Shown here in pieces: positions 1 to 64,000 of a stretch of 64,000 bases of DNA. The stretch is from Betaproteobacteria bacterium (GTDB lineage: Bacteria > Pseudomonadota > Gammaproteobacteria > Burkholderiales > CAIKXV01), in assembly GCA_947458265.1 (NCBI GenBank), contig CANGYF010000015.1, positions 1 to 64,000 of the forward strand. Reading direction: 5' to 3'. The notes beneath the pieces are model-generated. The model worked only from the letters and a program-made list of their open reading frames with translations, was not told the DNA's origin and made no database searches. Both the position numbers and the translations under genes were made by a program. The first letter of the stretch is position 1, and the number at the start of each line of letters is the position of its first letter.

Positions 1-1320
1 GAACGTGCAGTGCCGGTCGCAGCCATTGCACGGCTGGCCGGACGCACTGGAGCGCCCGCCGAACACCATCGGGCCAGTCGCACCGTCGATCTCCGGGATC
101 GCGACCATCATCGTATTCTCGACCGGCATCAGCCCGCGATCGGACACCGCCCACTGCTCGAGGGTCTGGAACTCGACCGGGTGCGCGGCGACATACGGGA
201 TGTCCAGCTGCGCCAGGATGTCCTCGGCGGCACGCGAGTCGTTGTAGGCCGGGCCGCCGACCAGCGAGAAGCCTGTGAGCGAGACCAGCGCGTCGATCGT
301 CGGGCGCCCATCCTGCATGAAGAAGGCTTCGATCGCCGGGCGCGCGTCCAGACCGCTGGCGAAAGCCGGAACCACGCGCAGGCCCTGTGCCTCCAGCGCG
401 GCGATCACGCCGTCATAGTGGCCAGCGTTGCCGGCCAGCACGTAGGACCGCATGATCAGCACGCCGACCGTGCCCGCCTTGCCGCCCGCCCTGGGCAGGC
501 CAGCCGTCGAATCGGAGATACGCCCCTTCATCCGCGGATGGTAGACACCGGTCTCCGGGTACTCGCAGGGGGCGAGTGGCTTCACTCGGCCGCGCAGGAT
601 GGTGCGCGGCCCCTCGGCGTAGCGGTCGACCAGGTACCGCACCATGTTCACGACGTTGTCGTCGGAACCGGCGAGCCAGTACTGCAGGGTCAGGAAGTAC
701 GCGCGAACGTCCTGGGCCGTGCCCGGGATGAAGCGCAGGATCTTCGGCAGCCGGCGCAGCATCTTCATCTGCTGCGCACCGCGTCCACCGGCGTTGGCGC
801 GGTTGGTGTCGCCATCCTTGCCCGCGCTCGATCCGCGCAGCTTCTTCAGCAGGGCCATCGGGCCGCTGGCCGGCTGGCTCATGTCGAAGCGTCCCACCCG
901 GGTGAGCTTCATCACCTCGCCGGCAGACATGCAGACGATCATCGCGTCGCAGCTGTCGCGGCGCGCGGCGAGCGCCGGCATCACCATCCTGATATGGTCT
1001 TCCAGGAACATCATCGTCACGACGACGATGTCGCCCTGCGCGATGTCCGCGTTGCAGCGCTCCAGCGCCTGTGGGTCGTCGCCCCACTCGGAGGCTGCGT
1101 GCAGCGACAGTGCCAGCCCGGGCAGTTCCCGGCGCAGGATGTGCTGCGCGCGCTCGGTGACGCTGGCGAGGTGGCTGTCGAGCGTGACGATCACGACGCG
1201 CACCGGCACCGCGGCACTGGTGCGCTGCTCGGCCGAGGCACGCGCGTTGGCGCGGCCTTCGGCGATCAGTGACGGACGCGAGGCGCGCCCTTCAGCGACC
1301 AAAGTGGGATTTAGCTTCAT
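1..1320 (-). CDS. bchH: Magnesium chelatase subunit H, N-terminal part (runs off left edge)
   Basis: BchH is the large porphyrin-binding subunit of magnesium chelatase. With BchI and BchD it inserts Mg2+ into protoporphyrin IX at the first committed step of bacteriochlorophyll synthesis. The open frame starts at an ATG at 1320 and runs 440 codons to the window edge without a stop; the full protein is usually about 1200-1250 residues. The translation begins [20 protein letters not shown] and holds the family segments [27 protein letters not shown] and, near the edge, a Cys-rich [13 protein letters not shown]. It follows bchB in the leftward operon, and its first 29 bases overlap the end of bchB, suggesting translational coupling. 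Upstream sequence lies inside bchB, so no separate promoter is apparent. Confidence 0.97.
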
Positions 1321-2968
1321 AGAGCGTCTCGACCGTGATCTGGGCCAGCCCGCGCTCGCGCGCGAAGCGTTCGGTGTTCCGGCGTGCCTTGCCGCGCACG
1401 AAGAACGGGATCTTCTTCAATTCGAGTTCACCGGCACCGGTCCAGACCGGTTCGGCTTCGGCCTGGGCGACCGCGACGCCCTCGTCGACCCGTGCTTCGA
1501 GTGCTTCGACCGAGGCGGGAGCAACGTTGAGTACTGGAGCTGCAATGGGTGTTTCTGCCGGTGCTGCTGCCGGCATGGGTGCCGGCCGCGCAACCGCCGG
1601 CAGGTGCGACGGCTTCGCGCCGTCGTTGAATTCGAAATCGTCGCGGAACATCTGCAGCAGGTGTTCCTCGAGGCCCATCACCAGCGGATGGACCCAGCTG
1701 TCGAACAGCACATTGGCGCCTTCGAAGCCGTACACCGGGCTGTAGCGGGCCGGCACGTCCTGGACGTGGATGGGCACCGAGATCACCGAGCAGGCGATGC
1801 CCAGCCGCTTGGCGATGTGGCGTTCCATCTGCGTACCGAGCACCAGCTCGGGTGCGCACTCGCTGATCGCCTTCTCGACTTCCAGGTAGTCGTCGGTGAT
1901 CAGTGCTTCGACACCGTAGAGCTTCGCCGCCTCGCGCACCTCGCGCGCGAACTCGCGGCAGAAGGTGCCGAGGCCGACCACGGTGAAACCCATCTCTTCC
2001 GACGCGATGCGCGCCGCTGCCACGACATGGGTCGCATCGCCGAAGACGAACACCCGCTTGCCGGTCAGGTAGGTCGAGTCGACCGAACGGGCATACCACG
2101 CCATGCGCGACTGCGAGCCGGCGAGCGAAGCCACGCCCGGGTGTTCGCGCGACAGCACCGGGTCGGCGCTGACGCCTGCCAGCGCGGCCACTTCGGCGAC
2201 AAAGGCGCGGGTGCCGTTGATGCCCATCGGCGTGGCCTTGGAATACGGCATGCCGAAGGTGCGCTGCAGCCAGGACGACAGCGTGCGCGACACTTCCGGA
2301 TACAGGCAGACATTGAAGTCGGCGTCCGGCAGGCGCTTGAGATCGTCCGGCGAGGCGCCGAGCGGCGCAACCACGTTGACGTCGATGCCAAGTTCGCCGA
2401 GCAACCGCGTGATCTCGACCACGTCGTCGCGGCAGCGGAAGCCGAGCACCGTCGGCCCGAGCAGGTTGGCCTTCGGCCGCACGCCTTCCGCACGCGCTTC
2501 GCGCGTCGTGCCCGGTGCGGGAATGCGGTCCGCGAGCAGCGTTCGTGCAAGCTGGTAGAAGGTCTCTGCCGCGCCCCAGTGCTCCTTCTTCGAGTAGGCG
2601 GGCAGTTCCAGAGGCACCACCGGCACCGGCAGGCCGAGCGTCTGGCCGAGGTGGCCGGCCTGGTCCTGCAGCAGTTCGGCGGTGCACGACTCGCCGACCA
2701 GCATCGCCGTCGGCTGGTATCGCTCAAAGGCTTCGGCGACGGCGGACTTGACCATGTCGGCGGTGCTGCCGCCGAGGTCGCGCGCCTGGAAGGTGGTGTA
2801 GCTCACCGGCGGGCGCTTGTCCTGCCGTTCGATCATCGTGAACAGCAGGTCGGCGTAGGTGTCGCCCTGCGGTGCATGCAATACGTAGTGCACGTCGCGC
2901 ATCGAGGTCGCGACGCGCATCGCGCCGACATGCGGGGGGCCTTCATAGGTCCAGAGGGTCAGTTGCAT
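1292..2968 (-). CDS. bchB: Light-independent protochlorophyllide reductase subunit B
   Basis: BchB pairs with BchN as the catalytic component of dark-operative protochlorophyllide reductase (DPOR), a nitrogenase-like enzyme fed electrons by BchL. The protein has 558 residues. Asp36 (in [10 protein letters not shown]) matches the aspartate that ligates the NB [4Fe-4S] cluster in known BchB. The segment [14 protein letters not shown] follows at about residue 91. Residues from about 455 to 505 form a Pro/Ala-rich linker, longer than usual, leading to the C-terminal protochlorophyllide-reductase domain ([18 protein letters not shown]). It lies 7 bp after bchN and overlaps bchH, in the classical bchF-N-B-H order. 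Confidence 0.98.
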
Positions 2969-2975
2969 TGCGGGC

Positions 2976-4804
<1,829 letters not shown>

Positions 4805-4887
4805 GCTTCGATCCGCCCCCCGTCACCTGCTCGCCACATCTGGTTTCTCCGGCTCTGGATGCCCGTGCACGGGCGCTGCTTGACGAC

Positions 4888-4916
4888 AATCTAGACGCCT
4901 CGGAATCTGATGTCAA
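4888..4916 (-). promoter_or_regulatory. Probable sigma70 promoter of the bchFNBH operon
   Basis: Read on the minus strand, a perfect TTGACA (complement of 4911-4916) is followed after exactly 17 bp by TAGATT (complement of 4888-4893, 4 of 6 matches to TATAAT). The -10 lies about 84 bp upstream of the bchF start. The -35 forms the first half of a PpsR-like box. The intergenic region 4805-5213 otherwise holds the second PpsR-like box, a possible ppaA promoter and a short inverted repeat near 5145; no gene is convincing in it. Confidence 0.6.
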
Positions 4917-4944
4917 CTTTTTGTTACGTCTAAAGTGCTTGACA
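4911..4944. promoter_or_regulatory. Two overlapping PpsR/CrtJ-like boxes between bchF and ppaA
   Basis: PpsR (CrtJ) binds TGT-N12-ACA. Positions 4911-4928 read TGTCAACTTTTTGTTACG (5 of 6 key bases) and 4927-4944 read CGTCTAAAGTGCTTGACA (5 of 6). The first closely resembles the perfect box at 62258-62275. The pair is flanked by TGTCAA and TTGACA, giving dyad symmetry. It covers the -35 of bchF, and a second TTGACA (4939-4944) could be the -35 of ppaA, with a weak -10 at 4963-4968 after 18 bp. The known site consensus supports the call; function is inferred. Confidence 0.6.
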
Positions 4945-5136
4945 AGTGTAAAGCCGATTTGTTCTCATTTGACCTCTCGCGCCACTGGCGTATCGTGTGG
5001 GCTCCGGATCCAGCAGTTGTCCGGCCCGAACGTCGGGAAGCAACCCGTTCGCTCGACAGAATAATCAGCTCGAACAGGCAGCGTCTCGTGAACTGGACAC
5101 TGTCGGTATCGACGCTGAAACATCGTCGGAAGTGGG

Positions 5137-5153
5137 ATTCCCATGGTGGGAAT
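5137..5153. repeat. 7-3-7 inverted repeat in the ppaA leader
   Basis: ATTCCCA-TGG-TGGGAAT is a perfect inverted repeat 60 bp upstream of the preferred ppaA start. It could be a regulator site or a small hairpin in the leader transcript. No family could be assigned. Confidence 0.4.
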
Positions 5154-5213
5154 GGGTCAATACCGTAGCGCGGCCTTCATCGGACTGCGCAGGTGCGAGA
5201 GACGGAGGGGTCG

Positions 5214-6125
5214 ATGACAGGCGCTCGAAGTGACGACAATGATCTGGGCTACGATGGCGAGCAGGTGCAGGAGCAGCCCCATGCGGGCGAGGCGTTCGAC
5301 GTCCTGTCCCGCCGCGGGTCGCGATCGACCGATGACACCGAACGGCGGATCGCCGGGCTGGTGCGAACGATCGAAGGGGAGATCATTCCCCGCCTGATGC
5401 TTGCCCACTCCGCGCGCGGCCACGAACTGGTCTCGGCATCGGGCTCGCCTGGGCGCCAGGTGGAACCCGAGCACATCGACGCGATGGTCAGCGCCGTCAT
5501 GGCGGAAGACACGACCGCCGCGCTGCTGCTGGTGCGCTCGCTCACCTTGTCCGGCGTGTCGCTCGAGGCGATCTACCTCGACCTGCTGAGCCCGGCGGCG
5601 CGCAAGCTCGGCGACCGGTGGGAGGCCGACTTTTGCTCGTTCACCGACGTGACGGTCGGCCTTTGGCGGCTGCAGGAAGTCATGCACGAAGTGGGCATGG
5701 CGAATGCGATCCCGCCGCGTACGGCCGAGCCACCGCACCGGGTCCTGCTTCGGCAGACTCCAGGCGAACAGCACAGCTTCGGCCTCAATATGGTGGCAGA
5801 ATTCTTCCGTCGGGCGGGCTGGCAGGTCCACGACGATTCGACCGAGGCAGGTACCGATCCGGTCGCAAATGTCCGTGGCCGCTGGTTCGACGTGGTCGGG
5901 CTTTCACTGTCGGGGGAACGTCATCTCGACGTGCTGGCCACAACCATCTACGCGATCCGCAAGGCGTCGCGTAACCGGGGTGTCGGCGTCATGGTCGGCG
6001 GCCCGTTGTTCATCGAGCATCCCGACTGGGTTGCTCGCGTAGGCGCAGATACCACTGCCATTGACGGGCGCCAGGCAGTGCTTCAGGCACATAACATGAT
6101 CGGTTTGCTTGCCCGCTGCGGATAG
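5214..6125 (+). CDS. ppaA: B12-dependent photosynthesis regulator PpaA/AerR (PpsR antirepressor)
   Basis: This family binds cobalamin through a SCHIC/B12-binding-like domain and modulates PpsR/CrtJ repression in response to light and redox. The ATG at 5214 is preferred over a GTG at 5193 because GGAGGGG lies just upstream; this gives 303 residues. The N-terminal helical part holds GDRWEADFCSFTDVTVG (about 133-149). The C-terminal Rossmann-like part starts near RVLLRQTPGEQHSFG, where His187 is the best candidate for the lower axial cobalt ligand, as described for AerR. Its place between bchF and ppsR is the usual one in purple bacteria. The gene ends just before ppsR, so the two are probably cotranscribed. 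Confidence 0.93.
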   Translation: MTGARSDDNDLGYDGEQVQEQPHAGEAFDVLSRRGSRSTDDTERRIAGLVRTIEGEIIPRLMLAHSARGHELVSASGSPGRQVEPEHIDAMVSAVMAEDTTAALLLVRSLTLSGVSLEAIYLDLLSPAARKLGDRWEADFCSFTDVTVGLWRLQEVMHEVGMANAIPPRTAEPPHRVLLRQTPGEQHSFGLNMVAEFFRRAGWQVHDDSTEAGTDPVANVRGRWFDVVGLSLSGERHLDVLATTIYAIRKASRNRGVGVMVGGPLFIEHPDWVARVGADTTAIDGRQAVLQAHNMIGLLARCG

Positions 6126-6159
6126 CGCGGCAGGACGGCAACTCCAGGGAGACTTGAAC

Positions 6160-7587
6160 TTGGCAGTCGAGGCAGCACGGCAGTTCCGGTCTCCGAAACG
6201 TTCCCTGGGCGAACTCGACGCCGAGGCGGCGGCGACGCTCATCGCGGTAGCGACCGATGTCGCGCTGGTCATCGACGCCAGTGGCGTGATCCGCGACCTG
6301 GCCGTGGGCAGCGACGAGCTCGCGGTGGAAGGCTATGCCGACTGGATCGGTCAGCCATGGGTCGACACGGTCACCGTCGAGAGCCGGCGCAAGGTCGAGG
6401 AGATGCTCCGCGACGCGGGCAACAAGTCGCCGGCGCGGTGGCGCCAGGTCAACCATCCGTCGAGCCGCGGCAACGACATACCGATGCTCTACTCGGCGGT
6501 CCAGGTGGGCAGCAAGGGTCGGGTGGTCGCCATCGGACGCAACCTGCGGTCCATCGCCACGCTGCAGCAGAAGCTGCTCGACGTCCAGCAGTCGATGGAG
6601 CGCGACTACCTGCGCCTGCGCCATGCCGAGACTCGCTACCGGCTGCTGTTCCAGATGGCTGCCGAGGCCGTCCTGATCGTCGACGCCGGCACGCAGCGGG
6701 TAGTCGAGGCCAATCCGGCCGCGGCGCAACTGCTCGAGGAGACCGCGCGTCGGCTGGTCGGGCGCCCGTTCCCGGAAGGTTTCGATGCGCCCAGCACGCA
6801 GACACTGCAGTCGCTCCTGGCGGCAGTACGCGCGGCGGGCAGCGCAGACGAGGTTCGCGTGCGGCTGCTGGAAGGCCGGCGCGAGTTCATGGTCAGCACG
6901 TCGATGTTCCGCCAGGACAATGCGTCGCTGTTCCTGATCCGTCTGTCACCCATTGCCACCGAAGCGGGAGCTGGTCCGATGCCACGCGCACAAACCCGGC
7001 TGTCCGACATCGTCGACAGTCTTCCCGACGGATTCGTGGTCACGGACACCGAGGGCCGCATCCTCACCGCGAACCGCGCATTCCTCGACGTGGTACAGCT
7101 CGCCACCGAAGAGCAGGCACGCGGCGAGTCGATCGAGCGATGGCTGGGGCGCCCCGGCGTCGACCTCAACGTTCTGCTCGCCAACCTGAAGCAGCATGGT
7201 TCGGTACGCATGTTCGCGACCACGCTGCGCGGCGAGTACGGCACGAACACCGAGATCGAGATCTCGGCCGTCTCGGCACCGAACACGGAACCGCCCTGCC
7301 TGGGCTTCACTGTGCGGAACATCATGCGTCGCCCGGTGGCGGAGAACCGGAGCAATAACGCCCTGCCGCGCTCGGTCGAGCAGCTCACGGAGCTGGTCGG
7401 TCGGGTATCCCTCAAGGAACTGGTGCGCGAGACCACCGACGTGATCGAGCGACTGTGCATCGAAGCTGCGCTCGAGCTCACCGGCGACAACCGTGCCTCG
7501 GCTGCGGAGATGCTCGGCCTGAGCCGACAGAGTCTCTATGTGAAGCTCCGTCGCTACGGACTGGGTGACCTGGCACCGGACGCCTGA
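6160..7587 (+). CDS. ppsR: Transcriptional regulator PpsR/CrtJ
   Basis: PpsR is the aerobic repressor (for some puc promoters an activator) of bch, crt and puc genes. The order is an N-terminal PAS-like domain, a Q-linker coiled coil (LQQKLLDVQQSMERDY, near 135), PAS1 (about 155-265), PAS2 (about 280-390) and a Fis-type helix-turn-helix at the end (ASAAEMLGLSRQSLYVKLRR). The TTG at 6160 is preferred: it follows GGGAGA by 7 bases and gives 475 residues, close to the family norm. An upstream TTG at 6109 would overlap ppaA. Only two cysteines are present: Cys380 in PAS2 and Cys433 just before the HTH. The latter equals the conserved HTH cysteine of Rhodobacter; the inter-PAS partner cysteine is missing. 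Confidence 0.96.
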   Translation: MAVEAARQFRSPKRSLGELDAEAAATLIAVATDVALVIDASGVIRDLAVGSDELAVEGYADWIGQPWVDTVTVESRRKVEEMLRDAGNKSPARWRQVNHPSSRGNDIPMLYSAVQVGSKGRVVAIGRNLRSIATLQQKLLDVQQSMERDYLRLRHAETRYRLLFQMAAEAVLIVDAGTQRVVEANPAAAQLLEETARRLVGRPFPEGFDAPSTQTLQSLLAAVRAAGSADEVRVRLLEGRREFMVSTSMFRQDNASLFLIRLSPIATEAGAGPMPRAQTRLSDIVDSLPDGFVVTDTEGRILTANRAFLDVVQLATEEQARGESIERWLGRPGVDLNVLLANLKQHGSVRMFATTLRGEYGTNTEIEISAVSAPNTEPPCLGFTVRNIMRRPVAENRSNNALPRSVEQLTELVGRVSLKELVRETTDVIERLCIEAALELTGDNRASAAEMLGLSRQSLYVKLRRYGLGDLAPDA

Positions 7588-7622
7588 TTTTCCAGAACGT
7601 CGGGATTTCGCCACTTTCTGCA

Positions 7623-7666
7623 TGTGTCAATCGAGTTTACAGCGCAACTGTAACTTTAAGTTGACT
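7623..7666. promoter_or_regulatory. Degenerate PpsR-like box pair before bchG
   Basis: 7649-7666 reads TGTAACTTTAAGTTGACT (TGT-N12-ACT, 5 of 6). Eight bases upstream, 7623-7640 reads TGT-N12-TAC; shifting by a base or two gives TGT-N11-ACA at 7625-7641. The 8-bp gap matches cooperative PpsR pairs, but the first box is weak. The stretch 7588-7696 holds nothing else recognisable. Confidence 0.4.
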
Positions 7667-7696
7667 ACTTGAGCCGCCCCCAGTAGTGTGGGGGCG

Positions 7697-8584
7697 ATGA
7701 ATGCCCCCGCGCCAAGAGCGGTCCTGGAACTGCTCAAACCGATCACCTGGTTCCCGCCGATGTGGGCCTTCGGCTGTGGTGCCGTGTCTTCGGGAATGCC
7801 CGCATCCGGCCAATGGCTCACGGTCGCCGCCGGCATCCTTCTGGCCGGTCCGCTGGTCTGCGCGACCAGCCAGGCGGTGAACGACTGGTTCGACCGCCAT
7901 GTCGACGCGATCAACGAGCCGAACCGCCCGATTCCGTCCGGCCGCATCCCCGGCCAGTGGGGCCTGTACATCGCGATCGTCTGGACCCTGCTGTCGCTGC
8001 TGCTCGCCTGGTGGCTCGGCCCGCTGGTGCTTGCAGCCGCCTCGATCGGGCTGGTGCTGGCATGGATGTACAGCGCGCCGCCGTTCCGGCTGAAGCAGAA
8101 CGGCTGGTGGGGCAACAGTGCGGTGGCCTTGAGCTACGAAGGCCTGCCGTGGGTCACCGGGGCTGCCGTGATGCTCGCCGGCGCCACGCCCGACCTGCGG
8201 ATCTTCGTGCTGGCTGCGCTCTACAGCGTCGGCGCACACGGCATCATGACCCTGAACGACTTCAAGTCGGTCGAGGGCGACCGCCAGATGAAGCTCGGCT
8301 CGCTGCCGGTGCGCCTGGGGCCGGAACGCGCGGCGCGCCTCGCCTGCGTCGTGATGGCGCTGCCGCAGTTCGTCGTCGTCGCGCTGCTTTTCTCCGGATG
8401 GGGCCAGCTGCACCATGCCGTGATCGTGTCGATCTTCCTGGTGGTGCAACTCGCGCTGATGGTCCGCCTGCTGAAGGATCCCCGCAAACTGGCACCCTGG
8501 TACAACGCGACCGGGGTCAGCCTCTATGTCCTGGGCATGCTGGTCAGCGCCTTCGCGCTGCGCCAGGGGCTCGCATCCGCATGA
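7697..8584 (+). CDS. bchG: Bacteriochlorophyll synthase (geranylgeranyl transferase)
   Basis: BchG esterifies bacteriochlorophyllide a with geranylgeranyl pyrophosphate in the membrane. The product is 295 residues from the ATG at 7697 (a GTG nine bases upstream is possible). It is a UbiA-fold prenyltransferase: the first Asp-rich motif is NDWFDRHVDAINEPNRPIPS, and the second region reads NDFKSVEGDRQMKLGSLPVR, diagnostic of chlorophyll synthases. Eight or nine hydrophobic helices are evident. The stop overlaps the start of bch2 by 4 bp (ATGA), and the order bchG-bch2-bchP is the standard one. Confidence 0.97.
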   Translation: MNAPAPRAVLELLKPITWFPPMWAFGCGAVSSGMPASGQWLTVAAGILLAGPLVCATSQAVNDWFDRHVDAINEPNRPIPSGRIPGQWGLYIAIVWTLLSLLLAWWLGPLVLAAASIGLVLAWMYSAPPFRLKQNGWWGNSAVALSYEGLPWVTGAAVMLAGATPDLRIFVLAALYSVGAHGIMTLNDFKSVEGDRQMKLGSLPVRLGPERAARLACVVMALPQFVVVALLFSGWGQLHHAVIVSIFLVVQLALMVRLLKDPRKLAPWYNATGVSLYVLGMLVSAFALRQGLASA

Positions 8585-9996
8585 ACACGACTGTCGACAA
8601 CGGACTCGGCTGGCTGGGCATCGTCCGCCTCGGACTGGTGCAGACCGCCCTCGGGGCGATCGTGGTGCTCACCACGTCGACGATGAACCGGGTGATGGTG
8701 GTCGAACTGGCGCTGCCGGCGATGCTGCCCGGGGCGCTGGTGGCAATGCACTACGCGATCCAGATGCTTCGACCGAGGCTGGGCTACGGGTCCGACGTCG
8801 GAGGCCGCCGCACGCCCTGGATCATCGGCGGGATGGCTGTGCTGGCGCTGGGCGGCATCTGCGCCTCGATGGCCACCGCGCTGATGGCAAGCCACCTGGG
8901 TGCGGGGATCGCCCTCGCCGTGGTGTCCTTCCTGATGATCGGAGTCGGCGTCGGGGCGGCAGGTACCTCGCTGCTCACGCTGCTCGCCAAGCAGGTCGCG
9001 CCTGGACGGCGCGGTGCCGCGGCCACCATCGTCTGGATGATGATGATCGTCGGCTTCATCATCACCGCCGCCACCGTAGGCCATTTCCTGGATCCGTTCA
9101 CGCCAATGCGCCTGGTGGCGATCACCAGCTGCGTGGCGACGATCGCCTTCGTGCTGACGCTGCTCGCGGTGCGCGGCGTCGAGTCGCGTCCCGGCGCGAT
9201 CGCCTCGGCTGCCGCTGCAGCCGCGCCGGGCGACCCGCGCAACGCGCAGGCGTTCCGCGATGCGCTGGCCGAGGTGTGGGGCGATCCCAGGGCGCGCCGC
9301 TTCACCATCTTCGTGTTCATCTCGATGCTTGCGTTCAGCGCCCAGGACCTGATCCTGGAACCCTTCGCCGGCATGGTGTTCGGCTACTCGGTAGGCGAAT
9401 CGACGAAGCTCGCCGGCGTCCAGAACGGCGGCGTTCTGCTTGGCATGATGCTGGTCGCGGTGGCCACCACCCTGGGAAGGCGCGGCCGGCGCTTCGGTTC
9501 GCTCGCGGCCTGGACGGTGGGCGGCTGCATCAGCTCGGCCATCGCGCTGTCGCTGCTGGTGGTCGCAGGCCATGTCGGCGGCGAATGGCCGCTCAAGCCG
9601 ACGGTGTTCTTCCTCGGCGCCAGCAATGGCGCGTTCGCGGTCGCGGCGATCGGCTCGATGATGGCGCTGGCTGGCGACGGCCCGCCGTCGCGCGAAGGCA
9701 TCCGCATGGGCCTGTGGGGCGCATCGCAGGCCATCGCCTTCGGCGCCGGCGGTTTCGCCGGCGCCATGCTCTGCGACCTGATCCGCGCCGCCACCGGATC
9801 GGTGGTCACCGGCTACACCACGGTGTTCGCGATCGAGGCCGTGCTGTTCATCGTGGCGGCGGTGCTTGCCGCGCGCATCGGCATGACGGCGACTGCAGCA
9901 GCGCGCCAGGGTGCGCACTGCGACACCGCTGACGCAGGCAACGGCTTCAAGGCTGGACTCGATGGTGGCTTCGCCCCCGGACTGAACGGTCGCTGA
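8581..9996 (+). CDS. bch2: BCH/PucC-family major facilitator (ORF428 type)
   Basis: This 471-residue, twelve-helix membrane protein belongs to the BCH/PucC branch of the major facilitator superfamily, thought to hand bacteriochlorophyll to antenna or reaction-centre proteins. Typical segments are TTSTMNRVMVVELALPAMLP, LRPRLGYGSDVGGRRTPWII and DLILEPFAGMVFGYSVGES. It sits between bchG and bchP, where the Rhodobacter orf428 lies. It is a paralogue of the pucC at the right end of the window (the LNRVMIVELG and LLEPYGGQVLGMSV segments correspond). The C-terminal tail is hydrophilic. Confidence 0.92.
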   Translation: MNTTVDNGLGWLGIVRLGLVQTALGAIVVLTTSTMNRVMVVELALPAMLPGALVAMHYAIQMLRPRLGYGSDVGGRRTPWIIGGMAVLALGGICASMATALMASHLGAGIALAVVSFLMIGVGVGAAGTSLLTLLAKQVAPGRRGAAATIVWMMMIVGFIITAATVGHFLDPFTPMRLVAITSCVATIAFVLTLLAVRGVESRPGAIASAAAAAAPGDPRNAQAFRDALAEVWGDPRARRFTIFVFISMLAFSAQDLILEPFAGMVFGYSVGESTKLAGVQNGGVLLGMMLVAVATTLGRRGRRFGSLAAWTVGGCISSAIALSLLVVAGHVGGEWPLKPTVFFLGASNGAFAVAAIGSMMALAGDGPPSREGIRMGLWGASQAIAFGAGGFAGAMLCDLIRAATGSVVTGYTTVFAIEAVLFIVAAVLAARIGMTATAAARQGAHCDTADAGNGFKAGLDGGFAPGLNGR

Positions 9997-10055
9997 ACCG
10001 GTAGTCCTCTTCCTTTTCTCATTGATCGAATGAATATCCCGAGGGGAGTTCCAAG

Positions 10056-11333
10056 ATGATTGGCTCGCACGAGACGGCAACCAGTACAGCGCGCAGCGCG
10101 CCGGCGACAGCCTGGGCAGTGGCGCCGCAGCATGCGGAATACGATGTGGTGGTGGTCGGCGGCGGACCTTCGGGCGCCACCGCGGCCACCGACCTCGCGC
10201 GCAAGGGCCGATCGGTGCTCCTGATCGACCGCGCCGGGCGCATCAAGCCCTGTGGCGGCGCGGTGCCGCCAGCACTGATCCGCGAGTTCGAGATTCCCGA
10301 CGCACTGCTGGTGGCCCATGTCACCTCGGCACGCATGGTGTCGCCGAGCAACCAGGAAGTGGACATGCCGATCGAGGACGGCTACGTCGGCATGGTCGAC
10401 CGCGACGTGTTCGATGAATGGCTGCGCGAGCGCGCCCGCGCCTGCGGTGCCGAGCGCGTAACCGGCACCTTCGACCGGATCGACCGCGGCGCCGATGGCG
10501 TGGCGGTCGTGCACTTCCGCACCAAGGGCGACGACAGCAGCGCGCCGACCCATACCGTGCGCGCGCGCGCGGTGATCGGCGCCGACGGCGCACAGTCGGT
10601 GGTGGCGCGCACCGCGCTGCCGGACGTCGCACCGGCACCGTATGTCTACGCGTACCACGAGATCGTCCGTTCGCCGGTCGGCGCGGACGCGGCCAACGCG
10701 CCCAAGTTCGATCCGGCGCGCTGCGACGTCTACTACCAGGGCAAGCTGTCCCCGGACTTCTACGGCTGGGTGTTCCCGCATGGCGAAACGACCAGCATCG
10801 GTACCGGCACCGCGCTGCGCGGCTTCTCGCTACGCAATGCGACCAGCGCGCTGCGCGATGCAGCCGGGCTGGGCGGTGCGCTGACCGTGCGCCGCGAAGG
10901 TGCACCGATCCCGATGAAGCCGATGAAGCGCTGGGACAACCAGCGCGACGTGCTGCTCGCCGGAGACGCCGCTGGCGTGGTCGCCCCCGCCTCTGGCGAA
11001 GGTATCTACTACGCCATGGTCGGCGGCCGCTTCGCCGCCGACGCAGTGCAGGCCTTCCTCGAGACCGGCCGCGCCTCCGAACTGGCCGGTGCACGCAAGC
11101 GCTTCATGAAGGCGCACGGCAAGGTGTTCTGGGTACTCGGCATCATGCAGAAGTTCTGGTACAGCTCCGACCGCCGGCGCGAGCGCTTCGTGTCGATCTG
11201 CCGGGACAAGGACGTGCAGAAGCTGACCTGGGAGTCGTACATGAACAAGAAGCTCACGCGCAAGAAGCCGATGGCGCACGTGCGCATCTTCTTCAAGGAC
11301 CTGGCGCACCTGCTGGGCCTGGTGCGCGCCTGA
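10056..11333 (+). CDS. bchP: Geranylgeranyl-bacteriochlorophyll reductase
   Basis: BchP reduces three double bonds of the geranylgeranyl tail to phytyl, using FAD and NADPH. The protein has 425 residues, with an N-terminal FAD-binding Rossmann motif VVVVGGGPSGATAATDLARK (about 29-48), the DRAGRIKPCGGAVPP segment, and the second FAD motif VLLAGDAAGVVAPASGEGI. The start ATG is preceded by a strong GAGGGGAG ribosome site. It follows bch2 by 59 bp. It ends at the likely start of a small membrane protein, with overlapping start and stop. Confidence 0.96.
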   Translation: MIGSHETATSTARSAPATAWAVAPQHAEYDVVVVGGGPSGATAATDLARKGRSVLLIDRAGRIKPCGGAVPPALIREFEIPDALLVAHVTSARMVSPSNQEVDMPIEDGYVGMVDRDVFDEWLRERARACGAERVTGTFDRIDRGADGVAVVHFRTKGDDSSAPTHTVRARAVIGADGAQSVVARTALPDVAPAPYVYAYHEIVRSPVGADAANAPKFDPARCDVYYQGKLSPDFYGWVFPHGETTSIGTGTALRGFSLRNATSALRDAAGLGGALTVRREGAPIPMKPMKRWDNQRDVLLAGDAAGVVAPASGEGIYYAMVGGRFAADAVQAFLETGRASELAGARKRFMKAHGKVFWVLGIMQKFWYSSDRRRERFVSICRDKDVQKLTWESYMNKKLTRKKPMAHVRIFFKDLAHLLGLVRA

Positions 11334-11626
11334 GCACCGGCATCGCCTGGCTCGACCGCTGGATCGCCAGCGGCGGCGCGATCGACTGGATCCTCGGGGC
11401 GATGGTGCTCGAGGTAGCTGTCCTCCTGGCGTACCGGTCGTACACCGGCCGAGGCCTGCCGACCGCACAGGTGTTCACCGCGGTCGGTGCCGGCGCCGGG
11501 CTGTTCCTGGCGCTGCGCTTCGCGCTGGCCGATCCGGCGCAGACCGGGCCGATCGCACTGTTCCTGATGATCGCACTGGTCGCGCACCTGATCGACCTGC
11601 GCGCGCGCTGGAGCAGCCGGCCGTAA
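11330..11626 (+). CDS. Small membrane protein after bchP, function unknown
   Basis: An open frame continues for 98 residues directly behind bchP, with hydrophobic stretches (IDWILGAMVLEVAVLLAY and FTAVGAGAGLFLALRFAL, then GPIALFLMIALVAHLIDL), so about three membrane segments. The only in-frame start consistent with the hydrophobic N-terminus (LSTGIAWLDRWIASGG) is a CTG at 11330 overlapping the bchP stop as CTGA. The first ATG, at 11401, would give 74 residues. I do not recognise the family. Its position suggests cotranscription with the bacteriochlorophyll genes. The coding call is moderately sure; the start is not. Confidence 0.6.
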   Translation: MSTGIAWLDRWIASGGAIDWILGAMVLEVAVLLAYRSYTGRGLPTAQVFTAVGAGAGLFLALRFALADPAQTGPIALFLMIALVAHLIDLRARWSSRP

Positions 11627-11661
11627 GCCTCGGCGTTGCGCCGCGTCGATCGCCAGCCAGG

Positions 11662-12462
11662 TCAGCCGAAGCCGTAGCTGAACATCATCTTCAACGCCAA
11701 CCCTGTCAGCAGCACCGCGAACATGCGCCGCAGCAGCACCACCGGCAGCCGGTGCATCAGGCGCGCACCGATCGGGGCAAAGACCATGCTCGCCGCCACC
11801 AGGGCCGCCAGTGCAGGCAGGTAGACGAACCCCAGCGAGCCGGGTGGCAATCCCGGTACCGTCCAGCCACTGATCACATAGCCGATCGTGCCGAACACCG
11901 CGACAGGCCAGCCGATCGCGGCGCCAGTGCCGATCGCCGACCGGACGGCTACGCCGCAATAGATCATGAACGGGACGGTCAGGAACGCGCCGCCTGCCGA
12001 CATCAGTCCACAGACGATACCGACGCAGAACATCCAGGTCGTGAGCCAGCCGACGCTCGGCAGCGTACGCGCCGCCTGCGGCCTGGAACTGCGCAGCAAC
12101 TGGGCGGCTCCGGCTATCGCGATCACGCCGTAGGCGACGGCCAGCGTGCGCTGGCTGAACCAGCCACTGGCCGCGCTGGCTGCGAACGAGCCGAGCAGCA
12201 TGCCCGGGACCATGCGCTTCGCCACTCCCCAGTCGACCGAGCCCAGCTTGTGATGTGCGCGCACGCTCGCAAAGGACGTGAACACCATCGAGGCCATGCC
12301 GGTCCCGAGCGCCAGGTGCACGATGTAGCTGGACGACAGCGACTGCGCCGAGAACAGCGCGGACAGGATCGGGACCAGCGTCATGCCGCCCCCCAGCCCC
12401 AGCAGTCCGGCGAGTAATCCCACTACCGCACCGGACAGCAGGTAGGAGGCGATCCAGATCAT
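11662..12462 (-). CDS. TauE/SafE (TSUP) family permease
   Basis: A 266-residue polytopic membrane protein of the sulfite-exporter TauE/SafE family, which carries sulfite, sulfonates or related organic anions. It begins MIWIASYLLSGAVVGLLAGL with the glycine-rich LLGLGGGMTLVPIL, and repeats the fold with GGAFLTVPFMIYCG in the second half. The start overlaps the stop of the upstream sua5 gene by 4 bp, making it the last gene of the leftward pur operon. Substrate unknown. It converges with the small protein behind bchP. Confidence 0.88.
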   Translation of the reverse strand: MIWIASYLLSGAVVGLLAGLLGLGGGMTLVPILSALFSAQSLSSSYIVHLALGTGMASMVFTSFASVRAHHKLGSVDWGVAKRMVPGMLLGSFAASAASGWFSQRTLAVAYGVIAIAGAAQLLRSSRPQAARTLPSVGWLTTWMFCVGIVCGLMSAGGAFLTVPFMIYCGVAVRSAIGTGAAIGWPVAVFGTIGYVISGWTVPGLPPGSLGFVYLPALAALVAASMVFAPIGARLMHRLPVVLLRRMFAVLLTGLALKMMFSYGFG

Positions 12463-13520
12463 CGTCGACCGCCGGCGGTGGGCGCAGCGTCGTCCACGGC
12501 AATCGGACCGGCGGAGGCACCGGCGGGGCGGTCCGCCGCCGCACGCAGCAGGCGGTCGTGCACCGCGCTCCACTGCACCCCGGGCGGCGGCTGCTCGACC
12601 ACGATCACCTCGGTGCCAGGTACATCGAGCGAGCGCAGCACGGCGTAGAGGTCGTGCGCGTACGCCGCCGCATCGGCCGGTGCGCGATGCCAGCGGGGCA
12701 CGATGCGCACCGCATCGAGCAGGGGTTCGCCTGCCGTGCGCGCCAGCACCGCGACCGACTTGCCGTCGCCGGCCAGGAAACGCACGACCTCGGCCACGAG
12801 GTCGGCCTCGACCAGCATCACCTGCGCCTGCGGTGCATAGTGCGAGTCGAGGGTACCCGAGGCACGCGGCGACCGGGCATCGCGCGCCGCCGGCAGTTCG
12901 CCGAGCGCCTCGGCGATACGGTCGACGCCGATCGCCCCCGGACGCAGCAGCACGGCATGACCGCTTGATACATCGATGATCGTCGACTCGATGCCCACAT
13001 CGCTGTCGCCGCCGTCGATCACCAGCGGCAGCGCGTCACCGAACTCGTCGACCACATGGGCTGCACGGGTCGCGCTCAGCCGGCCGAACCGGTTGGCGGA
13101 CGGTGCGGCGATGGCACCGCTGCCGACGCGGGCGAACGCCTGCAACAGCGCCAGCGCGACCGGGTGCGACGGCACGCGCAGGCCGATCGTGTCCTGCCCA
13201 CCGGTGACCGCGGTATCCACGCCCGGTGCCCGCCGCAGCACCAGCGTCAGCGGCCCCGGCCAGAAGCGCTCGGCGAGGCGCCGGGCGAGCGGCGGCATCT
13301 CCGCAGCCCAGGCAGCGGCAGCCTCGGCCGAAGCGAGGTGCACGATCAGCGGATGATCGGCGGGCCGCTGCTTCAGCGCGAACACGCGGCCGACCGCCCG
13401 TGGATTCGCCGCATCCGCCCCGAGGCCATAGACCGTCTCGGTGGGGAAGGCAACCACGTCCCCGGCGGCCAGCGCTCGCGCTGCCCGCTCCAGTTCCTCG
13501 GGCGTGGCCGGGACGATCAT
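12459..13520 (-). CDS. L-threonylcarbamoyladenylate synthase, Sua5 type
   Basis: The enzyme makes threonylcarbamoyl-AMP from threonine, bicarbonate and ATP, the first step of tRNA t6A37 modification. The protein has 353 residues: a YrdC domain (about 1-200; EELERAARALAAGDVVAFPT, ETVYGLGADA, KQRPADHPL) followed by a C-terminal Sua5 domain, as in the long form rather than the short TsaC. Its start shares one base with the purC stop (TGATG) and its stop overlaps the TSUP permease, so it is translationally coupled within the operon. A second, shorter YrdC-fold protein is at 45649. Confidence 0.93.
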   Translation of the reverse strand: MIVPATPEELERAARALAAGDVVAFPTETVYGLGADAANPRAVGRVFALKQRPADHPLIVHLASAEAAAAWAAEMPPLARRLAERFWPGPLTLVLRRAPGVDTAVTGGQDTIGLRVPSHPVALALLQAFARVGSGAIAAPSANRFGRLSATRAAHVVDEFGDALPLVIDGGDSDVGIESTIIDVSSGHAVLLRPGAIGVDRIAEALGELPAARDARSPRASGTLDSHYAPQAQVMLVEADLVAEVVRFLAGDGKSVAVLARTAGEPLLDAVRIVPRWHRAPADAAAYAHDLYAVLRSLDVPGTEVIVVEQPPPGVQWSAVHDRLLRAAADRPAGASAGPIAVDDAAPTAGGRR

Positions 13521-14401
13521 CAGGCCGTGAGCAGGCGCAGCGCCTCGCGGTACTTCTCCGCCGTCTTGGCGAGGATCTCCGGCGGCAGCTTCGGTGCGGG
13601 CGGGCGCTTGTCCCAGTTCACGCTCTCCAGCCAGTCGCGCACGAACTGCTTGTCGAACGCGGGCGGGCTGATGCCGGTGCGGTACTCGGCCACCGGCCAG
13701 AAGCGCGACGAGTCGGGCGTGAGCGCCTCGTCGATCAACCACAGGCCGCCGCCGGCATCGGTGCCGAACTCGAACTTGGTGTCGGCGATGATGATGCCCC
13801 GGGCCAGCGCATGATCGGCGGCCGCCCGGTACAGCGCGAGCGAAACCTCGCGTACCTTCGCCGCCATCGGCGCGCCGATGGTGCGCTCGACCTCATCAAA
13901 CGGGATGTTCTCGTCGTGCTCGCCCTTCGGGGCCTTGCTGGCCGGGGTGAAGATCGGCTCGGGCAGCTTCTCGGCCTGGGCCAGCCCGGCAGGCAGCTTC
14001 ACGCCGCAGATGGAACCGGTGGCCTGGTAGTCCTTCCAGCCGGAGCCGGCGACATAGCCGCGCACCACCGCCTCGACCAGCAGCGGCGTCAGCCGGCGCA
14101 CCACCATCGCGCGGCCGGCAACCTGGTCGCGCTCGGACGGCGCGACCACCGACAGCGGATCATCCGGCAGCAGGTGGTTGCGGATCACCGGCGCGAGCCG
14201 ATGGAACCAGAACGCCGACAGTTCGGTCAGCACCTGGCCCTTGTCCGGGATCGGGTCGGGCAGGATCACGTCGAAGGCCGACAGGCGGTCGGTCTGCACT
14301 ACCAGCAGGCGATCGGCATCGATCGCATAGAGATCGCGCACCTTGCCGCGATGAAGGAATTCGAGGCTCTTCAGCGACGATTCGGCCAGGGGTGTGCTCA
14401 T
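13520..14401 (-). CDS. purC: Phosphoribosylaminoimidazole-succinocarboxamide synthase
   Basis: PurC joins CAIR and aspartate with ATP to give SAICAR in purine synthesis. The product has 293 residues, the usual size of the long proteobacterial/yeast type. It carries the start region [20 protein letters not shown], the nucleotide-binding [17 protein letters not shown], and the SAICAR signature around [19 protein letters not shown] and [10 protein letters not shown]. It lies 83 bp after purK and is coupled to sua5. Confidence 0.97.
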
Positions 14402-14484
14402 CTGTTTCAGGCCTTCAGGGCTCGGGGGTTCTTGGTCGGCGGCGGGGTCGGCAGCGGGGTTGGCAGAGATCGGCGGCTTGGCGC

Positions 14485-15660
14485 TCAGGCCAGCGCCTCA
14501 GGCGGGATCGACTGCGCCGGTTGCGCCAGCGGCCGGAGCCGCTCGCGGATCTGCAGCGCCTGGGCGAGGGCCTCGTCGAGCGTGTCTGCGAGTACGGTGT
14601 AGTGTCCCATCTTCCGTCCGGCGCGTGCTTCGCGCTTGCCGTACAGGTGCAGCTTAGCGCGCGGATGCGCGAACACAGCCGACCAGTCGGGCTCGCCACC
14701 GGCATGCATCCAGGCTTCGCCGAGGATGTTCACCATCACCGCCGGTGAATGCAGGGCGGTGTCGCCGAGCGGCACGCCGGCCAGCACCCGCACCTGCTGC
14801 TCGAACTGCGAGGTGACACACGCATCGATCGTGTAGTGGCCGCTGTTGTGCGGCCGGGGCGCGATCTCGTTCACCAGCAACCGTCGGTCGTCGAGCACGA
14901 AGAACTCGACGCACAGCACGCCGCGGTAGTCCAGCTTCTCGGCGAGCGCGACCGCGTTCGCCCGCGCCTGTGCCGCGAGCGCATCGGGGACGCGCGCCGG
15001 CACGATGCTCACGTCCAGGATGCCGTGCTGATGGTGGTTCTCCGCGACAGGGAAGGTGCGCACCTCGCCGTCGAAGCCGCGCGCAACCACCACCGACAGC
15101 TCGCGCGCGAGCGGCAGCCAGCGCTCGAGCACGCAGGGCTCGCCGCCGAGGGAAGTCCATGCCGCGCGCGCCTCGTCGAGGCTGCGCACCCGCGCCTGTC
15201 CCTTGCCGTCGTAGCCGAAGCGGCTGACCTTCAGTATCCCGGGCACCAGCGCACCCCCCTCCGGGCCGTCGAGGTCGGCGAGCGAGCGCACCACCCGGAA
15301 CGGCGCGACGGGGAAGCCGTTGTCGCGCAGGAACGACTTCTCCGCGATCCGGTCCTGCGCGACCGCGACGCTCTCGGCGGCCGGACTCACCACGCAGTGC
15401 CGCGCCAGGAAGCGCAGGCTGTCCGCTGGCACGTTCTCGAACTCGGTGGTCGCGCCGGCACAGGTGTCCGCAAGCTCGCGCAGCCTTGCGTCATCGAGGT
15501 AGTCGCCCCGCAGGTGGCTGTCGGCGACGGTACCGGCCGGGCTGTCCGCACCGGGATCGAGCACGGTCACGCGATAGCCCATCGACTGCGCGGCCATCAC
15601 GAACATGCGGCCGAGCTGGCCGCCGCCGAGCAGGCCGAGCGATTGCCCCGGGGCGATCAT
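14485..15660 (-). CDS. purK: N5-carboxyaminoimidazole ribonucleotide synthase
   Basis: PurK carboxylates AIR with ATP and bicarbonate to N5-CAIR, which PurE then rearranges. It is an ATP-grasp protein of 391 residues that starts with the glycine-rich [20 protein letters not shown] and carries the family segment [18 protein letters not shown]. The ATG at 15660 overlaps the purE stop by 4 bp. The 83-bp gap to purC has low-complexity GC-rich sequence and no clear terminator. Confidence 0.97.
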
Positions 15661-16157
15661 TGCTTCGACGGCGGAAGCATCATCGCCTCGACCTTGCGCC
15701 TGAGACCTTCGCGGTAGGCATCCAGCTTCGCGCACAGTGCGGGGTCTCCTCCAGCCAGCAGCGACACCGCGAACAGGCCGGCGTTCACCGCGCCGGCCTC
15801 CCCGATCGCGAAGGTCGCCACCGGGATGCCGCGCGGCATCTGCACGATAGACAGCAGGGAATCCTGACCCTGCAGGTGGCGCGAGGGCACCGGCACGCCG
15901 AGCACGGGGACGGTGGTCTTGGCGGCCAGCATCCCGGGCAGGTGTGCCGCACCCCCGGCGCCGGCGATGATGCAGGCCAGGCCGCGGCCACGGGCGCCCG
16001 CGGCGTAATCGAACATCGCATCGGGCGTGCGGTGGGCGGAGACGACCTTCGCCTCGTGCGGCACGCCGAACTCGGCGAGCACGGCCACTGCATGCTGCAT
16101 CACGTCCCAGTCGCTGTCGCTACCCATCACGACGCCGACCAGCGGAGGAACCTTCAT
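15657..16157 (-). CDS. purE: N5-carboxyaminoimidazole ribonucleotide mutase
   Basis: PurE converts N5-CAIR to CAIR. The protein has 166 residues from the ATG at 16157 and the signatures [31 protein letters not shown] and [16 protein letters not shown], all part of the class I PurE active site. It is the first gene of the leftward purE-purK-purC-sua5-TSUP operon. The 202 bp upstream (16158-16359) separates it from the divergent modE-like gene; no promoter there could be assigned with confidence. Confidence 0.97.
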
Positions 16158-16359
16158 CCCGGGGTCTTTCGGCAAAAGGCGGATTCTAGTCCTGCAGCGG
16201 GCAGAGGGGATAGGCAAAGTGCCTTCGATCTGCCGGCCAACCGCCCATCGACTGCAGGCCTGCGCGGATCGACGATAATCAGGCCGATCCGCACCCATCG
16301 AGGCGACCATCGTTGCGTAGCCTGAGGATGGCATCGACGACCGCCGCGAGCCTCAGAAC

Positions 16360-16728
16360 ATGAGCCAGAAGTCGACCCCCCGCAAGCCGGTTGCCAGCTT
16401 TCGACTGCGCATCAGCGCGGGCGAGCGCGTCGCCATCGGTCCGGGAAAGATCGCACTGCTCGAGGCAATCGGCGATACCGGATCGCTCACCGCGGCGGCG
16501 AGGCAACTCGACATGTCCTACCGGCGTGCATGGCTGCTTCTGGACGAGCTGAACCGGTCTCTGAAGAAGCCCGCCGTCGAATCCGCGATCGGGGGCGCTA
16601 ATGGGGGTGGCAGCCAGTTGACCGACACGGGACGCGCGCTGGTGGCCCACTACCGGGGCGTGGAGGTGGCTGCAGCCAAGGCATGTGCGGGAGAGCTCGG
16701 GAAGCTGTTCGCATTGCTCGCCCGCTGA
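16360..16728 (+). CDS. ModE-type winged-helix regulator without molybdate-binding domain
   Basis: A 122-residue DNA-binding protein matching only the N-terminal domain of ModE. The LysR-like helix-turn-helix appears as KIALLEAIGDTGSLTAAARQ then LDMSYRRAWLLLDELN. There is no MOP/TOBE molybdate-binding region, which makes full-length ModE about 260 residues. A matching operator lies at 16812-16835, between this gene and modA. The protein may sense molybdate indirectly, or the sensing part may be a separate molbindin elsewhere. It is the likely regulator of modABC. Confidence 0.85.
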   Translation: MSQKSTPRKPVASFRLRISAGERVAIGPGKIALLEAIGDTGSLTAAARQLDMSYRRAWLLLDELNRSLKKPAVESAIGGANGGGSQLTDTGRALVAHYRGVEVAAAKACAGELGKLFALLAR

Positions 16729-16811
16729 ACGCGAAGTGCTACCTCGTTCGATCCGGGCTCCAGTGGGTCGGCGGCCTGCGGCATGCCGGCCAGCGCCGCA
16801 CGGCATCCCAC

Positions 16812-16835
16812 CGCTATATCTTGCGGTATATTGCG
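16812..16835. promoter_or_regulatory. ModE operator upstream of modA
   Basis: CGCTATAT, eight bases, then ATATTGCG forms a near-perfect dyad with the same arm length and spacing as the known ModE consensus (CGNTATAT-N8-ATATNNCG). It ends 39 bp before the modA start codon. This fits repression of modABC by the ModE-like protein encoded just upstream. Confidence 0.75.
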
Positions 16836-16874
16836 GGCCATTCGTCTTCATCGGCTTCGACCGATGCCATCGCC

Positions 16875-17663
16875 ATGACTGCTTCCCGGTTTTCCGTACG
16901 CCCGCGCATGCTGCGCGCAGCCCGGCACATGCTGGCTTGCGCCATGCTCGGCGTGCTTGCCGCCGCGCCAGCGCTGGCGGCGGACCTCACCGTGTCGGCG
17001 GCGGCAAGCCTGAGCAACGCGTTCCGCGGGATCGCGCCGCTGTTCGAGTCGCGCAATCCCGGTACGCGTATCGTGTTCAACTTCGCCGCATCGGACGCTC
17101 TGCTGGCCCAGGTTTCGCGCGGTGCACCGGTCGATGTCTTCGCCTCGGCCGACGAGGAGACGATGGATCGCGCGGGCAACCAGAAGCTTCTGGCCGCAGG
17201 TTCCCGCCGAACCTTCGCGCGTAACGCACTGGTGGTGGTCATCCCGTCGGATGCGAAGGTACGTCCGTCCGCGCTCGCCGACCTGCAGCAGCCCGCGTTC
17301 CGCCGGATCACCCTCGGCAGCCCGGCCAGCGTGCCAGCCGGCCGCTATGCACGCTCGGCGCTGGAAGCGGCAAAGCTCTGGCCCGCGGTCGAACCGCGCG
17401 CAGTTTTCGCGCAGAACGTGCGCCAGGCACTCGATTACGTTGCCCGCGGAGAAGCCGAAGCCGGCTTCGTCTACGCGACCGATGCGATGATCATGAAGGA
17501 CCGGGTCCAGGTCGCGTTCAGCGTACCGACGACGCCGATCCTCTACCCCGCCGCGGCGATCGCCGGCAGCGCACACATCGATGCCGCACGCCGCTTCGTC
17601 GACTTCCTGCTGTCGCCGGAGGCGCAGGCCGTACTGGCACGCCAGGGCTTCCAGAAGCCATGA
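16875..17663 (+). CDS. modA: Molybdate ABC transporter, periplasmic binding protein
   Basis: ModA captures molybdate (or tungstate) in the periplasm. From the ATG at 16875 the protein has 262 residues with a clear signal peptide (about 1-35, ending LAAAPALAADLTVS). The mature region has the ligand-loop sequence SAAASLSNAFRGIAPLFES, then FNFAASDALLAQVSRGAPVD and VFASADEETMDRA, all typical of the ModA family. It heads modABC behind a ModE operator. Confidence 0.94.
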   Translation: MTASRFSVRPRMLRAARHMLACAMLGVLAAAPALAADLTVSAAASLSNAFRGIAPLFESRNPGTRIVFNFAASDALLAQVSRGAPVDVFASADEETMDRAGNQKLLAAGSRRTFARNALVVVIPSDAKVRPSALADLQQPAFRRITLGSPASVPAGRYARSALEAAKLWPAVEPRAVFAQNVRQALDYVARGEAEAGFVYATDAMIMKDRVQVAFSVPTTPILYPAAAIAGSAHIDAARRFVDFLLSPEAQAVLARQGFQKP

Positions 17664-17685
17664 ACTGTGCACGAGGGATGGCGAC

Positions 17686-18369
17686 CTGATCACCGCACCC
17701 GACCCCGCCGTCTGGATCACCCTCGGCCTCACGCTGAAGGTGGCCGCATGGGCGACCGGCATCAACCTGGTGCTGGGCACGGCCGTGGGCTGGCTGCTCG
17801 CGCGCAAGGCCTTCCCCGGCCGCGAACTGGTGGACGCGATCCTCACGCTGCCGTTCGTGCTGCCACCGACCGTGCTCGGCTACTACCTGCTGGTGCTGAT
17901 CGGCCGGCGCGGCTGGCTCGGCGGCTGGCTGCACGACACCTTCGGCATCAACCTGATCTTCACCTGGCAGGGTGCGGTGATCGCAGCGTCCCTGGTGGCC
18001 TTCCCGCTGGTGCTGAAGGCGGCACGCACCGCGTTCGAAGCGGTCGATCCGCAGCTCGAACAGGCCGCGCGGGTACTCGGCCTGGGCGAATGGGCGGTGT
18101 TCTTCCGGGTGACCGTCCCCCTGGCCTGGCCGGGCATCCTTGCCGGCACGCTGCTGGTGTTCGCCCGCTCGATGGGCGAGTTTGGCGCGACGCTGATGGT
18201 CGCGGGCAGCATCCCGGGCAAGACGCAGACCCTGTCGATCGCGGTGTACGAGGCGGTGCAGGCCGGGCAGGACTCGATTGCCAACACGCTGGTGCTGATC
18301 ACCTCGGTGACCTGCATCATCGTGCTGCTGGTCGCAGGCCGGCTCTCGCCGCCGGGGACCCGGCGATGA
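17686..18369 (+). CDS. modB: Molybdate ABC transporter permease
   Basis: ModB forms the membrane channel of the molybdate importer. The frame gives about 227 residues with five or six membrane segments, the PFVLPPTVLGYYLLVLIG segment and the EAA-loop LEQAARVLGLGEWAVFFRVT that docks on ModC. There is no ATG, GTG or TTG in frame between the modA stop and the conserved region. A CTG at 17686, eight bases behind a GAGGG site, is the best start; an upstream start would have to lie inside modA. The stop overlaps modC by 4 bp. Confidence 0.9.
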   Translation: MITAPDPAVWITLGLTLKVAAWATGINLVLGTAVGWLLARKAFPGRELVDAILTLPFVLPPTVLGYYLLVLIGRRGWLGGWLHDTFGINLIFTWQGAVIAASLVAFPLVLKAARTAFEAVDPQLEQAARVLGLGEWAVFFRVTVPLAWPGILAGTLLVFARSMGEFGATLMVAGSIPGKTQTLSIAVYEAVQAGQDSIANTLVLITSVTCIIVLLVAGRLSPPGTRR

Positions 18370-19079
18370 GCTTCTCGGTCGACATCGCGAAGTCGGTCGG
18401 TGGTTCCCGCCGCCGCTTCGACCTGCACGTGACGTTCGAGACCACCGCGCGGCGCACCGTGATCTATGGGCCGTCCGGCGCGGGCAAGAGCCTCACGCTG
18501 CAGGCGATCGCAGGCCTGCTCGCGCCCGACCGCGGGCGCATCATGTTCGCGGGCGAGACCCTGTTCGATCGGGAGGCCCGCGTGAACGTGCCGGCGCGGG
18601 CACGGCGCTTCGGCTACCTGTTCCAGGACTATGCGCTGTTCCCCGGCCTGAACGTGCGGCAGAACGTCGCGTTCGGACTGTCGAGCGGACTGCGCAATCC
18701 GCCCAGGGACGCTACCGGCGTCGCGGTCGAGCACTGGCTCGATGCATTGGAGCTACGCGAGGTCGCGCTGCAGCGGCCCGGCGAACTTTCAGGCGGCCAG
18801 CGGCAGCGCGTCGCGCTCGCCCGCGCGCTGGTGAACGACCCACGCGCGCTGCTGCTGGACGAACCCTTCTCCGCCCTCGACCCGGCGCTGCGCCGGCGCA
18901 CGCGCGGCGAACTCGACCGGCTGCTCACCCGCATCGGAATCCCGATCGTGATGATCACCCACGATCCGGAGGACATCGATTGGTTCGGGGAGCGCACGCT
19001 GTACCTGCGCGAGGGCGGCATCCGCGAGGTGGACGACGGCGGCATGGACGGCGGCGCGGCAGGAAACAAGCGCGGATAA
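18366..19079 (+). CDS. modC: Molybdate ABC transporter ATP-binding protein, short form
   Basis: The ATPase of the molybdate importer, with Walker A IYGPSGAGKSLTLQAI, Q-loop FGYLFQDYALFPGLNV, signature LSGGQRQRVALARAL, Walker B ALLLDEPFSALD and the switch His in MITHDPED. At 237 residues it ends soon after the ABC domain and lacks the C-terminal TOBE/MOP domain of the roughly 350-residue E. coli ModC. Both the regulator and the ATPase of this locus therefore lack molybdate-binding domains. It overlaps modB by 4 bp; a cupin gene follows 7 bp later. Confidence 0.93.
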   Translation: MSFSVDIAKSVGGSRRRFDLHVTFETTARRTVIYGPSGAGKSLTLQAIAGLLAPDRGRIMFAGETLFDREARVNVPARARRFGYLFQDYALFPGLNVRQNVAFGLSSGLRNPPRDATGVAVEHWLDALELREVALQRPGELSGGQRQRVALARALVNDPRALLLDEPFSALDPALRRRTRGELDRLLTRIGIPIVMITHDPEDIDWFGERTLYLREGGIREVDDGGMDGGAAGNKRG

Positions 19080-19086
19080 TCCCGGC

Positions 19087-19767
19087 ATGCAGATCCATGC
19101 CGACCTCAACCGGCGCGTCGCGATCGACACCCATGCCGTCGAATGGGTCGACTCGCCATCGCCCGGCGTACAACGCAAGATGCTCGACCGGGACGGCGCA
19201 GAGGTCGCGCGCGCCACGTCCATCGTCCGCTATGCACCGGGGTCGCGCTTCCCGACGCATCGGCACGAACTCGGCGAGGAGATCTTCGTGCTCGACGGAG
19301 ACTTCCACGACGAGGCGGGCTCGCACGGCCCAGGCACGTTCATCCGCAACCCGCCCGGCTCGAGCCATGCGCCCGGCTCGGTCAACGGCTGCACGCTGTT
19401 CGTGAAGCTGCGCCATGTGCATACCGACGACCTGCAGCAGGTTGCGATCGACACCACCACCGCGCCGTGGCGTCCGGGCCTGGTCGACGGGCTGGGCGTG
19501 CTGCCGCTCTGCGAGTTCCGTACCCAGCACACCGCCCTGGTGCGCTGGGCACCGGGCACCCGCTTCCAGGCTCACCGGCACTGGGGCGGCGAGGAGGTGT
19601 ACGTGATCGACGGCACGTTCGAGGACGAGTACGGGCGCTATCCCGCCGGCTACTGGATACGCAGCCCGCACCTGAGCCAGCACCGGCCCTTCAGCCGCGA
19701 GGGGTGCACGATCCTGGTCAAGACCGGGCATCTGTTCAGCTCGCTGGACGGCAACGCAGCGGGATAG
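19087..19767 (+). CDS. Tandem ChrR-like cupin protein
   Basis: A 226-residue protein made of two cupin domains of the ChrR C-terminal type. The first carries PGSRFPTHRHELGEEIFVLD (about 51-70), the second PGTRFQAHRHWGGEEVYVID (about 156-175). Each supplies the His-x-His and Glu metal ligands of a cupin. It probably binds a metal; the reaction is unknown. It follows modC so closely that it may be cotranscribed. Confidence 0.8.
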   Translation: MQIHADLNRRVAIDTHAVEWVDSPSPGVQRKMLDRDGAEVARATSIVRYAPGSRFPTHRHELGEEIFVLDGDFHDEAGSHGPGTFIRNPPGSSHAPGSVNGCTLFVKLRHVHTDDLQQVAIDTTTAPWRPGLVDGLGVLPLCEFRTQHTALVRWAPGTRFQAHRHWGGEEVYVIDGTFEDEYGRYPAGYWIRSPHLSQHRPFSREGCTILVKTGHLFSSLDGNAAG

Positions 19768-19780
19768 CGATGACCGCGTG

Positions 19781-19846
19781 GGCCTCGTCGGGGCCTCGTC
19801 GGGGCCTTGTCGGTGCCTCGTCGGCGCCCATTCGGTGCCCATTGCG
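19781..19846. repeat. Six-unit 11-bp tandem repeat
   Basis: Six consecutive 11-base units occur between two genes. The first two are GGCCTCGTCGG, followed by increasingly diverged copies (GGCCTTGTCGG, TGCCTCGTCGG, CGCCCATTCGG, TGCCCATTGCG). Decay toward the right suggests slippage expansion. No function is apparent. Confidence 0.85.
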
Positions 19847-19936
19847 CACTGCCAGTGGCGACGGCATCATGCTTCGGCATGCCGAGCGACCCTGGACCGG
19901 CCAACGCCCGGCGTTAAACCGACAGAAAGGAAAAAC

Positions 19937-20335
19937 ATGCCCGCAGCAACCGTCTCATTCGATCACACCCACGTGATCAGCCCCGATCCGACGGGCACCG
20001 CCGACTGGTATGTCGACCGCCTCGGCGGGAAAATCGAGCGTTCGGTGACGATCGCTGGCGCGCCGCAGATCTACGTGTCGTTCGGCGATGGCGCGATGGT
20101 GATCGTGCGCGGCGAGCGTCCGGGCGAGAAAGCCGCGGGCAAAACCGACCTGCAGTGGGGCATCGACCACTTCGGCATGCGCGTGACGGGCGACTTTGAC
20201 GCGCTGTGCAGCGAGCTGCGTACCAAGGACGTGAAGTTCCTGATGGAACCGACCGTGATCAACCCGACCACGCGCATCTGCTTCATCGAGGCACCCGATG
20301 GCGTGAGCGTCGAACTGCTCGAACGCAAGGACTGA
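19937..20335 (+). CDS. VOC-family (glyoxalase/dioxygenase fold) protein
   Basis: A 132-residue protein of the vicinal oxygen chelate superfamily, with its start region SFDHTHVISPDPTGTADWYV and end region ICFIEAPDGVSVELLERKD; His8 or His10 and Glu128 are candidate metal ligands. The ATG at 19937 follows an AGAAAGGA ribosome site. It opens a five-gene rightward operon with a cupin, a Bug binding protein, an amidohydrolase and a 2-hydroxyacid dehydrogenase, suggesting a role in catabolism of an organic acid. The exact reaction cannot be read. Confidence 0.82.
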   Translation: MPAATVSFDHTHVISPDPTGTADWYVDRLGGKIERSVTIAGAPQIYVSFGDGAMVIVRGERPGEKAAGKTDLQWGIDHFGMRVTGDFDALCSELRTKDVKFLMEPTVINPTTRICFIEAPDGVSVELLERKD

Positions 20336-20339
20336 TGCC

Positions 20340-20810
20340 ATGACCGTAGAAGTCAAACCCACGCTGCGGGTGATCAGCGAAGCCGACTTCCCCGGCAAAC
20401 GGGGCGTCACCGATGGCCAGACCTACCAGCGCCTGATCGGCTGGCCCGGCGTGCAGGATACCGACCGCGTCCGCGTAGGCCGCGCCACCTACAAGCCCGG
20501 CACCTACGAACAGCTGCACTGGCATCCGATCGAGGCCTGCTACTACGTCATTGCCGGTCATGCGACGGTGCGCAACTTCAACGGCGAAGAGTTCGAGGTG
20601 GGGCCGGGCTCGATGATCTACGCGCCCGCAGGCATCGCCGGTGCGCACGAGTGGGAGGTCAAGGAATACCTCGAGCTGCTCGATATCCGTGCGACCAACG
20701 AGACCGACCGGAAGATCCAGTACACGGTCGACAAGGAAACCAAGCGCTCGTACATCGACCTGGAAGACCTGCAGTATCGGGAAGCGATCAGCTTCAAGTC
20801 GCACTACTAG
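20340..20810 (+). CDS. Single-domain cupin protein
   Basis: A 156-residue cupin with the first motif YEQLHWHPIEACYYVIAGHA (about 56-75) and second motif GPGSMIYAPAGIAGAHEWEV (about 88-107). The metal ligands His61, His63 and Glu66 are visible. It resembles the cupin at 31539, which is also next to a Bug-type protein and VOC genes, hinting at a shared role. It starts 4 bp after the VOC gene. Confidence 0.8.
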   Translation: MTVEVKPTLRVISEADFPGKRGVTDGQTYQRLIGWPGVQDTDRVRVGRATYKPGTYEQLHWHPIEACYYVIAGHATVRNFNGEEFEVGPGSMIYAPAGIAGAHEWEVKEYLELLDIRATNETDRKIQYTVDKETKRSYIDLEDLQYREAISFKSHY

Positions 20811-20880
20811 CCAGGCCGTCAGCCCACGCCACACGCGGCGCGACGCCCCGCAGAGGGCCGCGCGCGCAGAGGAGACTTCC

Positions 20881-21885
20881 ATGCAGCACGCACGTTCCAG
20901 GGGCCCGGCCACGCTGCCCGGCCTGGTATCGGTGGCAACCGTCGCCACGCTGGCCCTGCTGGTTCAGGCCCAGGCGCAGGCACAGTCGCAGTACCCGAAC
21001 CGACCGATCCGGATGATCTCGCCGTTCCCGCCGGGCGGCCCGACCGACCTGGTCGGGCGGCTGGTGTCCTCGCGGCTCGCCGAGAATCTCGGCCAGCCGC
21101 TGGTGATCGAGTCGCGCCCTGGTGCCAGCGGCAACGTCGGTCTGGAACTGGCCGCACGCGCCGCGCCGGACGGGTACACGATCGTGCTCAGCTCGCCGGT
21201 GATCGCGCTGAGCCCGCTGATGTACACGAAGCTCAACTACGACCCGCAGAAGGACCTCGCACCGATCGCGCTGGTGGGCGCGGTGCGCAACGTGCTGGTC
21301 GTGCACCCGTCGGTGCCGGCGAAGACCCTCCGGGACCTGGTGCAGATCGCGCGCAAGTCTCCAGGCCGCCTCAACTACGGATCGGGTGGAGTCGGCACCA
21401 CCACCCATCTTGCCCCGGAGCTGCTGAAGAGCCTCGAGAAGCTCGACATCGTGCATGTACCGTACAAGGGATCCGGCGTCGCGCTGGGCGCACTGGTCGG
21501 CGGCGAGACCGACATGCTGGTAGTCGCGGCGCCGGCCGCCGTGCAGCAGATCAACGCCGGCCGCGTGCGCGCGCTGGCCGTGCTGATGCCCGAGCGTTTC
21601 AGCGACCTGCCGAACGTGCCGACCTCGAAGGAGTCGGGCTTCCCGAACTTCGAGATCAGCGTCTGGTACGGCATGCTGGCGCCGACCGGGACGCCGCGTG
21701 AGATCATCAACCGCCTGAATGCGGAACTGGCGAAGGCCGTCAGCGCACCGGACATGAAGCCCAAGTTCGCCAGCGCCGGCGTCGAACCGATGACCAGCAC
21801 GCCCGAGGAATTCGGCGCGTTCATCCGCAGCGAATCGAAGCGATTCGCCCAGGTGATCAAGGACGCGGGCATCAAGGCCGACTGA
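20881..21885 (+). CDS. Bug/TctC-family periplasmic binding protein
   Basis: Extracytoplasmic solute receptor of the Bug family, which binds small carboxylates and related ligands. The 334-residue protein has a signal peptide (about 1-35, ending VQAQAQAQSQYP) and the family segments RMISPFPPGGPTDLVGRLVS, GQPLVIESRPGASGNVG and IVHVPYKGSGVAL. No TctA or TctB membrane partner lies nearby, so it is an orphan receptor. It is third in the 19937-23902 operon and probably binds a compound degraded by the neighbouring enzymes. Confidence 0.92.
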   Translation: MQHARSRGPATLPGLVSVATVATLALLVQAQAQAQSQYPNRPIRMISPFPPGGPTDLVGRLVSSRLAENLGQPLVIESRPGASGNVGLELAARAAPDGYTIVLSSPVIALSPLMYTKLNYDPQKDLAPIALVGAVRNVLVVHPSVPAKTLRDLVQIARKSPGRLNYGSGGVGTTTHLAPELLKSLEKLDIVHVPYKGSGVALGALVGGETDMLVVAAPAAVQQINAGRVRALAVLMPERFSDLPNVPTSKESGFPNFEISVWYGMLAPTGTPREIINRLNAELAKAVSAPDMKPKFASAGVEPMTSTPEEFGAFIRSESKRFAQVIKDAGIKAD

Positions 21886-21956
21886 GCGCAGCCGATCAAG
21901 GCACGCACGCTACGGCACCCCACGCAACGAACGAAACGAACGACTGGAGTCGCAGC

Positions 21957-22970
21957 ATGAAGGGCAACAAGCCGCCGGTGATCGACATGCACAGCCATGT
22001 GCTTCCCAGGGCCATGGTCGAGGCGATCCGCCAGCGGCCGCGCGACTTCGGCATGACGGTGCGCGGCACCGGCGCCGACGAGGCACTGGTGCGCGACGAC
22101 AACCACGGCTCGCCGCTGTTTCCGGAGTTCCATGACGTCGACGCCAAGATCGCCGGCATGGACCGCAAAGGCATCGACATTTCCGTGCTGTCGGTGACGC
22201 CGGTGGTGTTCTTCTACTGGCTCGACGCCGACAAGGGCCTCGATGCAGCACGCGTACTCAACGACGGCATCGCCGCGATGGTCGCCTCGCGCCCGACCCG
22301 CTTCCGCGGCATGGCGACGCTGCCGATGCAGGATGTCGACGCCGCAGTCGCCGAACTGGAACGCGCCACGCGCGAGCACGGCTTCCGCGCGGTCGAACTC
22401 GGCTGCCGCATCAAGGGCGACCTGGTCTCGGACGCGAAATTCCGTCCGGTGCTCAAGCGCGCGGCGGAACTCAAGGTGGCGGTGTTCGCCCATCCGTACA
22501 TCGCGGGCGCGCTGCCGAAGGACCTCTGCAACTACTACCTCGGCAACACTCATGGCCTGCCGTTCGATACCGCACTGATGGCCTCGCACCTGATGCTCGA
22601 CGGTACGCTCGATGCACTGCCCGACCTGGACTTCATCCTCGCCCATGGCGGCGGCCACCTGCCCTACCAGTTCGGCCGGCTCGACCACGGCTACCAGGTG
22701 CGCAAGGAAGCCAAGGCCAACACCGCGAACTCGCCCGAGACGCTGCTGCACCGCTTCCGGTTCGACTCGCTGACCCACGACGTCGAGTCGCTGCGCTTCC
22801 TGATCCGTCGCGTCGGCGCCGACCGCGTGATGATCGGCACCGACTCACCGTTCGACATGGCCGAGGACGATCCGCTGGGCATGCTGGCGCAGGTCGACGG
22901 CCTCACCGACGCGCAGCGCGAGCGCATCCTCTCGTTGAATGCACTGGAAGTGCTCGGCGAGAAGCCCTGA
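21957..22970 (+). CDS. Amidohydrolase-2 family hydrolase/decarboxylase
   Basis: A 337-residue TIM-barrel metal enzyme of the ACMSD-like amidohydrolase family. The N-terminal metal motif is VIDMHSHVLP (His12, His14), and the catalytic Asp is in MIGTDSPFDMAEDDPLGML near residue 300. Members are decarboxylases, hydratases or hydrolases of unsaturated or aromatic acids. Its stop shares one base with the start of the next gene (TGATG), so it acts with a 2-hydroxyacid dehydrogenase. Confidence 0.87.
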   Translation: MKGNKPPVIDMHSHVLPRAMVEAIRQRPRDFGMTVRGTGADEALVRDDNHGSPLFPEFHDVDAKIAGMDRKGIDISVLSVTPVVFFYWLDADKGLDAARVLNDGIAAMVASRPTRFRGMATLPMQDVDAAVAELERATREHGFRAVELGCRIKGDLVSDAKFRPVLKRAAELKVAVFAHPYIAGALPKDLCNYYLGNTHGLPFDTALMASHLMLDGTLDALPDLDFILAHGGGHLPYQFGRLDHGYQVRKEAKANTANSPETLLHRFRFDSLTHDVESLRFLIRRVGADRVMIGTDSPFDMAEDDPLGMLAQVDGLTDAQRERILSLNALEVLGEKP

Positions 22971-23902
22971 TGCCGGGCGAAGCACGCCCCGAACTGCTGG
23001 CGATCGCGCCGGTCTATGCACCGGCGCTCGCCGAAGCGGAGACGTTCTGCACGCTGCACCGGCGCTGGCTGCTGCCCGATCCCGATGCCTTCCTGCGCGA
23101 GCACGGCGCGCGCATCCGCGTGCTGGTGACTACCGGCGTGCGCGGCTTTACGGCACACGACCTCGATGAACTGCCGAACCTCGGCCATGTCGCCTGCTTC
23201 GGCATGGGACATGGCACGTTCGACCTCGCGGCCGCAAAGGCGCGCAGCATCACCGTGAGCAACACGCCCGACTGGACCGACGAGGCGGTTGCCGATGTCG
23301 CGCTCGGGCTGATGATCGGCACGATGCGCCGCCTGTGCGAAGCCGACCGCTTCGTGCGTGCCGGCCGCTGGACCGAAGGGCCGTTCCCGATGAGTACCGA
23401 CCTGCGCGGCAAGACGGTCGGTCTGGTCGGGCTGGGGTCGATCGGCCGCTCGGTGGCGCGCAGAGTCGAAGGCTTCGGCATGAAGATCGCCTGGCATGGG
23501 CCATCGCCCAAGGCGGACGCACCGGGGCACTACTTTCCCTCGCTCGTGCGGATGGCGGAGGCCGTCGACTGCCTGGTCGTCTGCTGCGCCTCGACCGCAG
23601 CCACCCGGCGGCTGGTGGATGCGCACGTGCTCGCGGCGCTTGGCCCGCAGGGTTTCCTGGTCAACGTCAGCCGCGGCGCGGTGGTGGACGAAACCGCCCT
23701 GATCGAGGCTCTGGCCTCGGGCACCATCGCCGGGGCCGGGCTGGAAGTGTTCGAGGATGAACCGCGAGTGCCGGCGCAACTGCGTGCGATGGAGCAGGTG
23801 ATGCTGGTGCCGCATATCGGATCGTCGACGCGCGAGATACGGGCGCATCGGCAGGCGACGTTCATCCGAAACGTGAAGGGGTTCCTGGGACTGCCGGCGT
23901 GA
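22970..23902 (+). CDS. D-2-hydroxyacid dehydrogenase family (NAD(P)-dependent)
   Basis: A 310-residue oxidoreductase interconverting 2-oxo and 2-hydroxy acids. The nucleotide-binding motif VGLVGLGSIGRSVARRV is near residue 148. The catalytic residues appear in order: Arg in VNVSRGAVVDETAL, Glu in EVFEDEPRVPAQL, and His in MLVPHIGSSTREIR. Glyoxylate/hydroxypyruvate or phosphoglycerate-type substrates are common in the family; which one applies here is unknown. It is the last gene of the operon. Confidence 0.9.
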   Translation: MPGEARPELLAIAPVYAPALAEAETFCTLHRRWLLPDPDAFLREHGARIRVLVTTGVRGFTAHDLDELPNLGHVACFGMGHGTFDLAAAKARSITVSNTPDWTDEAVADVALGLMIGTMRRLCEADRFVRAGRWTEGPFPMSTDLRGKTVGLVGLGSIGRSVARRVEGFGMKIAWHGPSPKADAPGHYFPSLVRMAEAVDCLVVCCASTAATRRLVDAHVLAALGPQGFLVNVSRGAVVDETALIEALASGTIAGAGLEVFEDEPRVPAQLRAMEQVMLVPHIGSSTREIRAHRQATFIRNVKGFLGLPA

Positions 23903-24026
23903 ACCGGGAAGACCGGCAGGTCGCAGCGGCGCTCATTCCGTGAGGGGTCACCACCCTGAGTGACGTCAGACCGCACCTGTCCGACCTTGGTAGACTCATC
24001 GAACCTACCTGAACCCGAAAGTACAC

Positions 24027-24404
24027 ATGGGACTTCTCGACGGGATGCTCGGCAACGCATCGAAGATCGACACCAACAAGATCCAGGCTGAGTTCAGCCA
24101 GATCCTTGCGCCAGGCGAGAAGGTCGAACATGCCTATCAGTTGATACGAGATTACTTTGTCTTCACCGAAAAACGCCTGGTGCTCGTTGACAAGCAAGGC
24201 ATCACGGGAAGCAAGGTCGAGTACCACTCCATTCCGTACAAGAGCATCACCCACTTCAGCATCGAGACGGCAGGAACATTCGATCTCGACGCCGAGTTGA
24301 AGATCTGGATCTCGAGCACTGCAGCTCCGATACAGAAGCAGTTCAACAAGAAACTCAGTATCTATGAGGTTCAGTCCGTGCTTGCAAGCTACGTGCTGCG
24401 ATAG
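24027..24404 (+). CDS. Bacterial PH-domain protein
   Basis: A 125-residue protein that is almost entirely one bacterial pleckstrin-homology (bPH) domain, with segments YFVFTEKRLVLVDKQGITG, VEYHSIPYKSITHFSIETAG and DAELKIWIS. No signal peptide or membrane segment is evident. Its local GC content looks lower than that of its neighbours, which hints at a separate origin. Function unknown. It ends at the start of a methyltransferase gene. Confidence 0.85.
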   Translation: MGLLDGMLGNASKIDTNKIQAEFSQILAPGEKVEHAYQLIRDYFVFTEKRLVLVDKQGITGSKVEYHSIPYKSITHFSIETAGTFDLDAELKIWISSTAAPIQKQFNKKLSIYEVQSVLASYVLR

Positions 24405-24408
24405 CCAG

Positions 24409-25437
24409 GTGCGGCCTGACCCTGCGACCGCCCCGCCGTCCGACGTCGCGCCATTCACCAACCGCCTGCGCAAGAACCTCGCACACTGGCACAAGTGGGC
24501 GCGACGCCGCGGCATCTCGTGCTTCCGCATCTACGGACGCGACGTGCCGCAGTTTCCGTTCGCCATCGACTGGTTCGAAACGGTTTCGCCGCGCGCCGAA
24601 ACACACCTGCACGTCCAGGAGATCGACACCGGCTGGAAGCGCAGCGATGCGGACTACACTGCATGGCTGATCGCAGTGTGCGACAGCATCTGCGAGGTGT
24701 GCGGGGTGCCGGCGGCGCAACTGCACCTCAAGCGCCGCGAGCGCCAGCGCGGTACGTCGCAGTACGAGAAGCTCGATGACGAGGTAGCCGAGATCTTCGT
24801 CGTGGAAGAGTCCGGTCTCCGGTTCGAGGTCAACTTCGACGCCTACCTGGATACCGGACTCTTCCTGGACCACCGGCCCATGCGCGCCATGGTGGCCGAG
24901 AACATCGCCGCACGGGCAAGGCACGGCGCGGGCACGCGCTTCCTGAACCTGTTCGCCTATACCGGCAGCTTCACCGTGCATGCCGCGAGGGCTGGCTCCG
25001 ACCATTCGACCACGGTGGATCTCTCCAACACCTACCAGGCATGGACCGCGCGCAACCTTGCCCTGAACGACATCGACACCCGCCGCCACCAGTTGGTAAG
25101 CGCCGACGCGCTGGCATGGCTGGATTCGGCGGTAGCCGCGCGCGAGCGCTTCGACGTGATCGTGCTCGACCCGCCTTCGTTCTCGAACTCGAAGAAGATG
25201 GTCGGCGTGCTGGACGTGCAGCGCGACCATGTGCGGCTGGTGAGCCAGTGCCATGCCTTGCTGGCCGACGGCGGCGAACTGTTCTTTTCCACCAACCTGC
25301 GGTCATTCAGGATCGACGAGCCACTCGTGCAGCAATACGGACTGCGCGAGATCAGCCACCAGAGCGTGCCGGAGGATTTTCGCCGTCCGAGCGGTGCGGG
25401 GCCGCATCGGGCCTGGAAGGCGGAACGACGGGGATGA
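24409..25437 (+). CDS. RlmK-like class I SAM-dependent methyltransferase
   Basis: A methyltransferase resembling the C-terminal half of RlmKL, which makes m7G in 23S rRNA. It has the lead-in FTNRLRKNLAHWHKWARRRG, the SAM-binding FLNLFAYTGSFTVHAARAG, acidic VDLSNTYQAWTARNLALND and the catalytic loop DPPSFSNSKKM. A GTG at 24409, clear of the PH gene, gives 342 residues; an ATG at 24364 would overlap that gene by 41 bp. The rRNA target is inferred from family resemblance only. The N-terminal THUMP/RlmL half is absent. Confidence 0.85.
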   Translation: MRPDPATAPPSDVAPFTNRLRKNLAHWHKWARRRGISCFRIYGRDVPQFPFAIDWFETVSPRAETHLHVQEIDTGWKRSDADYTAWLIAVCDSICEVCGVPAAQLHLKRRERQRGTSQYEKLDDEVAEIFVVEESGLRFEVNFDAYLDTGLFLDHRPMRAMVAENIAARARHGAGTRFLNLFAYTGSFTVHAARAGSDHSTTVDLSNTYQAWTARNLALNDIDTRRHQLVSADALAWLDSAVAARERFDVIVLDPPSFSNSKKMVGVLDVQRDHVRLVSQCHALLADGGELFFSTNLRSFRIDEPLVQQYGLREISHQSVPEDFRRPSGAGPHRAWKAERRG

Positions 25438-25465
25438 TGGAAGTACCGACCTCGGCCTGCCCCGG

Positions 25466-26188
25466 TTGGAACTGATCCTCGTCCTCGCCGTCGGCCTCGT
25501 GGCGGGCACGATCAGTGGCATCGTCGGCACCGGGGCCTCGCTGATCCTGATGCCTGTCCTGGTGGTCGCGTTCGGCCCGCAGCAGGCAGTACCGATCATG
25601 GCGATCGCCGCGGTACTGGGCAACATCGGCAAGGTGCTCGCGTGGTGGCGCCTGGTCGACTGGCGCGTCTGCGGCGCCTACAGCGCCACCGCGGTGCCCT
25701 GCGCGATCCTCGGCGTCAAGACGCTGCTGGCGGTGCCGCCGCGGGTGATCGAGATCGCGCTCGGTGCATTCTTCATCGCGATGGTGCCGGCGCGGCGCTG
25801 GTTCCACCGCCGGCGGCTGCAACTGTCGTACCGGGACCTCGCGCTGCTCGGTGCGCCGGTGGGCTTCCTGACCGGCATCGTCGTGTCGACCGGGCCGATC
25901 CAGGTGCCGATCTTCATCGGCGCCGGGCTGGAGAAGGGCGCGTTCATCGCCACCGAGGCGGCTGCATCGTGCGTCGTCTACTTCAGCAAGGTGATGGCCT
26001 TCGGCATGGCGGACGCGTTGCCTGCTGATACCATCCTCAGGGGGCTGGCCGTCGGCAGTTCGATGATGGCCGGCGCCTTCGTCTCCAGGCGTATCCTGCA
26101 GCGGATGACGCCGCACGAGTTCCGGCACCTGATCGATGCGCTGATGATCGTATCCGGGCTTTCGATGTTCTGGGTGGCATTGCGTTGA
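25466..26188 (+). CDS. TauE/SafE (TSUP) family permease
   Basis: A second TSUP membrane protein, about 240 residues if the TTG at 25466 is the start (LELILVLAVGLVAGTISGIV). It has the family glycine motif GIVGTGASLILMPVLV and the repeat GLEKGAFIATEAAASCVVYF. It probably exports or imports an organic or sulfur anion. No ATG is in frame near the conserved start, so the start is uncertain. It is followed by what looks like a truncated gene. Confidence 0.82.
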   Translation: MELILVLAVGLVAGTISGIVGTGASLILMPVLVVAFGPQQAVPIMAIAAVLGNIGKVLAWWRLVDWRVCGAYSATAVPCAILGVKTLLAVPPRVIEIALGAFFIAMVPARRWFHRRRLQLSYRDLALLGAPVGFLTGIVVSTGPIQVPIFIGAGLEKGAFIATEAAASCVVYFSKVMAFGMADALPADTILRGLAVGSSMMAGAFVSRRILQRMTPHEFRHLIDALMIVSGLSMFWVALR

Positions 26189-26190
26189 AG

Positions 26191-26352
26191 ATGAACCTCT
26201 CACCGACCCCGCTTGCCGCCGCACTCGCCGGCCTGTTCTCCGCGCTGGCGCTGCCGGCTGCCGCAGCCGGGCTCACGCCCGGCATCACTGCTCGGCCTTC
26301 ACCCCCGCCTCGACCACGATCTTCCCGAACTTCATCGACTCGGCCCGGATGA
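26191..26352 (+). pseudogene. Possible 5' remnant of an exported-protein gene
   Basis: Two bases after the TSUP stop, an ATG opens a frame whose first 30 residues look like a signal peptide (MNLSPTPLAAALAGLFSALA, then LPAAAAGLTPG). From about 26285 the same bases are the 3' end of the oppositely oriented Bug gene, and the frame becomes Pro/Arg/Ser-rich until a stop at 26350. This suggests the beginning of a secreted-protein gene cut off when the Bug gene came to lie here. Chance is possible. Confidence 0.35.
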
Positions 26353-27277
26353 ACTCGCGGAACTGATCCGGCGTGGTCGGCGACGGCTCGAAGCCGTTCT
26401 CGCGCAGCTTGGTCGCGATCTCCGGCACCTTCAGCGCTGCTACTGCCGCGCCGTTCAGAGTCTTCACGATCGCCGGTGGCGTGCCGGCCGGCAGCATCAG
26501 TCCGAAGAAGTTGATCACCTCGAACCCGGCGAGCCCCGGGGTGTCCGAGATCGGTGGCACGTTGGGCAGTGCCGACACGCGCGTGGACGAGGTCACGCCG
26601 ATCGCGCGCAGCCGGCCGCTCTCGATGAATGGCAACGCCGCGCCGATCGACACGAAGGTCATCGTGATGTGCTTGCCGACGACGTCCGCGATCTGCGGGG
26701 CGGCGCCCTTGTAGGGCACGTGGATGATCTTCACGCCGGCCATCCGGTTGAACAGCTCGCCGGTGAGCTGCTGCGGGTTTCCGATGCCGCTGGACGAGAA
26801 CGTGAGCTTGCCCGACTGCTGCTTCGCCCAGGCGATCAGCTCAGCGACGGTGCGCGCCGGTACGTCCGGGTTCACGGCCAGCACGTTTGGCACGCGTACC
26901 ATCATCGTCAGCGGGATGAGGTCGGTGTCCCAGTCGTAGGCCATCGGCTTGTACAGGTGCGGGTTCACCGCCACCTCGCCGGAGTTGGCGAGGATGGTGT
27001 AACCGTCGGGCTTCGACTTGGCGACGAACTGCGTGCCGATCATGCCGCTGGCGCCGGCGCGGTTCTCGACCACGATCGGCACGCCGAGCGTCTGGCGCAT
27101 GTGTTCGGCAACCAGGCGCGCGGTGAGGTCGGTGCCGCCGCCCGCAGGGAAGGCCACCACCATGCGGATCGACTGGCTCGGAAAGGCCTGGGCATGCGCG
27201 GCGCCGGGCAGGGCCGCCGCGACCATGGCGATCAGTACGGCACGGCTGCGACGGGTGTTCGATGGCGAGCGATTCAT
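26285..27277 (-). CDS. Bug/TctC-family periplasmic binding protein
   Basis: A 330-residue orphan solute receptor starting at the ATG at 27277, with signal peptide ending VAAALPGAAHAQAFP, then RMVVAFPAGGGTDLTARLVA, GVPIVVENRAGASGMIG and KIIHVPYKGAAPQIADVVG. It is transcribed alone, divergent from the selenoprotein gene and convergent with the TSUP block, and replaces the end of a possible older gene at its 3' side. No linked enzyme gives a clue to the ligand. Confidence 0.92.
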   Translation of the reverse strand: MNRSPSNTRRSRAVLIAMVAAALPGAAHAQAFPSQSIRMVVAFPAGGGTDLTARLVAEHMRQTLGVPIVVENRAGASGMIGTQFVAKSKPDGYTILANSGEVAVNPHLYKPMAYDWDTDLIPLTMMVRVPNVLAVNPDVPARTVAELIAWAKQQSGKLTFSSSGIGNPQQLTGELFNRMAGVKIIHVPYKGAAPQIADVVGKHITMTFVSIGAALPFIESGRLRAIGVTSSTRVSALPNVPPISDTPGLAGFEVINFFGLMLPAGTPPAIVKTLNGAAVAALKVPEIATKLRENGFEPSPTTPDQFREFIRAESMKFGKIVVEAGVKAEQ

Positions 27278-27416
27278 CGCTTCGGTCCTCCTCGATTGGG
27301 AAAGCGGGTCGCCTGTCCCGTTGGCGACTCTCGACACCGCGAGCGTACATGGCCGCGCTGAACCCGTGGCAGGCTGCGAACCGGTAAGCTGGCGGCCTGA
27401 CTTGAAAGGAGCTTCC

Positions 27417-27635
27417 GTGGACATCAGCATCACGTATTGCGGCGCCTGAGGGTACCAGGCACGGGCCGCCAGTCTGGCGGCCGAACTCGCGCGGGACTTC
27501 AGCGCCCGCGTCACGCAGGTCAAGTCGAGTGGCGGTGTGTTCGAGGTCGAGGTCGATGGCCGGCTCGTCTACTCGAAGCGCTCGACGGGACGCTTCCCGC
27601 GCGCGGGTGAAGTGGCAGAGCTGCTGCGCGGCTGA
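27417..27635 (+). CDS. SelW/Rdx-family selenoprotein (UGA = selenocysteine at residue 11)
   Basis: Reading from the GTG at 27417 through an in-frame TGA (27447-27449) gives 72 residues: VDISITYCGA, then U, then GYQARAASLAAELARDF. The downstream part SSGGVFEVEVDGRLVYSKR and TGRFP is the SelW/Rdx family signature, with the thioredoxin-like CxxU redox motif at 8-11. A good AAGGAG site lies 5 bases before the GTG. A perfect hairpin follows the TGA at the distance expected of a bacterial SECIS. A simple stop here would leave a 10-residue peptide in front of a conserved reading frame. The family role is thiol redox; the partner is unknown. An asparaginase gene starts 13 bp later. Confidence 0.82.
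27464..27482 (+). promoter_or_regulatory. SECIS-like hairpin after the in-frame UGA
   Basis: GGCCGCCA-GTC-TGGCGGCC is a perfect 8-bp stem with a 3-base loop. The loop starts 22 bases after the TGA and its first base is G. Both fit the published bacterial SECIS rules (loop 16-37 bases from UGA, a G among the first two loop bases). It lies inside the coding frame, as bacterial SECIS elements must. Confidence 0.7.
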
Positions 27636-27648
27636 ACGATCGACTTAC

Positions 27649-28656
27649 ATGACCCAGACATCCCTTCCAAAAGTCGCCATCCTCGCCACCGGCGGCACCA
27701 TCGCAGGACGCGCCGGTTCGAGCCTGTCGCACGAGTACAAGGCGGGCTCGGCGACCGGTGCCGAACTGGTCGAGGCGGTACCGGAGCTTGCGCGCGTGGC
27801 CGATGTGCAGGTCGAGCAGGTCTGCAACATCGCCAGCTCGAACATGGTGTTCGAGGTCTGGCGCTCGCTGAGTGCGCGGATCGATGCGCTGTTCTCCAGC
27901 GACCCCGACCTCGCGGGCATCGTCGTCACGCACGGCACCAACACGCTGGAAGAGACGGCGTACTTCCTGAACCTCACCGTGCGCCACGATCGGCCGGTCG
28001 TGCTGGTGGGTTCGCAACGGCCGGCGACGGCGCTCAGCCCGGACGGTCCGCTGAACCTGGTCAACGCGGTGCGCGTGGCGGCCTGCCCGGACTCCCGCGG
28101 CCGCGGCGTGCTGGTGATGCTCAACGACGAGATCAATGCCGCGCGCGACGTCACCAAGACCAACACCTATCGCGTCGAGACCTTCCGATCGGGCGACCTC
28201 GGCTTCATCGGCTATGCGGATGCCGACCGGATCGCCTACTACCGGCGTCCCGAGAAGCGGCACACGGTCGATTCCGAGTTCGCGGGCGAGCCGGTCGGCG
28301 ACCTGCCGAAGGTCGAGATCGTGTACGGCTATGTCGAGTCGGACGCCAGGGTCGTGATCGATGCGCTGCGCGCCGCCGGCACGCGGGGCTTCGTGTTCAC
28401 CGGCACCGGCGCGGGTATGCTGTCGGATGTCGAGAAGGACATCGTGCGCGAATCGCGCGAGCGCGGCGATGGCATCGTCTTCGTGCGCTCGAACCGGCTG
28501 GGCAACGGTCGCGTGCTGGCCCATGGCGAGCACGACGAACTGGGCATCGTGCCGGCGGACAACCTCAACCCGCAGAAGGCGCGCATCCTGCTGATGCTCG
28601 CGCTGTCGCGCGCGCACGATCCGGCCGGGATGCGGCGGATCTTTGCGCAGTACTGA
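27649..28656 (+). CDS. L-asparaginase (type II-like)
   Basis: Hydrolyses asparagine (possibly glutamine) to the acid and ammonia. The 335-residue product starts at the ATG at 27649. The first catalytic threonine is in ILATGGTIAGRAG (Thr17), and the second motif IVVTHGTNTLEETAYFLNL holds the Thr of the Thr-Lys-Asp triad. VLVGSQRPATALSPDGPLNL and MLNDEINAARDVTKTNT are also typical. There is no signal peptide, so the enzyme is probably cytoplasmic despite the type II-like sequence. It lies 13 bp after the selenoprotein. Confidence 0.93.
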   Translation: MTQTSLPKVAILATGGTIAGRAGSSLSHEYKAGSATGAELVEAVPELARVADVQVEQVCNIASSNMVFEVWRSLSARIDALFSSDPDLAGIVVTHGTNTLEETAYFLNLTVRHDRPVVLVGSQRPATALSPDGPLNLVNAVRVAACPDSRGRGVLVMLNDEINAARDVTKTNTYRVETFRSGDLGFIGYADADRIAYYRRPEKRHTVDSEFAGEPVGDLPKVEIVYGYVESDARVVIDALRAAGTRGFVFTGTGAGMLSDVEKDIVRESRERGDGIVFVRSNRLGNGRVLAHGEHDELGIVPADNLNPQKARILLMLALSRAHDPAGMRRIFAQY

Positions 28657-28728
28657 GCAGCTGCGGATGACGGGCGCGCCGGGGGCCGGTCGCATCGATC
28701 GCCTGCTGCATGCGCTGCCGGCACGGCG

Positions 28729-29502
28729 ATGACCGATCCCACGCTGCTCGACGTGCTGCAAGCGACCCTGCTGCCGCGCGGCTTCGCGGCGACGAACGCG
28801 CACGGCCGGTTCGTGCGCACAGTCGGCGTCATGCGCCAGGTCGTCGGTCTGCGCAACGGACGCGACGGCGACGGCAGCGCGGTTTACTTCCTGCTCGAGG
28901 AAGGCCCGGCAGGGTCGGACGGTTCGTACGAGTTGTCCCCGGTCGCGCCGTTCAAGAACACCTGGTGGTGGCCGTCGCACCTCGCTTCGCATGACGCAGC
29001 CACGCTCGTGGTGTCGCTCGAGAACCAGGCGCTCGCATGGTTCGAAGCCTGGGAGCAGGGCTTTGATCCGGCGGCCGGTGCCGCAGGGCTCCTCGCGCAG
29101 CTCGAGCCCCTGCAGGATGCACTGCCGGCGTTCCGGAAGCGTGGCGACACCTGGTGGCGCGTGCGCGGCGAGGTGATCGACCTCGTCGATATCGAGCGGG
29201 TTGCTGGCGGTGTATTCGCGTTCGTCTATCTGGCCCACTGGCATGCCTCCCTCGGCGAGGGCTTCGACGCGCAGGCGCCCGAAGCGGTGTCGCGCATCGC
29301 CTCCACCACGATCGGCGAAGGGCGGCTCGATGGCGTCCCGAACGCGACGCTGTTCCACCTCGGTGCCGATGCACAGGACGGGTTCGCGGTTCCATCGCCC
29401 GCGTTGGTTTCCACCGCATTGCGCAGTTGCGAGGCGGTGCTGACCCGCGACCATGTACTTGCGAAGGTGCGCCCGGAGTACCGGCACCTCTTGCCGTCGT
29501 GA
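28729..29502 (+). CDS. Hypothetical protein, DUF4304-like
   Basis: A 257-residue soluble protein I do not recognise with certainty. Its first half (DVLQATLLPRGFAATNAHGR, FVRTVGVMRQVVGLRNG) resembles the DUF4304 pattern, and the middle is rich in Trp (NTWWWPSHLASHDA, DTWWRVRGEVIDLVD). No signal peptide or membrane segment. The stop overlaps the next start as GTGA, so the two products are probably made together. Confidence 0.72.
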   Translation: MTDPTLLDVLQATLLPRGFAATNAHGRFVRTVGVMRQVVGLRNGRDGDGSAVYFLLEEGPAGSDGSYELSPVAPFKNTWWWPSHLASHDAATLVVSLENQALAWFEAWEQGFDPAAGAAGLLAQLEPLQDALPAFRKRGDTWWRVRGEVIDLVDIERVAGGVFAFVYLAHWHASLGEGFDAQAPEAVSRIASTTIGEGRLDGVPNATLFHLGADAQDGFAVPSPALVSTALRSCEAVLTRDHVLAKVRPEYRHLLPS

Positions 29503-29843
29503 CCCGCGCGGATCTCGTGCCATACGCATGGCTGCTGGGCGGTCTGCTGCTGCTGGTCCTGGGTGTGGCCACCGCCATCTCGATGCGCTTCCTGGGCGAG
29601 GTGAAGCGTGACTGGCCGGCGCTGCACGCGGAGCTCGGCCGTCCGGGGCCGCTCTACTTCCTCACCCTGGGCTGGCTCACGCCGTCGCGCTTCGGCATCT
29701 GGCTGCTGACGCGCCCGGACTCGTTCCAGGCTCTGCCCGCGTCGCTGCGAAAGGATGCGGCCCGGCTGCGCCTGCAGATCCTGCTTGCCTTCGCGCTGTG
29801 GGCAATCGCGGTGGCGATGGTGGTCACCAGCTGGTTCCTCTGA
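29499..29843 (+). CDS. Small two-helix membrane protein
   Basis: A 114-residue protein starting at a GTG that overlaps the previous stop. There is a membrane segment near each end (AWLLGGLLLLVLGVATAIS and ILLAFALWAIAVAMVVTSWF) with a basic cytosolic-looking loop between. No family recognised. The tight overlap with the gene before it suggests a functional pair. Confidence 0.75.
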   Translation: MTRADLVPYAWLLGGLLLLVLGVATAISMRFLGEVKRDWPALHAELGRPGPLYFLTLGWLTPSRFGIWLLTRPDSFQALPASLRKDAARLRLQILLAFALWAIAVAMVVTSWFL

Positions 29844-29907
29844 TTCGGTAGCGCAGAGGCAACGCCGATGCTCGGCGGGTAGACAGGAAACCCCGTACGA
29901 TCGGGCG

Positions 29908-30447
29908 GTGACCTCCATCCGCACGCTGCTGCTCTGCCTGTCCCTCGCGCCTGCCCTTCCAGTGGCAGCCGTCCTGGCGATGCCTTCCCCTCTGCATGCG
30001 GCGACGCTGGTCGAGCGCGCGCGCAAGGACGAGCCGGTTGCAATGCCCGACGAAGATCCGGCGATGCGCAAGGCGTTCGATGCCGCGCGTGCCGGTCTCG
30101 ACGGATTCCTCGCAAAGCTGGCGTCGCCACCGGCCGGCAGCGGCAGCTTTGCGGTGAAGATCGGCATCCGCAGCGGCAGCGACCTTGAATACGTCTGGAT
30201 CGGCAACCTGTCGATCGACGGCGAACGGCTCAGCGGCCGCCTCGACAACGAACCGCGCATGGTGAAGGCGCTCAAGGCCGGAGACGTCCACGCATTCGCG
30301 AAGGCGGACATCGTCGACTGGCTCTATGTCGACCGCCCCCGACGCCGCATGCACGGCAACTTCACCGCCTGCGCGCTGATGACGCGCGAGCCCCCGAAGG
30401 AGGCCGCCGCGCTGCGCAGGCAGCTCGGACTGACCTGCAGCAGCTGA
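29908..30447 (+). CDS. Exported DUF2314-family protein
   Basis: A 179-residue protein from the GTG at 29908, with a signal peptide (LLLCLSLAPALPVAAVLAMP up to about residue 33). The DUF2314 domain follows: DEDPAMRKAFDAARAGLDGF, VWIGNLSIDGERLSGRLDN, KAGDVHAFAKADIVDWLYVD and MHGNFTACALM. DUF2314 proteins have no established function. It is convergent with the next Bug gene across 48 bp. Confidence 0.82.
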   Translation: MTSIRTLLLCLSLAPALPVAAVLAMPSPLHAATLVERARKDEPVAMPDEDPAMRKAFDAARAGLDGFLAKLASPPAGSGSFAVKIGIRSGSDLEYVWIGNLSIDGERLSGRLDNEPRMVKALKAGDVHAFAKADIVDWLYVDRPRRRMHGNFTACALMTREPPKEAAALRRQLGLTCSS

Positions 30448-30495
30448 TCGAGACCCGCGCGGTGGGCGCGCAGGCGCCGGCGCGTCGCGCAGGCC

Positions 30496-31536
30496 TCAGT
30501 CGGGAACGACGCTGGCGGCGCGCACGATCTCGCCCCAGCGCTTGTTGTAGCCCTGGATGAACGCCACGTATTCCTTCGGCCCGATCACGAGCGGGATGCC
30601 GCCGACGGTCAGAAAGCGTTCCACAACGTCGGGGCTGGTGATGGTGCGGGCAGTGAGTTTCGCCAGGACGTCGACGATCGGCGCCGGCACGCCGGCCGGT
30701 GCAGAGATGCCGTACCAGACACCGTCCTCCAGGCCCGGGAAGCCGGCTTCCGCGATGGTCGGCACGTCCGGGAACACCGCGAAGCGCTTGTCGGCCAGGG
30801 CCGCCAGCGCACGCAGCCGGCCGCTCTTGATCTGGTTGATCAGCGACGGCAGGCCGTCCATCATCATGTGCACCTGGCCGGTCGCGAGGTCGACGACCGC
30901 CGGGCCACTGCCCTTGTAGGGCACATGGGTGAGGTTCGCGCCGGTGCGGATCTTGAACGCCTCGCCGAACAGCTGCGGTGCGCTGCCGTTGCCCGACGAG
31001 CTGAACATGTACTTGCCCGGTGCGGCACGGGTGACCGCGATGAACTCCTTCACCGTCTTCGCCGGCACGTCTGCGTTGATCGCCATCATCGCCGGCAGCA
31101 GCGACACGCCCGAGATGTGGGTGAAGCTCGTGATCGCGTCGTAGGGAAGCTTCTTGTACAGCACGGGTGCCGCACCATGCGTGGTGCTCGAGCTGAGCAT
31201 CAGCGTGTGGCCGTCGGGCGTGGCCTTGGTCACGAACTCGGAGGCGACGATGCCGCCGGCACCCGGGCGGCTCTCGACCACCACGCTCTGGCCGGCCAGC
31301 TCGCCCATCTTCGCGGCGACCACGCGGCCGGTGAAGTCGGCGGCGCCACCCGGCGGCACCGACAGGATCAGGCGCATCGGGCGCTGGGGGAACCCGGCTG
31401 CTGCAGGCGTCTGGGCGTGTGCCGTCGCCGGCACGGCCACGATCGCGGTGGCGACGAACGTCGTGGCGACGGTCGCGGCGGCAGCCAGCGCGCCGGCAGT
31501 GGCGCGCAAGGCACGCTTCGGATGCTTCGACTTCAT
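30496..31536 (-). CDS. Bug/TctC-family periplasmic binding protein
   Basis: The last gene of the large leftward operon, 346 residues. It has a long signal peptide (to about residue 42, ending VPATAHAQTPA) and family segments RLILSVPPGGAADFTGRVVA, GQSVVVESRPGAGGIVASE and LTHVPYKGSGPAVVDLATGQ. It starts 2 bp after the cupin gene, so it is surely cotranscribed with it and presumably binds a substrate of the pathway encoded upstream. Confidence 0.92.
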   Translation of the reverse strand: MKSKHPKRALRATAGALAAAATVATTFVATAIVAVPATAHAQTPAAAGFPQRPMRLILSVPPGGAADFTGRVVAAKMGELAGQSVVVESRPGAGGIVASEFVTKATPDGHTLMLSSSTTHGAAPVLYKKLPYDAITSFTHISGVSLLPAMMAINADVPAKTVKEFIAVTRAAPGKYMFSSSGNGSAPQLFGEAFKIRTGANLTHVPYKGSGPAVVDLATGQVHMMMDGLPSLINQIKSGRLRALAALADKRFAVFPDVPTIAEAGFPGLEDGVWYGISAPAGVPAPIVDVLAKLTARTITSPDVVERFLTVGGIPLVIGPKEYVAFIQGYNKRWGEIVRAASVVPD

Positions 31537-31538
31537 GT

Positions 31539-31952
31539 TCAGGTCTCCTGGGGATACTGTTTTCGAAGCTCTTCGACCGAAGCGTTCACGGTGTACACAT
31601 CGAGGATCTCGGTCTCTTCGCTGAGGATCTCGAACATGTGCACCGCGTTGCCCGGGATGTGCACGATCGACCCGGCCATCGCCAGCTGCTCACGGCCATG
31701 CATGTACACCTTGACGCCGCCGCGCAGGATCATCGACACCTGTTCGGACGGATGGAAATGCGGCTTGCCCTTCGAGTTCGGCTTGACCACCACGCGGGTC
31801 ATCATCACCTTGTCGCCGACCCAGGTCTGGCGGGTGGTGCCGGAATGGGTGGTGAGGTTCGGATCGGACACGTCCTCGGCGGGGATGTCCTTCCAGTCGA
31901 TCACCGAGGGTGCCTTGCCCAGCTGGTCGGCAACCCAGTCGTAATAGTCCAT
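31539..31952 (-). CDS. Single-domain cupin protein
   Basis: A 137-residue cupin with motif one KGKPHFHPSEQVSMILRGGV and motif two AGSIVHIPGNAVHMFEILSE. Metal ligands His, His and Glu/Gln are in HFHPSEQ. It lies between a GatC/AtzG-like small gene and a Bug gene, at the distal end of the IclR-linked operon. Function unknown; possibly a metal-dependent isomerase or lyase. Confidence 0.8.
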   Translation of the reverse strand: MDYYDWVADQLGKAPSVIDWKDIPAEDVSDPNLTTHSGTTRQTWVGDKVMMTRVVVKPNSKGKPHFHPSEQVSMILRGGVKVYMHGREQLAMAGSIVHIPGNAVHMFEILSEETEILDVYTVNASVEELRKQYPQET

Positions 31953-31971
31953 CGCTTCGTTCTCCCTGAGA

Positions 31972-32223
31972 TCAGTCCAGTGCCCGGACGCGCTCGACGT
32001 CGACCAGATGATGCGCCGGCTCGTCGAAGCGGGCGCGCATCCTGGGCAGCCGGCGCACCATCGCCTCGAACGCCGGATAGGACACGCACAGTTCTTCCAT
32101 CAGCTGCGGCGGCAGGTCGAGACCCGCCTGCCTTGCCATCCGCTCGATGTCCTCGCGCGAGGACGGCGGCAAAGGTTCCAGCGTCTTCGCGCCGGGTTCG
32201 GGCAACACGAACGATCGGGTCAC
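31972..32223 (-). CDS. Small GatC/AtzG-like partner of the adjacent amidase
   Basis: An 83-residue gene starting at a GTG that overlaps the amidase stop by 4 bp. The central part SSREDIERMARQAGLDLPPQ and LMEELCVSYPAFEAMVRRLP, followed by an acidic-proline stretch (RARFDEPAHHLVD), resembles the small helical partners (GatC, AtzG) that wrap around amidase-signature enzymes. In AtzE-AtzG such a protein is required for amidase activity. The similarity is judged by eye, so the partner role is inference from size, layout and coupling. Confidence 0.62.
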   Translation of the reverse strand: MTRSFVLPEPGAKTLEPLPPSSREDIERMARQAGLDLPPQLMEELCVSYPAFEAMVRRLPRMRARFDEPAHHLVDVERVRALD

Positions 32224-33668
32224 TGGTGCATTCCTTCGGTCGGGCGACGCTGGTGCCAGTCGGTCAGCTGCTGATAGGCATGGCCGACGCGGAACATCAT
32301 CGGCTCGTCGAAATGGTCGGCGGCGATCTGCAGGCTGAGCGGCAGGCCGTCCGTACTGAATCCGCACGGGATGTTCATCGCCGGGCCGCCGCCGATGTTG
32401 AACGGCGTGGTGATGTTCGGCGGACGCAGGAACTTGTCGAGCTTGTCCGGCCGCGCCTTGTCTGCCGGCGTCATCCAGCCCGCGGTCGCGATCACGTCGT
32501 ACTCCCGGAACGCGCGCGACAGTTCGCGCGCCAGCCACAACCGCTGGCGCAGTGCCTGGAAGTAGTCTTCCGCCCGGATCAGCGAACCGGACAGCACCTT
32601 GTTGCGGAACATCAGGCCGAAGTCCTGCGGCCGCGTCCGGAACTCATGCTCGTAGGCACTGAACATCTCGGTGATCGAGATCGTGGTCTTGCAGTCCTGG
32701 TACACGAGCAGGTCGGACAGACGGATCTCCTCTACGATCGCACCGGCATCGGCCAGCACCTTCATCGCCTGCTCGACCGCCGGTGCGACATCGGGATGGC
32801 AGTTGGCATCGCCGTCGTACCAGTGGCGCACCCAGCCGATGCGCACGCCGCGCACGCCGAGGTTGAGGTGAGCCATGCAGTCGCGCACCGGATGGTCCGC
32901 GCTGGCGACATCCTCGTCGTCGTAGCCGGCGATCGCGCCCAGCATCAGCGCGGCATCCTCGACCGTGCGCGCCATCGGACCGCAGGTGTCGAAGGTGAAG
33001 GTGTTCGGCAGCACGCCCTGCCGGCTGACCAGCCCGTAGGTCGGCTTGACGCCGACGATGCCGCACACAGCGGCAGGCATGCGGATGGAGCCACCGGTGT
33101 CGGTGCCGATCGCGGCCGGCAGCAGGCCGGCGGCGATCGCCGCACCGGCACCGCTGCTGGTACTGCCGGGCAGATAGCCAGGCTTCCACGGGTTCATCGC
33201 CGGCGGCCAGGGCAGGTCCCAGGACGGCCCGCCATGCGCGAACTCGTAGGTGGTGAGCTTGCCCATCAGCACGCCACCGCCACCCTTCATCCGCGCCTCG
33301 ACCGCGGCGTCCTTCGAAGGTACGTTGTGTTGCAGGATCTTCGACTGGCCGGTAGTCAGGATGCCGGCCGTGGAGATCACGTCCTTCAGGCCGTACGGAA
33401 TGCCGCACAGCATCGGAGCGATCGAATGGGCGTCGCTGCGCATCCAGATCGCCTCGGCTTCACGCGCCCGCGCCATCGCGACCTCGGGCGTCTGGGTCAC
33501 GAAGCAATGCAGGCTCGACTCATGGCGGGCGACGCGCTCGAACTGATGGCGAACCACCTCGACCGGCGACACCTCGCGCCGCCGGTACATCGCCAGCAGG
33601 CCGGCCACTGTCGCGTAATCGAGCGGATGGGCGGCCGGTGCAGCAGCTGCAGTGACTTTCGACGTCAC
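32220..33668 (-). CDS. Amidase-signature family hydrolase
   Basis: A 482-residue Ser-cisSer-Lys hydrolase. Lys is in CGIPYGLKDVISTAG, the Gly/Ser-rich loop is PGSTSSGAGAAIAAGLLPAA, and the nucleophile region is GTDTGGSIRMPAAVCGIVG. The GTG at 33668 overlaps the upstream stop (GTGA) and is preferred. It hydrolyses an amide, probably an intermediate of the operon's pathway. It is coupled at its end to a small GatC/AtzG-like protein, suggesting a two-subunit enzyme. Confidence 0.92.
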   Translation of the reverse strand: MTSKVTAAAAPAAHPLDYATVAGLLAMYRRREVSPVEVVRHQFERVARHESSLHCFVTQTPEVAMARAREAEAIWMRSDAHSIAPMLCGIPYGLKDVISTAGILTTGQSKILQHNVPSKDAAVEARMKGGGGVLMGKLTTYEFAHGGPSWDLPWPPAMNPWKPGYLPGSTSSGAGAAIAAGLLPAAIGTDTGGSIRMPAAVCGIVGVKPTYGLVSRQGVLPNTFTFDTCGPMARTVEDAALMLGAIAGYDDEDVASADHPVRDCMAHLNLGVRGVRIGWVRHWYDGDANCHPDVAPAVEQAMKVLADAGAIVEEIRLSDLLVYQDCKTTISITEMFSAYEHEFRTRPQDFGLMFRNKVLSGSLIRAEDYFQALRQRLWLARELSRAFREYDVIATAGWMTPADKARPDKLDKFLRPPNITTPFNIGGGPAMNIPCGFSTDGLPLSLQIAADHFDEPMMFRVGHAYQQLTDWHQRRPTEGMHQ

Positions 33669-34081
33669 TTCTTCACTCCGTCGAACACCAGCTTGCGGTG
33701 CGCGAACTTCCATTCGCCATCGACGCGCTTGATGGTGTCGGTGTAGACGCCGGCATGGGTCACGTGCGGCAGCGTCCCGGGTTCGCCGTTGTAGCCGAAC
33801 AGGTAGCAGCGGCCGCGGATCGTGTCTTCGTCGATCTGCTCGAGATGGATGCTGCCGTTCCAGTGGCGGCGGTACAGGTGGGTACGGGTCGCATAGTCCT
33901 TCTTCTTGTACTCGACGAGGTTGGCGCGGCCGACGATGTCGTAGGTGCCGTGCTGTTCGCCGTCTTCCGTGAAGCAACTCGCGTACCACTCTGCATCGCC
34001 GGAGTCGCTCGACAGGTTGTAGGCGGAGTACAGATTGAGGATCTCGACATAGGCTTCAGGACTGACGCTGAACTTCTTCAT
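33665..34081 (-). CDS. SnoaL/NTF2-like protein
   Basis: A 138-residue alpha+beta barrel protein of the SnoaL-like NTF2 fold (EILNLYSAYNLSSDSGDAEW, YASCFTEDGEQHGTYDIVG, HLYRRHWNGSIHLEQIDED). Such proteins act as isomerases, hydratases, or the small subunit of ring-hydroxylating enzymes. It overlaps both neighbours by 4 bp, so it is tightly embedded in the operon. Substrate unknown. Confidence 0.82.
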   Translation of the reverse strand: MKKFSVSPEAYVEILNLYSAYNLSSDSGDAEWYASCFTEDGEQHGTYDIVGRANLVEYKKKDYATRTHLYRRHWNGSIHLEQIDEDTIRGRCYLFGYNGEPGTLPHVTHAGVYTDTIKRVDGEWKFAHRKLVFDGVKK

Positions 34082-34512
34082 GCTTTCTCCGCTTGTTGCA
34101 GGGTGGCCATGCGCTCCGCGGCGGCGCCTTCGTCGACCCCGGGGAAGATCGAAGACGGGCCGACTTCCATCACCACGCCGTCCGGGCCGCGGAACTTGAT
34201 CGGCAGCACGCCCGGCGAACTGAGGATGGTGAAGCCGCCGTCGACCAGCCGGCGGTGCACCGCCTCGGTGTCCTCGACCGCGATGCCGAAGTGGTGGATG
34301 CACGGGCCCTCGCCGGCCCAGTTCGCCTCGACCGTGTCCGCGGTGTCGTACTGGATCAGCGCCAGGTCGAAGCGGCCGTCGGTCATGTGGCAGGAGGTAT
34401 GGCCGCGCTTGCGCGTGGTCTCGGAGCGCCTGAAGCCGAACACGGTCTCGTAGAAGGTCGCTGCGCGTTCCACGTCGGTTACCTTGACTGCAAGATGTAC
34501 GATGCTGGCCAT
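34078..34512 (-). CDS. VOC-family protein
   Basis: A 144-residue vicinal oxygen chelate protein with the paired repeat units IVHLAVKVTDVERAATFYET and CIHHFGIAVEDTEAVHRRLV. Metal ligands are probably His6, His near residue 74, and Glu in GPDGVVMEVGPSS. The ATG at 34512 is used. It overlaps the SnoaL gene by 4 bp. Two VOC genes in tandem are a feature of this operon. Confidence 0.83.
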   Translation of the reverse strand: MASIVHLAVKVTDVERAATFYETVFGFRRSETTRKRGHTSCHMTDGRFDLALIQYDTADTVEANWAGEGPCIHHFGIAVEDTEAVHRRLVDGGFTILSSPGVLPIKFRGPDGVVMEVGPSSIFPGVDEGAAAERMATLQQAEKA

Positions 34513-34550
34513 GCGGTCCTCCTCGTCGGTTGTTCTGGTGCGTGCCAGGC

Positions 34551-34964
34551 TCAGGCCTTGAACACGTTCGCCGGGTCTGCCAGCGACTTGAACTCCACGC
34601 CGTTGCCCGACGGATCGAGCGCGAACATGGTCATCTGCTCGCGCACCGTTCCCTGGTGGCGTACCTCGGGCGGAATCACCCACGGTGCACCGGCCGCCTG
34701 CAGCCGCGCAGCCAGCCGTTCGAACTCCTCCTTCGTCACCAGCACCCCGAAATGGCGCAACGGGTACGACTCCTTGCCCACCCCGACGCTGCGGTGCGCC
34801 GATTCCTCGGTCGACACCTGCGCAACGATGTGGTGGCCGAAGAAATCGTAATCGATGCGGTCGGCTTCGGTTCGGCCCGCCTTGCAGCCAAGCACCTCGC
34901 CGTAGAACGCCCGGGTCGACTCGAGATCGCGTACCGGGAACGAGCAGTGGAACACCCTGGCCAT
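34551..34964 (-). CDS. VOC-family dioxygenase-like protein
   Basis: A 137-residue VOC protein of the single-ring dioxygenase-like subgroup: FHCSFPVRDLESTRAFYGEV, RIDYDFFGHHIVAQVST, LRHFGVLVTKEEFERL and ALDPSGNGVEFKSLAD. The first His (position 6), His near 71 and Glu near 126 are plausible metal ligands. It may be a ring-cleavage dioxygenase or a lyase; the sequence does not decide. It lies 38 bp upstream of the other VOC gene. Confidence 0.83.
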   Translation of the reverse strand: MARVFHCSFPVRDLESTRAFYGEVLGCKAGRTEADRIDYDFFGHHIVAQVSTEESAHRSVGVGKESYPLRHFGVLVTKEEFERLAARLQAAGAPWVIPPEVRHQGTVREQMTMFALDPSGNGVEFKSLADPANVFKA

Positions 34965-34997
34965 TGGCAGGCCTCCTTCAGGACGATTGCGGGCCGC

Positions 34998-35972
34998 TCA
35001 CTGCGCGACGACCTTCGCGTCGCGCAGCACGCGGCCCCATTTCTCGAACTCGGCGCGGATGAACCGGCCGAACGCTTCCGGCGAACTGGGTGCCGGCTCG
35101 ATGCCCTGCTCTATGAACACCCGGCTCACCTCGGGCGTCTTCAGGATCGCGACCAGGTCGCGGTTCAGGCGGGCGATGACCGCCGGTGGCGTACGCGCCG
35201 GCGCGGCCATGCCGTACCAGTTGTTGACGTCGAAGCCGGTGACGCCGGACTCCGCGATCGTCGGCAGTTCGGGGACGATCACCGAACGCTTTGCGGTGGT
35301 CACCGCAAGCGCGCGGATCTTGCCAGCCTTCACATGCTGGAGCGACGTGGAGGGGGAAGCGAAGATCATGGTGATGCGGCCACCGAGCAGGTCGATCATC
35401 GCCGGGCCGCCGCCCTTGTAGGGAACGTGCACCAGGTCGGTCTTCGTCGAGGCGGCGAACAGCTCGCCGGCGAGATGGCCTGCGTTGCCGGTGCCCGAAG
35501 AGCCGTAGGTCAGCCCTTTCTGCGTCGAGGCGAGCTTCAGCAGGTCCTTGACGCTCGAGGCCGGGACGCCGGGATGCACCACCAGGATGTTGGTCGCGTC
35601 GGCGATGCCGGTGATCGGCGCGAGGTCCTTCAGCGGGTGGTAGCCGATGTCCTTGTACAGGAAGTAGTTGACCGCGAAGTTGCCGATCGCGCCGAGGCAG
35701 ATCGTATGGCCGTCGGGCGGGGCCTTGCTCAGAATCTGCCCCGACAGGCTACCCGCCGCGCCGGGCCGGTTGTCGACCAGCACCGGCTGGCCGAGCGCTG
35801 CACTCAAAGGCTCGGACAGCGCGCGCGCCGACACGTCCAGCCCGCCGCCGGGTGCGGACCCGACCAGCATGCGGATCGGCCGTGCGGGGAAGGCCGCCTG
35901 GGCGGCGGCGTCGATGGCGCTGGCGCCAAGTACTCCGCCGAGCAGCAGCGCGGAAGCGGTTGCAGTGTTCAT
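34998..35972 (-). CDS. Bug/TctC-family periplasmic binding protein
   Basis: A 324-residue orphan receptor in the middle of the IclR-linked operon. Its short signal peptide ends AIDAAAQAAFPARP, and it has RMLVGSAPGGGLDVSARALS, GQPVLVDNRPGAAGSLSG and DLVHVPYKGGGPAMIDLLG. It is the second Bug protein of the same operon (the other is at 30496), so the pathway may serve two related ligands. Confidence 0.92.
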   Translation of the reverse strand: MNTATASALLLGGVLGASAIDAAAQAAFPARPIRMLVGSAPGGGLDVSARALSEPLSAALGQPVLVDNRPGAAGSLSGQILSKAPPDGHTICLGAIGNFAVNYFLYKDIGYHPLKDLAPITGIADATNILVVHPGVPASSVKDLLKLASTQKGLTYGSSGTGNAGHLAGELFAASTKTDLVHVPYKGGGPAMIDLLGGRITMIFASPSTSLQHVKAGKIRALAVTTAKRSVIVPELPTIAESGVTGFDVNNWYGMAAPARTPPAVIARLNRDLVAILKTPEVSRVFIEQGIEPAPSSPEAFGRFIRAEFEKWGRVLRDAKVVAQ

Positions 35973-36019
35973 GGATGGGCTCCTCCGGTATCGCCTGTTC
36001 CAGGCTTTCTTGTGTTTGC

Positions 36020-37402
36020 TCAGGCCGCGGGCTGCAGCAGCTTGCGAAGGGAGCGGATGTCCTGCACCTCGTCCAGCGCCCAGACCCGGTCAAGCAGCGT
36101 GCGCGCCCGGCGACGGCCGAGCACCGGGGCCATCAACGGCAGGCACTTGTCGTCGACCTCCGCGCGGGTCATCGGGTTCTGCCACGCGCCGCGCACCACT
36201 TCGGTATGGTGCCTGAGCGTGCGTCCGTCGGTCGTCTCGATCTCCAGGATCGCCTGCCGGCCGCCCGCCTTGCTCAGTGCGGCGCTGCCCTCGTAGACGA
36301 TGCGCTTGCGTACCGCGAGCACTGCCGGGTCATGCATGCGCTCGTCGTCGTGCGACGAATCGAAGGTGAGGCCACCGTCGATCAGCATCACCGCGAGCAG
36401 GTGCTGCATGCAGATGTCCGGCATGTCACGGTTGTTCACGATCTCGGACTCGGTGTCCTGCACCTGCACGTGGATACGCTTCACGTTCGCCGGGGTGAGG
36501 GCATGGGCACGGATCAGCGCGATCAGCGAATCGAGCGCGGCCTGGATCGGCGAGCCAACCGACCAGTTCTTGATGTTCGAACGCATGATCTCCCAGGTGC
36601 GGCCGAGGTCGCGCGCGACATGCGAGGTATCGGTGTGCTTGTCGTAGGCAAGGAAGAAGCTGCGCGCGCCGCTGAACGAATCGTCGACGCCGTTGAAGCC
36701 GGCGTCGACCATGGTCGCTGCGGACATCGCGTTACGCGTCGGCATGCCAGCGAAGTCGAACGCCTTTTCGACATGGTCGGGGTCGCGGATCCAGCACGAC
36801 AGGCCGGAGGCCTGCTGCGCCGTGTAGGACAGCAGCCAGCGCATGCGCTGGGCATCGAAGCGCGCAAGCGAACCGGCCGCCGCCGAGGCACCGAAGATCG
36901 CACCGAACGCATGCGAGGAATGCGCGGCCAGCAGGAACTGGATACCGCCGAGCGCCATCGAGAAGCGCGCGCCGACGTCGTAGCCCAGCGCCACCGAGCG
37001 CAGCAGGTCGGTGCCCGAAGAGCGCTTGAGTTCGCCCATCGCCCACGCAGCCGGCACCACCGCGCAGCCGGGATGGAACAGGCCGCCCTGATGCGAGTCG
37101 TCGGTCTCGTCGGCATGCGCGGACATCGCATTGGCGAAGGCGGCCAACGTGACGGAAGTCGACAGCGTCGTGCCCATCACGGTCGCCTGCGCCACGCCGC
37201 CCTGCGTCGACACGTACTCGATACCCTTGCGGCCCGGCAGCAGCTTCGTACCGGAGACGATTGCCGCCAGCGAGTCGGCAATGTGGTGCTTGGTCTTCTC
37301 GGCCACCTTCGCCGGCAGCGGCCGGTCGATCGCCTTCGCCATGTACGCCGACAGCGAGCGGATCATCGGCGAGGGTGCGACTGCTTTTCCCGGGCCGCTC
37401 AC
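36020..37402 (-). CDS. MmgE/PrpD family dehydratase/epimerase-like protein
   Basis: A 460-residue protein of the MmgE/PrpD fold, which includes 2-methylcitrate dehydratase and iminodisuccinate epimerase. Typical segments are HIADSLAAIVSGTKLLPG, ANAMSAHADETDDSHQGGLF, HPGCAVVPAAWAMGE and SVGSPIQAALDSLIALIR. It probably dehydrates or isomerises a polycarboxylic acid. The start overlaps the SDR stop by 4 bp (ATGA), implying coupled synthesis. Confidence 0.88.
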   Translation of the reverse strand: MSGPGKAVAPSPMIRSLSAYMAKAIDRPLPAKVAEKTKHHIADSLAAIVSGTKLLPGRKGIEYVSTQGGVAQATVMGTTLSTSVTLAAFANAMSAHADETDDSHQGGLFHPGCAVVPAAWAMGELKRSSGTDLLRSVALGYDVGARFSMALGGIQFLLAAHSSHAFGAIFGASAAAGSLARFDAQRMRWLLSYTAQQASGLSCWIRDPDHVEKAFDFAGMPTRNAMSAATMVDAGFNGVDDSFSGARSFFLAYDKHTDTSHVARDLGRTWEIMRSNIKNWSVGSPIQAALDSLIALIRAHALTPANVKRIHVQVQDTESEIVNNRDMPDICMQHLLAVMLIDGGLTFDSSHDDERMHDPAVLAVRKRIVYEGSAALSKAGGRQAILEIETTDGRTLRHHTEVVRGAWQNPMTRAEVDDKCLPLMAPVLGRRRARTLLDRVWALDEVQDIRSLRKLLQPAA

Positions 37403-38172
37403 CGCGAGAACCCCGATCCGCCATCGACGCTGATCATCGTGCCGCTGACGTAGGACGCGCGCTCGGACGCGAGGAACACCGCCATGTCGGCGACTTCGTC
37501 GACGCGGGCCAGCCGGCCCAGCGGGAAGTTGGTCGTGAGTTCGCGCCAGCGGTTCTCGTCGCCGAAGGCCGCCTGCGCACGTGCCTTCCAGCGCACCACC
37601 TGGCGCTGCGTCTCGGTCGCGCCCGGGTTGATGCCGACCACCCGCACGCCATCGTCCAGGCTACCGGTGCCCATGCATTCGGTCAGCGCCATCAGCGCGG
37701 CATTGCCGGCGGCGCCGGCCACGTTCTTGTTGGTCGGATGGAACGGCGACACGCCGATGATGTTCACGATCACGCCCGACTTGCGCGCGGCCATGCCTGC
37801 GTACACCTCGCGGCTCAGGTTGATGTAACCGAAGATCTTAAGGTCCCAGGCCGTGCGCCAGCGCTCCTCGTCGATCTGGTCGATCGAGCCCTGCGGCACC
37901 GCGCCCGCATTGTTCACCAGCACGTCGACCACCCCCGCTGCCGCCGACAGCGCCGCCGCGGCGCCCGGCGCCGCAAGGTCGCTCGCATGTACGGTGACTG
38001 ATGCCGCGCCGAGCTTGCGCAGTTCGACCGCAGCGTCGTCCATCAGAGCGGCGTTGCGGGCATTGAGGATCAGGTGGCAGCCTTCGGCCGCGAAGCCCTC
38101 GGCCACGCCCAGGCCGATGCCCTGCGAGGCTCCGGTGATCAGTACCCGTTTGCCGGAAAGTCTGAGGTCCAT
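37399..38172 (-). CDS. Short-chain dehydrogenase/reductase
   Basis: A 257-residue classical SDR with cofactor motif VLITGASQGIGLGVAEGF and NNAGAVPQGSIDQ. The usual Tyr-x3-Lys catalytic pair is not evident: after the Ser position the sequence reads IGVSPFHPTNKNVAGAAGNA, where the position expected for Tyr is occupied by Thr or Asn while a Lys remains. It therefore probably belongs to a divergent SDR subgroup (seen also among Burkholderiales pathway clusters) or has altered chemistry. C-terminal VSGTMISVDGGSGFSR is normal. Confidence 0.87.
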   Translation of the reverse strand: MDLRLSGKRVLITGASQGIGLGVAEGFAAEGCHLILNARNAALMDDAAVELRKLGAASVTVHASDLAAPGAAAALSAAAGVVDVLVNNAGAVPQGSIDQIDEERWRTAWDLKIFGYINLSREVYAGMAARKSGVIVNIIGVSPFHPTNKNVAGAAGNAALMALTECMGTGSLDDGVRVVGINPGATETQRQVVRWKARAQAAFGDENRWRELTTNFPLGRLARVDEVADMAVFLASERASYVSGTMISVDGGSGFSR

Positions 38173-38203
38173 CTGCAAGTCTCCAGTGCTATGCGCGAGT
38201 GAT

Positions 38204-38235
38204 TCGGAAAGTCGGGAAATCGGGAAATCAGGAAG
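38204..38235. repeat. Four-unit 8-bp tandem repeat
   Basis: Between the SDR and CoA-transferase genes, four consecutive 8-base units read TCGGAAAG, TCGGGAAA, TCGGGAAA, TCAGGAAG. Probably slippage; it spaces the two genes by 71 bp within the operon. No regulatory role is evident. Confidence 0.7.
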
Positions 38236-38243
38236 GGGGCCGC

Positions 38244-39506
38244 TCAGGCCACGGCGGCCTTCAGTACGCCGGCCTCCACCAGCGCGGCGATGCGCGCGGC
38301 ATCCCACTGCAGCACGTCGGCCAGCACCCGCGCATTGTCCTCGCCGAGCGTCGGCGGGTAGCGGTCCGGCGGCGGCACCTCGCCGGTGAACTTGATCGGA
38401 TTGCCGGCGACCGAGATCCGGTGGCCACGGCCGTCGTCGAGCGGCAGCACCATCTGCCGGTGCAGCACCTGCGGATCGCTCAGTGCGCGATCGAGCGTAT
38501 TCACGCTGCCCACCGGGATACCCTTCGCGCGGAAGCGCGCGACCCAGTGCTCGGCTGGCTGCGTCAGGAAGGCCTGGTCGAGCGCCGGCAGCAGGGTGTC
38601 GCGGTTGGCATGGCGATCGCCATTGGTCTTGTAGCGCGGGTCCTCGAGCAGGACGGCGACACCGAGCTCGCGCGCCATGTCCTCCCACATCCGGTCGGTG
38701 TTCGCACAGACCACCACGTTGACGCCGTCGCCGGCGATGAAGGTGCGGTAGGTGGCGAAGGAATCATGCGCGCGGCCCTGGGTGCCAGGCACCACGCCGG
38801 CGATCAGGTGGTAGGCCGCCTGATAGGTGAGCATCGACACCTGGCAGTCGAGCATCGAGATGTCGATCTGCTTGCCGCGGCCGGTGTGCGTGCGCTCGAG
38901 CAGCGCGGCCTGGATGGAGATCACCGCGAACATGCCGGCCGCCAGGTCGCCGAGCGGAATGCCCGAGCGTACCGGCAGGCCGCCGCTCTCGCCGGTGAGG
39001 CTCATGCCGCCGGACAGCGCCTGCACGATCATGTCGTAGGCCGGGAGTTCACGGTACGGGCCATCCTGCCCGAAACCGGAAATGCTGCACCAGACCAGGC
39101 CCGGATGCGCTTCCGACAACGCGACCGGATCGAGGCCCAGCTTGGCGGCCACGCCCGGGCGGAAGTTCTCGATCAGCACGTCGCTCTTGAGCGCCAGTTC
39201 GCGCACCAGCGCCTTGCCGTCGGCGTGCTTCATGTCCACCGCGACGCTCTGCTTGTTGCGGTTCACGCTCAGGTAGTAGGCGCTGTCGCGGTCGACGAAA
39301 TACGGCGGGATATGGCGCGACGAATCGCCGCCATGCGGCTCGACCTTGATCACCTCGGCGCCGAGGTCGGCGAGGATCTGCGTCGCGTACGGCCCGGACA
39401 GGAATTGGGTCAGGTCGAGCACGCGCAGTCCCTTCAGCGGCTGTGCGCCGCGGGCTGCACTGGCGTCGGAAGGTGCGGGCGCGGCAGGCTGCGCGGCTTC
39501 TGTCAT
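38244..39506 (-). CDS. Class III CoA-transferase (CaiB/BaiF family)
   Basis: Moves CoA between carboxylic acids, for example from succinyl-CoA to the pathway substrate. The 420-residue protein has the start motif LKGLRVLDLTQFLSGPYATQ, ILADLGAEVIKVEPHGGD, and the catalytic Asp158 in LPAYDMIVQALSGGMS, aligning with the nucleophilic Asp of formyl-CoA transferase. It sits between the IclR gene and the SDR gene and probably activates the acid that the operon degrades. Confidence 0.93.
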   Translation of the reverse strand: MTEAAQPAAPAPSDASAARGAQPLKGLRVLDLTQFLSGPYATQILADLGAEVIKVEPHGGDSSRHIPPYFVDRDSAYYLSVNRNKQSVAVDMKHADGKALVRELALKSDVLIENFRPGVAAKLGLDPVALSEAHPGLVWCSISGFGQDGPYRELPAYDMIVQALSGGMSLTGESGGLPVRSGIPLGDLAAGMFAVISIQAALLERTHTGRGKQIDISMLDCQVSMLTYQAAYHLIAGVVPGTQGRAHDSFATYRTFIAGDGVNVVVCANTDRMWEDMARELGVAVLLEDPRYKTNGDRHANRDTLLPALDQAFLTQPAEHWVARFRAKGIPVGSVNTLDRALSDPQVLHRQMVLPLDDGRGHRISVAGNPIKFTGEVPPPDRYPPTLGEDNARVLADVLQWDAARIAALVEAGVLKAAVA

Positions 39507-39517
39507 CGGTCTGCTCC

Positions 39518-40336
39518 TCAGGCGCTCTCTCGGGCGCGGTAGCCCAGTCCCGCGGACAGTTCGGCGGCGAGGCGGCAGGCCTCGCGCGCGAACTCGGCCT
39601 CGCGGGCTGGTTCGAATCGTTGTTCTGGAATGGTGAAGCCGAGCGAACCGGTGACGCGTCCGCCCGCGCCGAACACCGGCGCGAAGATGCCGACCGCGCC
39701 GGCGATGCGCTGCCCGAACGACAGCGCATAGCCGCGCGCACGGATCGCCGCCAGGTCCTGCGCGAGATCGAGATGGCCGGCCAGGCCTTCGCGCGCGAGC
39801 ACCGCGGCCAGTTCGTCCGGCGGCAGGAAGGCCAGGATCGAGCGCCCGGAGGCGCCGGTCAGCAGGGTCTGCGGCTCGTGGCTGCGCACCCGGTAGCCCA
39901 GCGGATGCGTCGATTCGACATGCGAGGCGAAGGTGAGACGCCGTTCCCGAGGCAGGTACAGGCACAGGTAGGCGGTCTCGTTCATCGACCCGACCGCCTG
40001 CTCGAGCAGCGGTGCAGCGATCGCCTGCAACGGATGGCGGCTCGCGACCACCGAAGACAGTCTCAGGAATTCGCGGCCTGCCCGGTAAGTGGGCGCTTCC
40101 TCGTCACGCTCGACCATGCCTTCGCGCATCAGCAGCTCGAGCAGCCGGTGTACCGTCGAGGCGGGCAGGCCGAGCTCGGCGCTGATGCGCTTGATCTGGG
40201 TGCCGTCGTCGGATTCCGCCACCGCGCGCAGCACCGCGACCGCCCGCGCGACCGTGCCGGAATCGGCCGGCTGGCGCGGACGCGCCGGGGACGGCGATGC
40301 AGGCACCAGGCCGTCAGCCGCGAGCAGTTCGGACAC
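39518..40336 (-). CDS. IclR-family transcriptional regulator
   Basis: A 272-residue regulator: N-terminal winged helix (about 20-85; TVARAVAVLRAVAESDDGTQ, IKRISAELGLPASTVHRLLE) and C-terminal effector domain (HPLQAIAAPLLEQAVGSMNE, RRLTFASHVES, LGFTIPEQRF). It starts at a GTG at 40336, 8 bp after the thiolase. The gene lies inside the operon it probably controls. A perfect 7-1-7 palindrome typical of IclR sites stands before the first gene of that operon. Confidence 0.92.
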   Translation of the reverse strand: MSELLAADGLVPASPSPARPRQPADSGTVARAVAVLRAVAESDDGTQIKRISAELGLPASTVHRLLELLMREGMVERDEEAPTYRAGREFLRLSSVVASRHPLQAIAAPLLEQAVGSMNETAYLCLYLPRERRLTFASHVESTHPLGYRVRSHEPQTLLTGASGRSILAFLPPDELAAVLAREGLAGHLDLAQDLAAIRARGYALSFGQRIAGAVGIFAPVFGAGGRVTGSLGFTIPEQRFEPAREAEFAREACRLAAELSAGLGYRARESA

Positions 40337-40344
40337 CGGGGCGC

Positions 40345-41496
40345 TCAGGTGCCGAACAGGTGGATCGCGCAAGCACCGTGGTCGAAGCCGGAGGTACCGC
40401 CGCCGGTGACATGGGTCAGGCCGACCTTCGCGCCCTCGACCTGGCGGCTGCCGCAGCGTCCCTGCAGCTGGCGCACGATCTCGACGATCTGAGCCGCGCC
40501 GCTGGCACCGACCGGATGGCCCTTGGACAGCAGGCCGCCGCTCGGGTTGACCGGCACCCGCCCGCCGAGGGAGGTGGTGCCGTCGCGCAGCAATCGCACC
40601 GCCTCGCCGCGCGGGCACAGGCCGAGCGCTTCGTAGTACAGCAGCTCGGCGATGGTGAAGGCGTCATGGCATTCGAGCACGTCGATGTCCTCGGGGCCGA
40701 TGCCAGTCTCTTCGTACAGCTCGCTGGAACAGCGCCGGGTGATCTCGGGCGTGGTCATGTCGCGGAAGCCGGGGATGTACTTGCCCGAGGCGAGGTGCGA
40801 ACCGAGCACCTTCACCGGACGGTCGGAATGGGCCGACGCGCGCTCGGTCGGACAGATCACTACCGCTGCCGCGCCGTCGCCGGTCGGGCAGCACTGCAGC
40901 AGGGTCAGCGGATCGGCGATGCGGCGCGAGGCGAGCACTTCCTCGACCGTGGTCTCGGTGCGGAACTGCGCATCGGGATTCAGCGCGCCATGCCGGCGCG
41001 CCTTCACCGCGACCTGCGCGAGGTCCTGCTCGGTCGCGCCGTAGTCGTGCAGGTAGCGCTGCGCACGCATCGCATAGAGCGCCGGCATCACCATGCCGTT
41101 CGACACTTCGATGTCGTCCTGGTCGAGCGGCAGCGTACCGCCGCCGAGCTTGGTGAGCTGTTCGACGCCGAACACCAGCACGTAGTCGTACAGGCCGGCC
41201 GCGACGGCGACCCAGGCTTCGCGGAACGCGGTGGCGCTGCTCGAGCAGGCGTTCTCGCAGTTGACCACCGGCACACCGCTCATGCCGGTGTCGCGGGCGA
41301 CCCGCTGGCCGGGCATCCAGCCCGAGGTGGCGGTGCCGGCATAGATCGCCTCGATCTGCTTCGGCTCGAGCTGCGCTTCGCGCAGCGCATCGCGCACGGC
41401 GGGCTGGGCGAGAGCGGGCACGGTGAGGTCGCGGTGTTTCCCGAACTTGATCATGCCGGTACCGATCACCGACACGGGGCGCAGGTTGGCGTTCAT
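40345..41496 (-). CDS. Thiolase-family (SCP-x type) acyltransferase
   Basis: A 383-residue thiolase of the SCP-x/lipid-transfer group. The acyl-binding Cys84 is in VPVVNCENACSSSATAF, a His in DVLECHDAFTIAELL, and the C-terminal motif GGLLSKGHPVGASGAAQIVE is intact, so it should be catalytically competent, cleaving a 3-oxoacyl-CoA. It is paired with a DUF35 gene upstream, the usual companion of this group. Compare the second pair at 54670, whose thiolase lacks the Cys. Confidence 0.92.
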   Translation of the reverse strand: MNANLRPVSVIGTGMIKFGKHRDLTVPALAQPAVRDALREAQLEPKQIEAIYAGTATSGWMPGQRVARDTGMSGVPVVNCENACSSSATAFREAWVAVAAGLYDYVLVFGVEQLTKLGGGTLPLDQDDIEVSNGMVMPALYAMRAQRYLHDYGATEQDLAQVAVKARRHGALNPDAQFRTETTVEEVLASRRIADPLTLLQCCPTGDGAAAVVICPTERASAHSDRPVKVLGSHLASGKYIPGFRDMTTPEITRRCSSELYEETGIGPEDIDVLECHDAFTIAELLYYEALGLCPRGEAVRLLRDGTTSLGGRVPVNPSGGLLSKGHPVGASGAAQIVEIVRQLQGRCGSRQVEGAKVGLTHVTGGGTSGFDHGACAIHLFGT

Positions 41497-41522
41497 CGAC
41501 TGTCCTCCAGGGGCGCCGCCGG

Positions 41523-41969
41523 TCAGGCGGGCGCGAACCAGTAGCGGTAGGTGGGGGCAGCCGCGCTCGCGTCTGCGGCAGCGTCTTCCTCGACATGCAC
41601 GCGCACCGTGAGGTCGGGCGCCAGCCCGGCGGCGACGCCGTCGCTGCCGGCCACCTTGCCGAACACGCGAACGCCTTCCGGCAGGTCGACATAGCCGATC
41701 ACGTACGGCACCTGCCAGACGGCGGGTGCGACATGCACGGTCGAGTAGGCGTAGAGCGTGCCGGTCGCGCCGAGCGGCAGCGGCTTCAGTTGCTCGGCAT
41801 TGCAGGACGGGCAGACCGGTGCAGCCGGGAAGATGCGGGTGCCACAGGCGGTGCATTCGGCGCCGGACAGGCGCAATCCGCCATCCTCGCCGTGGGTGAC
41901 GTCGGCAGCGCGCAACGGGCGGCCGATATGGGACGCATTGCGAACGGGTGCGGGGGCCGGGGCGGGCAT
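41523..41969 (-). CDS. DUF35 OB-fold protein with zinc ribbon
   Basis: A 148-residue acyl-CoA-associated OB-fold protein. The rubredoxin-like zinc ribbon is CTACGTRIFPAAPVCPSC (about 39-56), followed by the OB fold (GTLYAYSTVHVAPAVWQVPY, VIGYVDLPEGVRVFGKV). DUF35 proteins form complexes with SCP-x-type thiolases and help bind CoA substrates. It is the first gene of the fourteen-gene leftward operon. Its upstream region holds a perfect palindrome. Confidence 0.88.
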   Translation of the reverse strand: MPAPAPAPVRNASHIGRPLRAADVTHGEDGGLRLSGAECTACGTRIFPAAPVCPSCNAEQLKPLPLGATGTLYAYSTVHVAPAVWQVPYVIGYVDLPEGVRVFGKVAGSDGVAAGLAPDLTVRVHVEEDAAADASAAAPTYRYWFAPA

Positions 41970-42025
41970 GGGTCCTCCTGACGGTCGGATGCAGTCGCCC
42001 TGAAGGCAACCGCGCAGATACGATG

Positions 42026-42040
42026 TTCCGTTGAACGGAA
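42026..42040. promoter_or_regulatory. Probable IclR operator before the 41969-30496 operon
   Basis: TTCCGTT-G-AACGGAA is a perfect 7-1-7 inverted repeat, 57 bp upstream of the DUF35 start. IclR-family regulators commonly bind such TTCCG/CGGAA dyads, and one is encoded in the operon. The rest of the 220-bp intergenic region holds the arsR-type site before gapdh. Confidence 0.6.
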
Positions 42041-42151
42041 TCTCGTTACGGTCAGAGGAATCGTAGCGAGCAGACGGGCGTGGCGCAAGCAGGACGCTCG
42101 GACGGGCGGTCCGCGTCGACTGTCATGGCATGGTCACAACCGGCCCGTACC

Positions 42152-42176
42152 TTTCGACTACCATCGAAATATCGAA
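42152..42176. promoter_or_regulatory. Probable ArsR operator upstream of gapdh-arsJ-arsR
   Basis: TTTCGA-N6-TCGAAA (42152-42169) is a perfect inverted repeat, followed at once by ATATCGAA, so three TCGAA half-sites are close together. It lies 13-38 bp before the gapdh start, where a repressor would block transcription or initiation. The ArsR encoded third in the operon is the likely ligand. Confidence 0.5.
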
Positions 42177-42189
42177 CAGGAGCGACACG

Positions 42190-43233
42190 ATGAAAGTAGG
42201 CATCAACGGCATGGGACGCATCGGCCGGCTCGCCCTGCGCGCCGCCTTCGGCGCGGCCGAGCGGCAGGCGGACGATCCGCGCGCCGGCAACCGGCTCGAG
42301 GTCGTGCACCTGAACGAGATCAAGGGTGGTGCCGCGGCCACCGCGCACCTGCTGGCGTTCGACACCGTGCAGGGCCGCTGGCGCGAGTCGATCGAAGCCG
42401 AGGGCGAGGCGGTGATCCGCGTCGGCGAGCGGCGGCTCGGCTTCTCGTCGCATCCGGTGGCGGCCGACATCCCGTGGGGCGACCTCGGCGTCGACCTGGT
42501 GCTGGAGTGCACCGGGAAGTTCCTCACGCCCGAGACACTGCAGGGCCACCTCGACCGCGGCGCGAAGCGGGTGATCGTCGCCGCGCCGGTGAAGGTGGGC
42601 GACGTGCTGAACATCGTGGTCGGCGTGAACGAAGGACTGTACGACCCGGCGCGCAACCGGATCGTCACCGCCGCCTCCTGCACCACCAACTGCCTGGCAC
42701 CGGTGGTGAAGGTGGTGCACGAGGCGATCGGCATCCGCCACGGGCAGATCACCACCATCCACGACCCGACCAACACCAACGTGGTGGTGGACGCGCCGCA
42801 CAAGGACCTGCGCCGTGCGCGCAGCGCGATGCAGAGCCTGGCCCCGACCACCACCGGCAGCGCGACCGCGATCGCGCTGATTTATCCGGAACTCAAGGGC
42901 AAGCTGAACGGACATGCAGTGCGGGCACCGGTACTGAACGCATCGCTGACCGACTGCGTGTTCGAGATGCAGCGCGAGACCACCGCGACCGAGGTGAACC
43001 AGCTGTTCGCCGAGGCCGCACGCGGATCGCTCGCCGGCATCCTCGGCTACGAGGAGCGGCCGCTGGTCAGCGCCGACTACGCACGCGACACGCGCAGCTC
43101 GATCGTCGATGCGCCGTCGACGATGGTGACCGACGGCACGCTGCTCAAGGTCTACGCCTGGTACGACAACGAGATGGGATACGCCTGCCGGATGGTGGAC
43201 CTAGCCTGCCACATGCAGGTGCGCGGCATCTGA
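42190..43233 (+). CDS. ArsJ-associated glyceraldehyde-3-phosphate dehydrogenase
   Basis: In this arrangement GAPDH uses arsenate in place of phosphate, making 1-arseno-3-phosphoglycerate for ArsJ to export. The 347-residue protein has the NAD motif [18 protein letters not shown], and catalytic Cys164 in [13 protein letters not shown] with the usual His further on ([19 protein letters not shown] region). A 10-bp gap separates it from arsJ. The linkage to arsJ and arsR, rather than to glycolytic genes, points to resistance rather than central metabolism. Confidence 0.93.
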
Positions 43234-43243
43234 TGAGCGACCG

Positions 43244-44455
43244 ATGAGCGGCAGCCGCAACTACGCGATCGTCACCGCCGCCTACTGGGGGTTCACCCTC
43301 ACCGACGGCGCGCTGCGCATGCTGGTGCTGCTGCATTTCTACAAGCTCGGCTATTCGCCGTTCACGCTTGCCTTCCTGTTCCTGCTGTACGAGGCAGCGG
43401 GCGTGCTCGCCAACCTGGTCGGCGGCTGGCTGGCCACGCGCCATGGCATCTCGCGCATGCTGGTGGTCGGGCTGGTGCTGCAGATCACCGGCTTCCTGCT
43501 GCTGTCCCTGCTGTCGCCGACCTGGACCGCCGCGATGTCGGTGGCCTGGGTGGTGCTGGCGCAGGGCATCTGCGGTGTCGCGAAGGACCTGACCAAGACG
43601 GCGAGCAAGTCGGCGATCAAGCTCACCGCGGGCGACGCGTCCGGACGGCTCTTCCGCTGGGTCGCCTGGTTCACCGGCAGCAAGAACGCGATGAAGGGCT
43701 TCGGCTTCTTCCTCGGCGGCCTGCTGCTCGAGGCGCTCGGCTTCCGCGGCGCGCTCTGGACGATGGCCGCATTGCTTGGCTGCGTGCTGGCCGGGGTACT
43801 GGCCTTCGTGCCACCGCTGATGGGACGCGCGAAGGCCTCGAAGTCGCTGCGCGAACTGTTCGCGAAGAGCCGCGGGGTCAACCTGCTGGCTGCCGCACGG
43901 GTGGTGCTGTTCGGTGCGCGCGATGTCTGGTTCGTGGTGGGCGTGCCGGTGTTCCTGTATTCGTCCGGCTGGACGTTCACCATGGTCGGCGCCTTCCTCG
44001 CGCTGTGGACCATCGGCTACGGGCTGGTGCAGGCGATCGCGCCATCGCTGGTCCGGCGCAGCGACGACGGGCTGTCGACCGAGGTGCCGGCCGCGCGGCT
44101 GTGGTCCGCGCTGCTGGCACTGGTCACGTTCGCACTGGTCGCGGCGGTCGCGCTCGACGTGCCCGCGCTCGAATGGGTGGTGGTCGCCGGGCTCGGTGTG
44201 TTCGGCTTCGCCTTCGCGGTGAACTCGTCCATCCACTCGTACCTGGTGCTGGCCTATGCCGGCTCGGAGAAGGCGGCCGAGGATGTCGGCTTCTACTACG
44301 CAGCCAATGCCCTCGGCCGCTTCGGCGGCACGCTGCTGTCCGGCCTGCTCTACCAGTGGGGCGGGCTGCTCTACACGCTGTGCGGCGCGGCCGCCATGCT
44401 GGCCGTGTGCTGGGCGGTGACGCTGCTGCTGCCGACCGGTCGGGTACAGGCATGA
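43244..44455 (+). CDS. arsJ: Organoarsenical efflux MFS transporter ArsJ
   Basis: A 403-residue, about twelve-helix major facilitator that expels 1-arseno-3-phosphoglycerate, which then breaks down outside to arsenate. Family segments include NYAIVTAAYWGFTLTDGALR, DLTKTASKSAIKLTAGD, WVAWFTGSKNAMKGFGFFLG and VLFGARDVWFVVGVPVFLY. It lies directly behind the GAPDH gene and overlaps arsR by 4 bp. Confidence 0.94.
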   Translation: MSGSRNYAIVTAAYWGFTLTDGALRMLVLLHFYKLGYSPFTLAFLFLLYEAAGVLANLVGGWLATRHGISRMLVVGLVLQITGFLLLSLLSPTWTAAMSVAWVVLAQGICGVAKDLTKTASKSAIKLTAGDASGRLFRWVAWFTGSKNAMKGFGFFLGGLLLEALGFRGALWTMAALLGCVLAGVLAFVPPLMGRAKASKSLRELFAKSRGVNLLAAARVVLFGARDVWFVVGVPVFLYSSGWTFTMVGAFLALWTIGYGLVQAIAPSLVRRSDDGLSTEVPAARLWSALLALVTFALVAAVALDVPALEWVVVAGLGVFGFAFAVNSSIHSYLVLAYAGSEKAAEDVGFYYAANALGRFGGTLLSGLLYQWGGLLYTLCGAAAMLAVCWAVTLLLPTGRVQA

Positions 44456-44796
44456 TGGATGAATCGACCGCGGTCGCCTCGCTCGCCGCGCTCGCACAGC
44501 CGATGCGGCTGCGCGTGTTCCGCGCACTGGTTGGCGCGGGGCCGGCCGGGCTCACGCCGGGCGTGCTGTCGGCGCTGCTCGACGTACCGCCATCGACGCT
44601 GTCATTCCACCTGAAGGGGCTCGCGCGCGCCGGGCTCGTCGCGCCGGTGCGCGAGGGGCGCCACCTGCACTACCGGCCGGCGCTCGGGCAGATGGACGCA
44701 CTGCTCGGCTACCTCACCGACCATTGCTGCGAGGCGGGCGCCGCGGAGGGCTGTGCGATACGGCCGCGCGAGCCGGCCTGCTGCGATACGCGCTGA
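44452..44796 (+). CDS. ArsR/SmtB-family metalloregulator
   Basis: A 114-residue winged-helix repressor (PMRLRVFRALVGAGPAGLTP, LLDVPPSTLSFHLKGLARAG, GRHLHYRPA). The C-terminal tail is Cys-rich: DHCCEAGAAEGC and ACCDTR. The CC pair near residue 91 is placed as in ArsR proteins that bind arsenite with C-terminal cysteines. The ATG at 44452 overlaps the arsJ stop. It probably represses the gapdh-arsJ-arsR operon through the site at 42152-42176. Confidence 0.92.
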   Translation: MMDESTAVASLAALAQPMRLRVFRALVGAGPAGLTPGVLSALLDVPPSTLSFHLKGLARAGLVAPVREGRHLHYRPALGQMDALLGYLTDHCCEAGAAEGCAIRPREPACCDTR

Positions 44797-44816
44797 GCGA
44801 CAGGCGGGCCCGCCCC

Positions 44817-45509
44817 TCAGCGCAGCCCGGCCAGCAGTTCCCCGATCCGCTTCATCGAGGCCGCATACGCAGCCGGATCGTGCCGCTCGTCGCCCTTCAT
44901 CATGTAGCCGTGCTGGACGCCGGGGAACACATGCAGTTCCACGTTCGGCATGCGCGACACCAGTCCGCGATAGGCGTCGAGCACCGGCGGCGGTGCGCGG
45001 TTGTCGCGATCGCCCCAGAGCAGGCATACCGGCGCGGTGACGCCATCGGCGTCGGCGATGAAGTCCTCCATCGCCGAGCCGTGGCAGGACACGCCGACCT
45101 CGAAGCCGAGCCGCTTCGGGCCGATCAGCGCATACGGCCCGCCGAAGCAGAAACCGGCGACCGCCGCACGGCCGTTGAAGGCAGGCTGCGTCTTCAGCAT
45201 CGCGAGGGTATCCATGAGATCGCCCTCTCCGGCGCCGATCACCGCCTTGCGCGGTTCGGCGCGCTCGCTGGTGCGCTTGTCGCTGCGCGGCAGCGGGCCG
45301 GGGATGGTGCGCCAGAACAGGTCCGGCGCGGCGGCGATAAAGCCCATGGATGCGACCTCGGCGGCGATGCTGCGGATGTCCTCGTCGACACCGTGCACCG
45401 CGGCGGCCAGCACGATGGCCGGCGCCTTGCCCGGCGCGGCGGGCAGCGCGAGATGGCAGTCGAACTCGCCACCGCCGGTGGCCTTGATGCGCAGGTCCTG
45501 TACGGGCAT
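44817..45509 (-). CDS. Dienelactone hydrolase family protein
   Basis: A 230-residue alpha/beta hydrolase of the dienelactone hydrolase family, with the nucleophile Cys121 in VAGFCFGGPYALIG, an Asp in LLWGDRDNRAPPP and the His in FPGVQHGYMMKG, completing a Cys-Asp-His triad. The substrate may be a dienelactone from ring cleavage or another small ester. It is convergent with arsR and divergent from the YrdC-like gene, so probably a single transcription unit. Confidence 0.9.
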   Translation of the reverse strand: MPVQDLRIKATGGGEFDCHLALPAAPGKAPAIVLAAAVHGVDEDIRSIAAEVASMGFIAAAPDLFWRTIPGPLPRSDKRTSERAEPRKAVIGAGEGDLMDTLAMLKTQPAFNGRAAVAGFCFGGPYALIGPKRLGFEVGVSCHGSAMEDFIADADGVTAPVCLLWGDRDNRAPPPVLDAYRGLVSRMPNVELHVFPGVQHGYMMKGDERHDPAAYAASMKRIGELLAGLR

Positions 45510-45648
45510 GGAACGATGCTCCCTCGACGTTGGACGACGGCGGTGATGGTGCACGGTCGGCGTGCGGCTGGCAATGCGCGCGCCGTGCCACAATCGGTGC
45601 CATGAACGAGCCGGCGAAGCCCGGCATCCAGGAGGAGAACGGGCTGCC

Positions 45649-46350
45649 ATGGCCATCCGGATCGAAGGACACGATGTCGCGACCGACGCACGGCGGGTGT
45701 ACGACGCCGTCAGCGCGGGCGGCGTCGCGGTGATCCACCTCGACGTCGGCTATGCGGTCCTCGGATACACCGCCGATGCGGTGCGCCGGATCTACGCCGC
45801 CAAGCGGCGCAGCTTCGACAAGCCCACCGGCATCGTCGGCAACCACTGGCTGCACCGCGAACTGCACCAGCTGCCAGCGGACCGCCTGGCGATGATCGAC
45901 GCAGTGACCCTCGGCCACGACCTGCCGCTGGCAGTGATCGCACCGCTGCGGCGCGACCACTCCCTTCTCGCGGCGATGGACCCGTTCGTGCTGTCCAATG
46001 CGGTGAAGGGCGACACGCTGAACATCCTGCTCAATGCCGGCGACCTGCGCAATCGCATCGCCGACCTGGCGATCGGTGCCGGCCAGCTGTTCGTCGGGTC
46101 GTCCGCCAACACCTCGCTCAAGGGCAGCCGCTATGCGGTGCAGGACATCGAGCCCGCGGTGATCGCACTCGCGGACATCGTGGTCGACTACGGGCGTTCG
46201 CGCTACAGCACGCCCGACGGCCTTTCGAGCACCATGATCGACTTCTTCACCTTCCGCGTGCAGCGGGCGGGCGTCTGCTTCAACGAGATCGCCGCCGTGC
46301 TGTCCAACGAATTCGGCGTCACCCTGCAGAGACCGGAGCCCCGCCCATGA
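45649..46350 (+). CDS. YrdC/Sua5-like domain protein linked to a Bug gene
   Basis: A 233-residue protein with a YrdC-type fold (VYDAVSAGGVAVIHLDVGYA, YAAKRRSFDKPTGIVGNHWL, GQLFVGSSANTSLKGSRYAV). It differs from the true Sua5 at 12459 in the nucleotide-binding region (LDVGYAVLGY in place of PTETVYGLG) and lacks a Sua5 domain. It overlaps the following Bug gene by 4 bp, so a metabolic rather than tRNA-modifying role is likely; the reaction is unknown. Confidence 0.82.
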   Translation: MAIRIEGHDVATDARRVYDAVSAGGVAVIHLDVGYAVLGYTADAVRRIYAAKRRSFDKPTGIVGNHWLHRELHQLPADRLAMIDAVTLGHDLPLAVIAPLRRDHSLLAAMDPFVLSNAVKGDTLNILLNAGDLRNRIADLAIGAGQLFVGSSANTSLKGSRYAVQDIEPAVIALADIVVDYGRSRYSTPDGLSSTMIDFFTFRVQRAGVCFNEIAAVLSNEFGVTLQRPEPRP

Positions 46351-47321
46351 GTCGTCACTCCCTTTCCCGACACGCCGCGATCGCCGCATCGTCGCTGCTC
46401 GCCTGCGCGGCCGGTGCCCACGCCGCTTCCGCCTATCCCGACCGGCCGGTGCGCATGATCGTGCCCTTCACGCCCGGCGGCGGCACCGACCTCGTCGCGC
46501 GGATGATCGCGCAGAAGCTCGGCGAAAACCTGGGCCAGCCGGTGGTCGTCGACAACCGTCCTGCGGTGGATGGCGTGGTGGGCACCGAGATCGCCGCGCG
46601 TTCGCAGCCCGACGGCTACACCCTGCTGCAGGTGTCGACCAGCCATGCGATCAACGTCGCACTCGGGCGCAAGCTGCCCTACGACACGCTGAAGGACTTC
46701 GCACCGATCGCGCACACCGCCAACCAGCAGCTGATCCTGGTGGTCAACCCCGGGCTGCCGGTACGCTCGGTAAAGGAGCTCATCGCACTGGGCCGCGCGA
46801 AGCCGGATGCGCTGAACTACGGATCGAGCTCGAACGCGACCGCCCTGCCGACCGAGCTGTTCAAGGCGATGACTGGCATCCAGGCGCAGCACATCCCGTA
46901 CAAGGGCTCGCCGCCGATGCTGGCCGACCTGATCGGCGGCCAGATACAGATGTCCATCGCCGCGGCGATCTCCGCCATTCCGCAGGTGAAGTCCGGCAAG
47001 CTGCGCGCGCTGGCCATCGGCGACTCGCGGCGTTCCTCCGAGATGCCCGACCTGCCGACCATCGCGGAGGCCGGCGTGCCCGGCTACCAGGCCACGATCT
47101 GGAGCGGGCTGCTGGCACCGGCGGGAACGTCCACAGTGATCATCGAGCGGTTGAACCGGGAGGTGGTCAAGGCAGTTCGTGCACCCGACTTCCGCGCGAA
47201 GCTGCTTGAACTGGGCGCGGAGTCGGTCGGCAGCACGGCAGCCGAGTGGGGCTCGTTCCTGCGCACCGAGATCGAGAAGTGGCAGAAGATCGCGAAACGG
47301 GCGGGCATGCGCGCGGAGTGA
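46347..47321 (+). CDS. Bug/TctC-family periplasmic binding protein
   Basis: A 324-residue orphan receptor with signal peptide ending LLACAAGAHAASAYP, and RMIVPFTPGGGTDLVARMIA, GQPVVVDNRPAVDGVVGTE and QHIPYKGSPPMLADLIGGQI. It is translationally coupled to the YrdC-like gene (ATGA overlap). It converges with a TauD-type gene 9 bp later. Confidence 0.92.
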   Translation: MSRHSLSRHAAIAASSLLACAAGAHAASAYPDRPVRMIVPFTPGGGTDLVARMIAQKLGENLGQPVVVDNRPAVDGVVGTEIAARSQPDGYTLLQVSTSHAINVALGRKLPYDTLKDFAPIAHTANQQLILVVNPGLPVRSVKELIALGRAKPDALNYGSSSNATALPTELFKAMTGIQAQHIPYKGSPPMLADLIGGQIQMSIAAAISAIPQVKSGKLRALAIGDSRRSSEMPDLPTIAEAGVPGYQATIWSGLLAPAGTSTVIIERLNREVVKAVRAPDFRAKLLELGAESVGSTAAEWGSFLRTEIEKWQKIAKRAGMRAE

Positions 47322-47330
47322 TCCGCGGGC

Positions 47331-48443
47331 TCACGCCACCACGCGCATCCCGATCGCCTCGGCCTGCCGCCGCTCGAATGCCTTGCAGCGCGCGTCGTGC
47401 TGCTGCCCGAGGATGCCGCCGCGCACCGTTCCCGGCTCGGTGGTCTTGAACACCGGCAGCCAGCTCGCGGGCAGGCGGTCGCCATCGGGCGTTGACAGCC
47501 AGAGCCGGAACAGCAGGCGCTTCTTTTCGGGCGCCTCGTGGTCGGTAAAGTCGGTTCGCGAGTGCAGCGTCACATGGCTGTTGATCAGCTGCAGGTCGCC
47601 CGGCTCGAGGAACATGGTAAACGCGAGGTCGCGGCGGCGCACCAGCGCATCGAACTTCTCCAGCGCCTCGAGGTGGCGTGGCGGGATGCGCGGCACGCCT
47701 TCGATCGTCTGCGCGCCGTTCACCCGGTTGCGGTTCCACTTGCTGAACAGCAGGCCGCCCTCGACATCGAACACCGGGTGCGGGTAGGACGGTTCTTCGT
47801 CGGGCGCCTGTTCGCCCTGCCGGCTGAAGTGGATCGGCTGGTGCAGGTAGTCGACCAGGTCAGGATGCTCGCTCGCCATCCGCGCATGCGCCGTCACCGA
47901 ACTGGAGACGATGCTCATGCCGCCGGAGATCGCCTGGTTGTAGCAGCTGAGCCCCACAAAGTCGGTGGAGTCGGTATGGAAGTCGAGCTCCGCGTTCGAC
48001 GAGTAGCCACGCCCGGTCGAGGTCCGGTAGTTGGTACCGACGTCGCGCACCGCCGACAGGTAATGGCTGGCCTTGCCCTGCGGGCGCCCGACGCCGACAT
48101 GCAGGCCGATCGCCCAGGTCATCAGCTCGAACTGCTTCTCGTCGAGGCCTTCACGCGGCAGGCCCTTGACCAGCGAGAGCCCGCGGCCGCGGCGCGCTTC
48201 GGCCACCGCTGCCGCGATCGGCCGTGCAGCCGCACCGAGGTCGAAGTCGTCGCGCCGGTAATCGAGCAGCGTGCGCGCCGGATCGTACGCCCGGCGCACC
48301 GCCACCGCGAGGTCGCCGCGTGCTGCGTCGTCGAGGCGGAACACCCAGCCGCGGTCGTGCTCGAGGTCCTGCGCCGTCCAATCGGCAGGCGCCGTGGCCT
48401 GAGGGTCGATCCCGTAGTCGGTCATCTGGCTCATCGCGTGCAT
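47331..48443 (-). CDS. TauD/TfdA-like Fe(II)/2-oxoglutarate dioxygenase
   Basis: A 370-residue member of the TauD superfamily. The facial triad begins with His156 and Asp158 in AELDFHTDSTDFVGL; the distal His lies in INSHVTLHSRTDFTDHE, and RLLFRLWLS supplies the Arg that holds 2-oxoglutarate. It follows the crotonase gene by 9 bp on the same strand. The substrate is probably an acid that is oxidised or freed of a side group before CoA-dependent breakdown; not identifiable. Confidence 0.87.
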   Translation of the reverse strand: MHAMSQMTDYGIDPQATAPADWTAQDLEHDRGWVFRLDDAARGDLAVAVRRAYDPARTLLDYRRDDFDLGAAARPIAAAVAEARRGRGLSLVKGLPREGLDEKQFELMTWAIGLHVGVGRPQGKASHYLSAVRDVGTNYRTSTGRGYSSNAELDFHTDSTDFVGLSCYNQAISGGMSIVSSSVTAHARMASEHPDLVDYLHQPIHFSRQGEQAPDEEPSYPHPVFDVEGGLLFSKWNRNRVNGAQTIEGVPRIPPRHLEALEKFDALVRRRDLAFTMFLEPGDLQLINSHVTLHSRTDFTDHEAPEKKRLLFRLWLSTPDGDRLPASWLPVFKTTEPGTVRGGILGQQHDARCKAFERRQAEAIGMRVVA

Positions 48444-48452
48444 GCAGCCGCG

Positions 48453-49253
48453 CTACTTGCCTTCGTAGCGCCCCGGCCGCTTCTCCTTGTAGGCTTCGAT
48501 CGCTTCCCGGTAATCGGCCGTGCCCTGCGCCGCGGCCATTGCAGCGGCGGTGTATTCGAGGCTCGACTTCAGGTCGCTGCGCTCATTATGGCGCACCAGC
48601 CGCTTGATCAGCCGCTGCTGGATCGGCGGCCCGCCGGCCAGCCGGTGCGCGAAGGCCAGCGTCTCGGTGAGCAGGGCCTCGGGCGCATGCAGGCGGTTGA
48701 CCAGGCCGACCCGTTCCGCATCGGCGGCCGACAGCCAGTCGCCAGTCCACAATAGTTCCAGCGCGCGTCCGGTGCCGATCAGCCGCGGCAGGAAGTGGCA
48801 GCCGCCGTTGCCCGGGATCAGGCCGACCCGGATGTAGGCCTCGCAGAAGCGCGCATTGGTCGAGGCGAAGCGGATGTCGCACATCAGCGCGAGGTCCATG
48901 CCGGCGCCAGCTGCCGCGCCGTTCACCGCGGCGATCAGCGGCTTGTCGAACTGCTCGATCGCGCGCGCCAGCCGGTGCGTGCCGGTCTGCAGCCGGTTCA
49001 TCCGGTCGAACGGCGTCGGCGTCTCGCCCCCGGCGACTTCCTGCGCGCGGCGGCCGAGATCGCCGCCGGCGGAAAAGGCGTCGCCAGCACCGGTCACCAC
49101 CACTACACGTACGTCATCGTCGCTCAGCGCGCTGTCGAGCGTATCGGCGAGGGCACCGACCATCTCCGGGCTGAAGGCGTTCTTCTTTTGCGGCTGGTTC
49201 AGCGTCAGCCGCAGCACGTGTCCATCGAGTTCGACAAGCAGGTGGTCAGTCAT
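48453..49253 (-). CDS. Enoyl-CoA hydratase/isomerase (crotonase) family
   Basis: A 266-residue crotonase-fold enzyme with oxyanion-hole segments FSAGGDLGRRAQEVAGG and NGAAAGAGMDLALMCDIRFA. In RFCEAYIRVGLIPGNGG, the position of the first catalytic Glu of rat enoyl-CoA hydratase appears to be Tyr, so it may be an isomerase, a hydrolase or another crotonase reaction instead of a hydratase. It lies between the acyl-CoA synthetase and the TauD gene in a leftward operon (52555-47331). Confidence 0.9.
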   Translation of the reverse strand: MTDHLLVELDGHVLRLTLNQPQKKNAFSPEMVGALADTLDSALSDDDVRVVVVTGAGDAFSAGGDLGRRAQEVAGGETPTPFDRMNRLQTGTHRLARAIEQFDKPLIAAVNGAAAGAGMDLALMCDIRFASTNARFCEAYIRVGLIPGNGGCHFLPRLIGTGRALELLWTGDWLSAADAERVGLVNRLHAPEALLTETLAFAHRLAGGPPIQQRLIKRLVRHNERSDLKSSLEYTAAAMAAAQGTADYREAIEAYKEKRPGRYEGK

Positions 49254-49291
49254 CGGGGTTCCGGTCGGTGCGGGGAAGGATTGGAGACGGT

Positions 49292-51496
49292 TCAGTGCGA
49301 GGACTGCGCGGGCGCGTGGGTCACCACCAGCGCATCGGCAGCCACCGCGCCGCAGCCGGCCGGCCGCACGAACAGCGGATTGATGTCGAGTTCGGCGAGC
49401 ACGCCATGATGCGCCCAGGCGAAGGCCGACACGTTGACGAGGACCTCGACGACTGCATCGATGTCCAGCGCCGGCAGCCCGCGCGTGCCGCGCAGGATCG
49501 GCGCGCAGCGCAGCTCGTCGATCATCGAGCGTGCCTCGGCGGCATCGATCGGCGCGACGCGGCAGGTCGAGTCGCCCATCGCCTCGGCGAACACGCCGCC
49601 CTGGCCGAGCACGATCACCGGCCCGACCGCCGGCTCGTCGACCACGCCGACCAGCAGCTCGAAGCCGTCGGTGACCATCTCGGACACCAGCACACCCTGC
49701 AGCCGGGCCGTCGGCGCGTGCTCGCGGCAGGCGGCCACCACGCCGTCGATCGCCGCCTGCAGCGGTGCGCCGGCCGGCACCGACAGCCTGACCCCGCCGA
49801 TGTCGCTCTTGTGCGGGATATCGGACGACACGATCTTCACCGCATAAGGGCCGTCGATGTCCTGCACGAGGCGCAGTGCATCGGCCAGTGCGTCGGCCGG
49901 TACCATCACCTCGCCCGGGGTACGCACGCCGATCGAGCGCAGCAGCGCCTTGGAGAACACTTCGTCGAGGGCGCGGCCGTCGGCCTGCAGCAACGACGCT
50001 GGCGCGGCTGCGGCACCGCCGTCGGCTGGCGCCTGGCCTGCCGTCGGTGCCCGGGCCGCAGCCTCGCGGGCGGCTGCCCAGGTTGCGAGCGCACCCATCG
50101 CCTTTGCAACCCGAACCGGCGAGGGCAGCACCGGCAGGCGGATGTCGCGCAGCATCGTGTGCGCCTCGAGCGCCAGCGACTTGTGCATCGACGAGAACAC
50201 GAACACCGGCTTGCGCAGATCGCCGGCCATGTCGACCAGGAACTTCGCGCCGGCCACGGTACCCGCCGGACTGGAACTGGCGAAGTTCAGGCACAGCGTG
50301 TCGACCCCAGGGTCGTCGAGCACCGCGCGAATCACGTCGGCATAGGCCTTCGGCCCACGGATGCCGATATAGCCGGCGGTGAGGTCGACCGGGTTGGTCG
50401 GCGATCCGATCGGCGGCAGCAGGGCGGCGACCCTGTCGACCGTCGCCGGCTGGAACTCGGCAAACGCGAGGCCGGCCTGCGACGCCGCGTCGCAGAACAC
50501 GATCGCCGATCCGCCGGAGCCGCCGATCACCGCCGCGCGACGCCCGCTGCCCATGCCGGGATAGCGCGCATGGCACTGGAACGCCTTCACCAGGTCGGGG
50601 GCGTCGCTCATCTCGTTCAGTTCGACGATGCCGGCCTGGCGGAACAGCGCACGGTAGACGTCTGCCCGGCCGACGATGCTGCCGGTGTGCGTGGCGGCAG
50701 CGCGCGCGCCCTGCTCCGTCACGCCGCCCTTCCAGACCAGCAGCGGCTTGCCCAGCGCCAGCGCCTTGCGCCCGACCTGCATCAGCGCGCGCGCATCGGG
50801 CAGGCCTTCGAGGTAGGTCATCACGATCTCGGTGCCGGGATCGTCGAGCAGCGCATCGATCAGGTCGACGCAGCCGAGGTCGGCCTCGTTGCCGGTGGCG
50901 ATCACGTAGCGGAAGCCGATCGACTCTTCCGCGCACGCAAGCGCCAGGCTGTAGCCGAAACCGCCGCTCTGGGTGACCAGCGACACCGTGCCCGCCTCCA
51001 GCCGCGGCACGCGGCTGATGCTGCCGAACGCGGCACAGACGCGATCGGGGATGTTCGCAAAGCCGAGGCAGTTCGGGCCGATCAGCCGGATGCCGGCGGC
51101 GCGCGCGATCGCCACCACCTGGTCCTGGAGGGCCGCGCCGGCATCGCCAGTCTCTCGGAAACCGCCGCTCATCACGACCGCCATCCGCACCTGCCGGCGT
51201 GCGGCCTGTTCCATCACGCCGGGCACCGCGGCGGCCGGCACCGCGATCACCACCAGGTCGACCGGATCGGGCACTGCATCGAGCGACGGGAAGCAGGGCT
51301 TGCCGAGCAGCTCCGGATACTTCGGGTTGATCGGATACACCGCGCCCTGGTAGCCCATCGCGATCAGCGCCTTCAGCGTCTCGTGGCCGGGGCGGGCGGG
51401 GTCGTCCGAGGCACCGACGATCGCGATCGAGCGCGGCGAAAGCAGGCTGGAGAGGGTGATCGGCGTGTCGCCGGCAGTCCGGTCGGTGCGGGTCAT
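49292..51496 (-). CDS. NDP-forming acyl-CoA synthetase (acetate-CoA ligase family)
   Basis: A 734-residue fused enzyme: CoA-binding domain (SPRSIAIVGASDDPARPGHE at the start), succinyl-CoA-ligase-like domain (AAVIGGSGGSAIVFCDAASQ near 300) and a C-terminal ATP-grasp domain from about 500 (PADALADALRLVQDIDGPYA, VKIVSSDIPHKSDIGGV). It activates a carboxylic acid to its CoA thioester. A long Ala-rich linker (about 460-500) separates the halves. It is followed 38 bp later by the crotonase and preceded by a Bug gene. Confidence 0.92.
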   Translation of the reverse strand: MTRTDRTAGDTPITLSSLLSPRSIAIVGASDDPARPGHETLKALIAMGYQGAVYPINPKYPELLGKPCFPSLDAVPDPVDLVVIAVPAAAVPGVMEQAARRQVRMAVVMSGGFRETGDAGAALQDQVVAIARAAGIRLIGPNCLGFANIPDRVCAAFGSISRVPRLEAGTVSLVTQSGGFGYSLALACAEESIGFRYVIATGNEADLGCVDLIDALLDDPGTEIVMTYLEGLPDARALMQVGRKALALGKPLLVWKGGVTEQGARAAATHTGSIVGRADVYRALFRQAGIVELNEMSDAPDLVKAFQCHARYPGMGSGRRAAVIGGSGGSAIVFCDAASQAGLAFAEFQPATVDRVAALLPPIGSPTNPVDLTAGYIGIRGPKAYADVIRAVLDDPGVDTLCLNFASSSPAGTVAGAKFLVDMAGDLRKPVFVFSSMHKSLALEAHTMLRDIRLPVLPSPVRVAKAMGALATWAAAREAAARAPTAGQAPADGGAAAAPASLLQADGRALDEVFSKALLRSIGVRTPGEVMVPADALADALRLVQDIDGPYAVKIVSSDIPHKSDIGGVRLSVPAGAPLQAAIDGVVAACREHAPTARLQGVLVSEMVTDGFELLVGVVDEPAVGPVIVLGQGGVFAEAMGDSTCRVAPIDAAEARSMIDELRCAPILRGTRGLPALDIDAVVEVLVNVSAFAWAHHGVLAELDINPLFVRPAGCGAVAADALVVTHAPAQSSH

Positions 51497-51538
51497 GCGA
51501 TGTCCTGTTGCAGGGAGGGGCGTGCGGCGAAGGCGATG

Positions 51539-52555
51539 CTACTCGGCGCGGGCGCCCGAGGCCTTCACGACCTTCGCCCACTTGCGAATCTCGATGTCGA
51601 GGTGGCGCGCGAGCTCGTCAGGACCGGCACCGACCGGGTCGACGCCCTGGGCCGACAGGCGACCCTGCACCTCGCGCTGTTTCAGCACCGCCGCCATCTC
51701 CCGATGATGGCGGTCGGCCAGCGCCCGCGGCGTGCCGCCGGGCGCGAAGTAGGCATACCAGGTGGTCGCTTCATAGCCGGGCACGCCTGCCTCGGCGATC
51801 GCCGGTACATCGGGCAGCGCCGGGCTGCGCTGCGCGGAAGTGACGCCGAGCGCGCGCAGCTTGCCTGCCTGCACGTTCGGCACTGCATTGAGCATGTTGT
51901 TGAACATGACCTGCACATGCCCGGCCAGCAGGTCGCCGGTGGCGGGGCCTGCGCCTTTGTATGGCACGTGCACCAGCTTCACGCCGACCATAGACGCGAA
52001 CAGTTCGCCCGCAAGGTGGGGCGCGCTGCCGCTGCCGGAGGAGGCATACACGAGCTCGCCGTTGCGCTTGCGTGCCAGCCGGATCAGGTCGGACACGCTC
52101 TTCACCGGCAGCGATGGATGAACCACCAGCACCAGTGGCGAGGCTGCGACCCAGGTGACCGGCGCGAGGTCGCGCACCGGATCGAAGGTGATCTGCGGAT
52201 AGATGCTCGGGTTGATCGCGATCGACGAGCTGGTGAGCAGCACGGTGTAGCCGTCACCGGGCGAGCGCACGACCAGTTCGGTGCCGATCGTGCTGCCGCC
52301 GCCGGCACGGTTGTCGACGATCACCGTCTGACCGAACGATTCGGTCAGGCGGGACGACACCACCCGCGCGATCATGTCGACCGGACCACCGGGGGCGAAC
52401 GGGACGACCATGCGGATCGGCTTCGCGGGGAACGCCTGCGCCGATGCGGGCGGCGGCGGAGCGAGCACAAGCACGACGGCAAGCAGCGGGGCGAGTAAGG
52501 CCCCGACGCAAGGCGCCGACGGGACGACCTCCGGGACGCAGTGCATCCGTCGCAT
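51539..52555 (-). CDS. Bug/TctC-family periplasmic binding protein
   Basis: A 338-residue orphan receptor, first gene of the leftward unit 52555-47331. The signal peptide is long and Pro-rich near its end (LVLAPPPPASAQAFPA), followed by RMVVPFAPGGPVDMIARVVS, GQTVIVDNRAGGGSTIG and KLVHVPYKGAGPATGDLLAG. It is divergent from another Bug gene (52813) across a shared 257-bp region that carries a TetR-type operator. Confidence 0.92.
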   Translation of the reverse strand: MRRMHCVPEVVPSAPCVGALLAPLLAVVLVLAPPPPASAQAFPAKPIRMVVPFAPGGPVDMIARVVSSRLTESFGQTVIVDNRAGGGSTIGTELVVRSPGDGYTVLLTSSSIAINPSIYPQITFDPVRDLAPVTWVAASPLVLVVHPSLPVKSVSDLIRLARKRNGELVYASSGSGSAPHLAGELFASMVGVKLVHVPYKGAGPATGDLLAGHVQVMFNNMLNAVPNVQAGKLRALGVTSAQRSPALPDVPAIAEAGVPGYEATTWYAYFAPGGTPRALADRHHREMAAVLKQREVQGRLSAQGVDPVGAGPDELARHLDIEIRKWAKVVKASGARAE

Positions 52556-52663
52556 GACTGGCTCCTCCTTCGTGCGGACACTCGCCTGCCGTGGGTCGCA
52601 GGGGCATGGCCTGCGGGGGCGGCGGATCCGTCGTGCATGACTGTCGGGTGACGATACGCAATA

Positions 52664-52693
52664 ACTTGACGCGCGTAAAGTCACTGGTACGAT
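52664..52693 (+). promoter_or_regulatory. TetR-type operator copy 1 over a promoter
   Basis: 52664-52681 reads ACTTGACGCGCGTAAAGT, an imperfect palindrome. It contains a -35 (TTGACG, 52666-52671), followed after 16 bp by TACGAT (52688-52693), giving a promoter toward the Bug gene at 52813. The same pattern ACTTGACG-N3-GTAAAGT occurs at 54570-54587 beside the tetR gene. The remainder of 52556-52812 shows nothing else clear. Confidence 0.7.
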
Positions 52694-52812
52694 ACCTGCG
52701 GATGACGTAAAACAAGGCGGGCGCGAGAGCCTGTCGATGCCGCCAGTAGTGGGTCCGCGCGACCCTACGCTGCGTGGCAGCCCGCGATGCCGGGCGCGAA
52801 GGAGGAGCAACG

Positions 52813-53805
52813 ATGCGTTCAACGACGCGCGCGGCGCGTGTGCTGGCCCTGACCCTGTCCGCGGCCACCATTTCGGCTGCGCTGTACGCAGGCAACGTGT
52901 TGGCTCAGGCTTATCCGTCGAAGCCGATCCGGCTGGTGCTGCCGTTCCCGCCGGGGGCACCTAGCGACCTGGTCGGCCGGTTGGTCGGGCAGAAGATGGG
53001 CGAGTTCCTCGGCGTCGGGGTTGTCCCCGACAACCGTGTCGGCGCTGGCGGCACGCTCGCGCTGAACATCGTCGCCAAGTCGCCTGGCGACGGCTACACC
53101 ATCCTGATCACCTCGCCGACGATCTCGCTCAGCCCGCACCTGTACGCGAAGCTGCCGTTCGACCCGATCCGCGACTTCGTGCCGGTGGCCCGCCTGGCCA
53201 CGATCGAGAACGTGATGCTGGTAAACCCGCGGGTGCCGGCACGTACGCTGAAGGAATTCATCACGCTGGCACGCAACAACCCGGGCAAGCTCAACTACGG
53301 CTCCGGCGGCGGCGGCACCACCAACCATCTCGCGAACGAGTTGCTGCGCACGCTCGAGAAGCTCGAGATGGTGCACGTGCCGTACAAGGGCGCGACCCAG
53401 GCCACGATGGCTGCGGTGACCGGCGAGGTCGACCAGGTGATCGTGTCGGTCGCCTCGGTGCTGCCGCTGATCAACGAGAAGAAGGTCCGGCCACTCGTCG
53501 TGCTGTCCGAGTCGCGGGTATCGACCGTCCCCGACGTGCCGACGTCGAAGGAAGCCGGCTATCCGAAACTGCTGATGTCGATCTGGTACGGTCTGTATGC
53601 CCCGGCCGGCACGCCCCAGGACGTCGTGGCGCGGCTCAACCGCGAGGCATTGCGCGCGCTGGAGTCGCCCGACCTCAGGACGCGCGGAACGGCGCTGGGC
53701 ATCGATCCCTGGCCCGGTTCGCCGGAACAGCTCGATCAGCTGACGCGCTCCGAGATGGCGCGCTACGGCATGATCATCAAGAGCGCAGGCATCAAGCCGG
53801 AGTAG
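52813..53805 (+). CDS. Bug/TctC-family periplasmic binding protein
   Basis: A 330-residue orphan receptor behind a GGAGGAG ribosome site. It has signal peptide to about residue 31 (YAGNVLAQAYPSKP), RLVLPFPPGAPSDLVGRLVG and EMVHVPYKGATQATMAAVTG. The segments LNYGSGGGGTTNHLANELLR and LLMSIWYGLYAPAGTPQ resemble the Bug at 20881 more than the other copies here. It is transcribed from a promoter overlapped by the TetR-type operator. Its 3' end overlaps the convergent tetR gene by 14 bp. Confidence 0.92.
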   Translation: MRSTTRAARVLALTLSAATISAALYAGNVLAQAYPSKPIRLVLPFPPGAPSDLVGRLVGQKMGEFLGVGVVPDNRVGAGGTLALNIVAKSPGDGYTILITSPTISLSPHLYAKLPFDPIRDFVPVARLATIENVMLVNPRVPARTLKEFITLARNNPGKLNYGSGGGGTTNHLANELLRTLEKLEMVHVPYKGATQATMAAVTGEVDQVIVSVASVLPLINEKKVRPLVVLSESRVSTVPDVPTSKEAGYPKLLMSIWYGLYAPAGTPQDVVARLNREALRALESPDLRTRGTALGIDPWPGSPEQLDQLTRSEMARYGMIIKSAGIKPE

Positions 53806-54520
53806 CACGCACCCGCTTGCGCGGCGCGGCCCTGGCCGCGACCTTCGCCGGCGCGCCGCCCTTGCCGGCCGCGGCCCCCACCTTGCGCGTAGGACTGGCA
53901 GCCTTGCGCTTCGGCGTCACCGGTACCGCTTCGGGCGCCAGGATGCGCTGGCCGATCCAGCGCAGGCATGCCTGCCAGTCCTTCTGGAAGCCGGCCCCGG
54001 TCGCGGCCCGGCCGGTCACCAGCAGCGTGATCTGCGGGAAGGCGATCGCATAGGTTGCCAGCGACAGGATGGCAAGCTGCAGCATGCGGTGATCGACATC
54101 GCCGGGCAAGCGGCCGTCGGCCTGCAATTGCTGCAGGGCCTTGCCATAGTCGGCGATGCGCTTCTGTCGACCTGCGCGCCCGGGCACCCGGCGGGCCTGT
54201 CCGCTCGCTGCCTCCCAGGTGAGGAAGCGGATGTAGTCGAGGTCGTCGACCCGCTTGGCGAAGCGCTCGGCGATCAGGTCGCGCGGGTCGTCCGGCATCG
54301 GCTCTTCCCAGGTCATGCCCGGGCGGAAACGCAGGTCGTGCACCTCACGGAACAGCGCCTCCTTGCTGCCGAAATGGTGGTTGATCAGCTGCTTACTCAC
54401 GCCGGCCCGACGGGCCACGCCGGCGGTCGTGGCGCCGTCGAAGCCCTTCTCGCAGAACTCCTCGGCCGCCGCGGCGAGCACGGCTTCCCGGGTCCTTGCA
54501 CTGTCCCTGATATTGCCCAT
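53792..54520 (-). CDS. TetR-family transcriptional regulator
   Basis: A 242-residue repressor with N-terminal helix-turn-helix (AVLAAAAEEFCEKGFDGATT, AGVARRAGVSKQLINHHFGS; about 14-54), a ligand-binding region, and an unusual Ala/Lys/Arg-rich tail (about 205-242) of low complexity that may add nonspecific DNA contact. The start is the ATG at 54520. It is divergent from the thiolase operon; the shared region has an 18-bp site repeated before the Bug gene at 52813, so it probably controls both and itself. Confidence 0.92.
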   Translation of the reverse strand: MGNIRDSARTREAVLAAAAEEFCEKGFDGATTAGVARRAGVSKQLINHHFGSKEALFREVHDLRFRPGMTWEEPMPDDPRDLIAERFAKRVDDLDYIRFLTWEAASGQARRVPGRAGRQKRIADYGKALQQLQADGRLPGDVDHRMLQLAILSLATYAIAFPQITLLVTGRAATGAGFQKDWQACLRWIGQRILAPEAVPVTPKRKAASPTRKVGAAAGKGGAPAKVAARAAPRKRVRATPA

Positions 54521-54569
54521 GTTGGCACGCAGGTTAGCGCAAGTCGCGCGCCGCGCCAAACCTGCGCTA

Positions 54570-54600
54570 ACTTGACGGCAGTAAAGTAGCCGAATAGGAT
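54570..54600 (+). promoter_or_regulatory. TetR-type operator copy 2 over the thiolase-operon promoter
   Basis: 54570-54587 reads ACTTGACGGCAGTAAAGT, identical to copy 1 except in the three central bases. TTGACG (54572-54577) plus TAGGAT (54595-54600) with a 17-bp spacer form a promoter toward the operon starting at 54670. A bound repressor would block it. Confidence 0.72.
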
Positions 54601-54669
54601 CGGCCGACCGAAGCCTCGAGAAGCGCCTGTCAGGCGCTCCGGCCCGGAGGAGATACGGATGAGACCCGG

Positions 54670-55830
54670 ATGACCGATACCGCGCAGGCCATGCGCGACA
54701 GGACTGCCGTCAGTGGCGTAGGACTGCTGCTCGGCAAGTACCCGGAGCGAACCTCGCTGTCGCTGGCGGTCGAGGCCTACGACATCGCGCTCGCCGATGC
54801 CGGGCTCGAACGCAAGGATGTCGACGGCATCATCCAGCTGTCCTACGGCTACGACTACGACCGATTCCTCGAGGCAGTCGGCGCCGACGTGCGCTACGCC
54901 TACCAGGGCTGGAGCCACGGCCGCTTCGTCGCGCCGATGCTGCAGCATGCCGCGATGGCGGTGGCCACCGGCATGGCGAAGGCGGTGGCCATCGTCCACG
55001 GACGCCGCAGCAAGGCCTACGGCCAGACCGCCGACCACGAGATGTGGCGGCAGGGCCTGGGCCCCCATGGCGAGTCGCCGGCCTATGGCGCGCTCGGCCC
55101 GGCCTTCGGCGCTGCGATCGCCGCGCAGCGTTACTTCCATCTGTACGGCGGCAGCAACGAAGACCTCGCGCCGATCGCGATGGCTTTCCGCAAGCATGCG
55201 CAGCTCAACCCGATCGCGGTGCGCAAGGACCCGATGACCCGCGAGGACTACCTGAAGTCGCGCTGGATCATCGAGCCGCTGCGCCTGTTCGACTGCTGCC
55301 AGAACAACGACGGCGGCGCCTGCATCATCGTCACCTCGGCCGAGCGTGCGCGCGACCTGCGCAAGCCGCCGGTGTACATCTCGGGCATGCAGGGCGTGCA
55401 CGCCGGGCGGCAGCTGCACAACCTCACGCTGCCCGGGCTCGGTGTCGCACAGCAGGATGTATTCCCCTACCGGCCGACGCGCGAAGACCTGTACGCCTAC
55501 GAGATGGCTGGCGTCACCCAGAAGGACATCGACGCGCTGATCACCTACGACGCCTTCTCGCCGCTGGTGCTGTTCGCGCTGGAGCGCTTCGGCTTCTGCG
55601 GTCCGGGCGAAGCGCGCGAGTTCGTGAAGGACGGCCGCATCGAACTCGGTGGGGAGCTGCCGATCAACACCGGCGGCGGGCTGCTGTCGGAGGGCCACAT
55701 GATCGGCTGGAACCTGTTCATCGAGGCGGTGCGCCAGCTGCGCCACGAGTGCGGGCCGCGCCAGGTGAAGGACGCGCAGGTGATCCAGTACGGCAGCTTC
55801 CTCGGCGAATCGGTGATCTTCCGGAGATGA
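54670..55830 (+). CDS. Thiolase-fold protein lacking the nucleophilic Cys (Ltp2-like)
   Basis: A 386-residue member of the lipid-transfer/SCP-x thiolase group. Where true thiolases have the acyl-binding Cys (as in the paralogue at 40345) it reads AYQGWSHGRFVAPMLQHAAM, and the His-region reads LITYDAFSPLVLFALERFGF with Tyr. It keeps INTGGGLLSEGHMIGWNLF. These changes match Ltp2-type proteins, which with a DUF35 partner are retro-aldolases cleaving CoA thioesters in steroid side-chain degradation. A DUF35 gene overlaps its stop. An aldolase role is therefore likely but inferred. Confidence 0.87.
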   Translation: MTDTAQAMRDRTAVSGVGLLLGKYPERTSLSLAVEAYDIALADAGLERKDVDGIIQLSYGYDYDRFLEAVGADVRYAYQGWSHGRFVAPMLQHAAMAVATGMAKAVAIVHGRRSKAYGQTADHEMWRQGLGPHGESPAYGALGPAFGAAIAAQRYFHLYGGSNEDLAPIAMAFRKHAQLNPIAVRKDPMTREDYLKSRWIIEPLRLFDCCQNNDGGACIIVTSAERARDLRKPPVYISGMQGVHAGRQLHNLTLPGLGVAQQDVFPYRPTREDLYAYEMAGVTQKDIDALITYDAFSPLVLFALERFGFCGPGEAREFVKDGRIELGGELPINTGGGLLSEGHMIGWNLFIEAVRQLRHECGPRQVKDAQVIQYGSFLGESVIFRR

Positions 55831-56276
55831 GCATGAAGCCCGCATACAAGATGCTCGACGAGCAGACCGGCCGCTACCTGCCGTTCGTCTACCCCGAGGA
55901 ACTGCCGTTCTGGGAAGCCGCGCGCCGCCACGAGCTGGTGCTGCAGCGCTGCGATGGCTGTGGCCGCGCCTGGTATCCGATCGGCCCCGCCTGCCCGCAC
56001 TGCTTCTCGACGAAGTGGGACTGGAGCCGGATGAGCGGTCGCGGCACGCTGCACAACTACGTCGTGTACCACAAGGCCTGGACGCCCTACTTCGAGAGCC
56101 GGGTGCCGTATGCGGTGGTGCAGGTCGAGCTCGAGGAAGGGCCCCGCCTCACCACCAACCTGCTCGGCTGCGCGCTTGCCGACATCCGCATCGGCATGCC
56201 GGTCGTGGTCGACTACGAAGAGATCCCCGGTGACATCACGCTGGTGCAGTTCCGGCCGGCCAAGGAGCAGTCATGA
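55827..56276 (+). CDS. DUF35 OB-fold protein with zinc ribbon
   Basis: A 149-residue partner of the thiolase-fold protein: N-terminal helix region (YVYPEELPFW-like PFVYPEELPFWEAARRHELV), zinc ribbon CDGCGRAWYPIGPACPHC (about 42-59), then the OB fold (GTLHNYVVYHKAWTPYFESR). The start overlaps the preceding stop by 4 bp (ATGA) and its own stop overlaps the next start, so equimolar synthesis is expected. It likely completes the active site, as ChsH2-DUF35 does for Ltp2. Confidence 0.88.
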   Translation: MSMKPAYKMLDEQTGRYLPFVYPEELPFWEAARRHELVLQRCDGCGRAWYPIGPACPHCFSTKWDWSRMSGRGTLHNYVVYHKAWTPYFESRVPYAVVQVELEEGPRLTTNLLGCALADIRIGMPVVVDYEEIPGDITLVQFRPAKEQS

Positions 56277-57298
56277 GCAGCACGGCACAGGGCGGCACCC
56301 TCCTCGACGCGGATACGCCGGAGACGGTCCGCCTGACCCCGGAAGAGGCGACCGCCATCGGCATCAAGGCGCTCGGCCGCATCGGCTACGAACCGGCCGA
56401 TGCGAAGATCATCGTCGACCAGCTGGTCGACAACTCCCTGTGCGGCTACCGCTTCGCAGGCCTGCCGCGCATCATGGCGATCGCCGGCGACGAAAAGGCG
56501 CGCAACGGCCGCAAGCCGATCACCACCGTGCGCGAGACGCCGGTGTCGGCGCTGCTCGATGGTGGCAACGAGATCGGCTACATCGTGGCCTACCGCGCCG
56601 CCGAAGTGGCGATCGCCAAGGCGCGCACCAGCGGTATCGCCTGTGTCGGTGCATACAACAGCTACTACAGCGGCCGTAACGCCTACTTCGTCGAGAAGGT
56701 CGCGCGCGAGGGGCTGGTCGCCATCCATATCGCCAGCGCCAAGCCGCGCGTGCTGCCGGTCGGCGGTGCGCGCCCGGCGCTCGGTACCAACCCGCTCTGC
56801 TTCGGCTTTCCGTCGAAGGAAGGCCCGGTGATCTTCGACATGGGCACCGCCGCGCTGATGTGGGGCGACGTGCTGCTGCATGCGCACCTCGGGCAACCGC
56901 TGCCCGAAGGCATCGGCTTCGATGCCGATGGGCGTGCGACCACCGATGCACGCGAGACCCTCAAGGGCGGCGTGGTGCCGTTTGGTGGCCACAAGGGCTA
57001 CGGCCTGTCGTTTGCGGTCCAGGCCATGGGCCTGCTGGCCGGCGCGACGTTCGCACGCGGCGAGGTGCAGGACTACGGCTTCCTGTTCTGGGTGGTCGAT
57101 CCGGCGATCATGTTCACCGAGCCCGATTTCGAAACGCAGATGTCGGAACTGGTGCGCAAGATCAAGGCAACGCCGAAGCAGCCCGGCGTCGACGAGATCC
57201 GCATCCCTTCGGAACGCGCCCGCCGCGAGCGCGAGCGTCGGCGGGTCGAAGGCATCGTCGTCGAGCGCAAGGTCATCGAGTCGCTCGAGGCGCTGTGA
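56273..57298 (+). CDS. Ldh2/malate dehydrogenase-type oxidoreductase
   Basis: A 341-residue NAD(P)-dependent dehydrogenase of the Ldh2/YlbC family, distinct from Rossmann-type lactate and malate dehydrogenases. Seen are LVDNSLCGYRFAGLPRIMAI, AYNSYYSGRNAYFVEKVAR, ALGTNPLCFGFPSKEGPVIF and VPFGGHKGYGLSFAVQAMG. The usual catalytic His in the SNHFG-like loop is Tyr here (YNSYYSGRN), so substrate or chemistry may differ. It probably oxidises or reduces a 2-hydroxy/2-oxo acid of the pathway. Confidence 0.85.
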   Translation: MSSTAQGGTLLDADTPETVRLTPEEATAIGIKALGRIGYEPADAKIIVDQLVDNSLCGYRFAGLPRIMAIAGDEKARNGRKPITTVRETPVSALLDGGNEIGYIVAYRAAEVAIAKARTSGIACVGAYNSYYSGRNAYFVEKVAREGLVAIHIASAKPRVLPVGGARPALGTNPLCFGFPSKEGPVIFDMGTAALMWGDVLLHAHLGQPLPEGIGFDADGRATTDARETLKGGVVPFGGHKGYGLSFAVQAMGLLAGATFARGEVQDYGFLFWVVDPAIMFTEPDFETQMSELVRKIKATPKQPGVDEIRIPSERARRERERRRVEGIVVERKVIESLEAL

Positions 57299-57326
57299 GC
57301 GCGCCGCGCCAGTCCCGGTCACGATC

Positions 57327-59720
57327 GTGAGCGGTACCGCCCGAAGCACCGGGCCGCTCGCCGGCCTGCGCGTGATGGACGTGAGCATCATGGCCGCCGG
57401 TCCGTGGACTGGTGCGCTGCTCGGCATGCTCGGTGCCGAGGTGATCAAGGTCGAGCCTCCGGCCGGGGACGGCACGCGCTGGGTGATGCCGACGCAGCGC
57501 GGCATGGGCACGAACTACCTGTCCATGAACGTGAACAAGAAGGGCGTGGTCATCGACCTCAAGACGCCCGAGGGCCGGGCGCAGGGCATGGAACTCCTGG
57601 CCACGTGCGACGTGTTCGTCCAGAACTTCCGCGGCGGTGTGATCGAGCGCCTGGGTTTCGGCTACGACGCGGTGCGCGAGGCCAACCCACGGCTGGTCTA
57701 CTGCGCGATCTCCGGCTTCGGGGAGACCGGGCCGCTGTCGAAGGCGGGCTGCGCGGACCCGATCATGCAGGCGTTCTCCGGCTTCGCACGCGCCAACGGC
57801 GCACCGGGCGATCCGGTCGAAGCGTTCCGCTTCACCGGCTTCCTGGACCTCACCACCGCATCGGTGGCGACGATGTCGATCCTCGCCGCCCTGCTCGATC
57901 GCAGCCGCAGCGGCCTCGGCCAGAAGGTCGAGGTGTCGATGCTCGAGGCCGCGCTCGAGATCCAGGGTACGCGCATCGCGGAACTCCTGGGTGCGGGGCT
58001 GCGGCCGGGTCCGATGGGCAGCGCGAACCCGTCGTTTGCGCCGGACCGGGCCTACGCCACCCTCGACCATGAACTGTTCGTGTCGGTGCAGCGGCCGTCC
58101 GCGTGGCCGGCCTTCTGCAAGGCGATCGGACAGGAGGCACTGGCGACCGACCCACGCTTCATGGACAACGCCGCGCGCGTCGCCCACCGCGATGCGCTCG
58201 ATGCGCTGCTGGAACCGGTGCTGCGCAGCCGTCCTGCGATCTGGTGGCTGCGCGTGCTGCAGCGCGCCGGCGTGCCCTGCGGCCTGGCCCACTTCTTCGA
58301 GACGTTGCGCCATCATGCACAGGTCGTGGCGAACGGCATGATCGCCGAGGTCGATACCGGCGAGTGGGGCATGCTGTCGGTGGCAGGGCCGCCGTGGCAC
58401 TTCTCCGAGACCGCGGCACGGGTAACGCGCGCACCGACGCCGGGTGAGCACATGGATGAAGTATTCGGCCCGGCGCAGTCGGCGGCGAACCGCTCGCCGG
58501 ACGCGACGACGGGCAGCGGCGCGTGGGGTGCATCGGTCACGCATCCGGGCAGCCGTGTGGCCGACAGCGGAGCACTGCCGCTCGCCGGCATGCAGGTGGT
58601 CGAACTGACCGAAGGGATCGCAGGCCCGCTCGCCGGGCTGCGGCTGGTCGAACTCGGCGCGGCGGTGACCCGGGTCGAGTGGCCCGGCGGCGACTACCTG
58701 CGCGGCGCGCAGCCGCAGGCCGCCGGTTCCAGCTGTAGCGCGCTGTTCGACGACCTCAATCGCGGCAAGGCGTCGATACGTCTCACCGGTGCCGCCGATG
58801 CCGACAGGGCGACGGTCGCGGGACTGATCGCAGCGGCCGACGTCGTCGTGTTCGACGGCGACGATCCGCGGCTCGCCGGGCTCGGACTGGCCTGGCTGGG
58901 CGCGGACACGCAACCACCGCTGCTGCCGCGGCTGGTGCGCGCGGGGGTGTCGGCGTTCGGGCGCAGTGGCCCGCTCGCCGGGATGCCCGGATCCGAGCTC
59001 GTCGCCCAGGCAATGGCTGGCTATACACGCTACCTGGGACACCATGGCGGGCCGGCACGGCGGCTCGGCGCGGATGTCGCCTCGGTCGGTACCGGGCTGT
59101 TCCTGGCCCAGGGCATCCTGGCCGCCCTGCTGGAACGTGCCGGCAGCGGACACGGCCAGCGCGTCGATGCCTCGCTGCTGAACTCGCTGGTGTCGATGAA
59201 GAGCATCCACCTGGCGGCCCAGACCGATCCGGACGTCTACGCCGGCCCGCGCGTGGGCGGTGCGAACTATCCGCCGGAGCGCGGTTGGGCGACTGCAGAC
59301 GAGCCGATCTTCTTCGCCTTCGGTGGATCGGTCGGTGCCGAAGGGCGGGCCGGCTGGGCCGATTTCGTCGCGGAACTCGGCTGCGGCTGGATGCTGGAAG
59401 ACCCGCGCTTCGACCGCAATGGACGCAACTCCACCGGCCACGGTGTCGACGTCAACGTGCTGCGCCCGCTGTACGAAGCGGAGTTCCGCAACCACCGCGC
59501 CGCCGACCTGGTCGCGCTGATCCGCAAGCACAGCGGCAACGCTGCGGTCTACCAGCGCGCCGACGAGACGATCGCGCACCCGCAGGTCGCCAGCCTGGGG
59601 CTGCTGCGCGAGTGCGGGTCGATGCGGGTGCGCGCCTTCCCCGCCCGTTTCTCGCGATTGCGGCCGGCAGTACCCGGCCGGACAATCGATGCCACCGGTA
59701 CGGCCGGTGATCTTCCCTGA
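57327..59720 (+). CDS. Double CoA-transferase (two fused CaiB/BaiF domains)
   Basis: A single 797-residue frame with two complete class III CoA-transferase domains (about 1-385 and 415-797) joined by a Ser/Gly/Ala linker. Family members are usually about 400 residues. Domain 1 starts LAGLRVMDVSIMAAGPWTGA and has the nucleophile Asp144 in GCADPIMQAFSGF. Domain 2 starts LAGMQVVELTEGIAGPLAGL; the aligned position in MPGSELVAQAMAGYTR is Glu557, so it may be inactive or only structural. CaiB proteins form interlocked dimers; this fusion could be a built-in dimer. It starts at a GTG at 57327, 28 bp after the dehydrogenase. Confidence 0.92.
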   Translation: MSGTARSTGPLAGLRVMDVSIMAAGPWTGALLGMLGAEVIKVEPPAGDGTRWVMPTQRGMGTNYLSMNVNKKGVVIDLKTPEGRAQGMELLATCDVFVQNFRGGVIERLGFGYDAVREANPRLVYCAISGFGETGPLSKAGCADPIMQAFSGFARANGAPGDPVEAFRFTGFLDLTTASVATMSILAALLDRSRSGLGQKVEVSMLEAALEIQGTRIAELLGAGLRPGPMGSANPSFAPDRAYATLDHELFVSVQRPSAWPAFCKAIGQEALATDPRFMDNAARVAHRDALDALLEPVLRSRPAIWWLRVLQRAGVPCGLAHFFETLRHHAQVVANGMIAEVDTGEWGMLSVAGPPWHFSETAARVTRAPTPGEHMDEVFGPAQSAANRSPDATTGSGAWGASVTHPGSRVADSGALPLAGMQVVELTEGIAGPLAGLRLVELGAAVTRVEWPGGDYLRGAQPQAAGSSCSALFDDLNRGKASIRLTGAADADRATVAGLIAAADVVVFDGDDPRLAGLGLAWLGADTQPPLLPRLVRAGVSAFGRSGPLAGMPGSELVAQAMAGYTRYLGHHGGPARRLGADVASVGTGLFLAQGILAALLERAGSGHGQRVDASLLNSLVSMKSIHLAAQTDPDVYAGPRVGGANYPPERGWATADEPIFFAFGGSVGAEGRAGWADFVAELGCGWMLEDPRFDRNGRNSTGHGVDVNVLRPLYEAEFRNHRAADLVALIRKHSGNAAVYQRADETIAHPQVASLGLLRECGSMRVRAFPARFSRLRPAVPGRTIDATGTAGDLP

Positions 59721-59733
59721 AAGGAATGCCACG

Positions 59734-60288
59734 ATGAGCGGTCCCGCCCTGCCCGCCCGGCTGCTGCCGGTTGCCGATCCCGCGAGCACCATCGAGCCAG
59801 ACCTGCTGTCGCGCATTCAGGCACAGCGCGGCCGCGTGTCCGCGCTCTACGGCACGCTGCTGCACAGCCCGCCGATCGCCGATGGATGGCTGCATTTCCT
59901 CACCGCCGTGCGCCGCGAATCTTCGCTGCCGCCGGCGCTGCGCGAGATGGTGATCCTGCGCGTGGCCGTGCTCAACGGCGCGCCCTACGAATTCGAGGCG
60001 CACCGCCACCATGCGGAACAGGCCGGGCTGACCACGGTGCAGATCGACGCCCTCGCCAGCGGCGCGGTCGAGGGCCGCTTCGATGCAACGGCGATGGCGG
60101 TCATCGCCTACACCGATGCGATGACGCGCAGCATCGACGTCCCCGACCCGGTCTATGCGGCAGTGCGGGCGGCGTTCAACGACCGCGAGCTGGTCGAGCT
60201 CACCGCCACCGTCGGTGCCTACAACCTGGTGTCGCGTTTCCTGGTCGCCCTGCGCGTGGGGGCTACCGGCGCGAAGCCGGCCGCATGA
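59734..60288 (+). CDS. Carboxymuconolactone decarboxylase family protein
   Basis: A 184-residue all-helical CMD/AhpD-fold protein. The region that is CxxC in AhpD reads GAPYEFEAHRHHAEQAGL, with Glu and His in place of cysteines, as in true decarboxylase-like members rather than peroxidases. It carries LPPALREMVILRVAVLN. The start follows a GAAAGGAA site, 13 bp after the CoA-transferase; its stop overlaps the next start. Confidence 0.86.
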   Translation: MSGPALPARLLPVADPASTIEPDLLSRIQAQRGRVSALYGTLLHSPPIADGWLHFLTAVRRESSLPPALREMVILRVAVLNGAPYEFEAHRHHAEQAGLTTVQIDALASGAVEGRFDATAMAVIAYTDAMTRSIDVPDPVYAAVRAAFNDRELVELTATVGAYNLVSRFLVALRVGATGAKPAA

Positions 60289-61130
60289 GGATCGTCGACG
60301 CCCAGGTGCATGTCTGGGGCGCCGACACCCCCGAGCGTCCGTGGCCGCGTGGCGGCAACCCGAAGCCGCACCGTGAGATTCCCTGGACCGCCGCCGAACT
60401 GGTTGCAGGGATGGATGCGGCAGGCATCGACGCCGCGGTGATCGTGCCGCCGGGGTGGGAGGGCGAGCGAAACGACCTGGCACTGGCCGCGGTGGCGCAG
60501 TACCCGGGACGGTTCGCGGTGATGGGCCGGTTCGATCCGCTGCTGCACGATCCGTTCGATGCCTTCGAGCGCTGGCGCGACCAGCCCGGGATGCTGGGGG
60601 TGCGCTTCACCTTCCATTCCGCACGCGGCGGCGCGCTGCTGCTCGAGCCGGCGATGGCCAGCGTGTGGGCGGCGGCAGAGCGTCATGGGGTTCCCCTGAT
60701 GATCCGAGCGCTGCCGTCGATGCTGCCGGTGGTATCCGATATTGCGACGCGCCATCCTGGGCTGCAGCTGGCCCTGGACCACCTGGCCATCCCCCAGGGC
60801 GCAACCGATGGCGCCGCGTTCGCGCACCTGCCGGCCCTGATCGACCTGGCGCGGCATCCGAACGTCGCGTTGAAGGCGACCTGCATGCCGGCCTACACGA
60901 CCGACCTGTTCCCGCACGCCGCGCTGCATGCGCCGCTGCGCGCGATCGTCGATGCCTACGGACCCGACCGGGTGTTCTGGGGTTCCGACGTATCCCGGCT
61001 GCCGGGCACCTACCGCGACAGCGTGCTGCAGTGGACTGCACACATGCCCTGGCTCGACCGCGCGTCGATCGAGTCGATCATGGGCGGCGCGCTGTGTCGT
61101 TGGCTGCGTTGGTCACCGTCGCCGCAGTAG
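60285..61130 (+). CDS. Amidohydrolase-2 family hydrolase
   Basis: A 281-residue TIM-barrel hydrolase with N-terminal MRIVDAQVHVWGADTPERP (Gln and His replacing the canonical His-x-His) and a C-terminal Asp in RVFWGSDVSRLPGTYRDSV. It resembles lactonases and 2-pyrone-4,6-dicarboxylate hydrolases of this family. The predicted substrate is a lactone or pyrone intermediate. It overlaps the CMD gene by 4 bp, so the two reactions may be consecutive. Confidence 0.86.
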   Translation: MRIVDAQVHVWGADTPERPWPRGGNPKPHREIPWTAAELVAGMDAAGIDAAVIVPPGWEGERNDLALAAVAQYPGRFAVMGRFDPLLHDPFDAFERWRDQPGMLGVRFTFHSARGGALLLEPAMASVWAAAERHGVPLMIRALPSMLPVVSDIATRHPGLQLALDHLAIPQGATDGAAFAHLPALIDLARHPNVALKATCMPAYTTDLFPHAALHAPLRAIVDAYGPDRVFWGSDVSRLPGTYRDSVLQWTAHMPWLDRASIESIMGGALCRWLRWSPSPQ

Positions 61131-61190
61131 CACTGCATCCAGCTGAGACATAATCGCAGCTTGTCCACGAACAACCGATCGAGGAAACCC

Positions 61191-62051
61191 ATGATCACCG
61201 TCACCCCCAGCGGCGCGGCGCTCGGCGCGCGAATCACCGGCGTAGACCTGTCGAAGCCGGTGGACCAGGCGACGTTCGAGGCCATCGAGGCCGCGCTGCA
61301 CGAACACGAGGTGGTGGTCTTCCCGGGCCAGGTCCTGACACCCGAGCAGCACATCACGTTCAGCCGGCAGTTCGGCGAACTGGAACACCACCTGCGCCAG
61401 GACCGCTGCCGTCCCGGCTACCCGGAACTGTTCGTGGTCTCGAATATCATCGAGAACGGCAAGCCGATCGGAAGCACCGATGCCGGCTTCTTCTGGCATT
61501 CGGACCTCTGCTATGCAGCCGAGCCGAGCCGCGGCTCGCTGTTCTACGCGCATGAGATTCCGATGCAGGATGGCGAGCCGAAGGGCGACACCCTGTTCGC
61601 GAGCATGACCGCCGCGTACGACGCGCTGCCGGAAGAGACGCAGCGCACGCTGCTCGGCCACAAGGCCGTCAATTCGTACTTCGCCGGCTATACCCGCGAA
61701 CGCAAGGGCGCACCGCGCGCCGCGCTCACCGCCGAGCAGCGCGCGAAGGTGCCCGACATGCTGCATCCGTCGGTGCGCACCCATCCGGCTACCGGCAAGA
61801 AGTGCCTGTTCGTATGCGAGGCCTACACCACCGAGCTGGTCGGCCTGGATCCGCAGGAGAGCCGCAACCTGCTAGACCTGCTGTTCGAGCACCTGAAGGA
61901 AGACCGCTTCGTGTACCGCCATCGCTGGGCACCGGGCGACTTCCTGATCTGGGACAACTGCGCCACCCAGCATCGCGCGGTCATCGACTACGAGCTGCCG
62001 CTGCGCCGGCGGATGGAGCGCACCACGCTCAGGGGTTCGGTACCGTACTGA
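61191..62051 (+). CDS. TauD-family Fe(II)/2-oxoglutarate dioxygenase
   Basis: A 286-residue dioxygenase with all ligands visible: His103 and Asp105 in GFFWHSDLCYAAEPS, His261 in NCATQHRAVIDYE, and an Arg in RRMERTTLRG for 2-oxoglutarate. The start is the ATG at 61191 behind a GAGGA site. Members hydroxylate taurine, phenoxyacetates or alkyl substituents. It is the last gene of the 54670-62051 operon and may open the pathway by removing a side group from the substrate. Confidence 0.92.
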   Translation: MITVTPSGAALGARITGVDLSKPVDQATFEAIEAALHEHEVVVFPGQVLTPEQHITFSRQFGELEHHLRQDRCRPGYPELFVVSNIIENGKPIGSTDAGFFWHSDLCYAAEPSRGSLFYAHEIPMQDGEPKGDTLFASMTAAYDALPEETQRTLLGHKAVNSYFAGYTRERKGAPRAALTAEQRAKVPDMLHPSVRTHPATGKKCLFVCEAYTTELVGLDPQESRNLLDLLFEHLKEDRFVYRHRWAPGDFLIWDNCATQHRAVIDYELPLRRRMERTTLRGSVPY

Positions 62052-62070
62052 GCCTGCCGGCGAGGGCGCT

Positions 62071-62134
62071 TCAGCCCTTGTTCGCCTTCGCCTCGCGCAG
62101 GATCTGGTTGTAGCGCTCGTCTCGCGCGGCTCCT
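62071..62134 (-). pseudogene. Possible 3' remnant of a coding sequence
   Basis: On the minus strand the last 18 or so codons before a stop at 62071 read ARDERYNQILREAKANKG, which looks like the natural C-terminus of a protein, but upstream the frame loses coding character within about 65 bases. It could be what remains of a gene broken next to the puc operon. The parent family is not recognised. The 62052-62415 region otherwise holds the puc regulatory sites. Confidence 0.3.
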
Positions 62135-62257
62135 ATTGTGTTGCAAAAACGCCAGTGCAGCAGAAGGCGTGATGCCAGCAGCGCTGCCGGGCTGCTCCTA
62201 GGGAAAACATCCCGAATGGGCGCAGCGTGAGAACGCGCGAACTTCGCTTGAGCAGAC

Positions 62258-62301
62258 TGTCCATTTTCTGTTACACTAAAACTTGTAATGATCGGGTGAC
62301 A
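62258..62301 (+). promoter_or_regulatory. Two perfect PpsR boxes controlling pucBAC
   Basis: TGTCCATTTTCTGTTACA (62258-62275) and TGTAATGATCGGGTGACA (62284-62301) both match TGT-N12-ACA exactly and are separated by 8 bp, the spacing known for cooperative CrtJ/PpsR binding. A possible promoter, TTGAGC (62248-62253) and TACACT (62272-62277) with an 18-bp spacer, lies under the first box. The boxes end 114 bp before pucB. Confidence 0.88.
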
Positions 62302-62369
62302 TTGTCGCATCTCCGTAGTAAGTTCTAGTCGGGCACAGGTCTGTTGCCACCATGGCTTCGGATTGCCCG

Positions 62370-62387
62370 CGTGCGGCTTGCCGCACG
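62370..62387 (+). other. 5'-leader hairpin of pucB with CUUG tetraloop
   Basis: CGTGCGG-CTTG-CCGCACG is a perfect 7-bp GC-rich stem with a CUUG tetraloop, an exceptionally stable loop. It ends 28 bases before the pucB start, just ahead of the TAAGGAGA ribosome site. It may protect the 5' end of the abundant puc mRNA. Confidence 0.55.
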
Positions 62388-62415
62388 AAATCAACTGTCT
62401 TAAGGAGATCGCACG

Positions 62416-62568
62416 ATGGACGACCCAAATAAAGTGTGGCCGACGGGGCTGACTGTTGGGGAATCGGAAGAACTGCACCGGAACATCATCCAGGGCACGC
62501 AGATTTTCGGGATGATCGCCGCGCTGGCGCACCTGCTGGCGTACATCTATTCCCCCTGGCTCAAGTAA
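62416..62568 (+). CDS. pucB: Light-harvesting 2 beta subunit
   Basis: A 50-residue single-helix antenna polypeptide, preceded by a strong TAAGGAGA site. His21 and His39 are 18 apart, as His12 and His30 are in Rhodopseudomonas acidophila LH2 beta; His39 (IAALAHLLAYIYSPWLK) ligates B850-type bacteriochlorophyll. The Arg that contacts the B800 acetyl group (Arg20 in GTRVF) is Gln29 here (GTQIF), which may shift B800. It lies 15 bp before pucA. The N-terminal MDDPNKVWPTGLT resembles PucB of other purple betaproteobacteria. Confidence 0.95.
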   Translation: MDDPNKVWPTGLTVGESEELHRNIIQGTQIFGMIAALAHLLAYIYSPWLK

Positions 62569-62583
62569 TCGGAGGCATACGAA

Positions 62584-62793
62584 ATGATCTATGGAAAACT
62601 GTGGCTCGTAGTGAAGCCGTCCGTGGGTGTGCCGCTGTTCCTGGGCGCATGTGCGATCGGTTCCTTCGCGGTGCACTACGCACTGCTGACGAACACCACC
62701 TGGGTGAAGGCCTTTCTGAACGGCAACGCCAAGGCGGTGGTGGCGGAGGGCTCCGCAGCTGGTGCTCCCACCGCACCAACAGCGAAGAAGTAG
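62584..62793 (+). CDS. pucA: Light-harvesting 2 alpha subunit, B800-820-like
   Basis: A 69-residue antenna polypeptide (MIYGKLWLVVKPSVGVPLFL). His31 in AVHYALLTNTTW is the B850-type ligand. Aligned without gaps to Rhodopseudomonas acidophila LH2 alpha, Trp40 is conserved, while Tyr44-Trp45 of B800-850 complexes are Phe44-Leu45, the pair found in B800-820 (LH3) complexes, where loss of hydrogen bonds moves absorption to about 820 nm. The Ala/Pro-rich C-terminal tail (about 50-69) recalls that of Rubrivivax. Confidence 0.95.
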   Translation: MIYGKLWLVVKPSVGVPLFLGACAIGSFAVHYALLTNTTWVKAFLNGNAKAVVAEGSAAGAPTAPTAKK

Positions 62794-62850
62794 CTGTCGC
62801 GTCGACTGCGCGGTGATCGGGTACCCATCGTGCCCGGTCCCGCGCAACCT

Positions 62851-62878
62851 GCAACCGCCAGCCAAGGCTGGCAGTTGC
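62851..62878 (+). other. Intercistronic hairpin between pucA and pucC
   Basis: GCAAC-C-GCCAGCC-AA-GGCTGGC-A-GTTGC folds into a 12-bp stem with one internal mismatch and a 2-base apex. No U-run follows, so it is not a classical terminator. Its place suggests an mRNA stabiliser or processing site that makes pucBA message exceed pucC, as known in Rhodobacter puc operons. Confidence 0.65.
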
Positions 62879-62948
62879 CCCTGATTTCCTGCACGCCGCC
62901 CGTCAAACCCTGTAACGGATGCGGCAACTGTGCCCTTCGCCAGGGACC

Positions 62949-64000
62949 ATGAACTCGATCAGCCAGAAGGTGGTACGCGCCTGGGCCGGACTGGGTCCCG
63001 GCTTCCTGCCGTTCGCCGATGCGGCTACGCCGGACGTACCGCTGTCGCGCCTGCTGCGCCTTTCCCTGTTCCAGGTTTCGGTCGGCATGGCGCTGGTGCT
63101 GGTCGTGGGTACGCTCAACCGGGTGATGATCGTCGAGCTCGGCGTCGCGGCGTCGATCGTGGCGGTGATGATCTCGCTGCCGGTGCTCTATGCGCCGTTC
63201 CGTACGCTGGTGGGCTTCCGCTCCGATACCCATCGGTCCGCACTGGGCTGGAAGCGCGTGCCGTTCATCTGGATGGGTACGATGATGCAGTTCGGCGGAC
63301 TGGCGATCATGCCGTTCGCACTGCTCGTGCTGTCCGGCGGTGGCAATGCCGCGGCCTGGCCCTCATGGATCGGCCCGCTGTCTGCCGGGCTGGCCTTCCT
63401 GCTGGTTGGCGCCGGCCTGCACACCATACAGACGGCCGGACTCGCACTGGCAACAGACCTGGTGCCTGCCGAGTCCCAGCCCAACGTCGTCGGCCTGATG
63501 TACGTGATGCTGCTGCTGGGCACTGTCATCAGCGCAGTCATCTTCGGCGTGATGCTGGAAGACTTCAGCCCGGGCCGCCTGATCCAGGTGATCCAGGGTT
63601 CGGCCATCGCCACGCTGGTTCTCAACACGGTCGCCCTCTGGAAGCAGGAGACGCGACGGCCGCCGCGCAACACGGGGGCCGTCGCGGCCCCGGCTGCCCC
63701 GAGCTTCGAGGCTGCCTGGCGCCGCTTCATTTCCGGCGACCATGCGATCCGCCGCCTGGCCGCCATCGCGCTGGGTACCATGGCCTTCACGATGCAGGAC
63801 GTGCTGCTCGAACCCTACGGTGGTCAGGTGCTGGGGATGAGCGTTGCGCAAACGACGCTGCTCACCGCAACGCTCGCCGGCGGCGGCCTGATCGGCTTCG
63901 CCTTCGCCTCGCGTACGCTCAACCGTGGCGCAGACCCGTTCCGGATGTCTGTCGCGGCCGTGCTGGCCGGCATCCCGGCCCTGGGACTTGTGATCGCAGC
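62949..64000 (+). CDS. pucC: PucC antenna assembly protein, partial (runs off right edge)
   Basis: The first 350 codons of a BCH/PucC-family major facilitator; the full protein is usually about 450-480 residues. It has LFQVSVGMALVLVVGTLNRV, GFRSDTHRSALGWKRVPFIW, AGLHTIQTAGLALATDLVP and DVLLEPYGGQVLGMSV. PucC is needed for LH2 assembly. The start ATG at 62949 follows a CAGGGA site, 155 bp after pucA. It is homologous to bch2 at 8581 and to LhaA. Confidence 0.93.
   Translation, partial: MNSISQKVVRAWAGLGPGFLPFADAATPDVPLSRLLRLSLFQVSVGMALVLVVGTLNRVMIVELGVAASIVAVMISLPVLYAPFRTLVGFRSDTHRSALGWKRVPFIWMGTMMQFGGLAIMPFALLVLSGGGNAAAWPSWIGPLSAGLAFLLVGAGLHTIQTAGLALATDLVPAESQPNVVGLMYVMLLLGTVISAVIFGVMLEDFSPGRLIQVIQGSAIATLVLNTVALWKQETRRPPRNTGAVAAPAAPSFEAAWRRFISGDHAIRRLAAIALGTMAFTMQDVLLEPYGGQVLGMSVAQTTLLTATLAGGGLIGFAFASRTLNRGADPFRMSVAAVLAGIPALGLVIA

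Follow-up and report, generated by a model that had tools for sequence, protein, structure and literature searches.

A very probable SelW-like selenoprotein gene, with a bSECIS-type hairpin, in a Burkholderiales genome

Is the UGA at the eleventh codon of a short betaproteobacterial reading frame a stop, or is it read as selenocysteine (Sec)? The frame occupies positions 27417–27635 of the plus strand in a 64,000-nucleotide stretch of contig CANGYF010000015.1 (assembly GCA_947458265.1, order Burkholderiales), the whole of which we call the window, and a sequence-only reading had proposed it as a SelW-like selenoprotein gene linked to a neighbouring asparaginase. Bacterial Sec insertion, as described in passages of a 2026 review (PMC13188914), has SelB with Sec-tRNA bind a hairpin and decode UGA. 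That SelW-like proteins are an established kind, as the earlier reading held, agrees with passages of PMC1088965, where they are among the known bacterial selenoproteins already in 2005, and of the 2026 review, where they are 'predicted with high confidence'. Since the relevant part of a 2006 survey gives fdhA as the only selenoprotein gene in Sec-decoding Betaproteobacteria (PMC1794560), the window's host would be an addition, though the kind of protein is known; later surveys may already report SelW in this order. We found no mention of SelW in the consulted part of PMC5029168.

The reading frame and the Sec machinery of the genome

The frame starts at GTG 27417, 5 nt downstream of the Shine-Dalgarno-like AAAGGAG (27405–27411, plus strand), meets TGA at codon 11 (27447–27449) and continues through 61 sense codons to a final TGA stop at 27633–27635. 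Reading the inner TGA as Sec gives a 72-residue protein, VDISITYCGA-U-GYQARAASLAAEL...ELLRG, in which the CxxU motif CGA-U forms residues 8–11. Scored with a residue in place of the UGA, positions 3–71 of the protein match the Rdx domain PF10262 with 70.9 bits (cut-off 22.6, E = 1.1e-19), TIGR02174 gives 65.3 bits (cut-off 34.2), and NF041051 (SelTWH_Campy) gives 89.7 bits, barely exceeding its cut-off of 88; because these scores lie above their cut-offs, the family match is not due to chance. Both the proposed frame with its CGA-U motif and the proposed ribosome site are thus present. The expectation that ordinary gene finders would miss the gene held for the mechanical list of open reading frames of the window, from which it is absent, but not for the NCBIfam models used by NCBI for protein naming, which exceed their cut-offs when the UGA is read through. 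A profile of 31 Sec-type sequences also matches the solved Rdx/SelW structures 2fa8 (Atu0228; 3.3e-16), 2obk (1.2e-10) and 2npb (selenoprotein W; 2.3e-9), a likeness at the level of the sequence profile. Upstream lies a divergent minus-strand gene at 26285–27277 (an open reading frame of 26285–27523 with an inner ATG at 27277), which we take to resemble a tripartite-tricarboxylate receptor protein gene.

The genome that carries the window (4.0 Mb in 33 contigs, 97% complete) holds all four of the Sec genes that the sequence-only reading had named, so the machinery is not absent. The genes selA (C18:20392–21729, 588.4 bits), selB (C18:18472–20367, 431.8 bits) and selC for tRNA-Sec (C18:18315–18406, 72.9 bits; tRNA-SeC with anticodon TCA by ARAGORN) are clustered on contig C18, and selD lies on contig C4 (L018, C4:104922–105860, 411.3 bits). 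The selD frame has a single in-frame TGA, at GGG-U-GCKL, so that SelD itself is probably a selenoprotein; a bulge-free search found only a weak hairpin (−1.8 kcal/mol) after this TGA.

Conservation of the UGA was followed at three distances. In a search of named genomes with six peptide patterns, none of which spans the UGA codon, TGA stood at the CxxU site in all 69 close relatives, drawn from at least 10 phyla (labelled Pseudomonadota, Acidobacteriota, Gemmatimonadota, Planctomycetota, Actinomycetota, Myxococcota, Campylobacterota, Bacillota, Thermodesulfobacteriota, Cyanobacteriota and others). Because this search, which includes copies from two of the genus genomes (G002 and G008), covers close relatives and divergent Cys forms lie beyond its reach, it indicates a Sec-type character for this SelW subfamily but says nothing of the kind for Rdx proteins at large. 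Within the family, 11 genomes were compared, all of one genus and several only 83–89% complete. The SelW search matched six of them, each with one TGA, one of these matches (G006) covering residues 1–26 only, and a further remnant (G003) was found only via its asparaginase, so that five genomes (the window genome, G001, G002, G004 and G008) have a full-length selW, two have a truncated one, and none was found in the other four. The UGA is kept in all five full-length copies. Downstream of it, the window sequence differs from the four congeneric copies with dN of 0.147–0.265 and dS of 0.632–1.037 (Nei-Gojobori). As dN is well below dS, the frame behind the UGA appears to be under purifying selection, and the random substitution that the earlier reading associated with a dead gene is not seen among full-length relatives.

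At the level of the order, a SelW match was present in 81 of the 399 genomes sampled, 14 with UGA at the site (G006 with its truncated copy included) and 67 with the Cys form only. SelB scored above cut-off in 11/14 of the former versus 14/67 of the latter (Fisher p = 7e-5); among the 318 genomes without a SelW match it did so in 80. The three UGA-bearing genomes without SelB above cut-off were G001 (84% complete), G008 (83%) and G068 (96%). One genome placed in the Cys group for this association, G390 (1.3 Mb, no SelB above cut-off), has TGT at the CxxC site and an in-frame TGA a few codons downstream; this copy, L154, is perhaps a pseudogene or an error.

The Cys forms that could be compared directly are 23 loci, because only 30 of 83 order-level matches came with loci. 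These Rdx-type proteins (CTQC-RWLLRAAW type) were found by the same protein search and have CxxC at the site, but group in a single clade that excludes the Sec forms (100/100 support; tree of 103 rows and 81 columns, whose deep branching is not trusted), and so look like a separate subfamily and not like recent Cys versions of selW. The tree also sets apart, with 100/98 support, a second UGA-containing SelW-type group in the order, of ALRV...GQFD type (L153 and L155–L159, from G068, G111, G144, G015, G064 and G147). Two SelW sequences from cyanobacterial/Obscuribacter MAG contigs (L080, L084) fall inside the clade of the window's genus, joined to L078 with 98/93 support on few columns, a placement for which gene transfer, misbinned contigs or an error in the tree would each account.

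The hairpin downstream of the UGA

The sequence-only reading had pointed to a hairpin whose loop begins with G 22 bases after the UGA, and this hairpin is there, at 27464–27482 on the plus strand: GGCCGCCA-GUC-UGGCGGCC, with eight base pairs, a GUC loop closed by A-U (apical A-GUC-U) and the loop G at 27472. The hairpin alone has an energy of −15.3 kcal/mol. We applied directly the bSECIS constraints given in the relevant part of PMC13188914, namely a loop of 3–9 nt, a stem of 4–16 bp, G in the first two loop positions, a spacing of 16–37 nt and an energy of −7.5 kcal/mol or lower, and the window hairpin lies within all of them (8 bp; GUC or A-GUC-U; 22 nt; −15.3 kcal/mol). Rfam returned no match for it. 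Taken by itself the hairpin is not striking, with z = −0.64 for the 56-nt fold, p = 0.026 in a synonymous shuffle and an average of 5.57 of the 8 pairs in the simulations, so its weight comes from comparison.

For that comparison we used 97 loci, 74 with TGA and 23 with Cys, in which the G002 and G008 copies were entered as L077 and L078 and from which the truncated G003 and G006 copies as well as the six order-level TGA loci of G015, G064, G068, G111, G144 and G147 were excluded. In the same register, the TGA loci form on average 7.1 of 8 pairs versus 5.5 in synonymous-codon simulations, with 17/74 at p ≤ 0.05, whereas the Cys loci form 3.6 versus 3.3, with 0/23 at that level. When the TGA loci were reduced to 29 non-redundant ones (below 75% nucleotide identity) and amino acids were held fixed, 193 of 232 possible pairs were observed versus 145.8 (sd 5.1) simulated, a total that none of 2000 simulations reached; for the pooled Cys homologues the corresponding figures are 82/184 observed, 74.6 simulated and 31 of 500 simulations as high. 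Across 71 distinct sequences, 88.6% of cells are paired versus at most 51.4% in slid registers, and 51 cells show double changes versus 17.2 after shuffling, a shuffle test that is inflated by relatedness. The strict −7.5 kcal/mol rule, applied to bulge-free hairpins, passes 49 of the 74 TGA loci and fails 25, and passes 4 of the 23 Cys loci. G occupies the loop column in 74/74 TGA loci and also in 23/23 Cys loci. RNAalifold on the 71-row alignment predicts just four of the eight pairs (columns 20–23 with 31–34), and among the five congeneric copies invariant codons are more frequent in the hairpin (5/7 versus 12/32), but not significantly so (p = 0.21). Overall, the hairpin is conserved beyond coding need.

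The other explanations of the UGA can be weighed against these data. If the gene were dead, or the UGA a sequencing error, the codon would mark a nonsense change of a gene that once had Cys here, whose codons are one base away, and decay does occur within the genus, where selW is truncated in two near relatives, one of them with TGT at the site. Against this stand the UGA in every one of the 69 relatives and the five full-length genus copies, from many different assemblies, the low dN relative to dS behind it, and the separate clade of the Cys homologues, which together make it extremely improbable. A reassigned code or a suppressor, with UGA read as Cys or Trp, would likewise leave the frame open, but the selW and asparaginase genes both terminate in TGA, so UGA serves as a stop in this genome; with genes for tRNA-Sec, SelA, SelB and SelD present, and a hairpin excess that accompanies the UGA and not the Cys homologues, we give this explanation almost no credence. 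The hairpin could also be a by-product of the alanine-rich stretch RAASLAAE in a GC-rich genome, with Sec inserted through another signal or not at all. The window-only simulation, which retains most of the stem, speaks for a coding origin, but the pairing over the 29 non-redundant loci was never matched in simulation, and slid registers lack the compensatory changes seen in this one; a by-product is very unlikely.

Given the Sec machinery, the purifying selection and the conservation of both UGA and hairpin, 27417–27635 is very probably a genuine SelW-like (Rdx) selenoprotein gene, and we infer that its UGA is decoded as Sec in vivo. Ribosomes would initiate at GTG 27417, and SelB with Sec-tRNA(Sec), bound to the hairpin at 27464–27482, would place Sec at UGA 27447 instead of allowing termination, yielding a protein of 72 residues whose redox motif is C-G-A-U. 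The product most likely works as a small oxidoreductase of thiol/selenol type, for which the analogy with SelW suggests a link to glutathione; the protein's redox function (CxxU, possible glutathione link) and its partners would be those suggested by the family, as treated in part of PMC1088965.

With other bacterial SelW-like selenoproteins (PF10262/TIGR02174), as they appear in passages of PMC1088965, PMC1794560, PMC2398784 and PMC13188914, the predicted protein shares the Rdx domain and N-terminal CxxU, and its gene shares the coding-region bSECIS 16–37 nt after the UGA and the accompanying Sec machinery genes; it differs in its betaproteobacterial host order, its GTG start and its local asparaginase neighbour. 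In Campylobacter jejuni, translation of SelW (CJnc60) past the UGA was seen by Ribo-seq and proteomics, according to the relevant part of PMC11955535, so Sec decoding is more than an analogy for the family. Both are small SelW-type proteins with a Sec codon, but the hosts are distant, the likeness is drawn from the NF041051 score and a description, and the window copy is known from its DNA alone.

The asparaginase neighbour and the loss of selW within the genus

A type II L-asparaginase gene (27649–28656, plus strand; TIGR00520 above cut-off, PF00710/PF17763) begins with ATG 27649, only 13 bp behind selW, and encodes 335 amino acids. So short a gap had prompted the suggestion of a redox link, the two genes share a strand, and the adjacency is indeed kept in two relatives, G003 and G006, whose orthologous asparaginases are 93% and 92% identical with open frames and whose upstream regions are shared with the window. 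In both, selW has decayed and the asparaginase has not: the selW start lies 182 bases before the asparaginase versus 232 in the window, and the frame stops after 61 codons, without the C-terminal part of Rdx. The G003 alignment by blastn passes through the selW region with a net loss of 77 bases, and the truncated copy has TGT at the Sec site and 6/8 stem pairs. For G006, blastn with window positions 27493–27636 gave no match, and its copy retains the UGA and 8/8 stem pairs, with one loop base changed. Among the 11 genus genomes the adjacency occurs in the window genome and these two only, while G002 and G004 have selW and the orthologue of the asparaginase on different contigs. Beyond the genus genomes' own comparison, a tblastn search with the asparaginase over 83 SelW-bearing loci (L072–L076, L077–L145 and L153–L161, in which one contig appears as both L072 and L077, another as both L074 and L078, and L154 has the Cys form; flanks at most about 6–9 kb and shorter at contig ends) found it at one, namely G006. 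Adjacency with both genes intact was not found to be conserved, a functional redox unit of SelW and asparaginase is highly improbable, and the asparaginase was rejected as a conserved selW partner after the genus, upstream-region and 83-locus comparisons. It appears instead to be a neighbour in one small lineage, outside the selW mechanism.

The truncation of selW in two near relatives, together with the four genus genomes that gave no match, shows that selW is dispensable in this lineage. Despite their loss of selW, G003 and G006 still have SelB and a TGA-containing glutaredoxin-DinB gene.

A glutaredoxin-DinB gene beside selABC

In the window genome, a gene for a glutaredoxin-DinB fusion (PF00462 and PF12867) adjoins the selA-selB-tRNA-Sec cluster on the minus strand (L010:8772–9536; G000:C18:21774–22535) and encodes 254 residues. 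Its UGA (L010:9504–9506) falls at the glutaredoxin U-x-x-C site and is followed by a hairpin with an A-GUU-U apex. A paralogue, 39% identical in protein, lies at G000:C1:86983–87723 (L173). Some match to the fusion was present in 44 of the 399 order genomes. Near-full-length matches numbered 50 in 35 genomes, and 42 of them, in 27 genomes, had one TGA; all 22 matches within 10 kb of selB were among those with TGA. SelB scored above cut-off in 25 of the 27 genomes with a TGA form versus 3 of the 8 others. The hairpin sequence is nearly invariant: of the 22 TGA members compared (L162–L183, out of 42), 21 carry GAAAGAGTTTCTTTC equally far from their UGA, and the paralogue L173 departs from it at a single base. 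The stretch is missing from L184, the single Cys member examined out of eight. The 2026 review (PMC13188914) does not use the word 'DinB' in its main text, and a literature search for a glutaredoxin and DinB selenoprotein, judged by title, returned nothing relevant; this predicted selenoprotein may be undescribed. A search for Sec-type FdhA with TIGR01591 alone gave seven matches, one above cut-off and none with a stop in the matched range, and inspection of the above-cut-off match for the motif found nothing.

With these results a betaproteobacterial order gains a well-supported predicted selenoprotein gene, where the consulted part of the 2006 survey lists formate dehydrogenase only (PMC1794560), and the most unusual part of the initial claim, the asparaginase coupling, falls away. 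The results also give a local picture of selenoprotein loss within one genus, where selW ranges from full-length through truncated to not found. What keeps the Sec trait in place may be the glutaredoxin-DinB gene next to selABC, with its nearly invariant hairpin: we see about an even chance that in this Burkholderiales lineage the trait is sustained by the glutaredoxin-DinB fusion, together with SelD and an accessory SelW, the last being lost in some species, and not by formate dehydrogenase, the gene named in that part of the 2006 survey.
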